In this document: positions 1-64,000 of the stretch, in pieces
How the letters are laid out: the number at the start of each line of letters is the position of its first letter
Position numbering within the stretch: the stretch's first letter is position 1
NCBI GenBank assembly: GCA_029262055.1
Contig: JAJDAD010000013.1
Location: 62,001 to 126,000 of the forward strand
Length of the DNA: 64,000 bases
Source: Candidatus Zhuqueibacterota bacterium
GTDB taxonomy: Bacteria > Zhuqueibacterota > Zhuqueibacteria > Oceanimicrobiales > Oceanimicrobiaceae
Direction: 5' to 3'
Position numbers and translations under genes: made by a program
Notes under the pieces: model-generated
Told to the model about the DNA's origin: nothing
Database searches by the model: none
What the model saw: the letters and a program-made list of their open reading frames with translations, nothing else

Positions 1-1533
1 CGGAATGGTGGCCGAAAACTCAATGAGTCGATAGTCGTGCAAGGGGAACCGTGCTTCAATGCCCCAGGCCCGGGTCAGCCGGAGCCGGTCGACATGGAAA
101 TGCACCAACGTCTGATAGTCGCCGTACAGGCTCTGGCTCAAATTGTCCGGCCCGTCTGCGTCTTTGTATAAATCCGTAATGTCATCGTAAGTGTCGAGCT
201 TGCCAAACTCAGCCACGATGTCCGGCTGACAAAGCTCAGCCAATTCGGAATCGGTGTAATAGATGCGCCAGCGGTTACTCAGAAGTTCTGCGGGGAACTT
301 GTAGCTGTAAGCAAACCGGCGCGCTTTGACGCGCAAGCTTTTCTTCTCCTCTGAATCGGGCAGAATACCGGCAATCGCGGTAATGCTGTTTCTAATCGGA
401 GCCGGAATCAGATCGAACTTGGCCGCCATCTGGTCCGCAACGTAGACCGGGTGTCCCGCATAAAGCTCGTCGCCGCCGTCACCGGTGAGAATGTATTGGA
501 CTTTGTTCTGTGCAGCGCGCCCAAGAATGAACGAACCCAGCTCCACGCCGATGTCGCACAGAGGCTCTTCCATCCAACCGGCCATGGCTTCGAGGTTGTT
601 CAGATCTTCGGGAACGAACTCAAGTTCATTGTGCTGCGTATTGTAGTGTCGCGCCATGACTCTGGCAAAATGCGACTCATCGACATACTTGTCATCACAG
701 CGGAAGGAAAACGTATGGATCTGTTGGTCGGTCAAGCCGCTGAGTAAACCGACCACGGAACTGGAGTCCATGCCCCCGCTCAGGAACGCCCCGGGGTCTG
801 AATCTTCCCCGGCAGTTCGGATCGCGATGGCGTCCCTGGTCAGGCTCAAAAGCTCTTCGATAAAGCTGTCAACCTGGCGCCCATTTTGATCCTGATACGA
901 CAGATTCCAATAGCGCCGGGCCTTCAGGCTGCCTTTTTCCAACACAAGAGCATGACCCGGGCGGACTTTATGTACATCCTTGATGAAAGTGTCCAGTCCG
1001 GGATTATAATTGAAAAGCAGATAATTTCGAATCGCCCGATAGTTCATCGTTTTGTCAACAGCCGGGTGCTGCGTCAAAGCCCGCAACGACGAACTGAAGG
1101 TCAGGCTCTTGCCGTTCCAGTGGTAGAACAGTGGCTCAAGACCCAAGTGGTCGCGCACAAGCAGAAAGCGGTTTTTCACACCATCCCAAATCGCGGCTGC
1201 AAACTGGCCGTTGAGGTTCCTGAATTCACTCTCCGCACCAGCCTCGTAGCGCGACAAAATCAGACTGGCCACGTCGTTTTTGTCCTGCACAGCTTTGTCG
1301 CCGATCTTGTAAATATTGCCGGATGCGACAGCCACCAGCTTCTTGTTCTGGCTGAAGGCAATCCCGGCACCATCGTCGATGGTGGGGACACCGGTTTCGC
1401 TGACTCCCAGTCCGATGTTGGCGTTGAAAAAAGTACTGCTGGCTTTGTCCGACTCCCCAGATCCCGCCAGCTTGAACAGCGACTCCTTAGCTACACTCTG
1501 CTCTGCACTGTTGTTTATGATTCCATAAATCAT
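1..1533 (-). CDS. Asparagine-synthase-like amidotransferase lacking the N-terminal Cys (3' end cut by window edge)
   Basis: The frame is open for 511 codons and runs off the left edge. It has the architecture of class-B asparagine synthases: an N-terminal glutaminase-type domain followed by an ATP-pyrophosphatase domain with an intact SGGMDSS PP-loop and a later GDGGDE motif, which would activate a carboxylate with ATP. The protein starts MIYGIIN where true enzymes start MCGI; the catalytic Cys2 nucleophile is absent, so glutamine hydrolysis is unlikely and free ammonia or another amine may be used. The start is fixed by an in-frame stop upstream and a CGGAG ribosome site. It follows the fusion gene by 30 bp, at the distal end of the polysaccharide locus, so the substrate may be a sugar acid rather than aspartate (inference). 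Confidence 0.9.
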   Translation of the reverse strand, partial: MIYGIINNSAEQSVAKESLFKLAGSGESDKASSTFFNANIGLGVSETGVPTIDDGAGIAFSQNKKLVAVASGNIYKIGDKAVQDKNDVASLILSRYEAGAESEFRNLNGQFAAAIWDGVKNRFLLVRDHLGLEPLFYHWNGKSLTFSSSLRALTQHPAVDKTMNYRAIRNYLLFNYNPGLDTFIKDVHKVRPGHALVLEKGSLKARRYWNLSYQDQNGRQVDSFIEELLSLTRDAIAIRTAGEDSDPGAFLSGGMDSSSVVGLLSGLTDQQIHTFSFRCDDKYVDESHFARVMARHYNTQHNELEFVPEDLNNLEAMAGWMEEPLCDIGVELGSFILGRAAQNKVQYILTGDGGDELYAGHPVYVADQMAAKFDLIPAPIRNSITAIAGILPDSEEKKSLRVKARRFAYSYKFPAELLSNRWRIYYTDSELAELCQPDIVAEFGKLDTYDDITDLYKDADGPDNLSQSLYGDYQTLVHFHVDRLRLTRAWGIEARFPLHDYRLIEFSATIP

Positions 1534-1563
1534 GAGTCTCTCCGATTACAGTCTCTGTTCAAG

Positions 1564-3441
1564 TCAAGCTTTCGCATTCTGCTCCCGCAGGACCTCGTTA
1601 TGTTCCTTGCCCTTGCGGCGGTCCCAAAGGAACTTTGCCGGCAAACCGGCCGATATCGCAAACTCGGGGACATCTTTGTTGACCACGGCACCGGCACCGA
1701 TTATACTGTCGCGCCCAATGGTCACACCGTCCAGCACTGCGACCCCTGCCCCTAGCCAGACGTTGTCATCGATAGTGATGCCCTTCGATGACCGTCCCTG
1801 CATCAGGACCGGGATGTCCGTGCGGTCGCTGTCGTGGTCGCCGCCCACCAGGTAGCAAAAAGCTGCCATCAGGTGATTCTTCTTTATCACAATCGAGCTG
1901 AGTGATGAAATCACACAGTTGAAGCCAATGTTCACGTTGTCTTCCAATTCGATGTCACCGTTGTGGCAGGTCAAAATCGTGCCTCGGCCAATGAACACGC
2001 CATTGTGAATCTTGATGCCCTTGTTGGTCTGCCCTTTTGCATCCAGGACGCAGTTGTCATCAATCACGACATTGTTGCCGAGGTGAATCTTGTTAGGCGT
2101 GCGAATGGCGATGTTTGCGCCCAATGCAACACCGCGCCCCATCGATCCCATAATGACCGGGTAGAAGGTCTGCCGCAGGAAAATACCGAGCGCCCCCGGA
2201 ACCCAGCTGAACAAAGTGATCACCAGCTCGTATTTTATCAAATTCAGTAAACCAGGTTTTCCGACGAACATTTCCTGGTATCTGGCGAGTTTTGATTTCT
2301 TCTCATCAAAGAGATCTTTTTGTGTGTCCATGATCTCGTGAGAATTATCCTTGCTCATATCGACTCTCCTGTCACTTGAGGACTCAGTATTTTGCGTTTT
2401 TTCACTTAGAGTTGCAGCATGCAGGTCATCCATGTTTTCTCTGCGAAAGGCGTAGATAATGCCACCTAAAACGCCCAAGAGGAGAATCATGCCGTACGCG
2501 ATCGCGGAAAAAGCCAGGCTTGCCTCAAATGGCGCACCGTAGATTTTTGAAAGAAAGAAAACATAAAAAGACTCGCGAATGCCGATGCCGTTAATCGAAA
2601 CCGGCACCATCTGTACAAACATGGCCAGAGGAATTATTACCAGGAACTTGACCAGCCCTATCTCCAGACCCAATGCCTCCGAAATCAGAAAATAGTGAAA
2701 GATGACATTGAACTGCAGGAGCAGGGACAAGCCCATCGTCCAGCCAAAAGTCGCCGTCTTACCCTGGAAAGGCCCAAAGGCCTCCGACATCTTGTCGAGC
2801 TGCTTCTTTACCAGGGGCATCCCGGGCAACGTGAATAATTTCCCGGGTAACACCGAGGCGCCGGAGCGGAAAAAAATCAGCCAAACGGCTGCCGTCATCA
2901 GACCGAAAGTCAAGAGCAACCAAAACCACAAGTGATCTATCCTGCTGGTCAATTCAGTAGCCAGCGCCAGCGCCAAAACCGCAAAGATCATCAGGGCGAA
3001 CATACCTAGGAAGCGCTCGACCAGTACAATGGCCAGCGCCTTCAGTTTCGGGATGCCGCACTTGGCGGTATCTAATGCACGGTAGCCATCTCCGCCGATG
3101 GTCGAGGGCAAAAAATTGTTAAAGAACATGGCGACCGCATACGAACGCACCAGATAGGTCACCGGTACTTCAAAGCCCTGGGCGCGCAGCAAAAGCTGCC
3201 AACGATACGAACTCGAAAAATAGCCCACTCCGTGCAACAGGAATGACAGAAAAATCAGAAACGGACTCGCCGAAGTAAGGGCATCGCCCAGCTTTCCGAT
3301 TTCCGCGCGGCTAAGAAGAAACATGATAAGCGAGAGACTGACTGCAACTTTGATCAGCAGCATTCGCTTATTTTTCTTGCCGGAGGCCTGGCCCGGAGAC
3401 TCAGTTGTGTGGGAAGGACTTTCTGGTTTTTCTGCGCTCAA
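1564..3441 (-). CDS. Fusion: flippase-like (LPG synthase TM/UPF0104) domain + hexapeptide acyltransferase
   Basis: The 625-residue frame joins two usually separate proteins. Residues about 25-335 form a multi-span membrane domain of the lysylphosphatidylglycerol-synthase-TM/UPF0104 type, a family thought to move lipid-linked substrates. Residues about 390-600 form a left-handed beta-helix acyltransferase, seen as repeated hexapeptides (GKGI..., IGRGTI, IGFNCVI, WLGAGVAVLDGVTIG). A polar linker of about 40 residues connects them. Residue 362 in the linker is an ATG preceded by AGGAGA at a 6-base spacing, so the acyltransferase half could also be made alone (264 residues). It overlaps no neighbour; the SDR gene ends 9 bp upstream. 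A role in modifying and moving a lipid-linked glycan is inferred from context. Confidence 0.85.
   Translation of the reverse strand: MSAEKPESPSHTTESPGQASGKKNKRMLLIKVAVSLSLIMFLLSRAEIGKLGDALTSASPFLIFLSFLLHGVGYFSSSYRWQLLLRAQGFEVPVTYLVRSYAVAMFFNNFLPSTIGGDGYRALDTAKCGIPKLKALAIVLVERFLGMFALMIFAVLALALATELTSRIDHLWFWLLLTFGLMTAAVWLIFFRSGASVLPGKLFTLPGMPLVKKQLDKMSEAFGPFQGKTATFGWTMGLSLLLQFNVIFHYFLISEALGLEIGLVKFLVIIPLAMFVQMVPVSINGIGIRESFYVFFLSKIYGAPFEASLAFSAIAYGMILLLGVLGGIIYAFRRENMDDLHAATLSEKTQNTESSSDRRVDMSKDNSHEIMDTQKDLFDEKKSKLARYQEMFVGKPGLLNLIKYELVITLFSWVPGALGIFLRQTFYPVIMGSMGRGVALGANIAIRTPNKIHLGNNVVIDDNCVLDAKGQTNKGIKIHNGVFIGRGTILTCHNGDIELEDNVNIGFNCVISSLSSIVIKKNHLMAAFCYLVGGDHDSDRTDIPVLMQGRSSKGITIDDNVWLGAGVAVLDGVTIGRDSIIGAGAVVNKDVPEFAISAGLPAKFLWDRRKGKEHNEVLREQNAKA
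2356..2370 (-). promoter_or_regulatory. Internal ribosome-binding site and ATG inside the fusion gene
   Basis: On the minus strand AGGAGA (2370-2365) is followed after 6 bases by an in-frame ATG (2358-2356) starting MSKDNSHEIM, exactly at the junction between the membrane domain and the acyltransferase domain. It looks like the translation start of a once separate acyltransferase gene that was kept when the upstream stop codon was lost, or like a way to make both fused and free enzyme. Confidence 0.5.
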
Positions 3442-3449
3442 ACGCTCTC

Positions 3450-4466
3450 CTAAATCAGTTTCTTCTGCTTATACCAGGCAGCGGTGCGTGCCAACCCGTC
3501 CGGCAAAGTCACCTTGGGCTGGTATTGTAAGTCTGCTTTCGCATGTGAGATGTCGAACGCCCGATCCTTGGTGAAAAAGTCCAGCCGGCGCCGGTACAGC
3601 GGCGGCTCTATGCCCAAAGGCCGGCAGAGCACCTCGCACACTGCCGAAGCCCAATACACCGGCTTCAGCGGAATACTCGTGGCCGGCACGGGTTTGTCCA
3701 GGGTTTTGGCGATCAAAGCCACCAATTCCCGCAACTTCAGAAATTCGTTGCCACCGATGGTGTAAATGTTGCCCACGGCCCGCGGGCTTTCTCCGGCCAG
3801 AATAATGCCGTCAACCAGATCCTCGACGTAGGTCAGGTGGTAGAGGACATCACCCTTGCCGATCATCCGGAACTTACCGCTATTGATAAACTTGAACAGC
3901 TTGAGGAAACGCGTATCACCCGGACCATAAATGCCCACCGGCCGGACAACCACGCCCTCCATGTCACTCTTGCTGAAGAAATCGAGGGCCAGTTTCTCGC
4001 CCTCCATCTTCGATTCCTGATAGTGATCTCCCGGTTTGTACGGTGCAGTCTCAGGGGCAGGCGGATCGTCGATTTCCCCCTGAACGCCAACCGTACTGCA
4101 GTGCACAAACCTGCGTACACCCGCGGTCGCAGCGGACTTCAGCAGAGAGCGGGTACCATCGACGTTGACTTTCCAGAACATGTCTTTGGCGATACCCTCG
4201 CTGCGGTAAGCCGCGGCGACATGAAAAACAGTATCAACGTCCTGCAATGCACCGTTTTGATGCCCAAGGTCCGACAAGTCGCCTGTGACCAGTTCAACCT
4301 GCAGCTCTTTGAGGTGGTCCGACTTGCTGGTTTCGCGGACCAATGCCTTGACTCTATGCCCACGTTCAACCAGAACACGGCACAGATGGCTGCCAGTAAA
4401 CCCACTACCGCCCGTAACAAAAACTGTCTTGCTCATTCTACCGGTATCCCCTTCGGAACTGTTCAT
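3450..4466 (-). CDS. Extended SDR: NAD-dependent epimerase/dehydratase family protein
   Basis: This is a 338-residue Rossmann-fold protein of the extended short-chain dehydrogenase family. It has TGGSGFTGSHL for NAD(P) binding, an STVG segment carrying the active-site Ser/Thr, and YQESK as the catalytic YxxxK. The sequence style is that of dihydroflavonol-reductase/3-beta-HSD-like SDRs, which act on keto or hydroxyl groups of sugars, lipids or polyols; the substrate cannot be read from the sequence. The first ATG overlaps the GlpD stop as ATGA. A second ATG at 4436, with GAAGGGG upstream, starts right before the nucleotide-binding strand and is an equally good start. It is co-transcribed with the surrounding polysaccharide genes. 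Confidence 0.85.
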   Translation of the reverse strand: MNSSEGDTGRMSKTVFVTGGSGFTGSHLCRVLVERGHRVKALVRETSKSDHLKELQVELVTGDLSDLGHQNGALQDVDTVFHVAAAYRSEGIAKDMFWKVNVDGTRSLLKSAATAGVRRFVHCSTVGVQGEIDDPPAPETAPYKPGDHYQESKMEGEKLALDFFSKSDMEGVVVRPVGIYGPGDTRFLKLFKFINSGKFRMIGKGDVLYHLTYVEDLVDGIILAGESPRAVGNIYTIGGNEFLKLRELVALIAKTLDKPVPATSIPLKPVYWASAVCEVLCRPLGIEPPLYRRRLDFFTKDRAFDISHAKADLQYQPKVTLPDGLARTAAWYKQKKLI

Positions 4467-6142
4467 TGGGCCGCTTCATAGATCGACTCTGTCTCGGCAA
4501 TCTCCTGCTCTATCTTTGCCTTGTCCCATCCCAATTCCACGGCCACCAAGTGAGCACAGTCGCGCAGGACTTTTAATCCGGGATTTCCTGTGCTGCCCAG
4601 CTCGGTCCGTCTACGCACCACATCCGCAAGCTTCATAGCCATCTCACGGCGGACGGCGTAAACGACCTCGGCCCTGAGCACAGTAGTCTGCCCGTCGACC
4701 GGATTGCGCCAGTCAGGATTCTCGGCGAGCAGATTGGCGACGCCAGGATATTCGGAACCGTAGTTCGAAACCAGATGTTCAACCGCGTCGCCATCCAGCT
4801 CCTGGTAAGCCCGGGCTTTTTCCCTTACCACATATTCCTGGAAGTTGCTGATTTGACCGCCAAACACCGGTGTCGCGGCGGTGGTAGAAGCAACGCGCTT
4901 ACGCCTTAGTTTTTTCAGAGCACAATCCACCGTCTTGGCCGCCACATCCCGGGCCGTGGTGTATTTCACGCTTACGACTGAGAGCAGTCCGTCCAGACCA
5001 TCCTCAGTTTTGTGATCGATGATCTTGTAGCTTTTGAGCAAACGAACATCGCCGCTGTGGCCATCGGGGGTGTCATCGGGCAGCAGCCCGCCATAAAAAA
5101 AGCTGATGTCGTCCCGGGTCAGTTTTGCCGCCGGATAAGCCTGATTCACGTCGTCTATAAATTTCTGGATGTCACTTTCTCTAATCCTGAAGTCCTCAGC
5201 CGCGCCCTCGTAATGCACATGGGTCGTACCTATAAGGGAGCCTTCCCTCCAGGGTGTGACGAAGAATAGCCGGGAGCCCTTGTCAACAAGAGCGTCCGAA
5301 TCCTTGAACTCGTCCTTGCTTGCCAGACCGACTGCATAGGTGCCGAACAGCTTGCGCTTCACCACCAAATTCATGGCCGCGGACATCTTGTATTCTCGCT
5401 TGGGTGTGTGCCCGTTGAGATGACTGAGAACATCATTCAACCAGGGCCCGCTGTTGTTGATGACGAGATCCGCTTTCACTTCCAACGCAGCGCCGGACAG
5501 ATTATCGCTGGCCCGGACACCGACCACACGGTTGCCGTCCTTGATAAAATCGACCATGCTTACGTAGTTGGCAACCACTGCACCGGCTCGTTGCGCCGAA
5601 TGCAGAATCGAGAGCAGAAGTCTCTCGGAATTTCGCACCTGGCAGTCATACCAGACTGCCCCGCCGGTCAAACCCTCATGGTCGACATCCGGGATGATCT
5701 TTTCGCACTCCTCTACCGAAACAACTTTGCCGCGCGGCATATATTTTTCCGGGTCCGCCAGTCCGTTCCGGTCAAAGCCGACGACATCGTTGATGAGCAG
5801 AGCGAGCGACATTGCTTCCTTGCCCTTCAAAGCATGCCCGTAGGTCGGCATAATGCACGGTAGCGGATAGACCAGGTGCGGTGCAATGTGCATCAGCGTT
5901 TTGCGTTCGGCGATAGACTCCCGCATTCTCTTAAAGTCGCCATGCTGGAGGTAACGCAAGCCGCCGTGAATGATTTTTAGGCTATTTGAAGACGTCGCGG
6001 AGCCAAAATCGCCCTTCTCGATGAGCGCAACCGACAGGCCCCGTAAAGCTGCATCCCAGGCGCAGCACACGCCGTAAATGCCGCCACCGATGATGGCCAC
6101 ATCAAATTTCTTACCTGTTAGTGTGTTCAGGTCCCTTTGCAT
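4463..6142 (-). CDS. glpD: FAD-dependent glycerol-3-phosphate dehydrogenase
   Basis: The 559-residue protein oxidises sn-glycerol 3-phosphate to dihydroxyacetone phosphate and passes electrons to the quinone pool at the inner membrane. The N-terminus has the FAD dinucleotide-binding motif IIGGGIYG followed by the ALIEKGDFGSATSSNS region typical of GlpD, and the C-terminal third matches the DAO_C cap domain. The ATG at 6142 is preferred because the conserved fold begins about 12 residues later. The longer frame (6196) starts with GTG inside the methyltransferase gene. Its presence inside a polysaccharide operon is unusual; it may link glycerol phosphate metabolism to a glycerol-phosphate-containing polymer or simply be a metabolic passenger. 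Confidence 0.9.
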   Translation of the reverse strand: MQRDLNTLTGKKFDVAIIGGGIYGVCCAWDAALRGLSVALIEKGDFGSATSSNSLKIIHGGLRYLQHGDFKRMRESIAERKTLMHIAPHLVYPLPCIMPTYGHALKGKEAMSLALLINDVVGFDRNGLADPEKYMPRGKVVSVEECEKIIPDVDHEGLTGGAVWYDCQVRNSERLLLSILHSAQRAGAVVANYVSMVDFIKDGNRVVGVRASDNLSGAALEVKADLVINNSGPWLNDVLSHLNGHTPKREYKMSAAMNLVVKRKLFGTYAVGLASKDEFKDSDALVDKGSRLFFVTPWREGSLIGTTHVHYEGAAEDFRIRESDIQKFIDDVNQAYPAAKLTRDDISFFYGGLLPDDTPDGHSGDVRLLKSYKIIDHKTEDGLDGLLSVVSVKYTTARDVAAKTVDCALKKLRRKRVASTTAATPVFGGQISNFQEYVVREKARAYQELDGDAVEHLVSNYGSEYPGVANLLAENPDWRNPVDGQTTVLRAEVVYAVRREMAMKLADVVRRRTELGSTGNPGLKVLRDCAHLVAVELGWDKAKIEQEIAETESIYEAAQ

Positions 6143-6165
6143 GTTCGCTTTGTCTTTCGGACGCC

Positions 6166-6966
6166 CTATTTTTTTGCAAAAGCCATTATGTGCCACCCGG
6201 TGTTTCTGGTTAACGCGCGTGGAACCAGGTTAAAAGCCGGCACAAAAAACAGATTGAAAAAAGCGGCCTTGGCGCCTTTCTGCAATCTTGATTTTACGGG
6301 GAACCGCTCAGGCACGATCCCAACTTCTGAAAAATCCGCCAGGAGGTCCTTAAACTCCGGAATGCTGTACTTGCGCAAAACCGGGGCGTCTTCATGTTCA
6401 AGGCCGACACCCAGCGTCTGGGAAAGGAAATTCAACCACGATATCCTGTTGTAAACCATCATGACGACCTGACCATCCGGCTTGACGACTCGCCGCAGTT
6501 CGTCGACCATCTTTTTGGGGTTCGAGGTATATTGAATTACGCCGTGCGCATAGACCATATCGAAGGAATTGTCCGCAAACTCCAGTTCTTCGCCGTTGCC
6601 CAATTGCAGTGAACCGGCAACCTCCTCATGTTCAAAATATTGCCGCGCCAGGCCGACAGACTGCTCGGCCAGGTCGATGCCGGTCACCTGGGCGCCAGCC
6701 TTAGCAAACCGAATCAAATCAATGCCGACCCCGCAGCCGACTTCCAGGATTTTGCGATCAGCGTAAGCCTGAAAGTCGACGACATGAGGAAGATAGCGCA
6801 GTTTATCAAACCGGTACTCGTCGAGGTCCTGGAAGAACCCTTTACTGCCGACCGGGTGTTTGGCCAACTCCAGGTCGTGAATATGTTCATTCCAGTACTG
6901 TCTTATCTTTTCCAGCAGAGGATCTTTCATGCCCAAGTTCTTCTGCGGTGCTGTTACTACTGTCAT
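6166..6966 (-). CDS. Class I SAM-dependent methyltransferase
   Basis: The protein has 266 residues. Motif I LEVGCGVGIDLIRFA (about residues 70-85), the following acidic strand GIDLAE and the later FDMVYAHGVIQY region identify a class I S-adenosylmethionine methyltransferase of the Methyltransf_11 type. The N-terminal YWNEH and Gly-rich FFQDLDEYR segment resembles methyltransferases found in O-antigen and capsule clusters. The methyl acceptor is unknown; context suggests a sugar or lipid-linked intermediate. The start is an ATG with a GAGGA site 5 bases upstream. It lies 20 bp after asnB. Confidence 0.85.
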   Translation of the reverse strand: MTVVTAPQKNLGMKDPLLEKIRQYWNEHIHDLELAKHPVGSKGFFQDLDEYRFDKLRYLPHVVDFQAYADRKILEVGCGVGIDLIRFAKAGAQVTGIDLAEQSVGLARQYFEHEEVAGSLQLGNGEELEFADNSFDMVYAHGVIQYTSNPKKMVDELRRVVKPDGQVVMMVYNRISWLNFLSQTLGVGLEHEDAPVLRKYSIPEFKDLLADFSEVGIVPERFPVKSRLQKGAKAAFFNLFFVPAFNLVPRALTRNTGWHIMAFAKK

Positions 6967-6986
6967 AATCGTCCTCGTTGTCTGTT

Positions 6987-8918
6987 CTAGGCTGCTATGG
7001 TCGCGGCGGTTTCAACCGGACGACTTGTCTTTGTTTGTGGGCGCAGGTAAATATCCTGCCAGATACCGAACACCATCAGGGCCCAGAGTCGATGACTGTG
7101 GTTTTCCTTTCCGCCCAAATGTTCACTTTTTAACTGTTCCACATAAGCTGGTTCGAAGAAGCCTTCGCGCTTGATGCGGTCAGTGGCGAGCACGTCCATC
7201 ATGAGCGGTTTTAGCTCATTCTTCAGCCAGTTTTTGATGGGAATGCTAAATCCCTCTTTGCCGCGCCCGAGAATCTCGTGCGGCAAGACGCTGCCCATGG
7301 CCTTTTTCAGAATGTGCTTGGTGGTCCTGCCCTGCAATTTGTGGCTTCCCGCCATGCGGGCCGTAAACTCAACAAAACGGTGGTCGAGAAACGGCACGCG
7401 CGCTTCCAGGGAAGTCGCCATGCTCATCCGGTCGACTTTGACCAGAATATCGTCGACCATATATGTTTTCATATCTACGTACAACTGCCGGTTCAGATCA
7501 TCTGCTGTACCTGCGCGGTTGAAATGCGCACGTAAAAAACCGTAGGAATCAAAATCTGCCAGCGCGGCGTGTTTCTCGGGCGCGAACAGTTTCGCTTTTT
7601 CCGCAGCTTGCAGAAAGATCATCCAACGCGTATGGCGAAGGTCGGCGGGCAGCTGCGCGCCTTCGTGAAAACGCTTTGCACGGTTCACCAACCCCTTCTT
7701 CTTTTCGGTGGGCGGTATCAGATCCAGAAGCGGTCCGACCCCGCCGTTTCGAATCCAGGCTGGAATCTTAGCATAACTGCGGGCCACGCGGTTGGCAATG
7801 TAGGTGTCGTAGCCGGCCAACAGCTCATCACCGCCGTCACCCGACAACACAACCGTAACAAATTCCCGCGCCATCTTTGAAACCAGAAACGTGGGGAAAA
7901 TGGAAAAATCCCCGAACGGCTCGTCCAGGTGCCCTATCAGGTTCTCGGTCAAATCCAGAGCGTCGGGCTCGATGGTGAACTCATGGTGTTGCGTCGCAAA
8001 ACGGTTCGCCACGATGCGGGCAAAACTCGACTCGTTGTACGAGGATTCCTGGAAACCGATAGAGAAGGTTTCAACCGGTCGGTCCATTTCCCGGCTCATG
8101 AGCGCTACGATGGAACTCGAGTCGATACCGCCGCTCAGGAACGCGCCCAAAGGAACATCGCTCATCAAACGCACGCGCACAGCATCCTGCAGAAGCTCAA
8201 CCAACTGTTCGCACAACTCACCTTCGGTGGCGGGCTGTTCATCAAATCTAATATCCCAATACTCGCGCATCTTAACTTTCCCATCGCGCAGAGTCAGGGT
8301 GTGTCCGGGCGGCAGCTTGAAGATATTCTTGAAAATGCTGCGGGGCGCAGGCACGTATTCAACGGTTAGAAAATTGTCCAGCGCCTGCAAGTCAACTTCG
8401 CGGGGTACGCCATCGATCTCCAGAATGGACTTGAGCTCTGAGCCGAACAGAAACTTCTCCGAATCGCAGTAATAGTAGAGGGGCTTGATCCCCAGGCGGT
8501 CGCGGGCTAAGAACAAGCTGCGATCATTCAGATCCAGAATTGCGATTCCGAACATACCGTTCAGTTTTTCCGCGCAGCGGTCACCGTACTCTTCATAAGC
8601 GTGCACTATTGCTTCGGTATCGCATTTCGTTTTGAATTGGTGCCCTTTCGATTCCAGATCCTTGCGCAGCTCCAGATGATTGTAGATCTCGCCATTAAAT
8701 ACGATCCAAATCGAGCCATCTTCATTGGAAATGGGTTGCCGTCCGGTGGCAAGGTCGATGATGCTGAGCCGCCGCATGCCAAACCCGAAGTTCCCACGCG
8801 TAATAATCCCCTCCTCGTCGGGTCCACGGTGCCTGATCACGGCGCACATGTCCCGCACTTGCTGCCCGTCGACAGTCTGTCCCGGGTCGAAATAAGTTAG
8901 GCCGCAGATGCCACACAT
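6987..8918 (-). CDS. asnB: Asparagine synthase (glutamine-hydrolysing) family protein
   Basis: This is a full-length class-B asparagine synthetase of 643 residues. The mature N-terminus is CGICG with Cys2 as the glutaminase nucleophile, followed by RRLSIIDL and the NGEIYN signature. The synthase domain starts near residue 215, with FLSGGIDSS as the ATP-binding PP-loop and SGDGGDE further on. It transfers glutamine-derived ammonia to an AMP-activated carboxylate. Such proteins recur in exopolysaccharide clusters, where they are suspected of amidating uronic acids; the nearby ugd and epimerase would supply such acids. Its start is 1 bp after the GT4 gene stop. Whether it makes free asparagine or amidates the glycan is open. 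Confidence 0.93.
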   Translation of the reverse strand: MCGICGLTYFDPGQTVDGQQVRDMCAVIRHRGPDEEGIITRGNFGFGMRRLSIIDLATGRQPISNEDGSIWIVFNGEIYNHLELRKDLESKGHQFKTKCDTEAIVHAYEEYGDRCAEKLNGMFGIAILDLNDRSLFLARDRLGIKPLYYYCDSEKFLFGSELKSILEIDGVPREVDLQALDNFLTVEYVPAPRSIFKNIFKLPPGHTLTLRDGKVKMREYWDIRFDEQPATEGELCEQLVELLQDAVRVRLMSDVPLGAFLSGGIDSSSIVALMSREMDRPVETFSIGFQESSYNESSFARIVANRFATQHHEFTIEPDALDLTENLIGHLDEPFGDFSIFPTFLVSKMAREFVTVVLSGDGGDELLAGYDTYIANRVARSYAKIPAWIRNGGVGPLLDLIPPTEKKKGLVNRAKRFHEGAQLPADLRHTRWMIFLQAAEKAKLFAPEKHAALADFDSYGFLRAHFNRAGTADDLNRQLYVDMKTYMVDDILVKVDRMSMATSLEARVPFLDHRFVEFTARMAGSHKLQGRTTKHILKKAMGSVLPHEILGRGKEGFSIPIKNWLKNELKPLMMDVLATDRIKREGFFEPAYVEQLKSEHLGGKENHSHRLWALMVFGIWQDIYLRPQTKTSRPVETAATIAA

Positions 8919-8919
8919 A

Positions 8920-10101
8920 TTACTTGCTTAAAACCTGTTTTTCGATGAATTGGTAAATCTCTTCGGTCTTTTTGAGATAAACATCGTAGCTGTATTTTTC
9001 GTCCGCCAACAGTCCTGCTTTCTTGCTAATCTCTATCCCCAGTTGCCGGTCCTCGAGCAGTGAATTCACACCGGCCCCGAAGGCATCCGCCGTACAGCCG
9101 GTAAGGACTGAAACCTCGGAATTAAGCACCTGTGTGTGCGTCAGATGGTCAGTCGCCACAATCGGCTTACCGGAACGGAGATAGGAGTAGATCTTCAGGG
9201 GGGTGTTGTTCCCCTCTAGGCGCGGAGAAACCAGGATGTCGGAGTGCTCAACATAGAAGGGGACTTCTTCCGGGGGCACAGACCCGGTGAACACAAAATG
9301 ATCCTGCAACTGGAGTTCCCTGGCTTTATCCTGATAATGACGTACCTGTTCCGGGCTCCCTCCGACCATGACGTACCTTGCATCCGGGTGTTTTGCAACG
9401 ACAGCAACACTGGACTCAATCAACAAATCGATGCCCTGATATGGCTCAAAAGTACCGGCGTAAAGGATAGCGGTTTCACCGTTGGTCTTGACACGGCTCC
9501 GGATCGCGGCTGTGTCGACTTCCCGGTCAAATACCAGGCTGTTGTCCGCCACATTTTCAATCAGCCAGTTGGGTTTGTCGGGCTGCTGAGCTTGAACGTA
9601 ATTGTAGAGTTCCGGGCAAATCGTGATCACCGCCACGGCGCTATCAACAGTATAGTTTTCCAGGGCGTCAAACGCTTTCTTGATCAGCTTCGATTTGGTA
9701 GACTTGAAATTGCTCAACTGTTGCGGCAGGCTCGAGTGCATATCGTACAAATGAGCGATACCGAACCGTCTCGAAAAAAAAGCTGCCCAAAAACCGGCCT
9801 CTTCATGCGAATGGATGAGGTCGTAGTTGCCCTTGCGTAGCACCTGCATGGTCTTGAAAATCATGACCAAATCCAGAACAATCTTACTCTTGGATGGGCC
9901 GATTGCGATCTTCTCGATAAAAGGCACACGCGGAATCCTGATGATCCGAACGCCATCTATGTCAACATTCTGCCCAATAGGATAGGTAAGTAAATCGACC
10001 TGGTACCCAAGTCTTGAAAGCGCTTTGAGGCGGTGAAGTACACTGAAGGGCGTACCTCTTGGTTGGAAGAACGGTTGTGGCGCAACCATTAAAACTCGCA
10101 T
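8920..10101 (-). CDS. GT4-type glycosyltransferase
   Basis: The 393-residue protein has two Rossmann-like domains typical of GT-B enzymes: an N-terminal acceptor domain (MRVLMVAPQPFFQPRGTPF...) and a C-terminal nucleotide-sugar domain with YAGTFEPYQGIDLLIE and the SPRLEGNNTPLKIYSYLRSGKPIVA segment, which holds the family-4 E-x7-E type motif. It should add one sugar to a lipid-linked polysaccharide precursor on the cytoplasmic face. It is the first gene of the transcription unit that starts at the sigma-54 promoter at 10249-10263 and continues into asnB and the genes to its left. Confidence 0.9.
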   Translation of the reverse strand: MRVLMVAPQPFFQPRGTPFSVLHRLKALSRLGYQVDLLTYPIGQNVDIDGVRIIRIPRVPFIEKIAIGPSKSKIVLDLVMIFKTMQVLRKGNYDLIHSHEEAGFWAAFFSRRFGIAHLYDMHSSLPQQLSNFKSTKSKLIKKAFDALENYTVDSAVAVITICPELYNYVQAQQPDKPNWLIENVADNSLVFDREVDTAAIRSRVKTNGETAILYAGTFEPYQGIDLLIESSVAVVAKHPDARYVMVGGSPEQVRHYQDKARELQLQDHFVFTGSVPPEEVPFYVEHSDILVSPRLEGNNTPLKIYSYLRSGKPIVATDHLTHTQVLNSEVSVLTGCTADAFGAGVNSLLEDRQLGIEISKKAGLLADEKYSYDVYLKKTEEIYQFIEKQVLSK

Positions 10102-10248
10102 AGCACCCGCAATTAAAAGGTTCTCGTTCCGGACTACCTGTGGATAGAAATATCCGCGCTAAGGCGAACCCGCACCTTCCCACAGATTTCCCCTCTTCTA
10201 TTCCGGCATCAATCATAAATTAAATCGGTTACAAGATCATTTCCTTTA

Positions 10249-10263
10249 GCAATTATGGTGCCA
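10249..10263 (-). promoter_or_regulatory. Sigma-54 (RpoN) promoter for the GT4-asnB transcription unit
   Basis: The minus strand reads TGGCACCATAATTGC. This matches the consensus TGGCACG-N4-TTGC except for one base, with the -24 GG (10262-10261) and -12 GC (10250-10249) separated by exactly 10 bases. Transcription would start near 10237, about 136 bases before the GT4 start codon. Activation would need a bacterial enhancer-binding protein bound upstream, where the repeats at 10300-10391 lie. Confidence 0.75.
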
Positions 10264-10299
10264 GCGCCACAAAGTAGAACGCCACTACCATATACTGGC

Positions 10300-10391
10300 A
10301 AAACGTTGTTTTTAAATTACATACACCGTCATAATCTCACCCATTCCACAGCCCTCTGTGTCATTTTGAAACGTTGTTGTGCAATGACACA
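10300..10391 (-). promoter_or_regulatory. Candidate enhancer sites: AAACGTT repeats and 9-bp inverted repeat
   Basis: Two direct copies of AAACGTTGTT start 68 bp apart (10301 and 10369). TGTGTCATT at 10357-10365 is mirrored perfectly by AATGACACA at 10383-10391 with a 17-base spacer. They sit about 65 to 155 bp upstream of the expected sigma-54 start site, the usual range for an enhancer-binding protein. AAAACGTT also occurs at 18366-18373 upstream of the STAS gene. Confidence 0.35.
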
Positions 10392-10502
10392 CGCAAAGAA
10401 CAGCTCGCCGGAGGTTTGCCATGCCTTGCAGGCAGGACGAATAACGCTTAAGCCTGGGCGCGCAACCGGCATCAAAAAGGAAAGTGACCTGGAAGAGAGA
10501 AA

Positions 10503-10521
10503 GACCGTTACAGGCACGGCC
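10503..10521 (-). terminator. Weak terminator-like hairpin after ugd
   Basis: On the minus strand GGCCGT-gcctgta-ACGGTC (one G-T pair) is followed by TTTCTCTCTT, 27 bases past the ugd stop. The stem is only 6 bp, so termination may be partial. Confidence 0.3.
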
Positions 10522-10547
10522 TTCTGGACTTCACTACACGCAATCCG

Positions 10548-11870
10548 TCATTCCAAAGGACTCGACGTGAATGGGCGGCCCACGCCTGTGTAGCTGAAGC
10601 CCTGTGTGCGCATTTTCTGCGGATCATAAACATTGCGCAGATCAATTATGGTTGGCAAGTTCATCAATCCCCTGATGCGTTCGAGGTCAAGGCTGCGAAA
10701 CTGATTCCACTCGGTCACCAGAATAAGGACATCACAGCCTTCGGCAACCTCATAGGTGTCCTTGCAACAGACCAGGTCGGGCCACAACTCCTTCGCATTC
10801 TCCATGGCCGCGGGATCAAAGGCTCTGACTCGCGCACCTTTGCTAAACAATTCATTGACAATCGCGATGGCGGGCGCCTCCCGCATGTCATCCGTATTGG
10901 GTTTAAATGAAAGACCAAGAAGGCCCACAGTCTTGCCGTCAAGCTGCCCGACCGTGCTCTCGATTTTAGTGAGCATCACCTTACTCTGACGTTTATTAAC
11001 ATCCAGGCAAGCTCTGACCACCTGAAAGTTGAAATCGTTGTCCTGCCCGACTTGCAGCAAAGCCCGCGTGTCTTTCGGAAAGCATGACCCGCCGAAACCC
11101 GGGCCGGCGTGTAGGAACTTCTTGCCGATGCGTTTGTCCAGCCCCATTCCTCTTGCGACATCATGCACATCTGCCCCGACAAGCTCACAAAAGTTGGCCA
11201 TTTCGTTAATGAAAGACACCTTGGTCGCCAGAAAGGCGTTCGCGGCATACTTGGTTAGCTCTGCCGTTTCGATATTTGTAATGACAAATGGCGTTTCTAT
11301 CAAGTAGAGCGGGGAGTAAAGTTCTTTCAGGATGGCGACGGCTTCACTTGACTCAGCGCCGATCACAACCCGATTCGGGCGCATAAAATCTTCCAGGGCT
11401 GAGCCCTCACGCAAAAATTCCGGATTTGATGCCACGCCGAAGTTTGTTGGGTTTTTCAGGTTCGCCTCGATGATCCGGCGGATTCTTTTTCCGCTGCCGA
11501 CCGGCACCGTGCTTTTTGTGACAACGACCTTGTAGCCGTTCAGGTGCGTCGCAACCTCTTTGGCGACAGCTTCCACCTGCTGCAGGTCGGCAGAGCCGTC
11601 TTCGTTTGGCGGCGTACCGACGGCAACAAAAATGACCAGAGACTGCTCTACGGCGGTCTGGAGGTCAGTCGAAAATGTGAGCCGCCCTTCCTTGACATTC
11701 TTGGCCACAAGGTCATCCAGACCCGGTTCGTAAATGGGAATTTCGCCCCGACGAAGCGCTTCAATTTTCATTCGATCTACATCTAAGCAGACAACATCAT
11801 TTCCGAATTCGGAAAAACAGGTCCCTGTGACGAGGCCCACGTATCCTGTACCGATTACGCAGATATGCAC
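10548..11870 (-). CDS. ugd: UDP-glucose 6-dehydrogenase
   Basis: The 440-residue enzyme oxidises UDP-glucose twice with NAD+ to UDP-glucuronate. It starts with the NAD-binding motif ICVIGTGYVGLVTG, has the GPGFGGSCFPKD segment whose Cys is the catalytic thiohemiacetal residue, and ends with the UDP-binding C-terminal domain (DLRNVYDP). Length and order of domains are normal for the Ugd/TuaD family. The product is a substrate for the epimerase encoded at 13394-14359, so the two genes together can provide UDP-glucuronate and UDP-galacturonate. The start is ATG with a GGGAG site. It is the last gene of the first exopolysaccharide transcription unit. Confidence 0.95.
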   Translation of the reverse strand: MHICVIGTGYVGLVTGTCFSEFGNDVVCLDVDRMKIEALRRGEIPIYEPGLDDLVAKNVKEGRLTFSTDLQTAVEQSLVIFVAVGTPPNEDGSADLQQVEAVAKEVATHLNGYKVVVTKSTVPVGSGKRIRRIIEANLKNPTNFGVASNPEFLREGSALEDFMRPNRVVIGAESSEAVAILKELYSPLYLIETPFVITNIETAELTKYAANAFLATKVSFINEMANFCELVGADVHDVARGMGLDKRIGKKFLHAGPGFGGSCFPKDTRALLQVGQDNDFNFQVVRACLDVNKRQSKVMLTKIESTVGQLDGKTVGLLGLSFKPNTDDMREAPAIAIVNELFSKGARVRAFDPAAMENAKELWPDLVCCKDTYEVAEGCDVLILVTEWNQFRSLDLERIRGLMNLPTIIDLRNVYDPQKMRTQGFSYTGVGRPFTSSPLE

Positions 11871-11906
11871 GATTTTCTCCCTAAATTGTGGTTGGTAAAA
11901 AAGAGA

Positions 11907-13364
11907 CTAGCTGGCGCCGTATCCGAACAACACCACGAAAACGGTCTTGAACAAAATCTTGATGTCAAGCCAAAGCGACCATTCATCAATGTACTTCAGA
12001 TCCATTTCCATCCATTTTTCGAATTGAATCCGATTACGGCCACTGACTTGCCAAATGCAGGTGAGCCCCGGCTTGAGGCTTAAACGTCTGCGCTGCCACT
12101 CTTTATACAGGTCGACTTCAACTGGTAAAGGTGGTCTTGGGCCAACGATACTCATGTCGCCGCGAAGTACGTTTATGAGTTGCGGAATTTCATCGATGCT
12201 AAGCTTGCGTAGTATGCGACCAACAGGTGTGATTCTGGGGTCATTCCTGATTTTGAAGACAGGGCCCTCCATTTCGTTCATTTTTTCCAGAGCGCGTTTC
12301 TTGAACTCGGCGCCGACAATCATGGTTCGGAATTTATATAAAGTGAACTTGCGCCCATTCAGACCTGAGCGCGTCTGAGTAAACAAAATCGGGCCTTTCG
12401 AGGTCAGCTTAACCGCCAGAATGGCTGCCAGGCTGATTGGTAAAAAGACCACCAATAGAATGATCGAGACAATTATGTCGATGGTGCGTTTCAGGAAGAG
12501 TTGCCATTGCTTCGCTGAAAAGGTCTCGAATTCGAGCAACGGAAACCCACTGAAATCCGTCTGGCGTACTTTGGCGATATTGAGATTGTACAGATCCATC
12601 GAAATAGAAGTGCTTATGCCTTCCTCTTCGCAGGCCAGAATTGCCTCATCGATCCGATTTAGCCAAAGCCTTGGCACCACAAAGATCACCCGATCTACGA
12701 CGATCCTGTGCAGAATAAACTGGATGTCCTGCAGCCGGCCAAGAACCCGGAAGCCCTCGATTTCCTTCCCGAACATACCATGTTCATCATCGATGAGCCC
12801 GACAATTTTCAGCCCCCAATTGGAATGTTCTTTAACAACTTTGATAAAATCGCGCGCCCGCTTTCCGGTGCCGACGATCAACAAATTGACCTGGTTATAA
12901 CCTTTCTGATGCAGGTTATCCATAAACCGGTAGAGGATATACTTGGCGATCAGCAAGAAAAGAACCGTGGAGACGATATTTGTCGCAACAAACAGGCGGC
13001 TGGTCAAGGTCAGCTTAAATACGAAAATAACACTACCCAACGCAATTGTCGACAAGAATCCCGAAATCGAGATAATCATAATTTCGGTCGGTATCGTCCT
13101 GGTCCGCAGGTCACGATAGGATCCCTGGAAGGAAAGAAACATGATCCACACCGGGATGCTTGCCAACAGAAGAACGACGTTGTGCCGAGCAAAATAAAGT
13201 AAGCCTGTGAGATGAAGTCCCTGAGCATACGCCATTTCACCGAGGCCATAAATCTCCCGAATGCCAACACTGATGAAGTATGAGCAGATAAAAGCGAGGA
13301 GAATTGCGATGGCGTCTACTACTTTTGCAACGCTACTGAGAAACGCCTCTTTTTCCTTAACCAT
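11907..13364 (-). CDS. Exopolysaccharide polyprenyl glycosylphosphotransferase (initiating sugar transferase)
   Basis: The protein has 485 residues. Four or five membrane helices lie in the first 150, followed by a CoA-binding-3-like Rossmann domain (LLIVGTGKRARDFIKVV) and, from about residue 285, a further membrane helix leading into the catalytic Bac_transf domain. The catalytic domain carries KRTIDII, KFRTM and KPGLTCIWQVSGRN. It transfers a sugar 1-phosphate from a UDP-sugar to undecaprenyl phosphate, the first step of capsule or exopolysaccharide assembly (WcaJ/PssY-like). The sugar, glucose or galactose most often, cannot be read from the sequence. It lies between the epimerase gene and ugd with short gaps. 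Confidence 0.93.
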   Translation of the reverse strand: MVKEKEAFLSSVAKVVDAIAILLAFICSYFISVGIREIYGLGEMAYAQGLHLTGLLYFARHNVVLLLASIPVWIMFLSFQGSYRDLRTRTIPTEIMIISISGFLSTIALGSVIFVFKLTLTSRLFVATNIVSTVLFLLIAKYILYRFMDNLHQKGYNQVNLLIVGTGKRARDFIKVVKEHSNWGLKIVGLIDDEHGMFGKEIEGFRVLGRLQDIQFILHRIVVDRVIFVVPRLWLNRIDEAILACEEEGISTSISMDLYNLNIAKVRQTDFSGFPLLEFETFSAKQWQLFLKRTIDIIVSIILLVVFLPISLAAILAVKLTSKGPILFTQTRSGLNGRKFTLYKFRTMIVGAEFKKRALEKMNEMEGPVFKIRNDPRITPVGRILRKLSIDEIPQLINVLRGDMSIVGPRPPLPVEVDLYKEWQRRRLSLKPGLTCIWQVSGRNRIQFEKWMEMDLKYIDEWSLWLDIKILFKTVFVVLFGYGAS

Positions 13365-13393
13365 GGATGCTTATCGTGTGAAGAGAATTGACG

Positions 13394-14359
13394 TCAAAGT
13401 TGTACTGTTTCCTCCATCCTGGTGTACCACTCCACAAACCGCTCCACACCTGTTCTGATGTCGACTGTTGGGTTGTAGTCAATTTCACGGCGTGCTCTGC
13501 TTATGTCGGCGTAAGTAATGGGTACATCACCGGGCTGAACCGGCAACGATTTTATTCGGGCTTTCTTTCCTACACTCTGTGAGATAAGCGTTATTAGCTC
13601 ACCGAGTTTGATTGTCTTGGATTCTCCCAAGTTGTAAATATGATAACCGCTGCAGTTCTCGATCGACAAGCAAATCCCATCTATGATGTCGCTAATGAAG
13701 GTATAATCGCGTTGAGAGCTACCATCCCCAAACATGTTGATCTCCTCTTCACGCGAGATACTGCGGGTAAACTTATGGATCGCCATGTCAGGCCTCTGTC
13801 TCGGGCCATACACCGTAAAAAATCGCAGGCATGTTATCGGTAAACTGTAGAGATGGTGATAGGTGTAACAGATCAATTCCCCCGCCTTCTTGGTCGATGC
13901 GTACGGAGAAATGGGGTTGTCAACAGGATCCTCTTCACTGAAAGGAACCTTCTTGTTCTCGCCGTAAACTGATGATGACGACGCAAAGATGAACTTTTTT
14001 ACGCCTGTTTCTTTCGCAACTTCCAGAAGATTGTTGGTGCCCGCGACATTAACCTGCTGATATAAAATCGGCTCCTGTATCGAAGGCCGAACGCCGGCCC
14101 GGGCCGCCAGATGAACCACGACATCGAACCTCGATACGGCAAAGAAATCACGCAGGAACTCCAGATTCAGAATATCGTTCTCAACCAGGGTAAATCTCTG
14201 CTCCGGCAGCAACGCCTCTATATTCCTGCGCTTAGCGGCCGGTTCGTAGTAGTCGTTAAAACTGTCGAGACAAACCACTTCATTGCCAACATGCAAAAGG
14301 GTCTCACAAAGATGAGACCCTATAAAGCCGGCACCACCAGTAATCAGTATCCTTTGCAT
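13394..14359 (-). CDS. NAD-dependent nucleotide-sugar epimerase, UDP-glucuronate 4-epimerase-like
   Basis: The 321-residue extended SDR has the NAD motif ITGGAGFIGSHL, an SSSSVYG segment and YASTK as the catalytic YxxxK. The pattern around FNDYYEPAAKRRNIE and RFFTVYGPRQRPDMA is that of UDP-glucuronate 4-epimerases rather than GalE. With UDP-glucuronate from Ugd it would yield UDP-galacturonate for the polymer. UDP-glucose 4-epimerase or a decarboxylase remain alternatives. It begins 48 bp after the tyrosine-kinase gene stop. Confidence 0.88.
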   Translation of the reverse strand: MQRILITGGAGFIGSHLCETLLHVGNEVVCLDSFNDYYEPAAKRRNIEALLPEQRFTLVENDILNLEFLRDFFAVSRFDVVVHLAARAGVRPSIQEPILYQQVNVAGTNNLLEVAKETGVKKFIFASSSSVYGENKKVPFSEEDPVDNPISPYASTKKAGELICYTYHHLYSLPITCLRFFTVYGPRQRPDMAIHKFTRSISREEEINMFGDGSSQRDYTFISDIIDGICLSIENCSGYHIYNLGESKTIKLGELITLISQSVGKKARIKSLPVQPGDVPITYADISRARREIDYNPTVDIRTGVERFVEWYTRMEETVQL

Positions 14360-14407
14360 TCCTTGCTCTATCCTTTCTTGCTATCCTCTCTTACTATCCT
14401 TCATGTA

Positions 14408-16744
14408 CTAGTAGTGGTAATAGCTGTAACCCGGATGGGCCATATCAGCAGTCGTGCCATTCAGGATGGCGCCGAGAACTTTTGCAGGCACGCTCGAAAA
14501 CAGCTCCAGCTTGGACTTGGCTAGATTTCTGTCCGTGCGACCTGCGCGAATCACCAGCACAACCGCGTCCACTTGCGTGCCGACAACCACAGCGTCGGTG
14601 GCGGCGTTCAATGGCGGGGTATCAAACATGATGAGGTCATATTTTCTGCGAACTTCGTCGAGAAAGCGATTCATTTGGTGTGACCCGAGCAGCTCGGAGG
14701 GATTGGGAATTAACGAGCCGCAACTGATCACCGAAAGATTTGGGATCTGGGTCGGGTGAATGATGCTTTGCAAAGGCACGACATCCGTCAGGTAGTTGCT
14801 GAATCCGGGCTCTTTCGGTACGCCAAAAGTGTTGTGCAAAACGCCTCTGCGCAAATCGCCATCAATCAGCAGAGCCTTGCTTTTCAACTGGGCAAGCGTG
14901 ATGGCCAGATTCGCAGCGGTGAAAGACTTGCCGTCTCCCGGCTCATTACTCGTCAGCACCAGCGTAGAAATGCGACCCGTATCTTTAGAAAACATCAGAT
15001 TTGTTCTGAGCGAACGGTAAGCCTCGCCGATCGGCGTGGGCGAGTAATCATGCGTGACGAGCTGCTGATCAATTTGTTTTATTTTTTCAGAATCCTGGAA
15101 ATCGTACGCATCCTCGAAGTCGATTTGCGGAATCGTCCCGAGCACGGGCAGCCGCAAAAAGCGCTTAACATCGTCTGCAGTCTTGATGCTTCTGTTTAAG
15201 AACTCAATGGTAAGAACGAGTCCGATGCCGAGGAACAGACCAAAGATTCCGCCGAAGGCCGCCTTTTGTTTTTTGTCACGGTTGGTTGGAAATTCAGGTT
15301 GGATCGCGGGGTCAAGGATTTCGATATCTTCCGTTTCAACAGCCGCCGAAATCTCCGCTTCACTCGACTTGGCGAGCAAATCAGTGTACTGCCGCTCCAG
15401 TACTTTGTTCTTGCGCACCAATTCGCTCAGTCTTTGTTCCTGTGCCGGCATTTGCCGGACCCGGCTCTCAAGCTTGCTGAGATCCCGGCTGACCAGCACG
15501 AGATCATTCTCCAATTTGGTGATTTCCTGCCTGGCAATTGACTCAACCTGTATGTGCGTTTGCAGAATCTCTTGCAGCAATTGCTTGGCTTTGAAGTTCC
15601 CGGAAGAATACCGGCTGGTAATGTCGCGCCAGTTGCGCTCAAGCGTACTGAGCTGGCTGCGGGTAACCAGCATGGTGGCATTCTCGTCGAACACCGGGTG
15701 TCCGGCGAGCTGGTTCATGATGATGCGAACAGTCTTTTTCTCCGGGTCCAGGCCGTTTGCCCCTAATTCGTTTTCGACCTTCTTGTCCAGCAGTTCGTTC
15801 AATGTTTTTACAGTCGATTGCAGCCCGACTTTCTGCTTGTCAAGTGCGGCAATCTCAGTCGTACTGCGTTTCTGTTCACCATCCAGATCGGTGCTGTAGT
15901 TCTGTTTAAACCTCTTGAGCTCCTGGTCTGAGGCCTGCAGTTCTTCTTCAGCCTTCTCCAGTTGTTCCTGGAGAATCTTCTTGTGGCTTTGAACAGACTC
16001 TTTCTTGACTCCTGAACTTTCTTCGATAAATATTTCCGATAGCCTGTTGGCCATCTCGGCGACAACGACAGGATCAGTGTCGGTCATCGTAAGGTTCATT
16101 AACGTCCCGGCGCGGTCTACCCAACGAACCTTGATCTTGTCCTGAAACGACTGGACCGCATTGCGAAAGCCACGAACACGGAATCGAATCTCCGGCGGTA
16201 GTTGTGCGTATTCAGGGATAATCCTAAATGACATGCCGTTGGCACGACAAAAATTGTCTACAATGTCGTCTGTGAGGCCTTCATGGACTGGCGCTTCTGT
16301 AACGCCATCTTCACCAAGTTTGGCCAGGACATACGTCTGATCCGGGTTAAACCGCAGAATATACTGGCCGGAGACAACCTGCATGGTTGTGAAGAACTCC
16401 CGAAAAATCCGGCTGCGGTTGATGAACTCATCACCTTGTTTGGGCAGCGTCAACGACAGGCCCAGCTGGGCGACAACCCGTTCGGCAAAGGAACGGCTGG
16501 TTAACTCGATCTGACGCCTTTGCGCCAAACCGATGTCGTTGCCCGCAAAATTTTTGAAACGGATAAGTGCCTGCGCCTCGTAAACCGGAGGCTGGCTTTT
16601 CAGGTAAATGAGCCAGGGGATTGTAACGGTGAGAGCCACTATCGCAATCAGCCACCACTTCTTGAAAAGTGCCCGATAATAACGCCTGAGATCAAGCCTT
16701 TCTACTTCAAGGCCCTCTTCCTCATCTAGGAAGTACGACTCCAT
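14408..16744 (-). CDS. Wzc-type polysaccharide co-polymerase and tyrosine autokinase
   Basis: The 778-residue inner-membrane protein has an N-terminal Wzz domain: a membrane helix near residues 30-48, a long periplasmic coiled-coil region and a second helix near 500. The C-terminal BY-kinase domain has Walker A SNEPGDGKS near residue 600, Walker A' LLIDGDLRR, Walker B DLIMFDTPP and a C-terminal tyrosine cluster (GYSYYHY). It controls chain length and export of capsule or exopolysaccharide, with cycles of tyrosine autophosphorylation. It is encoded directly downstream of the Wza-like protein, its expected outer-membrane partner. All functional motifs are intact. Confidence 0.95.
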   Translation of the reverse strand: MESYFLDEEEGLEVERLDLRRYYRALFKKWWLIAIVALTVTIPWLIYLKSQPPVYEAQALIRFKNFAGNDIGLAQRRQIELTSRSFAERVVAQLGLSLTLPKQGDEFINRSRIFREFFTTMQVVSGQYILRFNPDQTYVLAKLGEDGVTEAPVHEGLTDDIVDNFCRANGMSFRIIPEYAQLPPEIRFRVRGFRNAVQSFQDKIKVRWVDRAGTLMNLTMTDTDPVVVAEMANRLSEIFIEESSGVKKESVQSHKKILQEQLEKAEEELQASDQELKRFKQNYSTDLDGEQKRSTTEIAALDKQKVGLQSTVKTLNELLDKKVENELGANGLDPEKKTVRIIMNQLAGHPVFDENATMLVTRSQLSTLERNWRDITSRYSSGNFKAKQLLQEILQTHIQVESIARQEITKLENDLVLVSRDLSKLESRVRQMPAQEQRLSELVRKNKVLERQYTDLLAKSSEAEISAAVETEDIEILDPAIQPEFPTNRDKKQKAAFGGIFGLFLGIGLVLTIEFLNRSIKTADDVKRFLRLPVLGTIPQIDFEDAYDFQDSEKIKQIDQQLVTHDYSPTPIGEAYRSLRTNLMFSKDTGRISTLVLTSNEPGDGKSFTAANLAITLAQLKSKALLIDGDLRRGVLHNTFGVPKEPGFSNYLTDVVPLQSIIHPTQIPNLSVISCGSLIPNPSELLGSHQMNRFLDEVRRKYDLIMFDTPPLNAATDAVVVGTQVDAVVLVIRAGRTDRNLAKSKLELFSSVPAKVLGAILNGTTADMAHPGYSYYHY

Positions 16745-16795
16745 AACGTATCTTTGCTCCCCGGTTCTAAAAGTCGATTTTCTACGGATTAATTG

Positions 16796-17482
16796 CTAGA
16801 ATTTAGTGATCAAAAAGTACAAGTTAATCAGTGAGAACGTGAATCTCACAATGTCGAAAGCATCTCTGAACCTGAATCGCTTTCGCTCAGGAAGAAAAAT
16901 CTGGTCTCCAGTCTGCACGCCGAGTTCGCGCAGTGTGTACGCCTTTTCAAAGCCGCTCAGCAGGTCCCGTTTCGTGACCTGTCCCCCGCGCTCAATGTAC
17001 ATCTTCCGCAGGTCGCTGTTGTCTGCCGGTCCGCCGGCGAGGTCGACAAGCGACCAGAACGACTCATCAGGCGGCGTCAAGTAAGTGCCTGGCTTGCGGA
17101 AAGCACCGAGCAGCGCTATACGAATAAGCGGCTCAACGACCACGATTGGATCTTGCATGTAGGCGCCGAACTTTTCTTGTAGCTCTGCCGATAATGTCCT
17201 GGCATTGTGGCTCAGTACGTTGACGTCACCAATTAGCGGAAAGAATGCAAATCCCCGATTATCGATGAGATAGTCACCATTTACGTCGAAGCTCTGATTC
17301 TTGCCACTCGCACCAACTTCCCATGGTTGCCATATCGTCAGCCTTAGAGCGTCACCTTTGTTAAATCGTTTGTTAAACGATTGTGGCTCCGCCTGCGTAT
17401 TGCTCACTGAACAAAACACACTTAGCAAGATTACGAGCCTGACTCCGTGCCGCCACAACTTGTTGCCGTTCATTGAATCCAT
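16796..17482 (-). CDS. Wza-type polysaccharide export protein
   Basis: The 228-residue protein has an N-terminal signal sequence (hydrophobic RLVILLSVF core) followed by a Poly_export domain (FNKGDALRLTIWQPWE) and an SLBB-like segment (ALLGAFRKPGTYLTPPDESFWSLVDLAGG). Family members form the outer-membrane ring through which capsule or exopolysaccharide leaves. This one is short and ends in a hydrophobic segment (FTFSLINLYFLITKF) that could be the membrane-spanning helix, as in Wza. There is no clear lipobox. It sits between the STAS gene and the Wzc-like kinase gene. Confidence 0.88.
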   Translation of the reverse strand: MDSMNGNKLWRHGVRLVILLSVFCSVSNTQAEPQSFNKRFNKGDALRLTIWQPWEVGASGKNQSFDVNGDYLIDNRGFAFFPLIGDVNVLSHNARTLSAELQEKFGAYMQDPIVVVEPLIRIALLGAFRKPGTYLTPPDESFWSLVDLAGGPADNSDLRKMYIERGGQVTKRDLLSGFEKAYTLRELGVQTGDQIFLPERKRFRFRDAFDIVRFTFSLINLYFLITKF

Positions 17483-17516
17483 AGCGCCTCGTCCATGAAG
17501 ATGAGTAAGGCTCGGT

Positions 17517-18233
17517 TTATCTTGAACGATAAAACCGATACCTCTTTTCCTTTGTTTCCAAATTTATTTTCCTGAGCAGACTGTAGAGACGGAGCGGGCT
17601 GATCTTGGTTCTCCCATACTTATTGCGGCGCAGCTCCTTTTGAATCTTGAATACGCCACCGGTGGGGTCTTTGATAATTACATGCCTGACCTTTTCCTGT
17701 AGCGGCATCTGACGAGGGTCCTTTTGTGTGTTCTGGGCATGGAAGCCACTGCCGCGGGCACCTGTTCTCTGTCTGGGTTTCCCCGGTGGCGCCGCAACTG
17801 AACCATTGCCCTGTGCAGCCTGGGGCTTCAAATCACGAAAAGCCCGTTTCGCACTCTTGGTGATGTCCAACCCGATGGAAATGTCAAAATCGTTTATCGC
17901 CTCTTCGATGGAGTCGTAGTGGGCCAGGATACGGTTAAACTCAAGCATCTCGAAAACGTCATACACCTCAGGCGTCATTTGTACAAGCTTGAGATCGCCT
18001 CCCCTTTCGCGGATGCCTTTGATTTCACCGACAAAAACACCCCAGCCGGCGCTACTGACATAGTTGACCCGCGACATATCGATAATAATATGTAACGAGC
18101 CCGCGTTAAGACTCTCGGTGATCTTGTTGAGGAGGATGGAGCAGGTCATCGTATCGACGTAGCCGGTCACCGACAACATGACGACATCCCGCCTTGCCCC
18201 AACCTTTCCTATTGATATCTCTATGCCTTCCAT
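17517..18233 (-). CDS. STAS-domain protein with basic C-terminal extension, first gene of the EPS operon
   Basis: Residues 1-120 are a STAS domain of the anti-sigma-factor-antagonist type; the loop NYVSSAGWGVF carries the Ser that is phosphorylated in SpoIIAA-like proteins. A Gly/Pro/Gln-rich linker leads to a basic C-terminal region (about 170-238) rich in Lys and Arg with a predicted helix-turn pattern (KIQKELRRNKYGRTKISPLRLYSLLRKI), possibly nucleic-acid binding. I do not recognise this second domain. It heads the operon with the export and kinase genes and lies 42 bp after a probable sigma-54 start site, so it likely regulates polysaccharide production (inference). Confidence 0.8.
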   Translation of the reverse strand: MEGIEISIGKVGARRDVVMLSVTGYVDTMTCSILLNKITESLNAGSLHIIIDMSRVNYVSSAGWGVFVGEIKGIRERGGDLKLVQMTPEVYDVFEMLEFNRILAHYDSIEEAINDFDISIGLDITKSAKRAFRDLKPQAAQGNGSVAAPPGKPRQRTGARGSGFHAQNTQKDPRQMPLQEKVRHVIIKDPTGGVFKIQKELRRNKYGRTKISPLRLYSLLRKINLETKEKRYRFYRSR

Positions 18234-18286
18234 CTATTTATCCATAGTCGGCACTTCTATTTCAAAAGTTAAAAAACCTAATGAAT

Positions 18287-18301
18287 ACAAAATTCGTGCC
18301 A
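18287..18301 (-). promoter_or_regulatory. Probable sigma-54 promoter for the STAS-export operon (imperfect -12)
   Basis: The minus strand reads TGGCACGAATTTTGT: a perfect TGGCACG -24 element and, at the right spacing, TTGT instead of TTGC. GG (18300-18299) and GT (18288-18287) are 10 bases apart. The start site would be near 18275, about 42 bases before the STAS start codon. The -12 mismatch lowers confidence, but the position matches the other sigma-54 site in this locus. Confidence 0.5.
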
Positions 18302-18516
18302 TTCCGAACTCGTCAAAGAACTAACAAATATGGAACGTATATCCCTATTTTCGATAGAAATCAGGAAAACGTTAGAGCTAGGTTGAAAATCCGGGACAAT
18401 TTCTCTGTTCTAGCCCGAAACATTGTACTTATTTGAAACAAGGGCGGAAGATGATAGGCGGCTTCTTTCAAGATGAATAAAATGGGACGGCTTGCGCCAA
18501 GGGAAATACGAAGATG

Positions 18517-19965
18517 TTAGTGAGGACGTGCCTTTCCGCTTGCCAACTTTTGATACAATTTCAGATATTCCTGAGTCGGAACATTCCAGGAAAAGTCGCT
18601 GCTCATCGCTGCTTTCACAATTTTCTGCCAGGACGCGTTGTCTGCATACGCTTGCAGGGCCCGGTCTATCCCACCAACCAGGCTGTCTGACGTGCCTTCG
18701 TCGAACAGAACGCCATTGCCACCGGCATAGCCAGAATCCCAATTGCTCACTAGGCCTCGGAATGCCGGAGAATTCGGAACGATGGGGATGGTGCCATAAG
18801 CCAGCGAATGCATCGGAGCTAGCCCCGCAACAGTAGAGTACGAAGGGATGAGAAAAAAATCACTGCCGGCCCCGAGCAGATGTGACAGCTTTGGGTCTGG
18901 CTTTGCATCTAAAGCAATTTTGTCGGGATACTTCTCCTGCAGGGTTCGAACCTCCTGCATAAAGACATCCTTACCCGGTCCTATGGCAAGAAAATGAATG
19001 TCTCTGCCCGCAAGTGCCTTGATTGCGTCCAGGAACCAGTCCGTGTTTTCCGTATTCGCGAACGCTGAATGCGTGCCTACTATTGCCGCATCCGACTCCC
19101 CTGACAAGCCAAAATGCTCCAAAAGGGTCTTCTTGTTGTCTTTCTTCGCATCCGGCTCTTTCTGGCTGTAACTCGCGGAAATGGATTTATCTTTCTCGGG
19201 GTCCCAAACTTGTTCATCAATGCCATTATTGATAACAACATAATCCCGGTCGCGTTTCTCGAGTGCCTCGCGCAATTGCCATGGATCCGCCTCATCCCGG
19301 ATTTGTTCCACCACATGGTCATTTGTAAAGTTGATGGAATCAGCGTATCGGATACCAGCCTCCAGAAAGCTGACACGCTCGGCGGCGCCCGCAAAACCAA
19401 CACCGGCGGATTTTGCAACTGCAGCGTCAAATATACCTTGATTACCTGGATTGTGAATCGACAGAAGTGTCTTGCAGTTTTTGAAAAAATCATCGTCTTT
19501 GTAGACCGTTGCCAGCAGCCACGGTATCAAGGCTGCCTGCCACTCATTGCAATGAATGATGTCCGGCTGCCAATACAGCAGCTTCAGGGTCTCAAGACAT
19601 CCAACGGCAAAAAACATGAAACGCTTCGCATCATCGTCATGGCCAACCCCACCGTCGTAATTAAAAAGCTCTTTGTTGTCCAAGAAGTAGATTTGGACCT
19701 TGGACTCAGGAATGAAAGCGGACTTGCCGCTGGCCTCAAACTCCTCATCCCCTACATTGATCTTGAGCCCCTGCAGGCGGATAACGTCGCGCAGGACATA
19801 ACGCCGTTCGTTAACGGAGCGATAGTTCGGCATCATCACGCGGATGTCGTGGCCGAGATTCTTCAGTGTCTTCGGAAACGAGCCCGCAACTTCGGCGACA
19901 TCGGATGAGTGGGCAAAGGGAAAAACCTCTGGTGAAACGTAGAATATCTTAAATTTTTGTTTCAT
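18517..19965 (-). CDS. Glycogen/starch synthase-like GT5 protein lacking canonical catalytic motifs
   Basis: The 482-residue protein follows the GlgA/starch-synthase fold from end to end: FKIFYVSPEVFPF at the N-terminus, DIIHCNEWQAALIPWLL in the middle and a C-terminal GT-B domain. The ADP-glucose-binding KTGGLADV motif is replaced by AHSSDVAEV. The catalytic EPCGL stretch is replaced by STVAGLAP, and TGGL before the end by SPAFRG. Normal glycogen synthesis is therefore doubtful; it may be a regulatory homologue or use another donor. ATG at 19965 is chosen because the fold begins there; a TTG at 20001 overlaps the galT stop. It pairs with galT. Confidence 0.8.
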   Translation of the reverse strand: MKQKFKIFYVSPEVFPFAHSSDVAEVAGSFPKTLKNLGHDIRVMMPNYRSVNERRYVLRDVIRLQGLKINVGDEEFEASGKSAFIPESKVQIYFLDNKELFNYDGGVGHDDDAKRFMFFAVGCLETLKLLYWQPDIIHCNEWQAALIPWLLATVYKDDDFFKNCKTLLSIHNPGNQGIFDAAVAKSAGVGFAGAAERVSFLEAGIRYADSINFTNDHVVEQIRDEADPWQLREALEKRDRDYVVINNGIDEQVWDPEKDKSISASYSQKEPDAKKDNKKTLLEHFGLSGESDAAIVGTHSAFANTENTDWFLDAIKALAGRDIHFLAIGPGKDVFMQEVRTLQEKYPDKIALDAKPDPKLSHLLGAGSDFFLIPSYSTVAGLAPMHSLAYGTIPIVPNSPAFRGLVSNWDSGYAGGNGVLFDEGTSDSLVGGIDRALQAYADNASWQKIVKAAMSSDFSWNVPTQEYLKLYQKLASGKARPH

Positions 19966-19997
19966 CACTTTGGGAGAGTATTTAAAAGATGACTGGC

Positions 19998-21005
19998 TCA
20001 AGCGACGCTCGCCTGAAACTTTCTTAATTGTTCAGCGGCCAGCTCCGGGGTAGTCGGGTTGATGTAAAACCCGGAACCCCATTCAAACCCGGCAATTTTG
20101 GCCAGTTTGGGTATGATCTCAAAATGCCAATGATAGTCCGGCAGGGCTTTGTTTTGAATTGGAGCCGTGTGTAGAACAAAATTGAACGGTGGATATCCCA
20201 GCACATGGTTGATCCGATTCAAAATGTCCTTCATGATGGTCGCCAAAGTCAAAAACTCCGCTTCCGGCAAATGCTCGAAATTTGAAAAATGTTGAACGGG
20301 CAATACCCAAGTCTCATAAGGAAATCTTGGCGCAAACGGTTCGATAGCAACAAATGAATCATTCTGGGCGACTAAGCGGTCCCGGGCCTTTATCTCGTGC
20401 TTGATAATGTCGCAGTAAATACACCGCTCCTTATTGTTAAAAAAACGCTTGCTGCCCTCCAACTCTTCAAGCACCCTCTTGGGTATGATCGGGGTCGCAA
20501 TCAACTGTGAGTGCGAATGCTCCAGAGAAGCCCCTGCCGCCGACCCATGATTCTTGAAAATCAAGATGTACTTGAATCGAGAATCTTCCTTAAGATCAAC
20601 AATTCTATCGCGATAGGTAATCATGACCTGCGCGATTTCATCGGGGCTTAGATCAGCCAAGTCAGAAGCATGGTTCGGCGTCTCAATGATCACCTCGTGT
20701 GCCCCGACACCATTCATCATGTCGTAGTGACCATAACCCTTGGGGTTAAGCTCACCCTCAACCTGCAGCGCAGGAAACTTGTTCGGCACGACACGAATCT
20801 GCCAACCGGGGACATCACTCCTGTCCGTGATTTGCCGCAAGGCCGCAATCTCTGGCGGCGTCTTGTCTTCGCTTCCAGGACAAAAAGGGCAAAAGCCGCT
20901 GCCCTTGACGTTTGGCTCATTCGCCCAGTCTGACGGGCGTTGACCACGTTGGGAGGAAATGATGACCCACCTACCTACTACTGGATCCTTCCTTAATTCT
21001 GACAT
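19998..21005 (-). CDS. galT: Galactose-1-phosphate uridylyltransferase
   Basis: The 335-residue HIT-superfamily enzyme exchanges UMP between UDP-glucose and galactose 1-phosphate in the Leloir pathway. It shows the N-terminal ELRKDPVVGRWVIISSQRGQRP segment, zinc-binding CPFC and CIYC pairs, and the C-terminal DYHWHFEIIP motif that contains the HxH nucleophile pair. Length and motifs are normal. It overlaps or abuts the following glycogen-synthase-like gene, so the two are co-expressed. A TTGACT lies upstream (21061-21066), but no good -10 box is visible. Confidence 0.95.
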   Translation of the reverse strand: MSELRKDPVVGRWVIISSQRGQRPSDWANEPNVKGSGFCPFCPGSEDKTPPEIAALRQITDRSDVPGWQIRVVPNKFPALQVEGELNPKGYGHYDMMNGVGAHEVIIETPNHASDLADLSPDEIAQVMITYRDRIVDLKEDSRFKYILIFKNHGSAAGASLEHSHSQLIATPIIPKRVLEELEGSKRFFNNKERCIYCDIIKHEIKARDRLVAQNDSFVAIEPFAPRFPYETWVLPVQHFSNFEHLPEAEFLTLATIMKDILNRINHVLGYPPFNFVLHTAPIQNKALPDYHWHFEIIPKLAKIAGFEWGSGFYINPTTPELAAEQLRKFQASVA

Positions 21006-21156
21006 AGAAGGGCGAAAGCATCTTCCTGCAAATTTAAAAAGTTAGCAATTTTTAGCTAAAAGTCAAGCAAAAGGGGGAGTGTGAGCCTCGTGGATTCGGC
21101 AAATAACCTGATAGAACTTCTGGTACAAAAAAAACTAACCTCCGTTGTACCCGGAT

Positions 21157-21187
21157 ATAAAAAGCCGCGGGCGTGCAACCCCGCAGC
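21157..21187 (-). terminator. Rho-independent terminator after the TPR lipoprotein gene
   Basis: On the minus strand GCTGCGGG-gttgcacg-CCCGCGGC (8 bp with one G-T pair) is followed by TTTTTAT. It lies 57 bases past the stop of the TPR gene and before the galT promoter region. Confidence 0.75.
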
Positions 21188-21243
21188 TCAAGAAATCTAC
21201 TCTGTTCAAAAGGACGATAGTGACAAAAAGATGGTCGTCGCGG

Positions 21244-22080
21244 TTATCTTGACAAATATCTTTGCGCCAGTGCCCGGTATTCGCTGTCCGGATATGATGA
21301 AAGTAGCGTATTGAACTCGGCCGTGGCCTGCTGTCTGTTGCCCAGCTTCAAATGACAGATTCCGAGTTTAAGCTGCGCATCGTCGCTCTTGTTCGAGTTT
21401 GCGAAGCTGAATACCTTCTCAAATTCAACTATGGCCTGCTCGTAATTCACCAGACCGAAATAAGACTCACCGATCCAATATTGACAATTATCGGAAAGCG
21501 AGTTGTTGAGATCCGACTGAATAAGCTCACCGAAAGTACGAATAGCCGCCTGGTAGTTCTTCCTTTTGTACTGGCGCATTGCCTCCTGGTAGTTGGAGGT
21601 GTACCAGGAAGTGGGCTCAGTGGCGTTGGAACGGAAGGCCGGTGCCGGCTTCGACATTGACTCCTTCTGCGCCTCCAGATGCGACTGCAAATCGCTTATC
21701 TTTACCTCTTTCTCGGTCAACTCGGATCTAAGCTCCGAGATTTGCTCATCTCGTTCCTGCAAGTCCTCCTTCAGGACATCCAGGTCGCGCTCCAAGTCGT
21801 TGATAGCCGGATCCACGGGGACAGTCGCTTCAACCGTCGTGGCCTGTTGCTGCCTATCTTGATCGATTCCGAGCAGACGTAAGACCTCTGCTTCATCAGC
21901 ATCTTCCTGAGCAGAATTCTGTTGGTCATCGCCAAGCAGGTCATCGATATTCACCGTCTCCTCGTCCTGAGCGACAGTTGAGCGAGACGCGCCACATCCG
22001 GCAAGAAAAGACATGAAACAAAAGCAACTAAACAACAAAATCCAGAAAAAGCTCTTTCCTGAAGTGATTTTGACATCCAT
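21244..22080 (-). CDS. TPR lipoprotein with coiled coil (YbgF/CpoB-like)
   Basis: The 278-residue protein begins with a lipoprotein signal (hydrophobic core ending FLAGC), then an acidic stretch, then a coiled coil (about residues 85-140, heptads such as DLERDLDVLKEDLQERDEQI). At the C-terminus come two or three tetratricopeptide repeats (YQEAMRQYKRKNYQAAIRTF ... YWIGESYFGLVNYEQAIVEF). This order, coiled coil followed by TPR, is that of CpoB/YbgF, which coordinates outer-membrane constriction and peptidoglycan synthesis, though CpoB is not a lipoprotein. It shares a transcript with the preceding outer-membrane protein; the terminator at 21157-21187 ends the unit. Confidence 0.8.
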   Translation of the reverse strand: MDVKITSGKSFFWILLFSCFCFMSFLAGCGASRSTVAQDEETVNIDDLLGDDQQNSAQEDADEAEVLRLLGIDQDRQQQATTVEATVPVDPAINDLERDLDVLKEDLQERDEQISELRSELTEKEVKISDLQSHLEAQKESMSKPAPAFRSNATEPTSWYTSNYQEAMRQYKRKNYQAAIRTFGELIQSDLNNSLSDNCQYWIGESYFGLVNYEQAIVEFEKVFSFANSNKSDDAQLKLGICHLKLGNRQQATAEFNTLLSSYPDSEYRALAQRYLSR

Positions 22081-22124
22081 AATTATGAAACCTCCACTTA
22101 ATTGAATCCTTCCAATGTTTCTAG

Positions 22125-23288
22125 TTACTTCTGTTTTCGCAAAACCACATATGACGCAGTGCCAATGGCTGCTGTGCCAACAGAAGCACCCAAAACTCTC
22201 CAGATCGTCCCACTCTTTGTAGCCTTTACGTTGATGGGCTTGCTTGGCAGACCTGAATAACCAATACCCGAAAGCGTCTCGTCCACCGCTATCACGCAGT
22301 ATTCGAGGCCGGCGGAAGTCACCGCATAACCCGGGATATCACCTTGATATTTATTATCGGCCAAAGCATCAAGTTTCACGACGTTCCAGGATCTGGTCCC
22401 GTTTGGCCTGTATAGAGCGGCAACTACCTTGAGTTGAACATCGGAAACTACCTGTGCCTTGATGGCGATGTCTTTTCCGGTCTCCGCAGCCTCGATGATG
22501 TGATGCACAACCAAAGGAGCCGAGGTGACGTTCGCATTGTCCAGCGGAGCCTCCGGTGCACCCATTACAAGCGGACTTGGGTTCTTTTCGGGAATCCCGT
22601 CGTGGTCCATGTAACCGTCCCGGTCCTCTGAAATATCCGGCATCAGGTCCAGCTCGTCGATAATCAGATCGCGGTCGCGGTCGTTGCTACGGCCCCCAAA
22701 ATAATAGGTGACTCCGGCGTGCACATCCAGGACCTGATCATTTTCGTCGCCCTGGCGGAGCTGATCAAATGCATCCGTTAATGAAAAACGATAGTCCGCG
22801 CCGAGATCGAGGGCAACGCTGGGTGAGACACGGAACTCAAATCCGCCACCGGTTTTGAGAAAGGAGTCTAAACCGTCTTCAAGAGTCCTGGTGCCACCGG
22901 CAACCAGATCGCCCCTGGCCTGCCAAAAAACTCCGCCGCCGCCGACCTGTACATACGGATTCACTTTGCGCCGAGGCAAGAAATTAAAGATGGCGCTTAA
23001 CTCGAAGGGGACGATGACCGTTTTGAAATCTGAAAAAACAGGGTTGGGAAAACTGCTGGTGCGCAACGAAGAGAAGCCGAGCTCACCGTCAAGAGCCAAG
23101 TAGGGAATGGGCAGCGCGCGCAGATACCCGGTTACCAGCGGACTAAGCTGTGAACCGCGCAGATCGCCTTCGAGACGACTTGTACCTGCACTAAAACCGA
23201 CACCCCATTGCCAATCGCCCGCATACCCGTTCGCACTCAGGCTCAACAAAGCCAATACGATTAAAAATATCCTTTTTTTGCCCTTCAT
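22125..23288 (-). CDS. Outer-membrane beta-barrel protein with TSP3-like hinge
   Basis: The protein has 387 residues from the ATG at 23288: a signal peptide (KKRIFLIVLALLSLSANGYA), an eight-strand OmpA/OmpW-like barrel (about 25-215, alternating aromatic strands such as YLALDGELGF and PYVQVGGGGVFW), then an acidic Asp-rich stretch like thrombospondin type-3 calcium repeats (DRDRDLIIDELDLMPD). The rest is a beta domain and a final hydrophobic segment. OmpA-like proteins of the FCB group use this hinge, but no OmpA peptidoglycan-binding domain follows. The longer frame (to 23342) is rejected because the promoter start site lies inside it. Structural or binding function unknown. Confidence 0.8.
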   Translation of the reverse strand: MKGKKRIFLIVLALLSLSANGYAGDWQWGVGFSAGTSRLEGDLRGSQLSPLVTGYLRALPIPYLALDGELGFSSLRTSSFPNPVFSDFKTVIVPFELSAIFNFLPRRKVNPYVQVGGGGVFWQARGDLVAGGTRTLEDGLDSFLKTGGGFEFRVSPSVALDLGADYRFSLTDAFDQLRQGDENDQVLDVHAGVTYYFGGRSNDRDRDLIIDELDLMPDISEDRDGYMDHDGIPEKNPSPLVMGAPEAPLDNANVTSAPLVVHHIIEAAETGKDIAIKAQVVSDVQLKVVAALYRPNGTRSWNVVKLDALADNKYQGDIPGYAVTSAGLEYCVIAVDETLSGIGYSGLPSKPINVKATKSGTIWRVLGASVGTAAIGTASYVVLRKQK

Positions 23289-23323
23289 CCTTGTTCCTCT
23301 GTTAGGCTCAGTTTTATCAGGAG

Positions 23324-23352
23324 AAAATATCAAAAGGGTCAAAGAATGTCAA
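23324..23352 (-). promoter_or_regulatory. Sigma-70 promoter for the outer-membrane protein/TPR operon
   Basis: The minus strand has TTGACA (23352-23347), a 17-base spacer and TATTTT (23329-23324). The start site would be near 23317, 29 bases upstream of the ATG at 23288. This decides the start codon of the outer-membrane protein. Confidence 0.65.
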
Positions 23353-23454
23353 GATAAATCTAAATATATTATTGATTTGTATAATGTTGGCTTTGCAGTT
23401 GGGATCCGCGCTGCTTTACACTATTTTAAGCCCAGGTTTCTACTAGGAGAGCCC

Positions 23455-24684
23455 TCAAAAATAATCAAATCGCTTGCGCCAGGCATTCAGAATAAGTCCG
23501 ACGATCATGAGGTTCGCTATGAGAGCAGAGCCGCCGTAGCTCAGGAATGGTAAGGGTAGGCCGGTCACCGGCATTATTCCGATTGTCATCCCGACGTTTA
23601 CGAAGATTTGAAAAAGAAAAATGACCGTGCCGCCAAAAACAAGCACGCTCGAAAATCGCGCCTTCACTTTCGACGCGATATTCAGCCCCCTGAGAAGCAT
23701 GTACAAAAAAAGAGACAAAACAAGCAAGACGCCCAAAAAACCAAACTCCTCAGCGATGACACAGAAAATAAAATCCGTGTGCTGCTCCGGTAAAAAGCGC
23801 AGATGCGTTTGAGTGCCATGCAAAAAACCTTTGCCGACCACGCCGCCGGAACCGATGGCGACTTTTGATTGAATCACCTGATACCCAAGCCCGTGCGGAT
23901 CCGTCACCAGGCCCAAAAATGTCAAAATACGGTTTTGCTGATACGCCTTTAATGTCCCCCACAGCATCGGCGTCAAGATGCCAACGCCAATATTCAATAC
24001 AAAATTGAAGACAAAAAAGCGCAGACCGCGACCGAGCAAGAATAAACCGGCACTGATGATGAACATCGCCGTCAAGAAAGCATAGTAGTTTGATGCGCTG
24101 ACCAGGCTCACCAGAGGTGCAAGAATCACAAACAACACAGCGCCGGAAAGCCCTGCCCAGTGCAAAACCGGCAGGATGAGGGCAAGAAAAACCAGCGCAG
24201 AGCCGAGGTCGGGCTGCTTCATGACCAGAAGTAAAGGCGCGCTTACAAGAGCAAGAGGGACCAGGATGTCCTTAAGAGTGCCAAGATTACGATGTTCGTC
24301 GCCAAGGTATCTCGCCAGCGCGATCAGTGTTGCAACTTTTGCTATTTCAGCGGGTTGGATACGAACCGCGCCCAGGGCAATCCACCGTCTCGTGCCGGCG
24401 CCGGTCCCTACAACGAGGACCACAACCAAAAGGGCGAGGGCAACGCTGTAAATCACGTAAGCGTATTTTTGAAAAAACTTCAAAGGAAGTGTCACGCAGA
24501 CGGCAAGCACAGCCAGCCCGATTGTTGCCCAAAGCAACTGTTTGGTGAACTTCAACTGGAAGGCGGGCGCGTCGCCAACATAGGTAGCGCTGTAGATGGC
24601 GAGCAGGCCGCAGGCAATCAGCAGCAGCACGCTTGCCAAAAACGCAAAATCAAAGTGGCGAAAGATTCGATTCTCTAGAAACAT
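23455..24684 (-). CDS. rodA: Rod-shape peptidoglycan glycosyltransferase RodA
   Basis: The 409-residue SEDS-family membrane protein polymerises lipid II glycan strands during lateral wall growth, together with PBP2. About ten membrane helices are visible, and the SEDS signatures include WIALGAVRIQPAEIAKVA, KQPDLGSALV and the C-terminal GLPLPFLSYGGSAL. It is the last gene of the mreB-mreC-mreD-mrdA-rodA series, starting 8 bp after mrdA. Length is usual for the family. Together these five genes encode the rod complex, so the cell is expected to be rod-shaped. Confidence 0.96.
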   Translation of the reverse strand: MFLENRIFRHFDFAFLASVLLLIACGLLAIYSATYVGDAPAFQLKFTKQLLWATIGLAVLAVCVTLPLKFFQKYAYVIYSVALALLVVVLVVGTGAGTRRWIALGAVRIQPAEIAKVATLIALARYLGDEHRNLGTLKDILVPLALVSAPLLLVMKQPDLGSALVFLALILPVLHWAGLSGAVLFVILAPLVSLVSASNYYAFLTAMFIISAGLFLLGRGLRFFVFNFVLNIGVGILTPMLWGTLKAYQQNRILTFLGLVTDPHGLGYQVIQSKVAIGSGGVVGKGFLHGTQTHLRFLPEQHTDFIFCVIAEEFGFLGVLLVLSLFLYMLLRGLNIASKVKARFSSVLVFGGTVIFLFQIFVNVGMTIGIMPVTGLPLPFLSYGGSALIANLMIVGLILNAWRKRFDYF

Positions 24685-24692
24685 CTATAGGC

Positions 24693-26474
24693 TCAATCGG
24701 TGACAGCCATCAAGTCACCGTTTTCGAAATACGTGGAGAAAACCCCCCCAGCGATCGGGGCGGCGACAGCTCCGCCACCTCCCCCGTTTTCGACCATGAC
24801 GCAGAGCGCAATTTCCGGCTTGTTGCGAGGTGCAAACCCGATGAACCAGGCGTGACTTTCGCCATGTGGGTTCTGCGCGGTTCCTGTTTTTCCGCAGGCG
24901 TCTCTTCCTTGCAGTCGCGCACCCCGGCCCGTTCCGCCAGGTTCATTGACCACAGAAAACATCCCCTCCTTGATCGTTTGATACGTTTCGGCGGAGACGC
25001 CCTCGATCACCACCTTCTCAGACGAGAATTCCTGCACCGCACCCGTTTCAGGATCTGTGACACTCTTCAAGAGACGGGGTTTGTGGGCGACGCCCTCATT
25101 GGCCAGAATCATCGCAAAATAAGCCATCTGCAGAGGTGTCGTCAGCAAGTCGCCCTGGCCGACCGATAAGTTCAGCAACAGTCCCTTGGTCCAGCCTCTC
25201 TCACCATATGTTCTATCAAAGTAGGTCCGATCCGGGACCACTCCCACACTTTCATTGGATAAATCAATACCTGTTTTTTGCCCAAAGTGAAACAGTCTGG
25301 AAAATTTCGCCCAATTGTCCAGGCCGACATCCAGCCCCTTTTTATAGAAGAAGACATTGCAGGAGCCCTTGAGCGCCGCCAACAAGTTAACCGTGCCATG
25401 TCCCTCCTTCTTCCAGCACTTGAAAGGTCTGCGACCAAGCTTGTAGTAGCCGGGACAGAAGACTGTCTCATCCAGATTTATGCCGCCGGTTTCCAGACCC
25501 GCCGCCGCCAGCACTAACTTGTAGGTCGAGCCGGGCGGAAACAGACTTTGTGAGGCCCGGTTGTACAGCGGATGCTCACTGCTATTGACCAGGTCATTCC
25601 AGATCTTAGGGGTCAACGGGCTTGAGAACAAGTCCGGTGGATAATCCGGCTTGCTTAGAAATGCCAAAATATCGCCACTTCTGGGATCAAGGACAACCAC
25701 CGCACCGCGCTTGCCGTCCATGCTGTTTTCGAGATACGCCTGAACCCTCGCATCAATGGTCAAAGAGACATCATTGCCCGGTGCAGGGGGCTGGTTGTTC
25801 AACTCAGTCAAGTCACGGACTTCCCTGCCCAGAACATCCACTTCAACGTATTTCACTCCGGCTGCCCCGCGCAGGTAGTCTTCATAGAGCAGCTCGACAC
25901 CGCTCTTGCCGATATTGTCGCCGGGGCGATATTTGTCTCGCCCGGTTGACTTCAATTCCCGGGAGGCGATCTCCCCGAGGTACCCGAAGATATGGGAGGC
26001 GTTAACGCCGCCGGGATAAGTACGCTTGGATTCAACATTATGAAAAACCCCAGGCAGATCCAGAATATGCTCCTCGATGGCGCTGAGCGTACGAAAATCG
26101 ACTTGCCGCTTTATGCGAACGGGGCTGAAATTGCCTATCCTTTCTTTCCGGATCCGGGAAACCAGATCTGTCGCCTTTTCCCGGACCAGGGTGGACAAGA
26201 GCGCCACAGCTCCTTCGGACTTAAGAAACTCGTAAGGAACAACAGATATCGAATAGCTAGGACTGTTGTCGACCAGAATCCGGCCGTTCCGGTCGAGGAT
26301 CTGTCCACGGGGAGCATCGACAATGACACTCCGGACACGATTGCGTTCTGATTCACGAATATAACGATCCTGGTGATACAACTGCAGGTAGGCAAGCCGG
26401 GCACCCAAAATCAGAAAAAGGATGCAGGTCAGAACGTAATAGATTCGTTTGGTGGAGTCGAACTGGCCTTTCAT
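24693..26474 (-). CDS. mrdA: Penicillin-binding protein 2 (elongation transpeptidase)
   Basis: The 593-residue class B PBP has a single N-terminal membrane anchor (IYYVLTCILFLILGARLAYL), a dimerisation/pedestal region beginning RSVIVDAPRGQILDRNG, and a transpeptidase domain with the three active-site motifs: STYK (catalytic Ser), SCN and KTGT. It cross-links glycan strands made by RodA during elongation and is the target of mecillinam-type beta-lactams. The start codon overlaps the mreD stop as ATGA, indicating translational coupling. Confidence 0.96.
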   Translation of the reverse strand: MKGQFDSTKRIYYVLTCILFLILGARLAYLQLYHQDRYIRESERNRVRSVIVDAPRGQILDRNGRILVDNSPSYSISVVPYEFLKSEGAVALLSTLVREKATDLVSRIRKERIGNFSPVRIKRQVDFRTLSAIEEHILDLPGVFHNVESKRTYPGGVNASHIFGYLGEIASRELKSTGRDKYRPGDNIGKSGVELLYEDYLRGAAGVKYVEVDVLGREVRDLTELNNQPPAPGNDVSLTIDARVQAYLENSMDGKRGAVVVLDPRSGDILAFLSKPDYPPDLFSSPLTPKIWNDLVNSSEHPLYNRASQSLFPPGSTYKLVLAAAGLETGGINLDETVFCPGYYKLGRRPFKCWKKEGHGTVNLLAALKGSCNVFFYKKGLDVGLDNWAKFSRLFHFGQKTGIDLSNESVGVVPDRTYFDRTYGERGWTKGLLLNLSVGQGDLLTTPLQMAYFAMILANEGVAHKPRLLKSVTDPETGAVQEFSSEKVVIEGVSAETYQTIKEGMFSVVNEPGGTGRGARLQGRDACGKTGTAQNPHGESHAWFIGFAPRNKPEIALCVMVENGGGGGAVAAPIAGGVFSTYFENGDLMAVTD

Positions 26475-26968
26475 CGTTTTGAATATCCACTACCATGTGA
26501 CACGCTCGACTTTGGCAGGATCGAATAAAAGATCGCTACAAAAACCAGTGTGTAAAAAGATTGTGGCAGAATGACGCGCACAAGGAGTTGTCCGAAACTA
26601 TAAAAGGAGCCAATGCGAATGATGGTGAAGTAGATTAGATGGTGTATGAAGACCGAGGTCGCCAGCAATCCGATCATCTCTGCCGGTTTTTCTTCAAATT
26701 GTGGTCCGCCCAACAAGCCGGCCAGAAAAGCTGCGACGGAGTTGGCCAGTGACGAAACGCCCAAAAACGCCGTCCCAAAAAAATCGTAGGCTAACCCCGC
26801 AACAAATCCGGCGGCAATTCCCCAGACCTTTCCTCTTTTCATCGCCACAAAGACAACGACCAGTAAAACCAGATCCGGCGCAATCCCCTCGATCGCGAAC
26901 AGAGGCGCAACGGTCAATTGCAATACAATGGCGATGACAAACAGTACGATGTAAATAATGATGGTCAT
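26471..26968 (-). CDS. mreD: Rod-shape-determining protein MreD
   Basis: The 165-residue integral membrane protein has five or six hydrophobic segments, the usual size for MreD. It begins IIIYIVLFVIAIVLQLTVAPLF and contains the AGLAYDFFG motif around the second and third helices common to the family. It links MreC to the cytoplasmic MreB filaments and the wall synthases. It lies 3 bp after mreC and overlaps mrdA. Sequence conservation in MreD is low, so position in the cluster is the main support. Confidence 0.92.
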   Translation of the reverse strand: MTIIIYIVLFVIAIVLQLTVAPLFAIEGIAPDLVLLVVVFVAMKRGKVWGIAAGFVAGLAYDFFGTAFLGVSSLANSVAAFLAGLLGGPQFEEKPAEMIGLLATSVFIHHLIYFTIIRIGSFYSFGQLLVRVILPQSFYTLVFVAIFYSILPKSSVSHGSGYSKR

Positions 26969-26971
26969 GGA

Positions 26972-27772
26972 TCAAAAATCAACAGACCCGGGCCGCGTTT
27001 TCACTACGAACACTTCTTCCAGTTTCGAAAAGTCCACCGAAGGCTGTAGCGCGATCTCGATGAACATGCCTGGGTCAGCGTCGTCCAACCGTGCTATGTA
27101 CCCCACCTCAAGGCCACCCGGGAATATGGTGCTCAGCCCCGAGGTCACCACTCGGTCGCCGATTCTAACATCGGACCTCTTGGCGACTTCAGAAAGAATA
27201 ACATTACCTGAATCCAGCCATTTGACCACACCATTGACGCGGCTGCGTTGTACAATCACTCCCACGCGAAAGTTGCGATCCAAAAGGAGTTGCGCGGTTG
27301 CCTGGTTTTTTGAAACAGCATAGATCTTTCCGACCAGACCTTGGGAAGTGACGACCGCCATGTCTTTCTGCAAGCCATCCTCTTCGCCTGCGGCCAGAAA
27401 GACTGAGTGGATCAGGCTATTTTCATTTCTCCCGATAACCTTGGCCGGAACAAGTTCCTGGCCGCTCTCATTTTTAAATGCCAGCAATTCCCGCAGGCGC
27501 TGGTTTTCAACCAGGGCTTCGTACAGTTCACTGTTCTGCAGCATCAGGTCGGCGCTGCGTTGACTGAGCCAGCGGTTCTCTTCCTGAAGATTCCGGTACC
27601 GGGTAAACGATGACATCTGCTCAAGTAAAATGCCAAAGCCACCAAAAGTCCAGGCCCGCAGCATCTGGGTTTGGCGGCCTTCATTGGTAAGGATCAAGAC
27701 CAGGGAAAGAACGACCGCGATGAGCAAGGCTACGAAGTCGCGGCCGGTTATGAACCATTCAGCGAACCGCAT
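26972..27772 (-). CDS. mreC: Rod-shape-determining protein MreC
   Basis: The 266-residue protein has one N-terminal membrane helix (about 13-28), a coiled coil (about 45-80, LEQMSSFTRYRNLQEENRWL and following) and a periplasmic beta-barrel domain (about 90-260). The last contains the family signature AKVIGRN, SQGLVGKIYAV and the GDRVVTSGLSTIFPGGLEVG segment. MreC activates PBP2-RodA and connects to MreB. The gene starts 1 bp after mreB. Normal length. Confidence 0.95.
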   Translation of the reverse strand: MRFAEWFITGRDFVALLIAVVLSLVLILTNEGRQTQMLRAWTFGGFGILLEQMSSFTRYRNLQEENRWLSQRSADLMLQNSELYEALVENQRLRELLAFKNESGQELVPAKVIGRNENSLIHSVFLAAGEEDGLQKDMAVVTSQGLVGKIYAVSKNQATAQLLLDRNFRVGVIVQRSRVNGVVKWLDSGNVILSEVAKRSDVRIGDRVVTSGLSTIFPGGLEVGYIARLDDADPGMFIEIALQPSVDFSKLEEVFVVKTRPGSVDF

Positions 27773-27773
27773 C

Positions 27774-28835
27774 TCAATAACGGCGTGTTGGACTCAAGAC
27801 TTTCTCATAGTTCGCCAGATCATCGAAGATTCTGCCCGTCCCCTTGACGACGCAGAGCAACGGATCTTCAGCCACGATGATAGGCAGTTCAGTATCGATG
27901 CGGAGCCGTTCATCCAAGCCTTTTAGCAATGCTCCGCCGCCAGTTAGTACGATGCCTCGATCCAGAATGTCCGATGAAAGCTCGGGCGGCGTACGCTCCA
28001 GGCAAAGCTTAACTGCATCCACAATGTAGCCAACCGCTTCTGACAGTGCTTCCTGAATTTCTTTTGCGTGGACTTTCACTGTTTTCGGGATGCCATCCAC
28101 CAGATCACGGCCCTTGACCTCCTGCACTAATTCAGCTTTAAATGGGGCTGCCGACCCCATAGAAATCTTAATGGTTTCGGCGGTGTTCTCACCGATCAGT
28201 AAATTGTACGCTTTCTTAAAGTACTGGATGATAGCTTCGTTCATTTCGTCACCCCCGATGCGGATGGAAATATCCGTCACGATTCCGGAGAGTGAAATAA
28301 CAGCGATCTCGGTTGTGCCACCGCCGATATCAATCACCATGCTGCCGACCGGTTCGTCGATTGGCAGCGCCACACCGAGTGCGGCAGCCATCGGCTCCTG
28401 GATCAAATAGATTGCACGGCCACCGGCATGTTCAGCCGAATCGCGCACAGCTCGCCTTTCAACTTCCGTGATACCGGAGGGAATACAGACCGCAATCCTC
28501 GGACGTACAAAGCGGTTATTTTGCACTTTCTTTATGAAATGGCGGATCATCTTCTCGGCCAAATCAAAGTCCGCGATCACCCCGTCCTTGAGAGGACGAA
28601 CGGTGGTTAGGTCACCTGGTGTACGCCCCATCATGGTCTTGGCATCGTTGCCGTAGGCCATAATCTCCTGGCTGCTCTTTTGCACGGCGACGATGGACGG
28701 TTCATTTATCTGGATTCCCCGGCCCTTAACGTAGACCAGCGTGTTTGCGGTGCCAAGATCTATGGCGATATCATTCGCGAAGAATCTACTCCAAAAAGAA
28801 TCCGGTCTGCTATTCGTGTGGTTGTTGTTCTCCAT
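27774..28835 (-). CDS. mreB: Rod-shape-determining actin homologue MreB
   Basis: The 353-residue actin-like ATPase forms membrane-bound filaments that orient lateral wall synthesis. It shows phosphate-1 IDLGTANTLVYV, the connect and phosphate-2 motif MVIDIGGGTTEIAV, and the adenosine motif GIVLTGGGALLKGL. Length is typical. The N-terminal tail (MENNNHTNSRPDSFWSRFF) is slightly longer than usual and amphipathic, consistent with membrane attachment. It lies 37 bp after purH and heads the mreBCD-mrdA-rodA series. Confidence 0.97.
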   Translation of the reverse strand: MENNNHTNSRPDSFWSRFFANDIAIDLGTANTLVYVKGRGIQINEPSIVAVQKSSQEIMAYGNDAKTMMGRTPGDLTTVRPLKDGVIADFDLAEKMIRHFIKKVQNNRFVRPRIAVCIPSGITEVERRAVRDSAEHAGGRAIYLIQEPMAAALGVALPIDEPVGSMVIDIGGGTTEIAVISLSGIVTDISIRIGGDEMNEAIIQYFKKAYNLLIGENTAETIKISMGSAAPFKAELVQEVKGRDLVDGIPKTVKVHAKEIQEALSEAVGYIVDAVKLCLERTPPELSSDILDRGIVLTGGGALLKGLDERLRIDTELPIIVAEDPLLCVVKGTGRIFDDLANYEKVLSPTRRY

Positions 28836-28872
28836 TACTAACTTTTTCCTCTGTCAAAGTCCTGTCAATATT

Positions 28873-30429
28873 TTAATGGCGGAAATGGCGGATACCCGTA
28901 AAAACCATCGCCATGTTATGATCATTTGCCGCTGCAATCACTTCCTGATCCCTGATAGAGCCGCCAGGCTGAATGAGCGCGGTCGCGCCGGCTTCCGCAG
29001 CAATATCAACACCGTCGCGAAATGGGAAAAAAGCGTCCGAGGCCAGCACACTGCCTTCCAGGCCAAGGCCTGCCTGAACCGCCTTCTCCGCTGCCAGTCG
29101 CGCCGAGTCCACCCGTGACATCTGGCCAGCTCCAATCCCTACTGTTCTGGTTGCCTTACAGTAGACAATTGCATTCGACTTGACCCACTTGCAGACTTGC
29201 CAGGCAAATCGTAACGCCTGCAACTCATGATCATCCGGCTGGCGTGCCGACACCACCCTAAAATTAATATCGCTAATCCCAATGGAATCTTGATCCTGTA
29301 ATAAGAATCCGCCCTCTACGCAGGTAAGCTGGCGCGCACTGCCCCTGCTCACAGCCATCTTCGGCAGCGCGAGCAAACGCAAATTCTTCTTACTTTTTAA
29401 TTGTGTCAAAGCGTCCGGCTCAAAACCCGGAGCAACAACCACTTCGGTGAAGACCTCGGAGATTAGCTGCGCAGCTTCAACATCAACCGTGCGATTGATT
29501 CCCACAATACCACCAAACGAAGAGACCGGATCCGTCGCTCTGGCGTTGGCATAAGCCTGCGCGAGCGTCCCCCCAATCGCAACTCCGCAGGGGTTGCTGT
29601 GCTTGACAATTGCCACCGCAGCTTCGTCAAAACCCTGCACTATCTGCAACGCAGCATTGGCATCGAGATAATTATTATGGGAGAGTTCCTTGCCGTGCAA
29701 TTGCTTGGCTTGCAAAAGTCCGGTCGCCTCGCGCGAATCCCGGTAGAGCGCAGCCTGCTGGTGCGGGTTCTCGCCATAACGCAGGTCAGACACTTTCTCA
29801 AGATTAAAGTTCAGCCTCGCGGGAAAGGGGGTTGCCTCAGTCGACTCCGTTAAATGAGAATTGATGGCGGCATCGTACGACGCGGTTAGGGCAAAAGCTG
29901 CACCCGCAAGCTGCTTGCGAAACTTCAGGGTTGTCTCGCCGGCATGTTTGTCTATTTCTGCGAGAAACGAGTCGTATTGGTCAGGGCATGTCACAACCGC
30001 CACATCAGGGTAGTTCTTCGCTGCCGCCCGTATCATGCAGGGACCGCCAATGTCGATATTCTCCAGCGCTTCTTGCGTTGTCGCATCACCCCTGGCGATC
30101 ACTTGCTCAAACGGATACAGATTCACTACGATCAGGTCGATCAGCCCAATACCATGTTCGCGAGTCTCGGCCATATGGTCTGCGTTGTCACGCAAGGAAA
30201 GCAGGCCGCCGTAAATATTCGGGTGCAGGGTCTTCACACGACCGTCAAGGATCTCGGGAAAGCCCGTTATCTCCGAAATGGGGATTACTTCAACGCCGTG
30301 CTCCCGTAGATGATCGGCCGTGCCACCGGTTGAGATTATTTCAACCTGAAGCTGTGACAGTTTGCTTGCAAATTCTACTATACCGGTCTTGTCATAAACC
30401 GAGACCACGGCGCGGTGTATTTTCGACAT
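28873..30429 (-). CDS. purH: Bifunctional AICAR transformylase/IMP cyclohydrolase
   Basis: The 518-residue enzyme carries the last two steps of IMP synthesis. The N-terminal IMP cyclohydrolase (MGS-like) domain covers about residues 1-195 (AVVSVYDKTGIVEFA, STGGTADHL). The C-terminal formyltransferase domain includes the KHSNPCGVAIG motif and the DAFFPFRDGVD segment. The ATG at 30429 is used; a TTG immediately before it opens the frame one codon earlier. The gene follows purN by 34 bp. Sitting directly upstream of mreB it may couple nucleotide supply to a growth operon, which is only a positional inference. Confidence 0.96.
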   Translation of the reverse strand: MSKIHRAVVSVYDKTGIVEFASKLSQLQVEIISTGGTADHLREHGVEVIPISEITGFPEILDGRVKTLHPNIYGGLLSLRDNADHMAETREHGIGLIDLIVVNLYPFEQVIARGDATTQEALENIDIGGPCMIRAAAKNYPDVAVVTCPDQYDSFLAEIDKHAGETTLKFRKQLAGAAFALTASYDAAINSHLTESTEATPFPARLNFNLEKVSDLRYGENPHQQAALYRDSREATGLLQAKQLHGKELSHNNYLDANAALQIVQGFDEAAVAIVKHSNPCGVAIGGTLAQAYANARATDPVSSFGGIVGINRTVDVEAAQLISEVFTEVVVAPGFEPDALTQLKSKKNLRLLALPKMAVSRGSARQLTCVEGGFLLQDQDSIGISDINFRVVSARQPDDHELQALRFAWQVCKWVKSNAIVYCKATRTVGIGAGQMSRVDSARLAAEKAVQAGLGLEGSVLASDAFFPFRDGVDIAAEAGATALIQPGGSIRDQEVIAAANDHNMAMVFTGIRHFRH

Positions 30430-30463
30430 CAATTATATCTTTCTTTTACAGTTATTTACCTGA

Positions 30464-31078
30464 CTATGCGACTTCAACCGTTCGGCCGTCAATCCTAACA
30501 CGCCCTTCGGCAAACAACTGCAAAGCCTGTGAATAAACTTCGTGCTCCGCACGGAGCACCTTTGCCGCAAGACTCTCTGCGGTCTCACTATCCGCCACAG
30601 CGACGCAACGCTGCAGTATCGGCGGGCCGGAATCGTATTCGGAATCGACCAGGTGAACGGTCACTCCGGATACTTTGCAGCCATAATCGAGCACGGCCTG
30701 GTGAACCTTCATGCCATACATACCTTTGCCGCCGAACGCCGGGAGAAGGGCCGGGTGTATGTTTAGTATTCGATTCTTGTAGCGCGCAACAACGGCCGGG
30801 CTGACTCTCTTAAGATAACCGGCCAGCGCTACAATCTCAACTCTTTCGTCGGTAAGCGCGCGCAGCAATGCGTTGTCAAAGGCAGCATCGGAGTCGAAAT
30901 GGTCGCGGTTGATGTGTAGATGCGGTATCCCGGACCGGCGCGCGGTCTGCAAGGCGCCTGCACTCTCATTATTACTCACGACCAGCACGACCTGTGCCGA
31001 CAAGTCACCCCGTTTAATCGCGGACAGAATAGCATCCAGATTCGAACCTCGGCCGGATGCGAAAACAGCTAGTCTCAC
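30464..31078 (-). CDS. purN: Phosphoribosylglycinamide formyltransferase
   Basis: The 204-residue folate-dependent GAR transformylase carries out the third step of purine synthesis using 10-formyl-THF. It begins RLAVFASGRGSNLDAI and contains the NIHPALLPAFGGKGMYG active-site loop (Asn and His of the catalytic triad) and HLVDSEYDSGPPI with the catalytic Asp. The start is GTG with AGGGAA eight bases upstream. It precedes purH, forming a two-gene purine unit inside the long transcript. Confidence 0.95.
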   Translation of the reverse strand: MRLAVFASGRGSNLDAILSAIKRGDLSAQVVLVVSNNESAGALQTARRSGIPHLHINRDHFDSDAAFDNALLRALTDERVEIVALAGYLKRVSPAVVARYKNRILNIHPALLPAFGGKGMYGMKVHQAVLDYGCKVSGVTVHLVDSEYDSGPPILQRCVAVADSETAESLAAKVLRAEHEVYSQALQLFAEGRVRIDGRTVEVA

Positions 31079-31130
31079 CAGAAGAGTTCCCTGATGCCTG
31101 TTTCGGCACGGGGAATACGGAGTGCCTTTG

Positions 31131-32054
31131 TCACGCGACCGGGGAGGTCAATAGCTCGATAGATCCTTCTTGTCCGTGCAAGCATGCTTCTACTCCGATG
31201 GGAATTGTATATTTAACGGCCTCATGTCCATGTGGCAATCCTGTCAAAACCGGAATATCTAAATCTTCGGTGTAGCCGGCAATGATTTCTGCGAGGCTCA
31301 GGCTTGGAAAACCGGGACTGGGCTTACAATCCGTAAGCTGCCCGATCACGATTGCCGCTAGCTCGTCTATTATCCCCGCAAGGCGGAGCTGGGCGAACTT
31401 GCGATCGATACGGTACGGTTGCTCCCCTACTTCTTCAAGAAACAATATGGCTCCGGTCAAACCAGGCAGATACTCAGTGCCCACAAGCGTACAAAGCATG
31501 GACAGGTTGCCGCCAAGCAGCGTCCCCCTTACGCTGCCGGAATCTGTCCCCGGCTCTGCACCGCTCATGCAGATCAGTTTCTTGCCGGCACTATTCGCTG
31601 CCAGCATCGACCAAAAATGCTCCTCCGTAAACGCATCGATGCCCTGCCCCATTTCGACCGCCGGCATAGGACCGGCAAAAGTCACCAGGCCGGATTTTTG
31701 ATACAGCGCCAGGTGCAAGGCTGTGATATCACTGTAACCAACCAGGATCTTCGGGTTGGACGCAATCAAATCGTAATCGAGTTTGTCGAGGATTCTGGGG
31801 GTACCGTATCCGCCGCGCGTACAAAAAATCGCGTCTACTTCCTGATCCGCAAACATAGCGTTCAAATCCGCCGCCCGTTCTTCATCGCCACCTGCAAGAT
31901 ACCCTTGTTTGCCGTACACGTGTGCGCCCAGCCTGGTCTGATACCCTAAACCGTGCAAGTACTCAAGACCGCGGTGCAGCCGATCTGGTTTCATGGGACT
32001 GCCGGGACTGACGATGCCGATAACACCACCTTTTTTTAGAGCACTGGGGATCAT
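31131..32054 (-). CDS. Peptidase S66 (LD-carboxypeptidase/MccF family)
   Basis: The 307-residue protein has the S66 fold: an N-terminal domain with GVIGIVSPGSPM and the nucleophile elbow GYSDITALHLALY holding the catalytic Ser, and a C-terminal domain with FLEEVGEQPYRIDR and GLPHGHEAVKYTIPIG supplying Glu and His. LdcA removes the terminal D-Ala from recycled murein tetrapeptides; MccF-like members cleave microcin C or other amide bonds. Its position close to rod-complex genes favours a murein-recycling role. The gene starts 1 bp after a GWxTD gene. No signal peptide, so it is cytoplasmic. Confidence 0.9.
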   Translation of the reverse strand: MIPSALKKGGVIGIVSPGSPMKPDRLHRGLEYLHGLGYQTRLGAHVYGKQGYLAGGDEERAADLNAMFADQEVDAIFCTRGGYGTPRILDKLDYDLIASNPKILVGYSDITALHLALYQKSGLVTFAGPMPAVEMGQGIDAFTEEHFWSMLAANSAGKKLICMSGAEPGTDSGSVRGTLLGGNLSMLCTLVGTEYLPGLTGAILFLEEVGEQPYRIDRKFAQLRLAGIIDELAAIVIGQLTDCKPSPGFPSLSLAEIIAGYTEDLDIPVLTGLPHGHEAVKYTIPIGVEACLHGQEGSIELLTSPVA

Positions 32055-32055
32055 A

Positions 32056-33381
32056 CTACATCCTCATTTCGTCGCCGAGAAGGTCAAAGATCTCGCCATA
32101 GTTCACAATCCTGAAGTCAGAACCAATCCGTTCAAAAATTACGCGCCGCTGGTAAGTGGAGTAAACCCAAACCACAAATTCACGTGTACCAAAACCGCGG
32201 CCAGACAAGTCACTTCTGCCCGGCTCATCGACATACTGCGGCGGGCCTATCAGAATAAAAACCCGGCCCATCTCTGTTCGCCATCCCTCCTCGTGATATT
32301 TGAAACGTTCATTCGCGATCGCCACCCTGCGGTAGTACTCTGTCTTATATTCGTTTTCAGCCGTCTCCGGCGTCGGATCCCGGCTATCCCAGAATGCTTC
32401 AAAGGCGGCGGCTTGCTCTTCTCCCTCCAAAGAGTCCAGGTGGTCCATTTCCTTCCGGCTGGCGATATAGACCAATGTTTCAATGGCTGCCGCCAGATTT
32501 CTGTACGACCGGCCACGCCGCACCGGGCTGATCCTTATGCTCTGCTCAACTGCCAGACGGCTGTGGTGGCCTGCGCTCATCAGTTTGAATCTTGCGTCGT
32601 CGCCAGAAATAGTTGTTGGGTCTAGCGCTGCAAAAATATGGGAGATGCGGCCTCTTCCGACCACAATGACCGAGCCGCTATCACTCCGGGCATTTCCCGA
32701 ACCGACCTTGAAGGAGAGAACGAGCCTGTCGTCTTCGGCAAGATTGTATACCTGAGCCACTGCATATGTGCTGTCAGGCGCAAATTCGGTATCGTAGTCG
32801 TCACCCAGCAACCAAAATGACCGGGATAACTGCTCGCCCTTTAAGAACAAGATGGGACTGACCGCCAGGTTAATCGGAATGTCAGCGTCGACCGGGACAT
32901 CCCCTGACTGCCGGGCTACCCTTCCGGTTTCAACATCTTTCAACTCAACTATGAGCGTATAGCTGCCGGGCGCAGCATCGATCTTGCCAAGGCTTGAGGA
33001 ATAGGCTTCCGTGGAATTGGTTTCGTCGAAACTTGAAGCGTAAATAGTGCCGCTCCAGTCTGCTGTGGTTACTTCCTGCTCCAGACTGTCCTGCAACACC
33101 AAACGAACCTCGAAATCCGCTTTGAATTTCTTCTTATCCTTGATGAACTGCAGGGCATCGTTTACGAACCCGAGTTCAACCGCAAGGCGCCCCTTACCGC
33201 CAATTGCGGGCACAAGATTACTGACCCGCACGCTGAAGCCGGGAACGTCGTCAGGTTGCGGCTGGTTGAGAATTATTTGTGTGTTTTCTTCGCTCTGCGA
33301 ATACAGGGAGAGTGGCCCAAGAGTGAGGGTGCCTGCTAAGACACCTGCTGTCAGTATTAGAGATATAGATAGATTGGCCAT
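32056..33381 (-). CDS. GWxTD domain-containing secreted protein (copy 2)
   Basis: The 441-residue protein has an N-terminal signal peptide (LSISLILTAGVLAGTLTLGPLSLYS). Beta-rich repeats fill about residues 45-280, and the C-terminal GWxTD domain carries EGWRTEMGRVFILIGPPQ (about 370-388). The GWxTD domain is known from FCB-group and related genomes, but its function is undescribed; the Gly-Trp-x-Thr-Asp core is thought to be structural or catalytic only by conservation. It is a diverged tandem copy of the gene at 33403-34719, which shares the layout and the ending. It starts 21 bp after that gene. Confidence 0.85.
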   Translation of the reverse strand: MANLSISLILTAGVLAGTLTLGPLSLYSQSEENTQIILNQPQPDDVPGFSVRVSNLVPAIGGKGRLAVELGFVNDALQFIKDKKKFKADFEVRLVLQDSLEQEVTTADWSGTIYASSFDETNSTEAYSSSLGKIDAAPGSYTLIVELKDVETGRVARQSGDVPVDADIPINLAVSPILFLKGEQLSRSFWLLGDDYDTEFAPDSTYAVAQVYNLAEDDRLVLSFKVGSGNARSDSGSVIVVGRGRISHIFAALDPTTISGDDARFKLMSAGHHSRLAVEQSIRISPVRRGRSYRNLAAAIETLVYIASRKEMDHLDSLEGEEQAAAFEAFWDSRDPTPETAENEYKTEYYRRVAIANERFKYHEEGWRTEMGRVFILIGPPQYVDEPGRSDLSGRGFGTREFVVWVYSTYQRRVIFERIGSDFRIVNYGEIFDLLGDEMRM

Positions 33382-33402
33382 GCATTTGCTCAGCGCAAGA
33401 CG

Positions 33403-34719
33403 TTAGTCAATGATCTCATACAGCGCGTCTGGGTTTTCAAGGCGATAATCTCCAAACCCATTTGTATCGAGAAATGTCAACTGGCGGTTATGTCTGTAGT
33501 AAATCCAGATCAGGACTGCCTTCACTGTTTTGCCTAGACGCCGTGTCCTAAAGCTCTGATTATACGAATCGCTGTTGATCGTGTCGGGTGGCCCGAGCAA
33601 AACGTAGGCCCAACCTCTGTCCGTCCGCCATCCTTCCTTTCGGACCGTACCGAAGTTCCGGTTGGCAAAGCTCACCCTTTCATAGTATTCATCGCGCAGA
33701 TGATTGCCCGATGTCATCGGCGTTGGATCATGTTTCTTCCAGAAGGCAACAAAACCCTCATACTGATCTTTGCCCTCCAATGCCAGGAGGGTCTCATACT
33801 CCTGGTCTGAGGCCACATATAGCAATACTTCAAGTGCCTTGTTGATGTCTGCAAACTCAAGCGGCAATCCCTCAAGAAACCAGTCAAAAGGCTTATCCAG
33901 CTCTACCGATTCGGTCCCCTTTGTTACCAGCACATTGGTGACATAGCGGCCGTGGGCCAGCTGCTCACCTTCGATATCGACAACATTCTGGGTCACGCGG
34001 CCGGACCCGGCTTCACGGTATTCGTAGGACAAGACCACACTGTCCCGCGGTGTTTTCACCTGGTACTGTACGGTAAAGCTATCCCCTTTCGCAACATTGT
34101 AGACTTCAAAATACATCAGGAGTCTGGCCATTTCGTTCTGCAGATCCGAGACGCGGGGTTGCCAAACGACGGCGCCGGTTTCATCCTTCTTCACGTCATC
34201 CAAAAAAAGCACGTCGCTAGCCAACAGCTTATCCGCAGGAAAATCTTGTAGGGATACCTGCCGCTGTATCGCAACGCTGGTCTGCGTCTCCAAATCCTCT
34301 ATGCTCATGCTAACCTGATACTCACCTGCTGGAAGCTCAAAGGTGAAATGACTGAGTTTGAAGTTGTTTCGATCATCCGCTTCTGCAAGAGAGGCAAGCT
34401 CTACCTCCTCTTTGAAGTTCTCAGAAGCAACCTCGTCGCCTCCGGCGTTATGCAGCATAATCTTGGTCGTATAAGTAGCTGTGAAACGGTCCGACTCAGC
34501 TTTAATAAACTGCAGGTTGTCATAGAGAACCCTGAGATAGACATCTAACCTTGTGAGCGCAGGGTCATTGGACGCCAAGTTGACAATCTCTACATTAACT
34601 CTGAGAGTATCTTTCGAAGCCGGTTCGCCAGAGTTTGCAAAAACCAAACCCGGCAGCAGCACCAGGACGGCTGCCTGCAATTTGTGCAATAACCTACCCG
34701 GCAAAACTGTACCGCTCAT
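33403..34719 (-). CDS. GWxTD domain-containing secreted protein (copy 1)
   Basis: The 438-residue protein has a signal peptide (LLHKLQAAVLVLLPGLVFA), a beta-rich body and a C-terminal GWxTD domain with EGWRTDRGWAYVLLGPPD. The ATG at 34719 has a GAGG site six bases upstream and lies inside the end of rimO (26-base overlap), which implies translational coupling. The organisation, two GWxTD paralogues in a row between rimO and an S66 peptidase, suggests that the products form a pair or complex in the periplasm or at the outer membrane. Function unknown. Confidence 0.85.
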   Translation of the reverse strand: MSGTVLPGRLLHKLQAAVLVLLPGLVFANSGEPASKDTLRVNVEIVNLASNDPALTRLDVYLRVLYDNLQFIKAESDRFTATYTTKIMLHNAGGDEVASENFKEEVELASLAEADDRNNFKLSHFTFELPAGEYQVSMSIEDLETQTSVAIQRQVSLQDFPADKLLASDVLFLDDVKKDETGAVVWQPRVSDLQNEMARLLMYFEVYNVAKGDSFTVQYQVKTPRDSVVLSYEYREAGSGRVTQNVVDIEGEQLAHGRYVTNVLVTKGTESVELDKPFDWFLEGLPLEFADINKALEVLLYVASDQEYETLLALEGKDQYEGFVAFWKKHDPTPMTSGNHLRDEYYERVSFANRNFGTVRKEGWRTDRGWAYVLLGPPDTINSDSYNQSFRTRRLGKTVKAVLIWIYYRHNRQLTFLDTNGFGDYRLENPDALYEIID

Positions 34720-36046
34720 GGGGTACCTCGCTTTCTATGTTTTGCGGGGACAACATCTGCCCTGATGTTTTGCCAACCAATTCATAGGGTCCCGCGCCGG
34801 TTATATTGACCAGGTAAAACCTGCCGATTTCCAATTTCTGTTCCCGCACTAAAACACGGTTGTCGATTTGTGGACAGTCACCGACGCTCCTACCCACGTA
34901 CGCCTCTTCTTCCGTGTCGTATTCTTCGATAAGTACCTCCTGCTCCGTCCCAATCAACTCCTGATTCATCTCCTCCGAAATCTGACACTGCAGGTCGTTC
35001 AACTCCGCCAACCTCTCCTGAACGATATTTTCCGGAACTCGCTCCGGAAAATTGAAGGCCGGTGTGTCTTCCTCACTGGAGTAAGCGAATAACCCGAGCC
35101 TCTCGAAACGTGTGTCACCGATGAACTCGCAAAGTTCCTCATGGTCCTGCTCCGTCTCCCCCGGAAAGCCGACCATCAGGGTCGTGCGCAAGGTAACGCC
35201 GGGGCATTTGTGTCGGATCCCGGCGATGATGTCTTCGATGTGTCGCCTTCCTGTTTTGCGGGCCATCTTGCGCAGCAAGCGATCCGAGATGTGCTGAATC
35301 GGCATATCGACATAGTTCAGGATGTTACGGTGCTCTGAAATGAAATCGATGAGTTCCGCGGAAAAGTTGGCCGGGTAGGTATAAAGCAGACGCATCCACT
35401 TAAGTTCTCTAATGCTCACCAAGGCTCGCAAAAGCGGAAGCAAACGTATCTCTCCGTACAAATCCTGACCGTAAACAGTTGAATCTTGCGCGACAATGAT
35501 TAGCTCCCGGACACCGGAATCCGCCAGGCTTTGTGCTTCCCGGATCAGATCTTCCATAGGACGGCTCTTGAACTTACCACGAATCCCGGGGATGGAGCAG
35601 AAAGTGCACGGATGCTCGCACCCTTCGGATATTTTGAGATAGGCATAATGTGATGGCGTCGTCAAGATGCGCTCGCCGAGAATCTCACGGCGGAGGTCAA
35701 GCTCGCGTGTTAATTGGCGGATGACTCTGTTCATGTCCCGGTTGCCAAAGAAACCGTCGACTTCTGGGATTTCCCGGCGCAGCTCCGTTGCGTACCTTTG
35801 TGACAGGCACCCGGTCACAAACACGCGTTTGCAGGAGCCGCTCTTTTTTAACGCAACAGCCTCCAGGATGGCATCGATTGATTCTTCCTTTGCTCCCTGA
35901 ATAAAACCACACGTGTTCAGGATGAGCGTTTCTGCCAGGAGCGGGTCGTCGACCAACTGCACATCACACCCCTTCAGTCCTCCCAGCAGGAATTCAGAGT
36001 CAACCAGATTTTTCGGACACCCGAGGGTTGTAACGTTTATCTTCAT
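34694..36046 (-). CDS. rimO: Ribosomal protein S12 methylthiotransferase
   Basis: The 450-residue radical-SAM enzyme adds a methylthio group to an Asp of ribosomal protein S12. Order: N-terminal UPF0004 domain (VTTLGCPKNLVDSE, with the three Cys that bind the auxiliary cluster), a radical-SAM core with EGCEHPCTFCSIP as CxxxCxxC, and a C-terminal TRAM domain (about 370-440, LIEEYDTEEEAYVGRS). Length and residues fit RimO rather than MiaB. The ATG overlaps the ftsY stop as ATGA. Confidence 0.95.
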   Translation of the reverse strand: MKINVTTLGCPKNLVDSEFLLGGLKGCDVQLVDDPLLAETLILNTCGFIQGAKEESIDAILEAVALKKSGSCKRVFVTGCLSQRYATELRREIPEVDGFFGNRDMNRVIRQLTRELDLRREILGERILTTPSHYAYLKISEGCEHPCTFCSIPGIRGKFKSRPMEDLIREAQSLADSGVRELIIVAQDSTVYGQDLYGEIRLLPLLRALVSIRELKWMRLLYTYPANFSAELIDFISEHRNILNYVDMPIQHISDRLLRKMARKTGRRHIEDIIAGIRHKCPGVTLRTTLMVGFPGETEQDHEELCEFIGDTRFERLGLFAYSSEEDTPAFNFPERVPENIVQERLAELNDLQCQISEEMNQELIGTEQEVLIEEYDTEEEAYVGRSVGDCPQIDNRVLVREQKLEIGRFYLVNITGAGPYELVGKTSGQMLSPQNIESEVPHERYSFAG

Positions 36047-36975
36047 TCAAAAAGTGCCTCAACAAAAGTCTGCGCTTCAAACGGCTTCAGGTCGTCTACC
36101 GCTTCACCGAGACCGACGAACCTGATGGGCAGGTTCAACTCGTGGCCGATCGCAAGCACCATGCCGCCTTTGGCCGTGCCGTCGAGTTTGGTTACCGCCA
36201 CACTTGTGACACCAACAGCAGCTTTAAACTGCCGGGCCTGCACGATGGCGTTTTGACCGGTGCTTGCGTCCAGGATCAACATCACCTCTTGCGGAGATCC
36301 GGGGATGGCCTTTCCCAATACTCGTTCGATTTTTTTTAGTTCCTCCATCAGATTCGCCTTGGTGTGCAGCCGGCCTGCGGTATCTACGATCAGAACGTCG
36401 ACGTCGCGGGCAAGCGCAGCCTTGGATGCATCAAATGCAATTGCCGCCGGATCGCCACCGTGCTGAGTCTTCACGATTGCGGCATTCACGCGTTGCGCCC
36501 ATATTTCAAGCTGCTCCGAGGCGGCCGCACGGAACGTATCCGCCGCAGCGAGCAGCACCTTTTTGCCATGCGTTTGAAAGCCCTTCGCCAGTTTTGCAAT
36601 GGTGGTGGTCTTACCCGCCCCATTAACGCCAACGACCATGATAACGAACGGTTTCACATCCGGCACGAAAAAATCGTGGGGCGCCTGCTTTTCCCCCGTA
36701 TTCTCGAGCAATCTGGCCGCGAGCCGACTCTTGAGAAAATCGATCAGCTCCCCCGACTGGTTAAAACCTGCCCGGTTCACATGCTCCTTCAGGTCATCAA
36801 CGATTGCCAGGGATGTTTCGACTCCAATATCGGAGGCGATCAGGATCTCTTCTACCCGTTCAAGAAAGTCATCATCCACGACATACTGATTCTGCACCAG
36901 GTTGACGATTTCATCGAAAAGGCCGGACTTTGTTTTCGCGAGTCCTCGTTTAAATTTGTCCAGAAGAGAGGCCAT
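36043..36975 (-). CDS. ftsY: Signal recognition particle receptor FtsY
   Basis: The 310-residue GTPase docks the SRP-ribosome complex at the inner membrane. The N domain (about 1-85) precedes the G domain with VVGVNGAGKTTTIAKLA (P-loop), DTAGRLHTKANLMEEL (G3) and TKLDGTAKGG (G4). The acidic A domain found in enterobacteria is absent, which is common outside that group; the short basic N-terminus (LLDKFKRGLAKTKSGL) is the amphipathic membrane-binding helix. It is translationally coupled to rimO. Confidence 0.96.
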   Translation of the reverse strand: MASLLDKFKRGLAKTKSGLFDEIVNLVQNQYVVDDDFLERVEEILIASDIGVETSLAIVDDLKEHVNRAGFNQSGELIDFLKSRLAARLLENTGEKQAPHDFFVPDVKPFVIMVVGVNGAGKTTTIAKLAKGFQTHGKKVLLAAADTFRAAASEQLEIWAQRVNAAIVKTQHGGDPAAIAFDASKAALARDVDVLIVDTAGRLHTKANLMEELKKIERVLGKAIPGSPQEVMLILDASTGQNAIVQARQFKAAVGVTSVAVTKLDGTAKGGMVLAIGHELNLPIRFVGLGEAVDDLKPFEAQTFVEALFE

Positions 36976-36998
36976 TTATCTCCTTGCTGAAAGTATCA

Positions 36999-37547
36999 TT
37001 ATTTGTCTTCCACCCTGCGGGACATTTCCACCATTTTGTAAATATAACTCACGGAAGAGGCCACGGTCAGAACCACCGTTATGCCCAATGAAATCGGTTT
37101 GACTGCGGACCAGTCAAGCGTGTAACTCACAACGGTCAGGGCGAGGGCATTAATGGTCACTTTGCCAAGCATATTGGACTCAACGACCACCCGCGTTCGA
37201 ACGACCAGGAAAAATCCCAGAATCAAAATAGTCAGGTCGCGACCGACCACTATAAATACAAACCAGAGTGGTAAATCCCGCGTGGCGACAAGCACAATGG
37301 TTATGACGGCCATGGCGATTTTGTCCGCGATGGGGTCCAGAATCCTGCCCAGGTCTGTTCTTTGACCCAATCTTCTCGCCAGTCTACCGTCGTAGGCGTC
37401 CGTTAGAGCTGCTAGCAGCATGAACCCGACAGAGCCGTAATTGCCCGCGGGTGTTTGCAGTTTAAGCAAAAAATAGACGGGGAGCACCAACAAGATCCTG
37501 CTGAGACTCAACAAATTGGAAACATAACCAAATTCGCGTAAAGTCAC
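36999..37547 (-). CDS. pgsA: CDP-diacylglycerol-glycerol-3-phosphate 3-phosphatidyltransferase
   Basis: The 182-residue membrane protein has the CDP-alcohol phosphotransferase signature DG-x2-AR-x8-G-x3-D-x3-D visible around YDGRLARRLGQRTDLGRILDPIAD (in about residues 55-80). It makes phosphatidylglycerol phosphate from CDP-diacylglycerol and glycerol 3-phosphate; related enzymes also act on CDP-archaeol. That possibility is worth noting because the genes upstream encode a prenyl-lipid pathway. The start is GTG with GGGGAA four bases upstream. It begins 12 bp after the reductase gene. Confidence 0.92.
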   Translation of the reverse strand: MTLREFGYVSNLLSLSRILLVLPVYFLLKLQTPAGNYGSVGFMLLAALTDAYDGRLARRLGQRTDLGRILDPIADKIAMAVITIVLVATRDLPLWFVFIVVGRDLTILILGFFLVVRTRVVVESNMLGKVTINALALTVVSYTLDWSAVKPISLGITVVLTVASSVSYIYKMVEMSRRVEDK

Positions 37548-37559
37548 GAACTTCCCCGG

Positions 37560-38735
37560 TTAGTGGACAAACACCCTGATGACATCAAAAATGAGAGAGG
37601 GATGCTTCACCAGTGCGGTTTTAAAAATATTTGCCAGCGAGCGTTCCTCCGGAGGCAAAGACAGGACGGCGTCGGCTGTCTTGTTGAGGTCTCCGTCGCT
37701 CAGTTTATAAACAGCCTTCTTTATTTTGTGAAAGCGTTCGTGGGCCTTTCCCTGCGCCTTATGCCATTCCGCGGCGTATTGCCGCAGTTTCTTTTCCGAA
37801 ACATCCTGTTGTGCGATGGCAGTTGCAGCGACACGGCCGGCGATCTGACCCGCAAGCATTGCCGTGTTTATGCCGCCACCTGACATTGGATTGACCTGGT
37901 GCGCGGCATCGCCGACCAGCATCAGGCCGTCAGCAACAATCTTCTTGAGGGTCGGCGCGCAAGGCACGCCGCCGACAACCGTGTACAAAACTGATGCGTG
38001 CGGGAAACGTTTGTCAATAAAGTCCTGCAAATACTTCTGTGCCGATTTGTAGCGTGAAAATTCCCCTGAGATTCCAAGCCCAACATTGGCCAGGCGGTCG
38101 TTCTTCGGAAAGACCCAAACATAGCCACCGGGTGCAATGTCCTTACCAAAGTAAAAATAAACGTAGTCTGGATCCAATTCTATGTTCGACAGCGTCTTCT
38201 GGACACAACTTTCCATGTCCTTCATCTTTATGCTGGTGCGCAAACCGGCCCAGCGTCCAACCCGGGACTCGACGCCGTCAGCGCCGATGACAACGCTGCA
38301 TCCCACCTCGCTGGTTTGCCCCATGTGTTGTAGGCGCACGCCCTGAACGCGACCGTTTGGCTTGATCACATCTGATACGTAGGCCTTGGTCAGGACGTCC
38401 ACTCCCGCGCCGGCGGCAATCTCGACCAGTGCGTAATCGAATATCTTTCTGTCGAGCATGTAGCCCTGGTCCCGTTCACCGGACACAACAACTTCCCTGC
38501 CGTCAGGAGAAACCAACACTGCTCCCTTGATCTTGTTGCTGATCCACGCAGGTTGCGGGTCAACCACTGCTTGCAAGCCTGCGGCACCCACCGCTTCTGC
38601 ACACCTGACCGGGATGCCGATCTCCCGGTCCTTCTCCAGCAAAAGAACCGAGGCTCCGCCTTCACTCGCGTGCTTGGCCGCCCAGGCGCCCCCGGGGCCA
38701 CCACCAACTACGATGCAATCATAGAAGCTTCGCAT
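37560..38735 (-). CDS. Geranylgeranyl reductase family flavoprotein
   Basis: The 391-residue FAD protein has the dinucleotide motif CIVVGGGPGGAWAA, the substrate-cap segment EIGIPVRCAEAVG with the Cys typical of the GGR family, and FAD motif GDAAHQVNPMSGGGINTAM. GGR enzymes saturate the prenyl chains of chlorophyll, tocopherol, quinones or archaeal ether lipids. A ferredoxin-like protein overlaps its start by 28 bp and is the probable electron donor, as is known for archaeal GGR. Substrate is not decided by sequence; the adjacent UbiA-type gene makes a prenylated lipid or quinone likely. Confidence 0.9.
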   Translation of the reverse strand: MRSFYDCIVVGGGPGGAWAAKHASEGGASVLLLEKDREIGIPVRCAEAVGAAGLQAVVDPQPAWISNKIKGAVLVSPDGREVVVSGERDQGYMLDRKIFDYALVEIAAGAGVDVLTKAYVSDVIKPNGRVQGVRLQHMGQTSEVGCSVVIGADGVESRVGRWAGLRTSIKMKDMESCVQKTLSNIELDPDYVYFYFGKDIAPGGYVWVFPKNDRLANVGLGISGEFSRYKSAQKYLQDFIDKRFPHASVLYTVVGGVPCAPTLKKIVADGLMLVGDAAHQVNPMSGGGINTAMLAGQIAGRVAATAIAQQDVSEKKLRQYAAEWHKAQGKAHERFHKIKKAVYKLSDGDLNKTADAVLSLPPEERSLANIFKTALVKHPSLIFDVIRVFVH

Positions 38736-38920
38736 TCAGACTCCAGGTTTTTGTCGGCGCCAGCGAGAGCCTCAACCGGACAGATCCAAACACATAGCAT
38801 ACAATCTATGCAATGGTCAAGAATTGCGATCCTGGATTCGCGCAGCTCGATGCAATCCACTGGACAAACGGCGACACATGCCCCGCAGAAATCGCATCTG
38901 TCGTCAATAGCATTGATCAT
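38708..38920 (-). CDS. Small 2[4Fe-4S] ferredoxin
   Basis: The 70-residue protein contains two complete CxxCxxCxxxC clusters (Cys 9, 12, 15, 19 and Cys 37, 40, 43, 47) separated by 18 residues, plus a short tail. It overlaps the UbiA-type gene as ATGA and the reductase gene by 28 bp, so all three are translated together. It is most likely the reductant for the geranylgeranyl reductase. Confidence 0.92.
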   Translation of the reverse strand: MINAIDDRCDFCGACVAVCPVDCIELRESRIAILDHCIDCMLCVWICPVEALAGADKNLESECEASMIAS

Positions 38921-39909
38921 TTGGAGTAGGCGCGAATAGGCACACTTGATAAGCTGGGATAATTTATGCCGAATCGCAGACGATAGTAGACTTTGGAAAA
39001 AAGATAAATCCCGAGCAAAACGAAGAACAGCGCGTAGTTACCGTTTATCAAAGTCCATTTGAACGAGAGGCTCAGGCAGAGCAAAAATATGGGATACTTC
39101 AGTGCGCGCGCCATCTCCACACGGTCCATTGTAACAACCGCCCAAACAAGAAAAGGCAGAGAAAAAAGCGTCGGATAGAAAATTAACTCATCGTGCAGAA
39201 TGAAGGCAAGGACTAGTGTCACAATCTCCAGCGCCAGGCCGAAATAGAGAGCAGTCGTTTCTTTGCCTGTTGCGACACCTGATTCATGTCCCTGCGGGGA
39301 ATCAGAGTCCCCCAGCGGAATGGCGGCATAAATGCTCAATGCCACGATAGTCAGAATGTACGGGAGCGAGGCCAATGCCGCCTGTTGACTCAGATTGCCA
39401 CCAACCAACCACCCGGTCAGGAATATGAGCAAGGCGCTGAAGCCAGCAGTAGAAAACGCAAGTACAGGCTTATCCTTCCAATTGAAGGGAGAAAAATTGT
39501 ATAGTATCCCGGCCACCAAAAGAAGCAGGAACGCGAGCACCCCGACTGGCACGGAAAAAACAAAGGCCAAAATCAAGGCAACTACCGACAGTGCAGAGGC
39601 TTCCACGAACGCGACCTTTGGTGTCAACTTGTCTGGAGCAATCAAGGACAGTGCATCCTGGCCGCCTGCGGCATTTCTCTCCATGACCTGATTCAAGACA
39701 AAAACCGCCGCCATCAGGCAGGTAAGCGCTACACCCACAATGAGGAAACCTCCGTTGCCGGCAGCCACACCGTTTGCGCCTTCCTGGACCGCGGCAGCCG
39801 CATAATCCGCCTGCAGGTAATAGCCCGCCAGGAATATCATCCAAACTGGATAGAGGTACACCGGCCTGAGAATAAAAATGTAGTCGAAAACTTTCAGAAT
39901 CTGCTTCAT
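38917..39909 (-). CDS. UbiA-superfamily prenyltransferase
   Basis: The 330-residue integral membrane protein has eight or nine hydrophobic helices. An Asn/Glu/Asp motif follows the second helix (NQVMERNAAGGQD, residues 73-85) and a second acidic motif lies near residue 197 (GDSDSPQGHESGVATGK). Together these correspond to the two Asp-rich motifs that bind prenyl diphosphate through magnesium in UbiA enzymes, though the first is diverged. Such enzymes prenylate quinone precursors, chlorophyllide or glyceryl ethers (DGGGP synthase). The downstream ferredoxin and reductase point to a chain that is later saturated. Confidence 0.82.
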   Translation of the reverse strand: MKQILKVFDYIFILRPVYLYPVWMIFLAGYYLQADYAAAAVQEGANGVAAGNGGFLIVGVALTCLMAAVFVLNQVMERNAAGGQDALSLIAPDKLTPKVAFVEASALSVVALILAFVFSVPVGVLAFLLLLVAGILYNFSPFNWKDKPVLAFSTAGFSALLIFLTGWLVGGNLSQQAALASLPYILTIVALSIYAAIPLGDSDSPQGHESGVATGKETTALYFGLALEIVTLVLAFILHDELIFYPTLFSLPFLVWAVVTMDRVEMARALKYPIFLLCLSLSFKWTLINGNYALFFVLLGIYLFSKVYYRLRFGINYPSLSSVPIRAYSK

Positions 39910-40103
39910 GAATCACGAATCCCCTGTTTGGTACCTATTTGAAGTTCCTCACTCGCGTTTCTGTTTCTAAACAATGTCTTTGCGGACAAGTTGCGCTGAA
40001 CTCTTTGCTGCTGCCACGGACCAGATTTTCCGCGCTACAATACTTCTTCCAGAGCAAGCAACCGTCACTTCGCGTTCAGAATCCGAACCGAGAGAGGTTC
40101 TCG

Positions 40104-41525
40104 CTAGTAGACCGTCTCAAGGGCTGCGTCTTCGTGCAGCAGCTTGGTGGCGCTCTTCTCCGGGACGAGTGGATAGTTGCCGGTGAAGCAGGCCGTACAG
40201 AATCCACCATCCTCCGAGACGGCTTTGATCATGCCTTCCAGGGATAAGTAGCCAAGACTGTCGACTCCCAAATGCATGCGGATTTGCTCAATGGTCTGCC
40301 CGGATGCCACCAGTTCCGCGGTGGTCGGAAAGTCCATGCCATAGTAGCACGGCGAAATAATCGGGGGCGAACTCACACGCAAATGCACTTCGCGGGCGCC
40401 GGCTTTGCGTAGCATTTTGGTCAAGTGCCTCAGCGTAGTGCCACGGACGATGGAGTCGTCGACAACAACAACTCGTTTGTCCCGCAAAACGCCCTCTACC
40501 GGATTGAACTTAACTCTTACGTTGAAATCACGATCCGATTGGTCCGGATGAATGAACGTTCGTCCGACGTAATGGTTCCGAATCAATCCGATCTCAAACT
40601 TGATACCTGAGCGGCTGGCATAACCCAACGCCGCCGTGTTGGAAGAGTCGGGTACAGAGATCACGATATCGGCATCTGCAGGATGCTCGATAGCCAGATT
40701 CTTACCCAATTTTCGACGCGCGCGGTCGACGTTCTCGTCAAAGATCTTGCTGTCAGGCCTTGAGAAGTAGACATGCTCAAAAATACACGCCCTGCGTTCT
40801 GCGGTCTCGCTTAATCGGTGGGACACGAGGCCATCCGCGCCTATTTCCAGAATCTCACCCGGCTCGATCTCGCGAACATAATTAGCTCCGATCAAGTCGA
40901 GAGCGCACGTTTCCGAAGCGACGAAGTAAGCGCCCTGTTTTTCTCCTAAAGAAAGGGGGCGCCAACCTCGCGGGTCACGCACAGCAAACACGCGGTCACG
41001 GGTGAGCAGAGCCAAAGAGTAGGCGCCTTTGAGTCGGTCAAGAGCGTCTCTCATTTTGGAGGCCATATCAATTTCTCGTGACCGCGCCATCAAATGCAGG
41101 ACAACCTCCGTATCCGATGAGGTCTGAAAAATCGCTCCATCCTGCACCAACTCCTCTCTGATGGAGCGGGTATTGACAAAGTTGCCATTGTGCGACAGTG
41201 CCACGGGCCCTTCTTTGAAATTGACCAGCAGAGGCTGAGCATTGCTCAGTATCGTCGAACCGGTGGTCGAATAGCGATTGTGCCCTATCGCCAGATCTCC
41301 GGGCAAACTCCGCAGGACCTTAATGTCAGAAAACACTGTATTGACCAAGCCCATGCCGGTGTGACGGTAAACACTCGTGCCATCGCTGCTGACAATTCCG
41401 CTGCTCTCCTGCCCGCGATGTTGCAGCGCGTACAGAGCTTGATAGGCAGAAATTGCGGCATCCTCCTGACCGAAAATAGCCACGATCCCACAATTGCAGG
41501 CAGGCTTATCCAATTGGTCCTTCAT
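40104..41525 (-). CDS. purF: Amidophosphoribosyltransferase
   Basis: The 473-residue enzyme makes phosphoribosylamine from PRPP and glutamine, the first step of purine synthesis. An 11-residue propeptide (MKDQLDKPACN) precedes the mature CGIVAIFG with the catalytic Cys12. Cys residues at RRACIFEH, PCYYGMD and GFCTACF match those that bind the [4Fe-4S] cluster in the Bacillus-type enzyme. The PRPP loop VVVDDSIVRGTT is present. It starts 3 bp after the YfiM-like gene. Confidence 0.96.
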   Translation of the reverse strand: MKDQLDKPACNCGIVAIFGQEDAAISAYQALYALQHRGQESSGIVSSDGTSVYRHTGMGLVNTVFSDIKVLRSLPGDLAIGHNRYSTTGSTILSNAQPLLVNFKEGPVALSHNGNFVNTRSIREELVQDGAIFQTSSDTEVVLHLMARSREIDMASKMRDALDRLKGAYSLALLTRDRVFAVRDPRGWRPLSLGEKQGAYFVASETCALDLIGANYVREIEPGEILEIGADGLVSHRLSETAERRACIFEHVYFSRPDSKIFDENVDRARRKLGKNLAIEHPADADIVISVPDSSNTAALGYASRSGIKFEIGLIRNHYVGRTFIHPDQSDRDFNVRVKFNPVEGVLRDKRVVVVDDSIVRGTTLRHLTKMLRKAGAREVHLRVSSPPIISPCYYGMDFPTTAELVASGQTIEQIRMHLGVDSLGYLSLEGMIKAVSEDGGFCTACFTGNYPLVPEKSATKLLHEDAALETVY

Positions 41526-41528
41526 GGT

Positions 41529-41924
41529 TTACAATGTCCTGACCATAAAATAAGCAAGGGCGACGCCGAGTGCATCAGCAAGCATATCTTTTAAGCTTGC
41601 ATGACCTCTTGCGCTGCGCGCATCATACATTTCCTTCCCTAATCCGAGACTCAATGTAACGCCGCCGCTCAAGTACAGCGAGCTGCTTTCGGACTTTTTG
41701 TACGACTCGTGCAAAATCGCAAAACTAAAGCCGGTCATGAACATGCTCAACAAAAAATGATCGGCTTTGTCCTTTGCAAGCCACCTGTCTTTGCCCAAGG
41801 CTCCGGCATTGTACGGGGCCTGCACGGCATCCTGACCCAGGGCGCTGCCCGCAAGAGCCAGCACCAAGAGAGGAATTACACAACATATTGGCAAACGCCG
41901 GCAGTTTCTTGCAGATAAGTTCAC
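41529..41924 (-). CDS. YfiM-like secreted/membrane protein
   Basis: The 131-residue protein starts at a GTG (41924) with AGGAG four bases upstream, overlapping the transporter stop codon. This start exposes a signal peptide (PICCVIPLLVLALAGSALG). The body contains DKADHFLLSMF, GLGKEMYDARSARGHASLKDMLADALG, the pattern of the YfiM/DUF2279-like family, whose role is unknown. A longer frame to 42095 would overlap the transporter by 164 bases and lacks a ribosome site, so it is rejected. Two or three helices are predicted. Confidence 0.75.
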   Translation of the reverse strand: MNLSARNCRRLPICCVIPLLVLALAGSALGQDAVQAPYNAGALGKDRWLAKDKADHFLLSMFMTGFSFAILHESYKKSESSSLYLSGGVTLSLGLGKEMYDARSARGHASLKDMLADALGVALAYFMVRTL

Positions 41925-41931
41925 GCTTCTC

Positions 41932-43260
41932 CTAGAATGCATCCGGGAAGAGAATAAGACCAACCAAAAGCGCCGCCACCGCAATCGGCGCCAGAAACCT
42001 GATCGCAAACCCGTAGATTCGTTGCCCACGGAACTTAGGATTGCCTTCCGCAATCTCGGCATTGACGTTTGCGACGCCCCAATTCCAACCGACAAAAACG
42101 GAGACTCCGAGCGAACCTATGATCAGCGAATATTGCCCAAAAATGACATTCATCCAGTTTAGGAAATTGCCGTTCAAGGCAGCAGGGATACCGGCTAAAA
42201 ACGCCCCCAGCCCGGCAATGAGAACAGCTTTCTTGCGTGACAGTTTCCACTCGTCTATGAAATAAGCGGCTGGCACTTCGACGATCGATATGAGCGAAGT
42301 CACTGCTGCAACAGAAAGCAGGACAAAAAAGCCGGTACCGAAGACGGTGCCCAGAAAAATCTCGTTGAACATATTGGGCAATACCACAAAGATAAGCCCG
42401 GCGCCCGCTTGCGGATCAAGGCCAAAGGCAAAAATTGCAGGCATGATGGCAAATCCGGCCATGAGGGCTATGCCTGTGTCCAAGAACCCGACCCAGGCGG
42501 CGGAGCTGATGAGATTGTCCTGTTTCGACAGATAGCTGCCGTAGGTGATCATGGTTCCCATGCCCAGACTCAACGAGAAGAACGCCTGTCCCACAGCAGC
42601 GACGATTCCTTTGCCGGTCAGGTTGCCCCAATTTGGTTTTAGATAGAAGGACAATCCCTTCTCAGCTCCGGGTAAGGTGACCGAACGCACGACCAGCAAT
42701 ACCAGGATGACGAGCAAGAGCGGCATCAGAATCTTGGACCACTTTTCGATGCCGGCCTTTACACCACCAAACAAAATCAGCATGGTGAAGGTCATAAATA
42801 CCGCGTGTAACCCGATAGCGGCCACGGGATTTGAGATAAAGTTGCTAAAAGCTTGCGCAATCTCATCCGGACTGAGGTTACTGAATGTGCCCGCCGCGGT
42901 CTTGAAAATGTACCCAAACGTCCACCCGGCAATAACGCTGTAAAAGGAAGAAATACCCCAGCCTGTAATGACGCCGAGAATCCCCAGATACTTCCAGGCG
43001 GTGCCAGGCGCCAGTGTTTTGTAAACCCCGACCGGATTACGCTGTGTGTTCCGTCCGAGCGACAGCTCTGCGATCATGACCGCCAGACAGATCAGCGCGA
43101 CCGCGACCAAATAGACCACAACAAATGCGGCGCCGCCAAATTCCCCGGCGACCGTCGGAAACCGCCATATGTTCCCCAGGCCGACAGCCGAACCTGCCCC
43201 GGCCAATATAAAACCAAGCTTTGATGACCAGACGCCTCTGTCATTATTTACCGTGTTCAT
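41932..43260 (-). CDS. Sodium-dependent NSS/SNF-family transporter
   Basis: The 442-residue inner-membrane protein with about eleven helices follows the LeuT fold. The first helix has GFILAGAGSAVGLGNIWRFP, the sodium- and substrate-binding unwound segment, and GAAFVVVYLVAVALI follows. NSS members take up amino acids or related amines using a sodium gradient; the substrate is not evident from sequence. It lies between a DUF5683-like gene and the YfiM-like gene on the transcript from the promoter at 43842-43870 or 45724-45752. Confidence 0.92.
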   Translation of the reverse strand: MNTVNNDRGVWSSKLGFILAGAGSAVGLGNIWRFPTVAGEFGGAAFVVVYLVAVALICLAVMIAELSLGRNTQRNPVGVYKTLAPGTAWKYLGILGVITGWGISSFYSVIAGWTFGYIFKTAAGTFSNLSPDEIAQAFSNFISNPVAAIGLHAVFMTFTMLILFGGVKAGIEKWSKILMPLLLVILVLLVVRSVTLPGAEKGLSFYLKPNWGNLTGKGIVAAVGQAFFSLSLGMGTMITYGSYLSKQDNLISSAAWVGFLDTGIALMAGFAIMPAIFAFGLDPQAGAGLIFVVLPNMFNEIFLGTVFGTGFFVLLSVAAVTSLISIVEVPAAYFIDEWKLSRKKAVLIAGLGAFLAGIPAALNGNFLNWMNVIFGQYSLIIGSLGVSVFVGWNWGVANVNAEIAEGNPKFRGQRIYGFAIRFLAPIAVAALLVGLILFPDAF

Positions 43261-43313
43261 CCTTTCCTCCGTATTCGTATTCCTGCTCAGAATGATGTCA
43301 GCTTTTTTCTTGT

Positions 43314-43943
43314 TTAGAACCGTCCCGTCAAAGACATCCCGAGCATCGTTGTTCCAGACGAAAAATCACGTGCCGGAACCACGCCTATTCTTAGACTTAG
43401 ATCCGGGCCGGTATCGAAATCATGAAGATGAGCGTCAATATAGGCATCCAACATGCTAAACAAAGTGAATGCACCCATGAGCCAAAAAGTCAAGTTACGT
43501 CGATCCACAAACAGATCATGGTTGGAGGAATCTGATGGAAAATCTCCTGCTCGCTTGTCGTAATAAAGCGCTAGGCCTATCAGAGTACCCTGGCCTGCAA
43601 TACCGAGCACCCCCTTGATCGCCTGCCCGTTGTAGAACTGGCCCCAACCGGGAACCAACGCCCTCATCATCGCCGCCTTCGGCGTTTTTTTTGACACCGG
43701 GGCAAGCGCCTGGCTGTTCGAGCCACTGCTGGAGTCAGCAATCTGGGCGATCACTCCCGGGACGGAAGCGAAAATCAGCCAGAGGACCAGTATCGAGGTA
43801 GCAATGTTGGAGAGTAATCGGACCGACAAACTGGAATTTTTATTATAGGCAACAGAACCGAAAGAGTCAAAGGGAATAGGACCGTGGGCCGCGGGATCAG
43901 ACGAAGCGCTGCAGCAGCTACTTAAGGTCTTCAAAATCAGCAT
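43314..43943 (-). CDS. DUF5683-like membrane protein
   Basis: The 209-residue frame holds ALVPGWGQFYNGQAIKGVLGI, the conserved start of the DUF5683 region common in FCB genomes, then helices (YYDK..., FWLMGAFTLFSMLDAYIDAHL) and a C-terminal strand ending in RF. A TTG at 43829 would give a clean signal peptide (SVRLLSNIATSILVLWLIFASVPGVIAQ), while the ATG at 43943 has its AGAGG directly adjacent. A sigma-70 promoter inside the first codons would favour the later start. I cannot settle which is used. It overlaps the 60-residue gene by 26 bp. Confidence 0.75.
   Translation of the reverse strand: MLILKTLSSCCSASSDPAAHGPIPFDSFGSVAYNKNSSLSVRLLSNIATSILVLWLIFASVPGVIAQIADSSSGSNSQALAPVSKKTPKAAMMRALVPGWGQFYNGQAIKGVLGIAGQGTLIGLALYYDKRAGDFPSDSSNHDLFVDRRNLTFWLMGAFTLFSMLDAYIDAHLHDFDTGPDLSLRIGVVPARDFSSGTTMLGMSLTGRF
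43842..43870 (-). promoter_or_regulatory. Consensus-like sigma-70 promoter within the 5' part of the DUF5683-like frame
   Basis: TTGACT (43870-43865), 17-base spacer, TATAAT (43847-43842). The start site would be near 43835, six bases before a TTG codon at 43829 that starts a good signal peptide. It would give a near-leaderless transcript. Confidence 0.45.
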
Positions 43944-44100
43944 CCTCTACATCTTGACCGCCCAAATCCAGCGGCTTTGTGTCCTTCGCTTTGCCATCGA
44001 CTCGAGTCGTGCTGCCCCCCAGAATCCGCATGAACCCACGAAACATCTTTATGATATAATAACACAAGAAGCCCAGAATAATCAAACGAAGGAGCGACAT
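43918..44100 (-). CDS. Small membrane protein, 60 residues
   Basis: The first 22 residues form one hydrophobic helix (LLRLIILGFLCYYIIKMF), then a Gly-rich turn and an acidic tail ending ADFEDLK. It resembles the small single-span proteins of the DUF4834 type in FCB genomes, but I do not assign a function. The ATG has AAGGA at a 7-base spacing. It lies 3 bp after the kinase gene. Confidence 0.7.
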   Translation of the reverse strand: MSLLRLIILGFLCYYIIKMFRGFMRILGGSTTRVDGKAKDTKPLDLGGQDVEDADFEDLK

Positions 44101-44103
44101 GCA

Positions 44104-44742
44104 TCAATCCTTCTTTATGGGCGAATAGTACTGGGTTCCTGATATGGGCTGTATGGTGGCTTCGACCAGTTCATCAAAATCCTCTTCCCGATTCACAAAA
44201 TCGATCTCGGTTGAGTTGATGATCAGTAATGGGGAGGCATCATAGTTCAGGAAAAACTGATTGTACGCTTCGTTCAATTGCCGAATATAATTCTCGGAGA
44301 TCGTCTTCTCATACTCCCGGTTTCGGCCCTTGATGTTGGTGAGAAGACGATCGGTGTTTGATTGCAGATAAAGCACGAGGTCAGGTCGGGGGATACTTTG
44401 CTCAAGCAGGCATGCGATGCGGTCATACAACACCAACTCACGCTCATCCAGCGTAATGCTGGCAAAAATTCGATCCTTGGCAAAAAGGTAATCCGATATC
44501 AACAGGTCATGAAAAAGCTCCCGTTGCGGAATATCCTGTTGCTGCCGGTATCTACTAAGCAGGAAAAAAAGCTGAGTTTGAAAAGCGAATTGCCCCGGGT
44601 TCTTGTAGAAGTCCTTCAAGAACGGGTTTTCTTCGTGTGGCTCCAACAACTCTTTTGCCGAAAAATGGTCAGCCATTTTTTTCGCCAGGCTGGTTTTTCC
44701 GGCTCCGATAACTCCCTCAATGGCGATATATTGCGGGCGCAA
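44104..44742 (-). CDS. Deoxynucleoside kinase
   Basis: The 212-residue enzyme is of the deoxyadenosine/deoxyguanosine kinase type. It has P-loop IEGVIGAGKTS, a YDR motif near residue 103 in the place of the family ERS/DRS motif, and a LID region GREYEKTISENYIRQLNEAYN with the Arg and Glu that hold the phosphate. It phosphorylates deoxynucleosides in the salvage pathway. The start is TTG with AAGGAA five bases upstream. It follows folK closely, so is co-transcribed with folate genes. Confidence 0.88.
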   Translation of the reverse strand: MRPQYIAIEGVIGAGKTSLAKKMADHFSAKELLEPHEENPFLKDFYKNPGQFAFQTQLFFLLSRYRQQQDIPQRELFHDLLISDYLFAKDRIFASITLDERELVLYDRIACLLEQSIPRPDLVLYLQSNTDRLLTNIKGRNREYEKTISENYIRQLNEAYNQFFLNYDASPLLIINSTEIDFVNREEDFDELVEATIQPISGTQYYSPIKKD

Positions 44743-44752
44743 ATCTTTTCCT

Positions 44753-45268
44753 TTAGTTAAGAGCGTAATCTGGATCCGGCGAGTACAGCTTGACCAGACT
44801 CTTATCCGGACACCTGTCCAACAATTCCGAAACAGTGGCCGGATCCGGGCCGGCGACCAAATCGGCTGCTACCTCAGCCAGTGGTAAAAGAACAAACCTC
44901 CTGTTCCTGGCTTCAACGTGCGGGATTTCAAACTCCGCGGTTTGAAAAAATCCCCTTTCCCAAAACAAGATATCAACATCGAGTAACCGGGGTCCCCAGC
45001 GAACGCCTGGTTTGCGTCCCACTTCCATCTCAATACTTTTTACTTGCCGTAAAAGTTGCGTCGGCGACAGACTGGTCGACACCTGAATGACCATGTTGAG
45101 AAAATCTTGTTGCGGAACCGGTCCCACCGGTGCGGATTCGTAGATTGAGGAGCGTTTAAGGATGTCGATGCGATGAGATGCCGAAATATGCGAAAGCGCA
45201 CATTCCAGATTGAGCAATCGGTCTCCGAGATTTGAACCAAGTCCCAGGAAAAACCAGGTCTTTGTCAT
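44753..45268 (-). CDS. folK: 6-hydroxymethyl-7,8-dihydropterin pyrophosphokinase
   Basis: The 171-residue enzyme transfers pyrophosphate from ATP to 6-hydroxymethyl-7,8-dihydropterin in folate synthesis. It has LGLGSNLGDR at the N-terminus, GPVPQQDFLNMV and the RWGPRLLDVDILFW motif that supplies the magnesium-binding aspartates. Size is normal. The start overlaps the folB stop as ATGA. Confidence 0.95.
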   Translation of the reverse strand: MTKTWFFLGLGSNLGDRLLNLECALSHISASHRIDILKRSSIYESAPVGPVPQQDFLNMVIQVSTSLSPTQLLRQVKSIEMEVGRKPGVRWGPRLLDVDILFWERGFFQTAEFEIPHVEARNRRFVLLPLAEVAADLVAGPDPATVSELLDRCPDKSLVKLYSPDPDYALN

Positions 45269-45636
45269 GAGTCCTGCTGCCGGCGAACAATTTCAACTTC
45301 AATCCCGTCCTGAATTCCACGAATCGGGGCACGCGGCTTTCTGACAATTACCCGGACTTCACTTATGGCAAAATCTGTCAGAACTTTCTCGGCTACGCGC
45401 TCGGCGATTGTCTCGACCAGGTTGAAGGTTTGCCGGACGACTATCTGTTCTACGGATTCGAAGACGGTGTACAGGTCAATGGTATCTTTCAGCTTGTCGC
45501 TGCCGGCAGCCTGCGTGACGTCGGTTGACAGCTCCAGGTCGACCTCAAAGCGTTGCCCAATTTCGCGTTCCTCATCCCAAACCCCATGATGGGCATGGAA
45601 CGTCATATTTCTTAAACGGATAATATCTTGAGGCAC
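45265..45636 (-). CDS. folB: Dihydroneopterin aldolase
   Basis: The 123-residue protein converts 7,8-dihydroneopterin to 6-hydroxymethyl-7,8-dihydropterin, the substrate of FolK. It starts IIRLRNMTFHAHHGVWDEER, with the HG and Glu region that forms the pterin pocket, and continues with YTVFESVEQIV and LVETIAERVAEKVL. The start is a GTG without a strong ribosome site; an internal ATG (residue 11) is less likely since the first strand would be lost. It is the first gene of the unit whose promoter is at 45724-45752. Confidence 0.93.
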   Translation of the reverse strand: MPQDIIRLRNMTFHAHHGVWDEEREIGQRFEVDLELSTDVTQAAGSDKLKDTIDLYTVFESVEQIVVRQTFNLVETIAERVAEKVLTDFAISEVRVIVRKPRAPIRGIQDGIEVEIVRRQQDS

Positions 45637-45723
45637 GCGGAAAGACTCAGTTCAGTTACAAAATGCGGTAGAAAGATACGGTAAAGAAACTGCTTACAAG
45701 TCTCGTATTTTCAGGATCACACA

Positions 45724-45752
45724 AATATATATATACTGCACCTTGTTGTCAA
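45724..45752 (-). promoter_or_regulatory. Sigma-70 promoter for the folB-folK-dNK unit
   Basis: TTGACA (45752-45747), 17-base spacer, TATATT (45729-45724) on the minus strand, start site near 45717. It lies immediately after the groEL terminator, so the units are cleanly separated. Confidence 0.7.
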
Positions 45753-45756
45753 CAAT

Positions 45757-45790
45757 AAAAAAGGGCCGTCTGTCGTTTGACAAACGGCCC
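45757..45790 (-). terminator. Rho-independent terminator of groES-groEL
   Basis: On the minus strand GGGCCGT-n-ACGGCCC (7 bp, 14-base inner region with further pairing) is followed by TTTTTTATTG, 28 bases past the groEL stop. Confidence 0.88.
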
Positions 45791-45818
45791 ATGAGTTCCG
45801 ATGAGCGATGCCCTATTT

Positions 45819-47492
<1,674 letters not shown>

Positions 47493-47777
47493 TTAAACAA
47501 CTGCGAGAACATCGCTCTCGCGCATGATCAGGTAGTCCTTGCCCTCGATTGTCACCTCAGTCCCACTGTACTTGCCGTAAAGGACCTTGTCCCCCTTCTT
47601 TACTTCCAGAGCAACCTTGGTGCCTGCATCGCTTACTTTCCCTGGGCCAACCGCGACGATTTCACCTTCTTGCGGTTTTTCCTTGGCCGTATCGGGAATA
47701 ATGATGCTGCCCGACGTTTGCTCTTCTGCATCGACCGGCTTTACGATGACCCGATCAGCTAAAGGCTTTACATTCAT
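47493..47777 (-). CDS. groS: Co-chaperonin GroES (Hsp10)
   Basis: The 94-residue lid subunit for GroEL. It begins [24 protein letters not shown] with the mobile loop for GroEL binding (about residues 17-33) and ends with the [13 protein letters not shown] strand. Ribosome site GGAGG. First gene of the groES-groEL unit. Confidence 0.97.
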
Positions 47778-47834
47778 CTAACAACCTCCATGGATTTAAA
47801 AAATTAAAAAAACAGACCTTATCAAGAATCAAAA

Positions 47835-47861
47835 TTAGCACCCTATTGAGGAGAGTGCTAA
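47835..47861 (-). promoter_or_regulatory. CIRCE operator (HrcA-binding site)
   Basis: TTAGCACCC-N9-GAGTGCTAA: the known CIRCE inverted repeat is TTAGCACTC-N9-GAGTGCTAA, so there is one mismatch. It lies just downstream of the groES promoter, in the position where HrcA represses. The hrcA gene is not in the window. Confidence 0.92.
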
Positions 47862-47875
47862 TAAAACCAGTCGCC

Positions 47876-47904
47876 AATGTAGATAATGCGGCATAAAATG
47901 TCAA
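47876..47904 (-). promoter_or_regulatory. Sigma-70 promoter for groES-groEL
   Basis: TTGACA (47904-47899), 17-base spacer, TACATT (47881-47876) on the minus strand; start near 47869, eight bases before the CIRCE operator. A 92-base leader precedes groES. Confidence 0.8.
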
Positions 47905-48000
47905 GTTAAATTTATTACACTTATGTCTAACATTGATCTTCACAGTTTTGCAGCCGATAAAGGCCGGAATGGTTATCTGGCGGCAGGAAGTGCAGTCATT

Positions 48001-49419
48001 TTACAGCGAGACCGCCACTTGTTCGAAGGCGGCGATAACAGACAATTCGTCGTCTTTCTGCAAAGTTCTAAGGTCGAGCAAGAGACGATTGTCCCGAATG
48101 TAGCCGATGATGGCGGGCTCGTGTTGGCGCAGCGTCCTGGAGAGAGCTTCGCAAGACAGGGCTTTGCTGTTTACTGCGATGGCTTTGCTGGGGATTTCAG
48201 CCAGTGGCAGGGCGCCACTCCCCGCTTGCACCTGGGAATCCACCACCGCAAACTCGAATGCAGAGCCAGAGAGGCCCCGGAGCATTTTGAGCAATCGTTC
48301 ACCGCATTGCTTGAGTTCGGTCAGGGGCTTTAGCAAAGCCGCGAAGACTGCATTGTCCTGCAGCAAGGCAGACCGGTCGAGATAGCTTTTCAGAGTTGGC
48401 TCAAGAACGGCATAGGTCAGTTTGTCGCATCGTAGCGCACGCATAAGCGGATTCGCTTTTAAAAGATCGATGAACTTCTTGCGGCCGACGATGATGCCGG
48501 ACTGGGGACCACCAAGAACCTTGTCACCGCTGAATGTCACAACGTCCACCCCACTCTCGATGCTCTCCCGTACAACAGGTTCCTGCGGCAAGTCCAAATC
48601 GCGGAGGTCAAACAGGATGCCACCCCCGAGGTCCTGAATGACCGGCACGCCTTTTGACCGGGCGAGCGCCACCAGATCCGACAGGGCGACTTCGTCCGTG
48701 AAACCCTTTACTCTGTAGTTTGAAGTGTGAACAACACAGATCACCCCGGTTTGCGAAGAAAACGCATCCCGGTAATCGTCAAGATGGGTCTTGTTGGTCG
48801 TCCCAACTTCAACCATGATTACACCGCTCTTTTCCATTACTTGCGGCATACGAAAAGAGCCGCCAATTTCGACCAGTTGGCCGCGTGAAATCAGTGCCTG
48901 CCGGTCAAAGGCCAATGTGTTTAATGCGAGAAGCACGGCCGCGGCGTTGTTGTTGACCACGCACGCTGCTTCGGCCCCTGTCAGGTAGCACAGCAAGCGC
49001 TCAACGTGGGCCGTTCGGTCTCCGCGTTTGCCGCTGTCGAGATCAAGTTCGAGGTTACAGTAGCCCTGCGCGACCTCCTGCAGATTACTCCTCGCTTCCT
49101 GAGACAAGGGGGCACGCCCCAGACCCGTGTGCAGAACAACTCCGCTGGCATTAACCACCCGGCGCAAGCTGGGCCGGAGTCCTGTTTCTATTCTCAAAGC
49201 GGACTGGCCGGCAAGATAATCCCGCACCTCTTCACGTGAGCCAAACGCACGCGCATGGCCTGTGAGAATGGATTCGCGGAGCGCCTCAACTTGACCCTGG
49301 GTACAAAAGACAGCCCAATCACGGTAGTTGCCGGAGACATGCCCTGCAAGGCTGGAATGCAGCAATATTTCGTTCAGCGGCGGGATTTGTGCTAGTTGTT
49401 CTTTTGTGGTCTCTTTCAT
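48001..49419 (-). CDS. selA: L-seryl-tRNA(Sec) selenium transferase
   Basis: The 472-residue PLP enzyme converts Ser-tRNA(Sec) to Sec-tRNA(Sec) with selenophosphate. It has the family N-terminal domain (IPPLNEILLHS), RRVVNASGVVLHTGLGRAPLS, and the PLP-lysine motif FSGDKVLGGPQSGII. ATG at 49419 is used; a GTG three codons upstream is the alternative. No selB, selC or selD is visible in the window, so Sec use in this organism depends on genes elsewhere. It follows serB, which makes serine, by 45 bp. Confidence 0.93.
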   Translation of the reverse strand: MKETTKEQLAQIPPLNEILLHSSLAGHVSGNYRDWAVFCTQGQVEALRESILTGHARAFGSREEVRDYLAGQSALRIETGLRPSLRRVVNASGVVLHTGLGRAPLSQEARSNLQEVAQGYCNLELDLDSGKRGDRTAHVERLLCYLTGAEAACVVNNNAAAVLLALNTLAFDRQALISRGQLVEIGGSFRMPQVMEKSGVIMVEVGTTNKTHLDDYRDAFSSQTGVICVVHTSNYRVKGFTDEVALSDLVALARSKGVPVIQDLGGGILFDLRDLDLPQEPVVRESIESGVDVVTFSGDKVLGGPQSGIIVGRKKFIDLLKANPLMRALRCDKLTYAVLEPTLKSYLDRSALLQDNAVFAALLKPLTELKQCGERLLKMLRGLSGSAFEFAVVDSQVQAGSGALPLAEIPSKAIAVNSKALSCEALSRTLRQHEPAIIGYIRDNRLLLDLRTLQKDDELSVIAAFEQVAVSL

Positions 49420-49464
49420 GGAACTCACAGACGAGCCGTGGTTATGCAGTCGGCCGGATACCGC

Positions 49465-50664
49465 CTAGTCATCCTGGCTCTTGGCAGATGTCCAGTCTGT
49501 TGCACCCAGACAGTATTGCAGTCCAAGCAGATTGGACTGGGTAAGTTGGCCATCGGCTACTTTCTTAAGCAGCTCATGCGCGTTGAACGCAATGCCGAGG
49601 CCGGCATTCTTGAGCATGATTTCGTCGTTGGCGCCGTCGCCAACTGCGACAATCTCATCGCGTGTCAGGCCTTCCTTGCGGGCTAACTCCTGCACAATTT
49701 GCCCCTTGCCTTCCCGGTCGATCACCCGGCCCTTCACCTTTCCGGTAAGACGGCCATCCTCGATATCAAGGTCATTGGCAAAGGTGTAATCAAATCCCAG
49801 TTGCTCGCCCAGGCGGTCAGCGAAAAACTTAAAGCCGCCCGATATCAAAGCCAACTTGAAACCCATCGCTTTCAGAGTGGTAACCAATTCATAAGTCCCG
49901 GCCGTCAACTCGATGTCCTTTGCGACTTCTTCCAGGACATCTACCGGAAGTCCTTTGAGCAACTGTACGCGCTCGCGCAGGGCCTCTTTAAATTCAATTT
50001 CACCTGCCATCGCCCGATGGGTGATTTTCGACACCTGATCATCGACTCTGGCCGCCTTGGCCAACTCGTCAATGACTTCACCGGCGATCAACGTGCTGTC
50101 CATATCGAAAACGACCAGCCGGCGGCGCTGCCGAAACGGACTGTCCGGCTGGATAATTGTGTCAAAACCAACCTCGTCACAAGTCCGCTGAATCACATCC
50201 CGCAGCACGGTCAATTCGCGTAGGTCTGAGGCGTCAACCAACATTTCCAGAGCCACTAACTCGCCACGGGCAAGGTGATGCATCCGCTCGATGTTGACTC
50301 TGAAATTGGCCAGAGCGTTGCTGATCGCTTTCAGGATTCCGACTTTGTCCCGGCCAATAATCGTAAAGACCTGAAGCTTCTTTTCGACTTTTCGCATGGC
50401 GGCTGGAGCCTCGACCAAATCGATGTTAACATCAAGCGGTAGCTTACGGGCCCGTTCTTTCAGCCGCAGGTAGGCCTCCTCCGGCGCTTCAGCCGGGTCG
50501 ATCGGCTCCATGATCATGAACATGATGAAGAGTCCATGCAGAGCATTTTGCTCAACCGCCACGATATTGACATTTGAGTCGGTCGCAGCGCTGCAGACGT
50601 CTGCGATCAGGTAGGGCTGGTTATTTCCAAAAACAGTTAAAACGATGAATTTTTTGTCTGTCAT
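49465..50664 (-). CDS. serB: Phosphoserine phosphatase with two ACT domains
   Basis: The 399-residue protein has two N-terminal ACT domains (FIVLTVFGNNQPYLIADVCSAA, about 5-80, and FTIIGRDKVGILKAISNAL, about 100-170) followed by the HAD phosphatase with VVFDMDSTLIAGEV (nucleophile Asp, DxDST) and VGDGANDEIML. It makes serine from phosphoserine; ACT domains usually bind serine or other amino acids for feedback. It heads the serB-selA pair. Confidence 0.94.
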   Translation of the reverse strand: MTDKKFIVLTVFGNNQPYLIADVCSAATDSNVNIVAVEQNALHGLFIMFMIMEPIDPAEAPEEAYLRLKERARKLPLDVNIDLVEAPAAMRKVEKKLQVFTIIGRDKVGILKAISNALANFRVNIERMHHLARGELVALEMLVDASDLRELTVLRDVIQRTCDEVGFDTIIQPDSPFRQRRRLVVFDMDSTLIAGEVIDELAKAARVDDQVSKITHRAMAGEIEFKEALRERVQLLKGLPVDVLEEVAKDIELTAGTYELVTTLKAMGFKLALISGGFKFFADRLGEQLGFDYTFANDLDIEDGRLTGKVKGRVIDREGKGQIVQELARKEGLTRDEIVAVGDGANDEIMLKNAGLGIAFNAHELLKKVADGQLTQSNLLGLQYCLGATDWTSAKSQDD

Positions 50665-50694
50665 GACTGGTGGCTTTGCGAATTTCCAAACGCG

Positions 50695-50723
50695 ATGTTA
50701 GACAAAAGCAGACTAAATGTCAA
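50695..50723 (-). promoter_or_regulatory. Sigma-70 promoter for serB-selA
   Basis: TTGACA (50723-50718), 17-base spacer, TAACAT (50700-50695) on the minus strand; start site near 50688, 24 bases before the serB ATG. The terminator of the preceding unit lies directly upstream. Confidence 0.65.
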
Positions 50724-50748
50724 CTCAATTCACAATGCCAAATGCGAC

Positions 50749-50786
50749 AAAAAGAGAAAGGCCCCTCATCACAAGGAGCCTTTCTC
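50749..50786 (-). terminator. Rho-independent terminator after the 219-residue membrane protein gene
   Basis: On the minus strand GAGAAAGGCTCC-n9-GGGGCCTTTCTC pairs over 11 of 12 positions and is followed by TTTTT. It ends the envelope unit before serB. Confidence 0.85.
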
Positions 50787-50821
50787 AGGAGGAGGAAAGA
50801 GTAACTTTCCATTAAGTCTCT

Positions 50822-51481
50822 CTACGGGCCAGTTCCTAAATTGTTGCCACGGGATCGAACAATTAAGCAGATCCCGGCGACAATCAGCCCAACGGGCAAG
50901 AGCAGCCGCGACACCCACCAATCTGTACAGGCCATTAGAATAAATGCGCCAAGACCCAGACAGGAAATGGCTGGGAATATGGCCCAGTCCAGGCTATTTT
51001 GCGCTGTTCTGAGCAGATACAGGGTTCCAAAAGTCAAGCCCAACCCAAAAAAGAACACACTGCCCAGCACCTCCTCAGGAAAGACGTCAATGAGTTCCAT
51101 CAGGATCATGGCGCCAATGGTAAAGGTGACGCCGGCCGGAAGCAGCGGCCACCACCGGCTTTGGTCACGCACAAAAAGATAGCCGAATACAGAGGCCATT
51201 ATCCAAAACAAGAGGACCCCAATGAAATCCTCGGGGATAACATGCGTACTATCTATCAGAATCGTGATGCCAATAAAGCCGGCAACAGCAGCCAGGACCA
51301 GCTCTCTCACGGAATCCTTTTGAAGGAACCTTCCAAGCCAGAAAGCCGCAAGCGCGAGAAAACACAACGCCACCAAAAGCCCGGGGTCCACATAAAACCG
51401 ATCCAGATTGTTCAGCAACAAGATGGTCCCGGCTAACATAATCATAATGCCCGGGACTATTCTACTACTTCGCTCAGTCAC
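50822..51481 (-). CDS. Multi-span membrane protein (DUF5668/LiaF-TM-like)
   Basis: The 219-residue protein has seven or eight hydrophobic segments with short loops. Helix pairs such as GIMIMLAGTILLLNNLDRFYVDPGLL and GFIGITILIDSTHVIPEDF repeat a loose pattern of two helices plus a short amphipathic loop about three times; this resembles the LiaF-TM/DUF5668 repeat, a weak match. The GTG at 51481 is chosen because AGGAGGT lies six bases upstream; the longer TTG start has none. It ends the envelope-protein unit. Function unknown. Confidence 0.7.
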   Translation of the reverse strand: MTERSSRIVPGIMIMLAGTILLLNNLDRFYVDPGLLVALCFLALAAFWLGRFLQKDSVRELVLAAVAGFIGITILIDSTHVIPEDFIGVLLFWIMASVFGYLFVRDQSRWWPLLPAGVTFTIGAMILMELIDVFPEEVLGSVFFFGLGLTFGTLYLLRTAQNSLDWAIFPAISCLGLGAFILMACTDWWVSRLLLPVGLIVAGICLIVRSRGNNLGTGP

Positions 51482-51494
51482 CTTGGGACCTCCT
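51479..51494 (-). promoter_or_regulatory. Strong ribosome-binding site that fixes a GTG start
   Basis: AGGAGGT (51494-51488) lies six bases before GTG (51481-51479). This decides the start of the membrane protein at 51481. Confidence 0.7.
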
Positions 51495-51609
51495 CTGATT
51501 AAGGGTCTCAATTGATTGCAGTGTCATGCAAAATTGGGGGGATACACTGAAGAAGAGGTACGGAAGCAGGTCACTGGTTGTTTCGCGTTCAGCACAACCT
51601 TTAGCAACC

Positions 51610-53289
51610 TCAGAAGTGGTAGCCTAGCTCCAACCCGATGATAGTATTTCTGGAATCTCCGGTGTCATCCTTTTGACTCCGGTCATCGTCCATGTTGGCG
51701 AGCAGGTTGAATTGCCAGTTCTGGTTGATGCTCCAGTTCAGGAAAAAGATAATTGAATTGATATTACGGTCGGAAAACAGATTGAAGTCCCGCACATCGT
51801 TCGTCGGGGAATTGGGATAACGCCGTAGAAGGTATGATTCCTGCAAACTCAACAGAAACCCATTGACGTTAAAAAAATCTATCTTCAATACCGGCCCGAC
51901 TGCATAGAAATCTTCAAACTGAATGCTGATGGCCGACTCAGCGTCGACTGCATTGAGGCGTGGGACCAAATTCTGATGTGTTTCCCTTTCATAATGTATG
52001 CCCGCGCTGATGCGCCAGGACACGCTCGGTTTCAGGTACAATTCCGGCTCAACTTCCCAGTCGATGAAATCCGGCAAACTGCTTGCACTCAGAAAATCAT
52101 ATTCGCGCTTGTTGACGCCGCCCTGCAATTCCAGCCCAAACACTTTGGCAAGCTTGAAGTCTATATTCCCCCAAAAGTAGTTTTCCCAATAATCCTGAAA
52201 GAAGTGGCCTGCGGGCACATTGCTGTAGTCGCGGACCCGGAAGTCATTTTGCAGTCGAAAATCAGTAAAGCCGCCTATCGACTGTTCCCACAAGACTTCG
52301 AGACGATTCTCGCGGTAATCGTTTGTTTCGAAATCACCATGTTTACGAACGACATTGCGGTAGCTCAAATTAAAACTGCTATTCATGCCGAAGTGTAATC
52401 CGCCGGCGCCAAGGAACGTGTTGATGTAATAATTGGGATAGGCGCTGTCGGACTCTGCGTAAGAGCGGAGCAGGAAGTCATCTTGCGCGGTCAGCTTGAG
52501 CACCCCGACACGAAAATCAACCCTTGCGAGTGATTGATTCTGTAAATATTTCAAGTTGAAATCGCGAAAGAACGAGGTGCCTTCAAGGCGATTTTGCAGC
52601 TTCCAGTTGACGAATTCTCCGGCAGAGCTTGTCAGTTGCAGGTCCGCTTCCCCAGTCAAGTAGTCCCGGCTGTATTTGAAAAAGGTCGTACCCCGCAAAT
52701 TTGTTTGCTTACCATTTGCATAATCAAGATTGAAGCGCACGCCAGTGAAAGGATTGCCGCTACCCTCGAGGTACGTGCTGTCGGTGTCCAGAAAACGGAA
52801 ATTGAACTCCTGGCGCCACAAATCAACGCCGGTGATCGCTTCGCGTGACCAGTCGAATCTCGGTGTTTGTGTCAAGGCTCCGACCGGATAAGCCACCTGC
52901 CCGGTGCTTTGGAATGTACTTTGGTCCCTGGAAGGAGATATTTCCCAGCTCGCAATCAGGTCCCAAATGGTCTCCATCCAGACGTTCGCCATATAAAAGT
53001 CGCCGGCAGCGGCAAAGTCTGTGACCTCTTTCAGAAGCTGGGAGATTTCGACGGACAGGACTGGGTCATCTTGTATGGCCGGGTTTTCCTGCACCCAGCG
53101 CTTTAAGCGCAGAATGTTAATGCGATAGTAGGTCTCTTCTTCCCACGCCTGCTTTGTCAGAGAATCCGTCTCTGCTATTTCCCCAGAATGGAGGCTTTCA
53201 CAGATTGCGTAGTCCGGACCTGTATTTTGGCTAATGATCAGGTGGGTAAGGATGACAGAGATAAACAGTTTGACTGAGGTGTTAAGCAA
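51610..53289 (-). CDS. Outer-membrane beta-barrel protein with N-terminal helical domain
   Basis: The 559-residue protein starts at a TTG with AAGGAAAG upstream. A signal-like hydrophobic stretch (VKLFISVILTHLIISQ) precedes a helical region (about 45-115: ILRLKRWVQENP..., AAAGDFYMANVWMETIWDLI) similar in style to the units of the 511-residue repeat protein. From about residue 145 to the end, many short amphipathic strands with aromatic residues (FNFRFLDTDSTYLEG, DFRVGVLKLTAQDDF) indicate a barrel, ending in LELGYHF, a typical C-terminal Phe for BamA recognition. I do not recognise the family. Confidence 0.75.
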   Translation of the reverse strand: MLNTSVKLFISVILTHLIISQNTGPDYAICESLHSGEIAETDSLTKQAWEEETYYRINILRLKRWVQENPAIQDDPVLSVEISQLLKEVTDFAAAGDFYMANVWMETIWDLIASWEISPSRDQSTFQSTGQVAYPVGALTQTPRFDWSREAITGVDLWRQEFNFRFLDTDSTYLEGSGNPFTGVRFNLDYANGKQTNLRGTTFFKYSRDYLTGEADLQLTSSAGEFVNWKLQNRLEGTSFFRDFNLKYLQNQSLARVDFRVGVLKLTAQDDFLLRSYAESDSAYPNYYINTFLGAGGLHFGMNSSFNLSYRNVVRKHGDFETNDYRENRLEVLWEQSIGGFTDFRLQNDFRVRDYSNVPAGHFFQDYWENYFWGNIDFKLAKVFGLELQGGVNKREYDFLSASSLPDFIDWEVEPELYLKPSVSWRISAGIHYERETHQNLVPRLNAVDAESAISIQFEDFYAVGPVLKIDFFNVNGFLLSLQESYLLRRYPNSPTNDVRDFNLFSDRNINSIIFFLNWSINQNWQFNLLANMDDDRSQKDDTGDSRNTIIGLELGYHF

Positions 53290-53410
53290 ATCGTCTCTTT
53301 CCTTATCCAGATTCAGTGGCTGAAACTTGTGTGTGCTTGCATAATCTTGAGTGCTTTGGAGGTTGCCGTTCGCTCATTATCCTCATTGCGGCCAGCACGC
53401 CAATCTTACC

Positions 53411-53441
53411 GGAGACCCGCGAATCATATTCGCAGGTCCCC
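53411..53441 (-). other. Stable RNA hairpin between the repeat-protein and barrel genes
   Basis: On the minus strand GGGGACCTGCGAA-TATGA-TTCGCGGGTCTCC pairs over 13 positions, two of them G-T. There is no T-run after it, so it is not a standard terminator. It starts 22 bases past the stop of the upstream gene and may stabilise or process the mRNA. Confidence 0.55.
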
Positions 53442-53463
53442 GATAAAGGGCTTCACATCCCGA

Positions 53464-56400
53464 TTACTTCACCATAAGCATCGTGCGGGACAGGCGGAAA
53501 CTCTCACCTGCCTTCAACTGAAAAATGTAGATTCCCGTGGCCACTTGCCGACCGGACGCATCCTTGCCGTCCCACCTGACGGTGTATGAGCCGGCATTTT
53601 GCGGTGAGTTGACCAACGTGCGGATTTCCTGACCCAGCATGTTGAAAATCTTCAATGTTACGTCAGAGTTTCCGGCCAGCTGGTACTGAATGTTCGTTTC
53701 CGGATTGAACGGATTCGGATAGTTCTGGGCAAGGCCAAAGCGCACCGGCACCTCGGGTCCGTCGGTGCTGACCGAGGTGATGTTATCCTCGTCCAGAGTC
53801 AGGTTCACTTCTCCCGCATCTTCACCGCCACCCACGGAAACAGGTGCGGCATTGTCGTCATTGGTGCCGCCAAAGAAGGAGTCCTCGTAACCGGCGCCGG
53901 TCGCCTCGACTTTGTAAGCGCCGGCCTGCAGACCGGTAAGCACGTAGTTACCGTTGACATCCGTCGTGGCGTTGACCTCCACTTCGCCATCAAGGCGGGC
54001 ATGCACCAAAATGCCGTCCAACCCACGACCGTCGCTGCGACGGACCTTTCCACGAATCGCGTAGATGCCGTCACGTTGCGCCGGGTCCAGGCCGAAGTTG
54101 ATACCCGTAGTAGTCGCGCCATCCGAACCAACAAACACCGGATCAGCGTTCTTGAAGCGTTTCGCGTTCTTATAGAATTCCCCGACAAACTCTTCCGCCC
54201 AGGCGAAGACATAGTAACGGCCGGCCGGGAGGTCGGTTATTCGGTAGAAACCCCGGGGACCGGTGAATGTGAGGTGCGGCACGCGGTTTTTCGGTGAAAC
54301 AGCAATGACCACAGCGCCGTGCAACGGCGCATCATCACCGGTTGAAACCACGCGTCCCGCGATAGTGCCTCTGGTATCGCGATGCGGCACGAGATAGAAA
54401 TCGATATCCGGTGTCTCGTTTGGTGCGACAACTTCTACTCCTGTGGCGTCACGTCGATGCCGGGCATTCTCGTAGAATTGCGGGAAAAAGCCCTCCGCGA
54501 CCACGCGTACAAAGTACTTTCCGGTCGGCAGGCCACCAAACTCGTAGTCGCCGTCTTCGTTGGTGTAGCTGCGAACGTGGCGCCCACTGGTACTGTCAAA
54601 CACAACCACCAGTGCTTTTGGCACGGGCAGACTATCAACGTTTGATGCAACAGTGCCACTGATGCTGCCACCTTGAATGAGCGTAAAATCAATACCGGTT
54701 ACGGGAATGTCTTCCGCCACCACGACCGGTGTCGCCTCTCGCTTGCTGGCCACATCATCATAAAATTCAGGTAAATAGCTGTGAGCATTCGCAACTACCA
54801 GATAGCTGCCGGCGCGTACATTCTGGATAACATAATTTCCGCTGGAATCACTGCGAGCCCGAAACCCATCTTTGTGCGCGGCCAGATCAGCATGCCGGTG
54901 CTCCCTGTGAGCCACAACCACAGCTCCGGGGATCGGGTTGCCTGTCAACTCATCAGTTACTGTTCCGGAAATCGTGCTGCGTGGAGAGAGAGCAAAGTCG
55001 ATACCGGTTGTGTGTGAATCGGCTTTCACTGCAACCGTGGTTGCATCTCTCCGCTCATTTGCATCGTCGTAAAACTCCCCGTTAAAACCCTCGGCAGAGG
55101 CGAACAGGATGTAGCTCCCCGGCCTAACCTCGATCAGGTAGTTGCCGTTCTCGTCCGACCGAGTTTCCCTCAGGACATGCCGGTCAAGACGTACGGAACT
55201 GGGCCGGCCGTAAACCACTATATGGGCGCCAGCAATAGGTGCGCCGTCAACTTGACTGGTCACGGTACCCTGAATTCCGGACGTCATTGCCAGGCCAAAA
55301 TCGATGCCAGCGACGGTGTTTGGTTCATCGACATCCACAAAAGCCGCACCTGCCAATGAAGGCGAATCGTCATAGTACTCACGCTTGTAACCATTGGCGT
55401 TGGCCCGGACTGCGTAAGACCCGCTAGGCAAAGCCTCGAAACCGTAGTTGCCGGAGCTGTCCGCGACAGCGTGCCGTGCAAGACGTGGGTTGACCACCAG
55501 GAATGCCACCACATGCGCTCCCGGCAGAGCAGCGCTGTCACCATCAGCAAAGACAGATCCAAGGATCTTCCCGCCTTCACTCAGACCAAAATTGATGCCG
55601 CTTACCGTATCACCTTCGGCAACATTTTGTGGGGTAGCCTCCAGATAGTTGCGGGTATTGTCATAAAACTCTCCGATGAATCCTCTTGCTTTGGCCGTAA
55701 TGACATAGATCCCGGGAATCAGCTCGCCCAGCACGTAGTCACCGCTGGCATCACTCTGCGCATGCTGGATCCACCGCACTCTGCCCAGGCGAACCGCACG
55801 GACGTTCGCGCCCTCAATGGCGCCGCCGGCATCGCTCACAATATTTCCGGTTATCGCAGCCGTGGCCGCTGGACTGACCACAACATGAGCGCTGGCCCTG
55901 AGCCGCAGCCCGTCTATCTCCACGTGAGCGACTACTCTGCCGTGGCCTACTTCCTGGCCTGCCGTGAAGAGACCGTCCGCATCGATTGTGCCCAGGCCTT
56001 CAGGTACGACTTCCCAGCGTACAAATGCCGGCCTGATGGCGACATTAGCCCGGGACACCACCACGTGAAACTGCTTTTCCGCCCCGGCAGGCACCACGGC
56101 TCTACCCGGTACAACCTTCAGATCGAAAAAACGTCTGGGCAGGCGGCCAATGCGGATCTCGATTTCTTTGATAATCACACGATTGCCGACATGGATGGCA
56201 ACCCGGATGGTTACTTTGCCGGCATGCCTGCCTGCGATAAAGAATCCGTCGTCAGTGATGGTACCGAGGGTATCCGGGGAGACGATCCATTCGACTCTAT
56301 CGGCATCCACTTGTGTCCGATTGTTCGCATTAATGGCAAATGGAAAGACCTCAATCTGCAGGCCTTGTCCGACCTCAAGTTCGGCTGCATCCGGTGTGAC

Positions 56401-56493
56401 GATTGCATCTAGGTCCTGGGCATGGGCCGTGCCCGGGGAGATCGTCAAAGCCAGTGCTGCGAGAATGATCATACTGATTCTCAAATGCTTCAT
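53464..56493 (-). CDS. Exported protein with seven CarboxypepD-reg-like repeats and T9SS/FlgD-like C-terminal domain
   Basis: The protein has 1009 residues from the ATG at 56493 (GGAGA eight bases upstream). Order: signal peptide (residues 1-26, ending AHA), two Big-like Ig domains (about 30-110 and 115-205) and seven carboxypeptidase-regulatory-like beta repeats of 85-105 residues from about 210 to 900. Each repeat starts I.G.V....P..GA.V and ends [EQ]FY-x9-AT-V...-GI.F.L. A C-terminal domain begins NYPNPFNPETNI and continues through the FlgD/T9SS pattern (GYY-like WDGKDASGRQVATGIYIFQL). Such a C-terminus is a sorting signal for the type IX secretion system in FCB bacteria, but no T9SS gene is in view. 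Likely a cell-surface adhesin or scaffold (inference). Confidence 0.85.
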   Translation of the reverse strand: MKHLRISMIILAALALTISPGTAHAQDLDAIVTPDAAELEVGQGLQIEVFPFAINANNRTQVDADRVEWIVSPDTLGTITDDGFFIAGRHAGKVTIRVAIHVGNRVIIKEIEIRIGRLPRRFFDLKVVPGRAVVPAGAEKQFHVVVSRANVAIRPAFVRWEVVPEGLGTIDADGLFTAGQEVGHGRVVAHVEIDGLRLRASAHVVVSPAATAAITGNIVSDAGGAIEGANVRAVRLGRVRWIQHAQSDASGDYVLGELIPGIYVITAKARGFIGEFYDNTRNYLEATPQNVAEGDTVSGINFGLSEGGKILGSVFADGDSAALPGAHVVAFLVVNPRLARHAVADSSGNYGFEALPSGSYAVRANANGYKREYYDDSPSLAGAAFVDVDEPNTVAGIDFGLAMTSGIQGTVTSQVDGAPIAGAHIVVYGRPSSVRLDRHVLRETRSDENGNYLIEVRPGSYILFASAEGFNGEFYDDANERRDATTVAVKADSHTTGIDFALSPRSTISGTVTDELTGNPIPGAVVVAHREHRHADLAAHKDGFRARSDSSGNYVIQNVRAGSYLVVANAHSYLPEFYDDVASKREATPVVVAEDIPVTGIDFTLIQGGSISGTVASNVDSLPVPKALVVVFDSTSGRHVRSYTNEDGDYEFGGLPTGKYFVRVVAEGFFPQFYENARHRRDATGVEVVAPNETPDIDFYLVPHRDTRGTIAGRVVSTGDDAPLHGAVVIAVSPKNRVPHLTFTGPRGFYRITDLPAGRYYVFAWAEEFVGEFYKNAKRFKNADPVFVGSDGATTTGINFGLDPAQRDGIYAIRGKVRRSDGRGLDGILVHARLDGEVEVNATTDVNGNYVLTGLQAGAYKVEATGAGYEDSFFGGTNDDNAAPVSVGGGEDAGEVNLTLDEDNITSVSTDGPEVPVRFGLAQNYPNPFNPETNIQYQLAGNSDVTLKIFNMLGQEIRTLVNSPQNAGSYTVRWDGKDASGRQVATGIYIFQLKAGESFRLSRTMLMVK

Positions 56494-56548
56494 GTTACCG
56501 TTCTCCAAATAGAAATGACTTTTCGTTTGACATTCACTCGTTCACAGA

Positions 56549-56668
56549 TTACATTTTGTTAACGGCCCAATAAAACTTCGATTCCCTGTCAATTGCCCCG
56601 TTGGTCACGGTCTGCTTCAGATGGGCCAATCTTGAAACACCGGACCGCGGGGCGTTGGCTATAGTCAT
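56549..56668 (-). CDS. Candidate 39-residue peptide between two envelope genes
   Basis: The ATG at 56668 is preceded by GAGGAG at six bases and AGGAGGT further upstream. The frame of 39 codons ends in a TAA at 56549. It lies 29 bp after the helical-repeat gene and 55 bp before the 1009-residue gene, inside the same unit. The sequence is hydrophilic with no signal peptide and no recognisable motif. The strong ribosome site is the only positive evidence; no homologue can be checked here. Confidence 0.4.
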   Translation of the reverse strand: MTIANAPRSGVSRLAHLKQTVTNGAIDRESKFYWAVNKM

Positions 56669-56697
56669 GGCTTGCTCCTCACCTCCTCTCAGGCGTA

Positions 56698-58233
56698 TTA
56701 GTTTTTCGGTACATATTTCAAACTCTTTCTTAACAACTCAAAAGACACCTGAATACCTTCATTGGCGGCACGATAGTCGCCTTTGCGAAAAGAATCCTCT
56801 GCCAGGCGCTTAATAGCCCGGGCGCTCTGAAGCAATTGTAAACTCCAATTCTCCATCGACTCCACAACTCTGCTCTCGGCGTCCACCAGGGCCGTTTCGA
56901 GCTGCTTCAGCCGAACCTCGGTTTGCGCGCGAGTCTGGCGACCGGCGCCGTCATCGCTCGTCACCTGCTCCGCACGCGACAAAAACCTCTGCGCCGCGAG
57001 AACCGCCTCCAGTGCGACCCGACTGAAGCCAGCCGCGGACGCCTGCTCGGCACGCTGCAACGCAAACTCGGACATGCGTAGCAGTGTGCCAGCATCCCGT
57101 GGTGTATCAGCGTGCATGTTCTGGCGCACAGCGGCGATATCGCTTCTGGTATTCTCAATCTCCCGGAGAACTTTTTTATTGAAGGGTCGCCTGGATTGGG
57201 CGGCAGCAAGTCGATTTGCCCGTCTGATCATGTTTTCGGCCAACTCCAGCTTGGTCATGACGAGCTGTGTATTGCCTGCTTTGGCGGCAGCCTCAGCATC
57301 CATCACAAACCTGCTGGCACGCTCCAATATTCGCTTCGCCGCCGGGGATTGGCTGGCCCTGACTCTGTCACGCGTCTCCTGCAATAGTTCGTGTACCCGA
57401 AAAAGTACGCTGCTCGGCTGATCAGTGTGTCCGGGCGAATCACTCCGGGCCAGATCCGTTGCGCGCAACAGAAGCAAACTTGCCTGATTTAACAACGTCT
57501 TGGTTAAGTCAACATTGCCGTTTCTGAAAGTGGTTTCGGCTGATTCGTATGTTCTAAGCGCTTGCTGGAAAATCAGTTCTGCCTGGCGATTCCCGTGTTG
57601 GTCGATAAGTTGACGGGTGTGATCACGCAGGACCTCAAATTTTCGTTTCTCCTCGCGTAAATGATCAATGATAGTGTCAACAGAACGAGCAGAAAGCTGA
57701 ATCGCCCTCTCTGCCAAAGTGATCCCAACTCGAAAGTGCTCCGCGGCCTTGTCCGCTGATGCAGCCGTGGCAGCGCGTTCCCCGGAATCACGATTCTTCT
57801 TTGCCTCATTCAAAGTTCGCTGCGCCTCGCGATTTCGACTATGAGGAACAGTTTCGTCCGCTTTTCTAAGCAATTCCTCCAATCGGCTGCGCAGGCGCCG
57901 CACCGGACCATCGAGTGCCAGTTGGGCGGCGGCCATCAGTCGCGCTTGCGCTAGCTTAATCTTGGCGGCTGCTTCCGTACGGTCGCGGCGGGTAGGACGA
58001 TCCTTGTGAATGAGATTTGCTGCTTCGTCACGTAATTGCTGCGCTTGCTGCACCAGACGAATGGCGCGGTCATTGTTAAAAGAGGTCACCAGCTCTTGCG
58101 CTCTCGCCAGGTCGCGATCAAGCCTTGTTAAGGCTCGCGTCAAATCCACCAGGGTCTGTGCCGAGGCCGGGGTTATACCGCTCACATTGAAAGTAAAAAG
58201 AAAGAGAAATGTATACAGACAGATTCTCAACAT
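56698..58233 (-). CDS. Secreted alpha-helical repeat protein
   Basis: The 511-residue protein has a signal peptide (LRICLYTFLFLFTFNVSG...ASA). The rest is almost entirely helical, with about six degenerate units of 70-80 residues. Typical unit: L..A...R..AE.A...GN..LV...L..A..L..RA (for example near residues 300-345 and 380-425). The repeat suggests a rod or antiparallel helical stack, perhaps anchoring outer-membrane parts. The sequence is Ala- and Arg-rich; family not recognised. It is the first gene after the sigma-54 promoter at 58277-58291 and shares the operon with the surface protein and barrel. Confidence 0.8.
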   Translation of the reverse strand: MLRICLYTFLFLFTFNVSGITPASAQTLVDLTRALTRLDRDLARAQELVTSFNNDRAIRLVQQAQQLRDEAANLIHKDRPTRRDRTEAAAKIKLAQARLMAAAQLALDGPVRRLRSRLEELLRKADETVPHSRNREAQRTLNEAKKNRDSGERAATAASADKAAEHFRVGITLAERAIQLSARSVDTIIDHLREEKRKFEVLRDHTRQLIDQHGNRQAELIFQQALRTYESAETTFRNGNVDLTKTLLNQASLLLLRATDLARSDSPGHTDQPSSVLFRVHELLQETRDRVRASQSPAAKRILERASRFVMDAEAAAKAGNTQLVMTKLELAENMIRRANRLAAAQSRRPFNKKVLREIENTRSDIAAVRQNMHADTPRDAGTLLRMSEFALQRAEQASAAGFSRVALEAVLAAQRFLSRAEQVTSDDGAGRQTRAQTEVRLKQLETALVDAESRVVESMENWSLQLLQSARAIKRLAEDSFRKGDYRAANEGIQVSFELLRKSLKYVPKN

Positions 58234-58276
58234 AGTGTTATCCTAAGGAAGCAAGCGTTAGCAGAACATCCCATTC

Positions 58277-58291
58277 GCAAAGCGGGTGCCA
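58277..58291 (-). promoter_or_regulatory. Sigma-54 (RpoN) promoter for the envelope-protein operon
   Basis: The minus strand reads TGGCACCCGCTTTGC, one mismatch to TGGCACG-N4-TTGC, with GG (58290-58289) and GC (58278-58277) 10 bases apart. The start is expected near 58265, about 32 bases before the ATG at 58233. It is adjacent to the gene for an NtrC-type activator, encoded directly upstream. Confidence 0.78.
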
Positions 58292-58392
58292 AACTCACAA
58301 AATTGACGACAATCAAATAATAAGCTTGAATAACAGCTACTTAGAGGGCACCCGGCTTCTGGTGAAACTCGGAGAAGGCAGAACTGGACCGT

Positions 58393-58416
58393 GAGGTACA
58401 ACTTGAAATGTACCTC
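58393..58416 (-). promoter_or_regulatory. Palindromic candidate enhancer site upstream of the sigma-54 promoter
   Basis: GAGGTACA-acttgaaa-TGTACCTC is a perfect 8-bp inverted repeat with an 8-base spacer, centred about 140 bp upstream of the predicted start site; a partial third half-site, GTACATCTC, follows. No T-run follows on the minus strand, so it is not a terminator for the regulator gene. It fits a binding site for the NtrC-type regulator encoded next to it. Confidence 0.55.
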
Positions 58417-58461
58417 CAAGTACATCTCGTGAAATCCGGACATCGCGCGAAGCAACGAAGG

Positions 58462-59805
58462 CTATCCAAGCCGCTCCATCATCGAGTAAAGCTTGCGCCG
58501 CGTGATTCCCAGCAACTTTGCGGCACGACTCTTATTGCCACCAGCTTTTTCAAGCGCGTTTTCGATCAGCTGTTTTTCGACCTGTTCCAGCGACAAGCAA
58601 CCGTCGGGAATCTCAAGCGATGTTCCACGTGCGGGCGTCAGCCGGTTCTTTACGTGCACAGGCAGGTCGTCTACCACAACCTTGTCCGTATTTGCCATGA
58701 TGGTTGCACGCTCGATTATGTTTTCCAACTCGCGGACGTTGCCTGGCCAGGCATATTTCAACAGATAGTTTAGGGCATCACCTTCGATGGCATCTTCCGC
58801 TTTCCCGAGCTTGTGCAGGAAGTGCGAGACCAGGCTCGGGATGTCTTCGGCGCGCGCACGTAAAGGAGGCAGATTGATGGGAAAAACATTGATGCGATAG
58901 TACAGATCTTCACGAAAGGAGTGCTCCTGCAGCATTTCCTCTAAATCCCGGTTTGTCGCCGTAATGGTGCGGGCTTTGATCTGTATGGTCCTGGTCCCGC
59001 CGACACGCTCGATTTCCCGGTTTTGCAGGACGCGTAGCAGTTTCACCTGGGTCGCCTGCGACAGCTCACCTATTTCATCCAGGAAGATTGTGCCGGCTCC
59101 AGCCAGTTCAAAGCGCCCGACTTTCATTTTGTCGGCCCCGGTAAAGGCGCCTTTTTCGTGGCCGAAAAGCTCACTTTCCAGCAGGCTCTCAGGCAGCGCA
59201 CCACAGTTGACCGCGACGAAAGGCTCGGAAGCGCGCCGGCTTTGATGGTGAATCGCCTGCGCCACCAACTCCTTGCCGGTGCCGCTCTCGCCCCGTATCA
59301 GGACCGTAGCGTCCGTGGGTGCAACCTTGGCGACCATTTTGTAGACCTGTTGCATCGGGCCGCTCATGCCGACCATATTCTGCAGAGAGAAACGATCCTG
59401 CAGCCGTCGTTTGAGCTGCCGGTTTTCCGAGGTTAAATCCCGCTTTTCCATGATGTGCTGCACTTTGAGCTTCAGCTCATCCATCTCGAACGGCTTGATG
59501 ATGTAATCGTAAGCCCCCTTCTTCATGGCCTCCACTGCATTCTGCGCCGATGCGTAGGCTGTCATCAGGATGACTTCCGCTTCCGGGTTTTGTTTCTTAA
59601 CCTGCTCCAGCACGAAAAGGCCATCCTTGCCCGGCATCTTGAGATCAGTCAACACCAGGTCAAACTCGCCGTTGGCGAATGCCGCCACCCCTGTTTCAGC
59701 GTTCTCGGCCGTAGCCACAGCGTAGCCGACCGGCTCAAGCGTAAACCGAAGAATCTTGCACATTTTGGGTTCGTCGTCGATGATGAGGATGTTACCTTTT
59801 GGCAT
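58462..59805 (-). CDS. NtrC-family sigma-54-dependent response regulator
   Basis: The protein has 447 residues: receiver domain (about 1-120) with acidic pocket DDEP, phosphorylatable Asp in LVLTDLKMPGKDG and the switch Lys in IIKPFE; AAA+ domain (about 140-375) with RGESGTGKE Walker A and GAFTGAD, the loop that contacts sigma-54; C-terminal Fis-type helix-turn-helix (NKSRAAKLLGITRRKLYSMM). It activates sigma-54 transcription when phosphorylated by the kinase encoded 37 bp upstream. The sigma-54 promoter 170-185 bp downstream of its stop codon makes the envelope operon the most likely target. Confidence 0.95.
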   Translation of the reverse strand: MPKGNILIIDDEPKMCKILRFTLEPVGYAVATAENAETGVAAFANGEFDLVLTDLKMPGKDGLFVLEQVKKQNPEAEVILMTAYASAQNAVEAMKKGAYDYIIKPFEMDELKLKVQHIMEKRDLTSENRQLKRRLQDRFSLQNMVGMSGPMQQVYKMVAKVAPTDATVLIRGESGTGKELVAQAIHHQSRRASEPFVAVNCGALPESLLESELFGHEKGAFTGADKMKVGRFELAGAGTIFLDEIGELSQATQVKLLRVLQNREIERVGGTRTIQIKARTITATNRDLEEMLQEHSFREDLYYRINVFPINLPPLRARAEDIPSLVSHFLHKLGKAEDAIEGDALNYLLKYAWPGNVRELENIIERATIMANTDKVVVDDLPVHVKNRLTPARGTSLEIPDGCLSLEQVEKQLIENALEKAGGNKSRAAKLLGITRRKLYSMMERLG

Positions 59806-59842
59806 AGTTTAATCCTTTAAAATGGTTGCAAATGTCCCGGAC

Positions 59843-61192
59843 TCAAACCGGCAGAAAAACCCGCATCTTCGTCCCTTGGTTTTCGGCACTCTGCACGTCG
59901 ATCCAACCGTTGTGTTTGTCCACCAGCCGCTTACAGATGGCAAGGCCAAGCCCGCTCCCCGCGGTTTTGGTTGTGTAAAACGGCTCGAAGATCAGGTTTT
60001 GGTCCACCTCAAAGCCGCAGCCGGTATCCACGATCTCAAGCCGCACGACACGTTTGCGTTTGCGGGAATCGTTCTTGAGAAGGACACGCAGGGTACCTCC
60101 GCCGTTCATGGCCTGAATCGAATTCAAAGTGAAATTCAAAATGAGCTGGTTGATCGCATCCTCATCGTGCGGGACTGCACGAATATCGTCGTAATCGCGC
60201 TCAAGCGTGACGTTGGCCGCGCTCATCTCATCCGCAAGCGAAGTCAGAGATCGATCGACGGAACCGCGCAAATCGGTCGCCCTCTTTTCCAACTCCCGGT
60301 CGCGTGCGAAAGTCAGGAAATCGCTCACAAGCCGGTTGAGCCGGCGCACTTCGCTGGGAATATAGTCGAACAGCTCGTCCTCATCCTCGCTGCTCGCATA
60401 TTTTGACTTGAGCACGTCTGCCGTACCTTTGATGATACCGAGGGGGTTGCGAATTTCGTGTGCCACGGTAGCGGCCATTTGCCCCATGGCAGCGAGACGC
60501 TCGCTCTTCCGCAGCGATTCGTGCGTTTTGATCAAGAGAGAAATGGCCCAAAATAAGAAAATCGAAAAGAGCAGGGCCAGCGTAAGCGCAACCAATCCCC
60601 CGAAAATCAGACCTCGTTGAAACACACCTAACAGGTCAAAAAAATCGGCGCTGGCCTGCACAACAACCACGCCCAGGACATCGTTAAGCGGTCCACGGAT
60701 CGGCGCGTAGGCGCTCTTGAAACGATTGCCGGCCACTACCTGCATGGGCGCCACGGCGGCGATTCCGGTGAGCGCCCGGTTTACCCAAACGCTGTCCTCT
60801 TCCAGAAAAGACAGGCGCTCCCCCGGCCGGAACAGGCCCGGGCTACCGGCGATGACGCCATAGTCAGCGTCAACCAGATAGACGCCTTGTAATTGATTTT
60901 CATCATGCACATCGCGCAGAATCTTAGTCAGTTCCGGCATAACGAGCGGTAACCGGTCAGATTCAATGTCGTATGTGAAATCACCAAACTCGACAATCCC
61001 GGAAGTCAGGGTCGCCACGGCATGTAAACGTGTGCCAAGCTCCTCTTCCAGGTAGTCGCCCATGTCCTGCAAAAACCGCCAGGCGCCGATGGTAAAGCCG
61101 AACAGAACCAGGACGGTGAGGCCGATCATACCCGTAACCATTGCCTTGCGGCGGCCCAACAGTTTCTGGTCCAGGTGTGGGGCGGAATTCAT
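59843..61192 (-). CDS. Membrane-bound sensor histidine kinase (NtrB/HydH-like)
   Basis: The 449-residue protein has two membrane helices (about 15-37 and 205-230) flanking a periplasmic sensor of about 165 residues of the Cache type (GVYLVDADYGVIAGSPGLF). A HisKA domain with H-box VAHEIRNPLGII follows, then an HATPase domain with N-box LNFTLNSIQAM, DTGCGF and GSGLGLAIC. The ligand is unknown. ATG at 61192 overlaps the preceding stop as TGATG and is chosen over the longer frame to 61228. It partners the response regulator encoded 37 bp downstream. Confidence 0.94.
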   Translation of the reverse strand: MNSAPHLDQKLLGRRKAMVTGMIGLTVLVLFGFTIGAWRFLQDMGDYLEEELGTRLHAVATLTSGIVEFGDFTYDIESDRLPLVMPELTKILRDVHDENQLQGVYLVDADYGVIAGSPGLFRPGERLSFLEEDSVWVNRALTGIAAVAPMQVVAGNRFKSAYAPIRGPLNDVLGVVVVQASADFFDLLGVFQRGLIFGGLVALTLALLFSIFLFWAISLLIKTHESLRKSERLAAMGQMAATVAHEIRNPLGIIKGTADVLKSKYASSEDEDELFDYIPSEVRRLNRLVSDFLTFARDRELEKRATDLRGSVDRSLTSLADEMSAANVTLERDYDDIRAVPHDEDAINQLILNFTLNSIQAMNGGGTLRVLLKNDSRKRKRVVRLEIVDTGCGFEVDQNLIFEPFYTTKTAGSGLGLAICKRLVDKHNGWIDVQSAENQGTKMRVFLPV

Positions 61193-61683
61193 CAGTCCTT
61201 GCTCTCCTGCCCAAATATGCGCAGCCACTCTGCAAGTTCGTCGTCGGACAACTCCTTGCCGTACTTTTCCCGCATTGTCTCTACCTTGTGCTTCTTATTG
61301 ATTGAATCGTAAAACTGACCCGAGGCCACAACGCCGGCGCCTTGCGCTTTGGCAAATTCGACAATCTCACGGTCATCGCTTACGACCTGCAGCGATTTCT
61401 TATGCGCCGCTCGCAGAACAAGCTGTTTGATAACCGCATCGGCTTTTACCGGCCGCCGGGAAAACACGACCTGCAAGCGCCGTGCCTGCAAAGCAGCCTC
61501 TACTTCCGGCAGCGCCTGATCCCCGTCAAACACGACTACAACCTGCACTTGTTTTGCAGCGGTGAGCCCCCGCAATTTCGTCAGCAATTGTCCACGGGCG
61601 GTCTCCAGGCTGGCTTGCAAATGCCGGCTGAGTTCCGGCACGGCGTGAATCAAGTTGTAGCCGTCGATGATGATCTTATTCAA
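61192..61683 (-). CDS. NYN-domain endoribonuclease-like protein (YacP/Rae1-like)
   Basis: The 163-residue protein begins NKIIIDGYNLIHAVPEL, the PIN/NYN Asp motif, with VVFDGDQA and VVSDDREIV supplying further acidic residues of the nuclease site. YacP (Rae1) of Bacillus cleaves mRNA on the ribosome; other NYN proteins act on tRNA or rRNA. The start is TTG with AGGGGA seven bases upstream, overlapping the dapF stop. Confidence 0.88.
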   Translation of the reverse strand: MNKIIIDGYNLIHAVPELSRHLQASLETARGQLLTKLRGLTAAKQVQVVVVFDGDQALPEVEAALQARRLQVVFSRRPVKADAVIKQLVLRAAHKKSLQVVSDDREIVEFAKAQGAGVVASGQFYDSINKKHKVETMREKYGKELSDDELAEWLRIFGQESKD

Positions 61684-62474
61684 AGCAGCGTCCCCTGGTA
61701 GATTGCCTCTACCTCTCCTTCCAGATAGAAATTGCCGCCGGCATCCCAGTGCACCGTCAGCTCGCCGCCACGCGCCTGCACCGTAATCGGAAAAGCCAGT
61801 CCCTTGCGCAGATGTGCAAACAAAGCAGCCGCCACGGCGCCAGTGCCGCAGGCCAATGTTTCGTCTTCAACACCGCGTTCGAAAGTTCTGATTTTAATGG
61901 CATTATCGGACAAAACCTCGACAAAATTGACGTTTGTCCCTTCTGGTTTGAATTCATCATGCCAGCGATAGGATTTGCCGATGCCGGCCACGTCAACCTG
62001 CTGCACGTCGCGGGTGAACACGAGATAGTGCGGAACCCCCGTGTCCACGAATCCCGCCTCTTCCAGGTCCGGCTCAGAGCAAATCCCCACTGACTCACGC
62101 AGGCCGCGCGCCGATGGAAACTTCAGCTTCACAAGATTATCCCTAACTAGTGCTTCGTAGGTGTCTTGTCCAAAAACGAAGCGCGCTTCAGTTTTGACAA
62201 TTTGATTCAGTGCTGCAAAATAGGCTGCTGCGCGGGCGCCGTTGCCGCAGCCGCTCTCGCTGCCGTCAGGATTAAAATAGCGTAGGCGAAAATCAAAATC
62301 CGGTTCCTTTTCGATCAGGAGCACGCCATCGGAACCGACACCGGTCCGGCGCTGTGAAATGCGGGCAAAAAAGTCTCGATCATCCCGGTCAAATTGTCCA
62401 CGCCGGTTATCGATAACGATAAAATCGTTGCCGGTAGCGCTGATTTTGGTAAAACGCAAGTTCGCGTATTTCAT
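61680..62474 (-). CDS. dapF: Diaminopimelate epimerase
   Basis: The 264-residue enzyme interconverts L,L- and meso-diaminopimelate, the precursor of the peptidoglycan cross-link and of lysine. It starts MKYANLRFTKISATGNDFIVID and has the two active-site Cys in ESGCGNGARA and LACGTGAVAAA. Upstream frames would add 20 residues not found in the family. It is coupled to the NYN gene. Confidence 0.95.
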   Translation of the reverse strand: MKYANLRFTKISATGNDFIVIDNRRGQFDRDDRDFFARISQRRTGVGSDGVLLIEKEPDFDFRLRYFNPDGSESGCGNGARAAAYFAALNQIVKTEARFVFGQDTYEALVRDNLVKLKFPSARGLRESVGICSEPDLEEAGFVDTGVPHYLVFTRDVQQVDVAGIGKSYRWHDEFKPEGTNVNFVEVLSDNAIKIRTFERGVEDETLACGTGAVAAALFAHLRKGLAFPITVQARGGELTVHWDAGGNFYLEGEVEAIYQGTLL

Positions 62475-62538
62475 GAGATGATTCGTTTTGATGAAAGGGC
62501 CACCAAACATTTGCAGAGATGGCGATGGCACCAAAATC

Positions 62539-62582
62539 GAAATCCCAAAGCCACCACTAACACCCGGCTGCTTTGGGATTTC
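62539..62582 (-). terminator. Terminator-like hairpin after the acid phosphatase gene
   Basis: GAAATCCCAAAGC and GCTTTGGGATTTC form a perfect 13-bp inverted repeat with an 18-base loop, 27 bases past the acid phosphatase stop. On the minus strand it is followed by GATTTTGG, only a short T-run, so termination is probable rather than certain. Confidence 0.55.
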
Positions 62583-62608
62583 AAAAACTATCTATCAGGA
62601 TAAAGGTC

Positions 62609-63361
62609 TTACTGATAGTCTCTTTGCCATGAGCCGTACAGCGGATTGGGCAACATGAAGTACCTGCTGCCCCAATTGAGATCCCCGGACAGTTGGTCAC
62701 TCAGATAGGCATCGGCATTGTCTTTGCCTCGCATCGTCATAAAATCGCGGATGTTGTCGCCAAACAACGCGAGCAGCACCAGCGGACCGGTTTCCTCACA
62801 GCGTCCGGTGCCACTCTGCAAGCAATCACGCCGGTCGGCCTTCAAGTCATCGTCCCCCTTTTTAGTCAGAACCGGATCGCCGTCTTTGAACAAACCGGTT
62901 TTCTTCAGGTTTGCGACGGTTGCCGCTTCATTCTCAAAACGGCGATTCGTTAGAAACGCTACGTGTGCGCGTGCGCCCAAAGTCCGCAAACTGTCGACAA
63001 ACCACTTCGCCCCCGCAACCGGAGTAGCTTCCTCGCGCCTGACCCACTCGCTCCAGGTCTCACGGGTAAAGCCCTGTCCGATCTCCTCGCGTTCGACTTC
63101 GTACTGTGAATTGTTGAGCACAGTTTCATCGACATCAAAAACGACCACCCAGTTTTCGGTTTGTGCCAAAGCCCTTTTCTTGACCACAGGCCATGCCAGT
63201 CGAAACGTCTGCTCACAGGCAGCCGCATACTCGATGGAGCTGGTCACCCACTGCAACCCCCGCTGTCTGTCTTGACTGCCTTGAGCACCGTCCTGACATG
63301 AACTAACCAGCACGGACAAACAAAGCAGGGCACAAGCGTAGTTCCTGAACTTGCTTAACAT
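62609..63361 (-). CDS. Acid phosphatase lipoprotein, class C/e(P4)-like HAD
   Basis: The 250-residue protein begins with a lipobox signal (LCLSVLVSSC) from the ATG at 63361 (AGGGAGA upstream), and the HAD motif I WVVVFDVDETVLNNSQYE. Downstream motif AFLTNRRFENEA and GDNIRDF supply the other catalytic groups. e(P4)-like enzymes dephosphorylate nucleotides such as NMN at the outer membrane. It follows the YceH-like gene by 34 bp. Confidence 0.9.
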   Translation of the reverse strand: MLSKFRNYACALLCLSVLVSSCQDGAQGSQDRQRGLQWVTSSIEYAAACEQTFRLAWPVVKKRALAQTENWVVVFDVDETVLNNSQYEVEREEIGQGFTRETWSEWVRREEATPVAGAKWFVDSLRTLGARAHVAFLTNRRFENEAATVANLKKTGLFKDGDPVLTKKGDDDLKADRRDCLQSGTGRCEETGPLVLLALFGDNIRDFMTMRGKDNADAYLSDQLSGDLNWGSRYFMLPNPLYGSWQRDYQ

Positions 63362-63395
63362 GAGGTTTCTCCCTTCGTAGAAATCAGATTCAAGG

Positions 63396-64000
63396 CTAAT
63401 CAAATTGTCGCCGGAATTCGATGAACTCCTTTTGCAGCTCAGACAATTCCGACTCTAGCGTATCGACTCTGGCTTCCAGGGAGGCGATCTGGTCCCCCCG
63501 AGATTGACGGCCCGCGTCTCCAAAATCAGCTATTTCCGTGAGGTCAGGCTCGCCACAAAAAAGATGTGCAAAACGAGCCTCTTTGCGACCAGGCTGGCGC
63601 GGCAGTTGCATAACATAAGCGCCTTCGCCACGGGCCATTAAGCCGTCCAGAGTAGAAACTACCTCCTCCAGGGCCCCAAACGCGTACAAGCGGCCGCTTC
63701 TCCCCCGGATCTCACCGACCGTTTGCGGTCCGCGTAACATCAGCACGCAGAGAGCAGCCACTTCCGCATCGCTGAACTGAAACCTCCTGGCAAATGAATG
63801 TTTGTATTTGGCCGTCCTGCTGCCCGCACCGGTGACCATGACAGCCAGGTTTTTGGCACGCAGCGCCTCCACCGTGTTCAGGACCTCGCTCTGGTCGTAG
63901 GACACCACTGGTTCACGATTGGACTTCTGATTACAGGCATTCGCCAGAGCATTGATAGATAGCGGATAGTATTCCGGGGTCGTCAGTTGTTTTTCGATGA
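63396..64000 (-). CDS. YceH/UPF0502 (DUF480) family protein, 5' end beyond the window
   Basis: The frame continues to the right edge without a start codon in the family position: the last codons encode EKQLTTPEYYPLSINALANACNQKSNRE, the N-terminal wing of YceH proteins. It continues with the LRGPQTVGEIRGRSGRLYAFG and MQLPRQPGRKEARFAHLFCGEP segments. The C-terminus is a coiled coil (residues SLEARVDTLESELSELQKEF). YceH is predicted to have tandem winged helices and no known function. About 15 N-terminal residues are missing. Confidence 0.88.
   Translation of the reverse strand, partial: IEKQLTTPEYYPLSINALANACNQKSNREPVVSYDQSEVLNTVEALRAKNLAVMVTGAGSRTAKYKHSFARRFQFSDAEVAALCVLMLRGPQTVGEIRGRSGRLYAFGALEEVVSTLDGLMARGEGAYVMQLPRQPGRKEARFAHLFCGEPDLTEIADFGDAGRQSRGDQIASLEARVDTLESELSELQKEFIEFRRQFD

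Follow-up and report, generated by a model that had tools for sequence, protein, structure and literature searches.

A candidate sigma-54-controlled cell-envelope operon around a seven-repeat surface protein of a KSB1-type bacterium

The window analysed here, a stretch of 64,000 nucleotides from a Candidatus Zhuqueibacterota genome, carries four genes on the (−) strand for which we use the names HELIX (positions 56698–58233), TARGET (53464–56493), BARREL (51610–53289), and TMP (50822–51511); f1, f2, and so on are working labels for families within the phylum of the window. TARGET is an intact open reading frame of 1009 residues with an N-terminal signal peptide, and the coordinates and frame given for it in a preliminary description were correct. 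Its N-terminal part consists of two Ig-like domains of the Big_2 or Leptospira Lig-like kind (55858–56415, (−); Pfam Big_2; profile match 8gyr, E 6e-8), followed by an array of seven CarboxypepD_reg units (aa 214–901; 53791–55854, (−)) defined by Pfam and by repeat alignment, and by a C-terminal T9SS type A sorting domain with the sequence NYPNPFNP (53467–53745, (−)). The seven carboxypeptidase-regulatory-like units proposed earlier are thus recovered by Pfam as seven stretches of PF13620 (269 bits, above the curated cut-off), and the proposed T9SS/FlgD-like tail exceeds the cut-offs of TIGR04183 (47.3 bits, cut-off 23), Por_Secre_tail (34.5, cut-off 27), and Pfam FlgD_ig (50.2, cut-off 27).

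A PDB search with the single TARGET sequence gave no match; in the profile search, the repeats matched the prealbumin-like modules of NOMO2 and SdrD, and the N-terminus matched a Leptospira Ig-like protein. TARGET shares this repeat fold with the CarboxypepD_reg, SdrD B-like, and NOMO prealbumin-like proteins but, unlike SdrD and NOMO, has neither a wall anchor nor an ER context. An MSCRAMM identity was ruled out, the SdrD and SdrC models scoring far under their cut-offs, as was identity with the anammox S-layer protein Kustd1514 (83 bits against a cut-off of 1400). The resemblance to T9SS type A cargo (TIGR04183/Por_Secre_tail) includes the signal peptide, the beta-sandwich domains, the sorting domain above the curated cut-off, and a host with SprA, PorU, and PorV-family proteins; TARGET differs from such cargo in that it is a single conserved orthologue whose array of seven repeats is fixed and whose gene is linked to HELIX and BARREL in most carrier genomes. 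Taken alone, TARGET is a bacterial surface protein with an ordinary export route and a new member of an already known protein type. Other large proteins combining CarboxypepD_reg and sorting domains are encoded elsewhere in the host genome (G000:C54:25745-28492 and G000:C16:36240-37523, where the open frames measure 1039 and 1080 aa).

The host genome, that of a KSB1-type bacterium, encodes one SprA (SprA_N, 90.8 bits, cut-off 27), one PorU (845 bits, cut-off 420), and 12 PorV-family proteins above cut-off, and it contains 116 sorting-domain matches. On the basis of the type A tail and of these T9SS genes, we infer that TARGET is exported to the surface by the type IX system. The same route had been suggested in the preliminary description, and the PorV/SprA-type genes, whose absence would have counted against it, are present.

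The repeats share a recurrent motif, which had been described as [EQ]FY-x9-AT in all seven units. The motif is real and recurrent, but the quoted example, GEFYDDANERRDAT, has the spacing FY-x8-AT, and the strict form [EQ]FY-x8-AT occurs in only four of the seven units (repeats 1, 3, 4, and 5); repeat 2 reads EYY...AA, repeat 6 reads EFY...AD, and repeat 7 has a degenerate form, SFF. Across 222 orthologous repeats, the Ala is conserved in 95% and the Glu in 68%, the position after Tyr is Asp in 47%, and the next position is Asp in 27% and Asn in 26%; the acidic positions of the motif are not strict.

Near-full-length orthologues of TARGET (about 990–1060 aa, E ≤ 1e-100) were found in 44 of the 82 genomes of the window's phylum, and its close named relatives come from genomes of candidate division KSB1, a group proposed as Zhuqueibacterota (PMC11683472). 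The nearest neighbour of a single repeat was the repeat of the same number in 218 of 222 cases and a repeat of the same protein in only one of 222, and the mean identity was 39% between repeats at the same position across proteins versus 30% between repeats within one protein. Because the motif is inherited position by position, it stands well beyond chance, and the comparison of repeats indicates that the array is ancient, has been inherited as a unit, and predates the classes of the phylum. Proteins of WOR-3, CSSED10-310, Zixibacteria, and Ignavibacteria carry the motif too, and repeats of looser kinship were found in Nocardioides and Planctomycetota. Shorter orthologues of 692 and 809 aa, which have fewer repeats, lie in the same gene setting at L138:7006-9084 and L071:8251-10680.

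HELIX (56698–58233, (−)) is a protein of 511 aa with a signal peptide and six three-helix units of ~80 aa. In its AlphaFold model (mean pLDDT 88.9), three-helix bundles follow one another as a chain, and the six units are mutually homologous (HHalign 94–99% between units). The fold search against the PDB gave no significant match. A reading of HELIX as a HEPN nuclease was dropped, as it depended on one marginal match (23.7 vs 22 bits); since family members also match MIT, DUF357, SMBP, and other Pfam entries besides HEPN, the scattered matches suggest a generic three-helix bundle.

BARREL (51610–53289, (−)) has 559 aa, and its AlphaFold model (mean pLDDT 78.6) comprises an N-terminal domain of three helices and then a predicted outer-membrane barrel of 20 strands, for which the PDB fold search returned generic barrels only (TM about 0.4). 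Pfam and NCBIfam, with Pfam run on 18 members, gave no family for BARREL, and neither the HELIX nor the BARREL family has a firm assignment in these databases. There was no Pfam match to the plug and receptor domains of TonB-dependent receptors, the fold match being to the barrel only. The N-terminal helical domain resembles the HELIX units weakly, with HHalign probabilities of 60–78% at best against 7.8% for the best reversed control, which is suggestive of a possible kinship. Slam and PorP/SprF are likewise outer-membrane barrels adjoining the gene of a surface protein; BARREL differs from them in that none of the 18 members matches PorP_SprF, only one of the 18 matches SlipAM, with an E-value of 0.0085 that is near chance and does not make the family a member of Slam, and 20 strands are predicted. 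The TMP gene (50822–51511, (−)), which is kept after BARREL in relatives, encodes a small membrane protein with a weak LiaF-TM resemblance (Pfam, 23.1 bits, below cut-off).

Upstream of HELIX lies a gene for an NtrC-type response regulator (58462–59805, (−)) with receiver, sigma-54 activator AAA+, and Fis HTH domains in Pfam and a GAFTGA loop that can be read in the translation. A sensor histidine kinase gene (HisKA and HATPase_c; 59843–61228, (−)) stands next to it; the two genes are also neighbours in family f1 and, in inverted form, in another class (L160), and we presume the kinase to be the partner of the regulator. A YacP-like NYN gene (window 61192–61683) runs into the start of the kinase gene, and in L160 the YacP–kinase–regulator block is retained next to the cassette in inverted form.

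The gap between the regulator gene and HELIX contains a near-consensus sigma-54 −24/−12 promoter, TGGCACCCGCTTTGC (58277–58291, (−)), which starts 58 nt upstream of the HELIX start; the published consensus is TGGCAC-N5-7-TTGCT (PMC12316311). About 100 bp upstream of this site, beside the regulator gene, are two tandem palindromic putative enhancer sites 24 bp apart (58385–58424, (−)), TGTACTTGGAGGTACA at 58409–58424 and TGTACCTCACGGTCCA at 58385–58400, each with one mismatch to TGTACC-N4-GGTACA. The tandem pair occurs only here in 1.26 Mb (about 22%) of the host genome and not at all in the shuffled sequence. The host genome encodes rpoN (PF04552, 210 bits). At the other end of the operon, after TMP, lies an intrinsic terminator with a 15-pair stem and a T run (50754–50786, (−)), the strongest of 10 in the 9.5 kb scanned.

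We scored relatives for a sigma-54 site of at least 12/14 within 200 nt upstream of a gene. For HELIX, 18 of 27 relatives had such a site, whereas shuffled sequences gave 0.5 on average and 3 at most; for TARGET, BARREL, and TMP the counts were 2/37, 5/34, and 0/24, respectively. The enhancer palindromes, usually spaced 22–24 bp apart, precede HELIX in 24 of 27 relatives, against 2.7 on average and 7 at most after shuffling. It should be noted that the scoring scheme and thresholds were set after the first site had been seen, so the evidence in these counts lies in the shuffles and neighbour-gene controls and is not that of an independent prediction. Palindromes also precede the HELIX genes of two Calditrichota loci and, in L160, the first gene of the cassette, which encodes a lipoprotein; in front of HELIX in the Calditrichota pair, no sigma-54 site scored as high as the threshold, although the palindromes are present. 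The anatomy of promoter and enhancer is legible in the DNA itself, and this regulatory region, missed in the preliminary description, is the most informative part of the locus. Binding of the regulator to the palindromes and transcription from TGGCACCCGCTTTGC would follow from this anatomy.

The order HELIX–TARGET–BARREL is syntenic in most relatives and is often followed by TMP, SerB, and SelA. Other classes of the phylum have lipoprotein–TARGET–HELIX–BARREL, and in family f2 a lipoprotein gene lies between HELIX and TARGET; the gene order thus varies between classes, yet the cassette genes remain linked. Among 82 genomes, 42 carry both BARREL and TARGET, 3 and 3 carry one alone, and 34 carry neither, the exceptions being mostly at contig edges. 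The Fisher p for this co-occurrence, with shared ancestry ignored, is about 4e-16 with corrected counts, to which three short or edge copies were added and from which two N-terminally incomplete ones were dropped, and 1e-11 with uncorrected counts. BARREL and TARGET lie on different contigs in family f8, two f5 genomes have TARGET without BARREL, and some genomes carry HELIX without either. In the second phylum, which includes genomes labelled Calditrichota, BARREL is present in 29 of 40 genomes, and both Calditrichota loci inspected read HELIX–lipoprotein–BARREL, the lipoprotein standing in place of TARGET. No credible BARREL was found among the 296 Bacteroidota genomes sampled. The association of TARGET with helical and barrel genes, noted earlier for this one locus, is therefore backed by synteny and co-occurrence, and the search for these companions in other genomes found HELIX and BARREL in relatives within the phylum and in Calditrichota as well. 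The four-gene outer-envelope operon is old and extends across two little-studied phyla.

The putative lipoproteins that belong to the cassettes of Calditrichota, and to those of several families in the phylum of the window, make up a family of 305–353 aa with no Pfam match and with a conserved motif, IDN-T-I...YNS..W, near the end (L160:5358-6293, L168:7727-8707, L169:10629-11609, and L059:11087-12148). Where HELIX occurs without TARGET, its upstream neighbour is an open reading frame of ~735 aa (L151:6118-8325, L154:6057-8264, L157:4037-6241, and L162:5821-8019), which we take, from inspection by eye, to have a cysteine desulfurase-like start and a selenophosphate synthetase-like end. With this frame upstream of lone HELIX genes and SelA after the cassette elsewhere, HELIX repeatedly adjoins selenium genes.

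On balance, we consider it probable that the locus is a signal-controlled cell-envelope operon in which the kinase, the NtrC-type regulator, and sigma-54 drive HELIX, TARGET, BARREL, and TMP and in which the first three proteins act together as a scaffold. Judging from the anatomy of the region, the envelope-facing kinase would activate the adjacent regulator, which would bind the two palindromes, and sigma-54 polymerase would then produce a single transcript of the four genes that ends at the hairpin. TARGET would be secreted by Sec, exported by T9SS, and cut by the PorU sortase, forming a rod of about nine beta-sandwich domains on the surface; HELIX would be a jointed helical rod in the periplasm, and BARREL would be an outer-membrane protein whose small helical domain points towards the periplasm. 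HELIX, TARGET, and BARREL may together build a scaffold on the surface or across the envelope, whose role would most likely be in attachment or surface architecture, with HELIX and BARREL as the old core to which TARGET would have been added in the KSB1-type phylum. A single assembly of the three proteins is favoured by their linkage across two phyla; the relocation of BARREL in f8 and the lone HELIX genes of other families argue against it. Also counting against the reading as a whole are the f5 genomes with TARGET but no BARREL, the weakness of the resemblance between the helical domain of BARREL and the HELIX units, the sub-threshold sigma-54 scores at the Calditrichota loci, and the TARGET orthologues with fewer repeats.

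A simpler account is that TARGET is an ordinary T9SS-exported, adhesin-like protein that shares a promoter by chance with two unrelated envelope genes and takes part in no joint structure. Such proteins are abundant, as the 116 sorting-domain matches and the CarboxypepD_reg-type proteins at C54 and C16 illustrate, and HELIX and BARREL do occur without TARGET in Calditrichota. Chance sharing fits poorly with the co-occurrence of BARREL and TARGET, with genes that stay linked while their order is rearranged across classes, and with one-to-one orthologues that keep a fixed repeat array, and we regard this account as rather unlikely. The preliminary description had suggested a repeat expanded in this lineage that could bind calcium. 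Asp and Asn are indeed frequent in the EFYD[DN] stretch, but the acidic positions are just 27–66% conserved, no conserved acidic set was found, and the SdrD and SdrC models score far below cut-off; calcium sites in the repeats are not supported. The expansion is rejected by the repeat-index test, in which 218 of 222 repeats keep their number and appear older than the phylum's own classes, and the broad spread among unrelated carriers named earlier as evidence against it was found for the motif, which is present in WOR-3, Zixibacteria, CSSED10-310, and Ignavibacteria; the reading as a whole is very improbable.

Alternatively, BARREL could be a dedicated outer-membrane exporter or anchor, somewhat like Slam, for a surface lipoprotein as the ancestral partner or for TARGET, with HELIX as a periplasmic holder. 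The lipoprotein gene that separates HELIX from BARREL in the two Calditrichota loci inspected and its presence in the cassettes of f2, f14, f15, and f16 agree with this, as do the single SlipAM match and the modelled architecture of a helical domain followed by a barrel. That match is isolated and near chance, however, the model has 20 strands and the Slam barrel 14, TARGET already has an export route of its own, and no lipoprotein gene was found in the window; we consider such an exporter improbable. A broader form of the scaffold reading, in which HELIX, BARREL, and a surface partner (the lipoprotein in Calditrichota, TARGET in KSB1-type bacteria) form a previously undescribed trans-envelope surface apparatus common to two phyla, with its own switch of kinase, NtrC-type regulator, and sigma-54, is possible, and we put it forward tentatively. 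The earlier idea of an undescribed surface structure gains support, in the form of a candidate assembly.

The operon resembles known NtrC-family/sigma-54 envelope operons in its −24/−12 promoter, tandem palindromic enhancers, linked GAFTGA regulator, and rpoN, and differs from them in that the controlled genes come from unassigned families. We found no description of this palindrome or operon in the literature searched, which left subscription papers mostly outside, and no paper on KSB1 together with type IX secretion; the Caldithrix abyssi genome paper mentions neither type IX secretion nor sigma-54. What is new is an operon with two families lacking firm Pfam assignment and with its own regulatory element, and the kind to which it belongs, the sigma-54-controlled envelope operon, is known.

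Next to nothing has been learned so far about the surface of the cells in these uncultured members of the FCB group. The locus joins mostly unassigned protein families to regulatory wiring that is legible in sequence, namely a defined palindrome, a sigma-54 promoter, and a linked regulator. The promoter and the putative regulator-binding sites offer a point of entry from which an uncharacterised surface structure can be put to the test, and this wiring opens a direct route to the regulon and to a test of function in a culturable Calditrichota relative.
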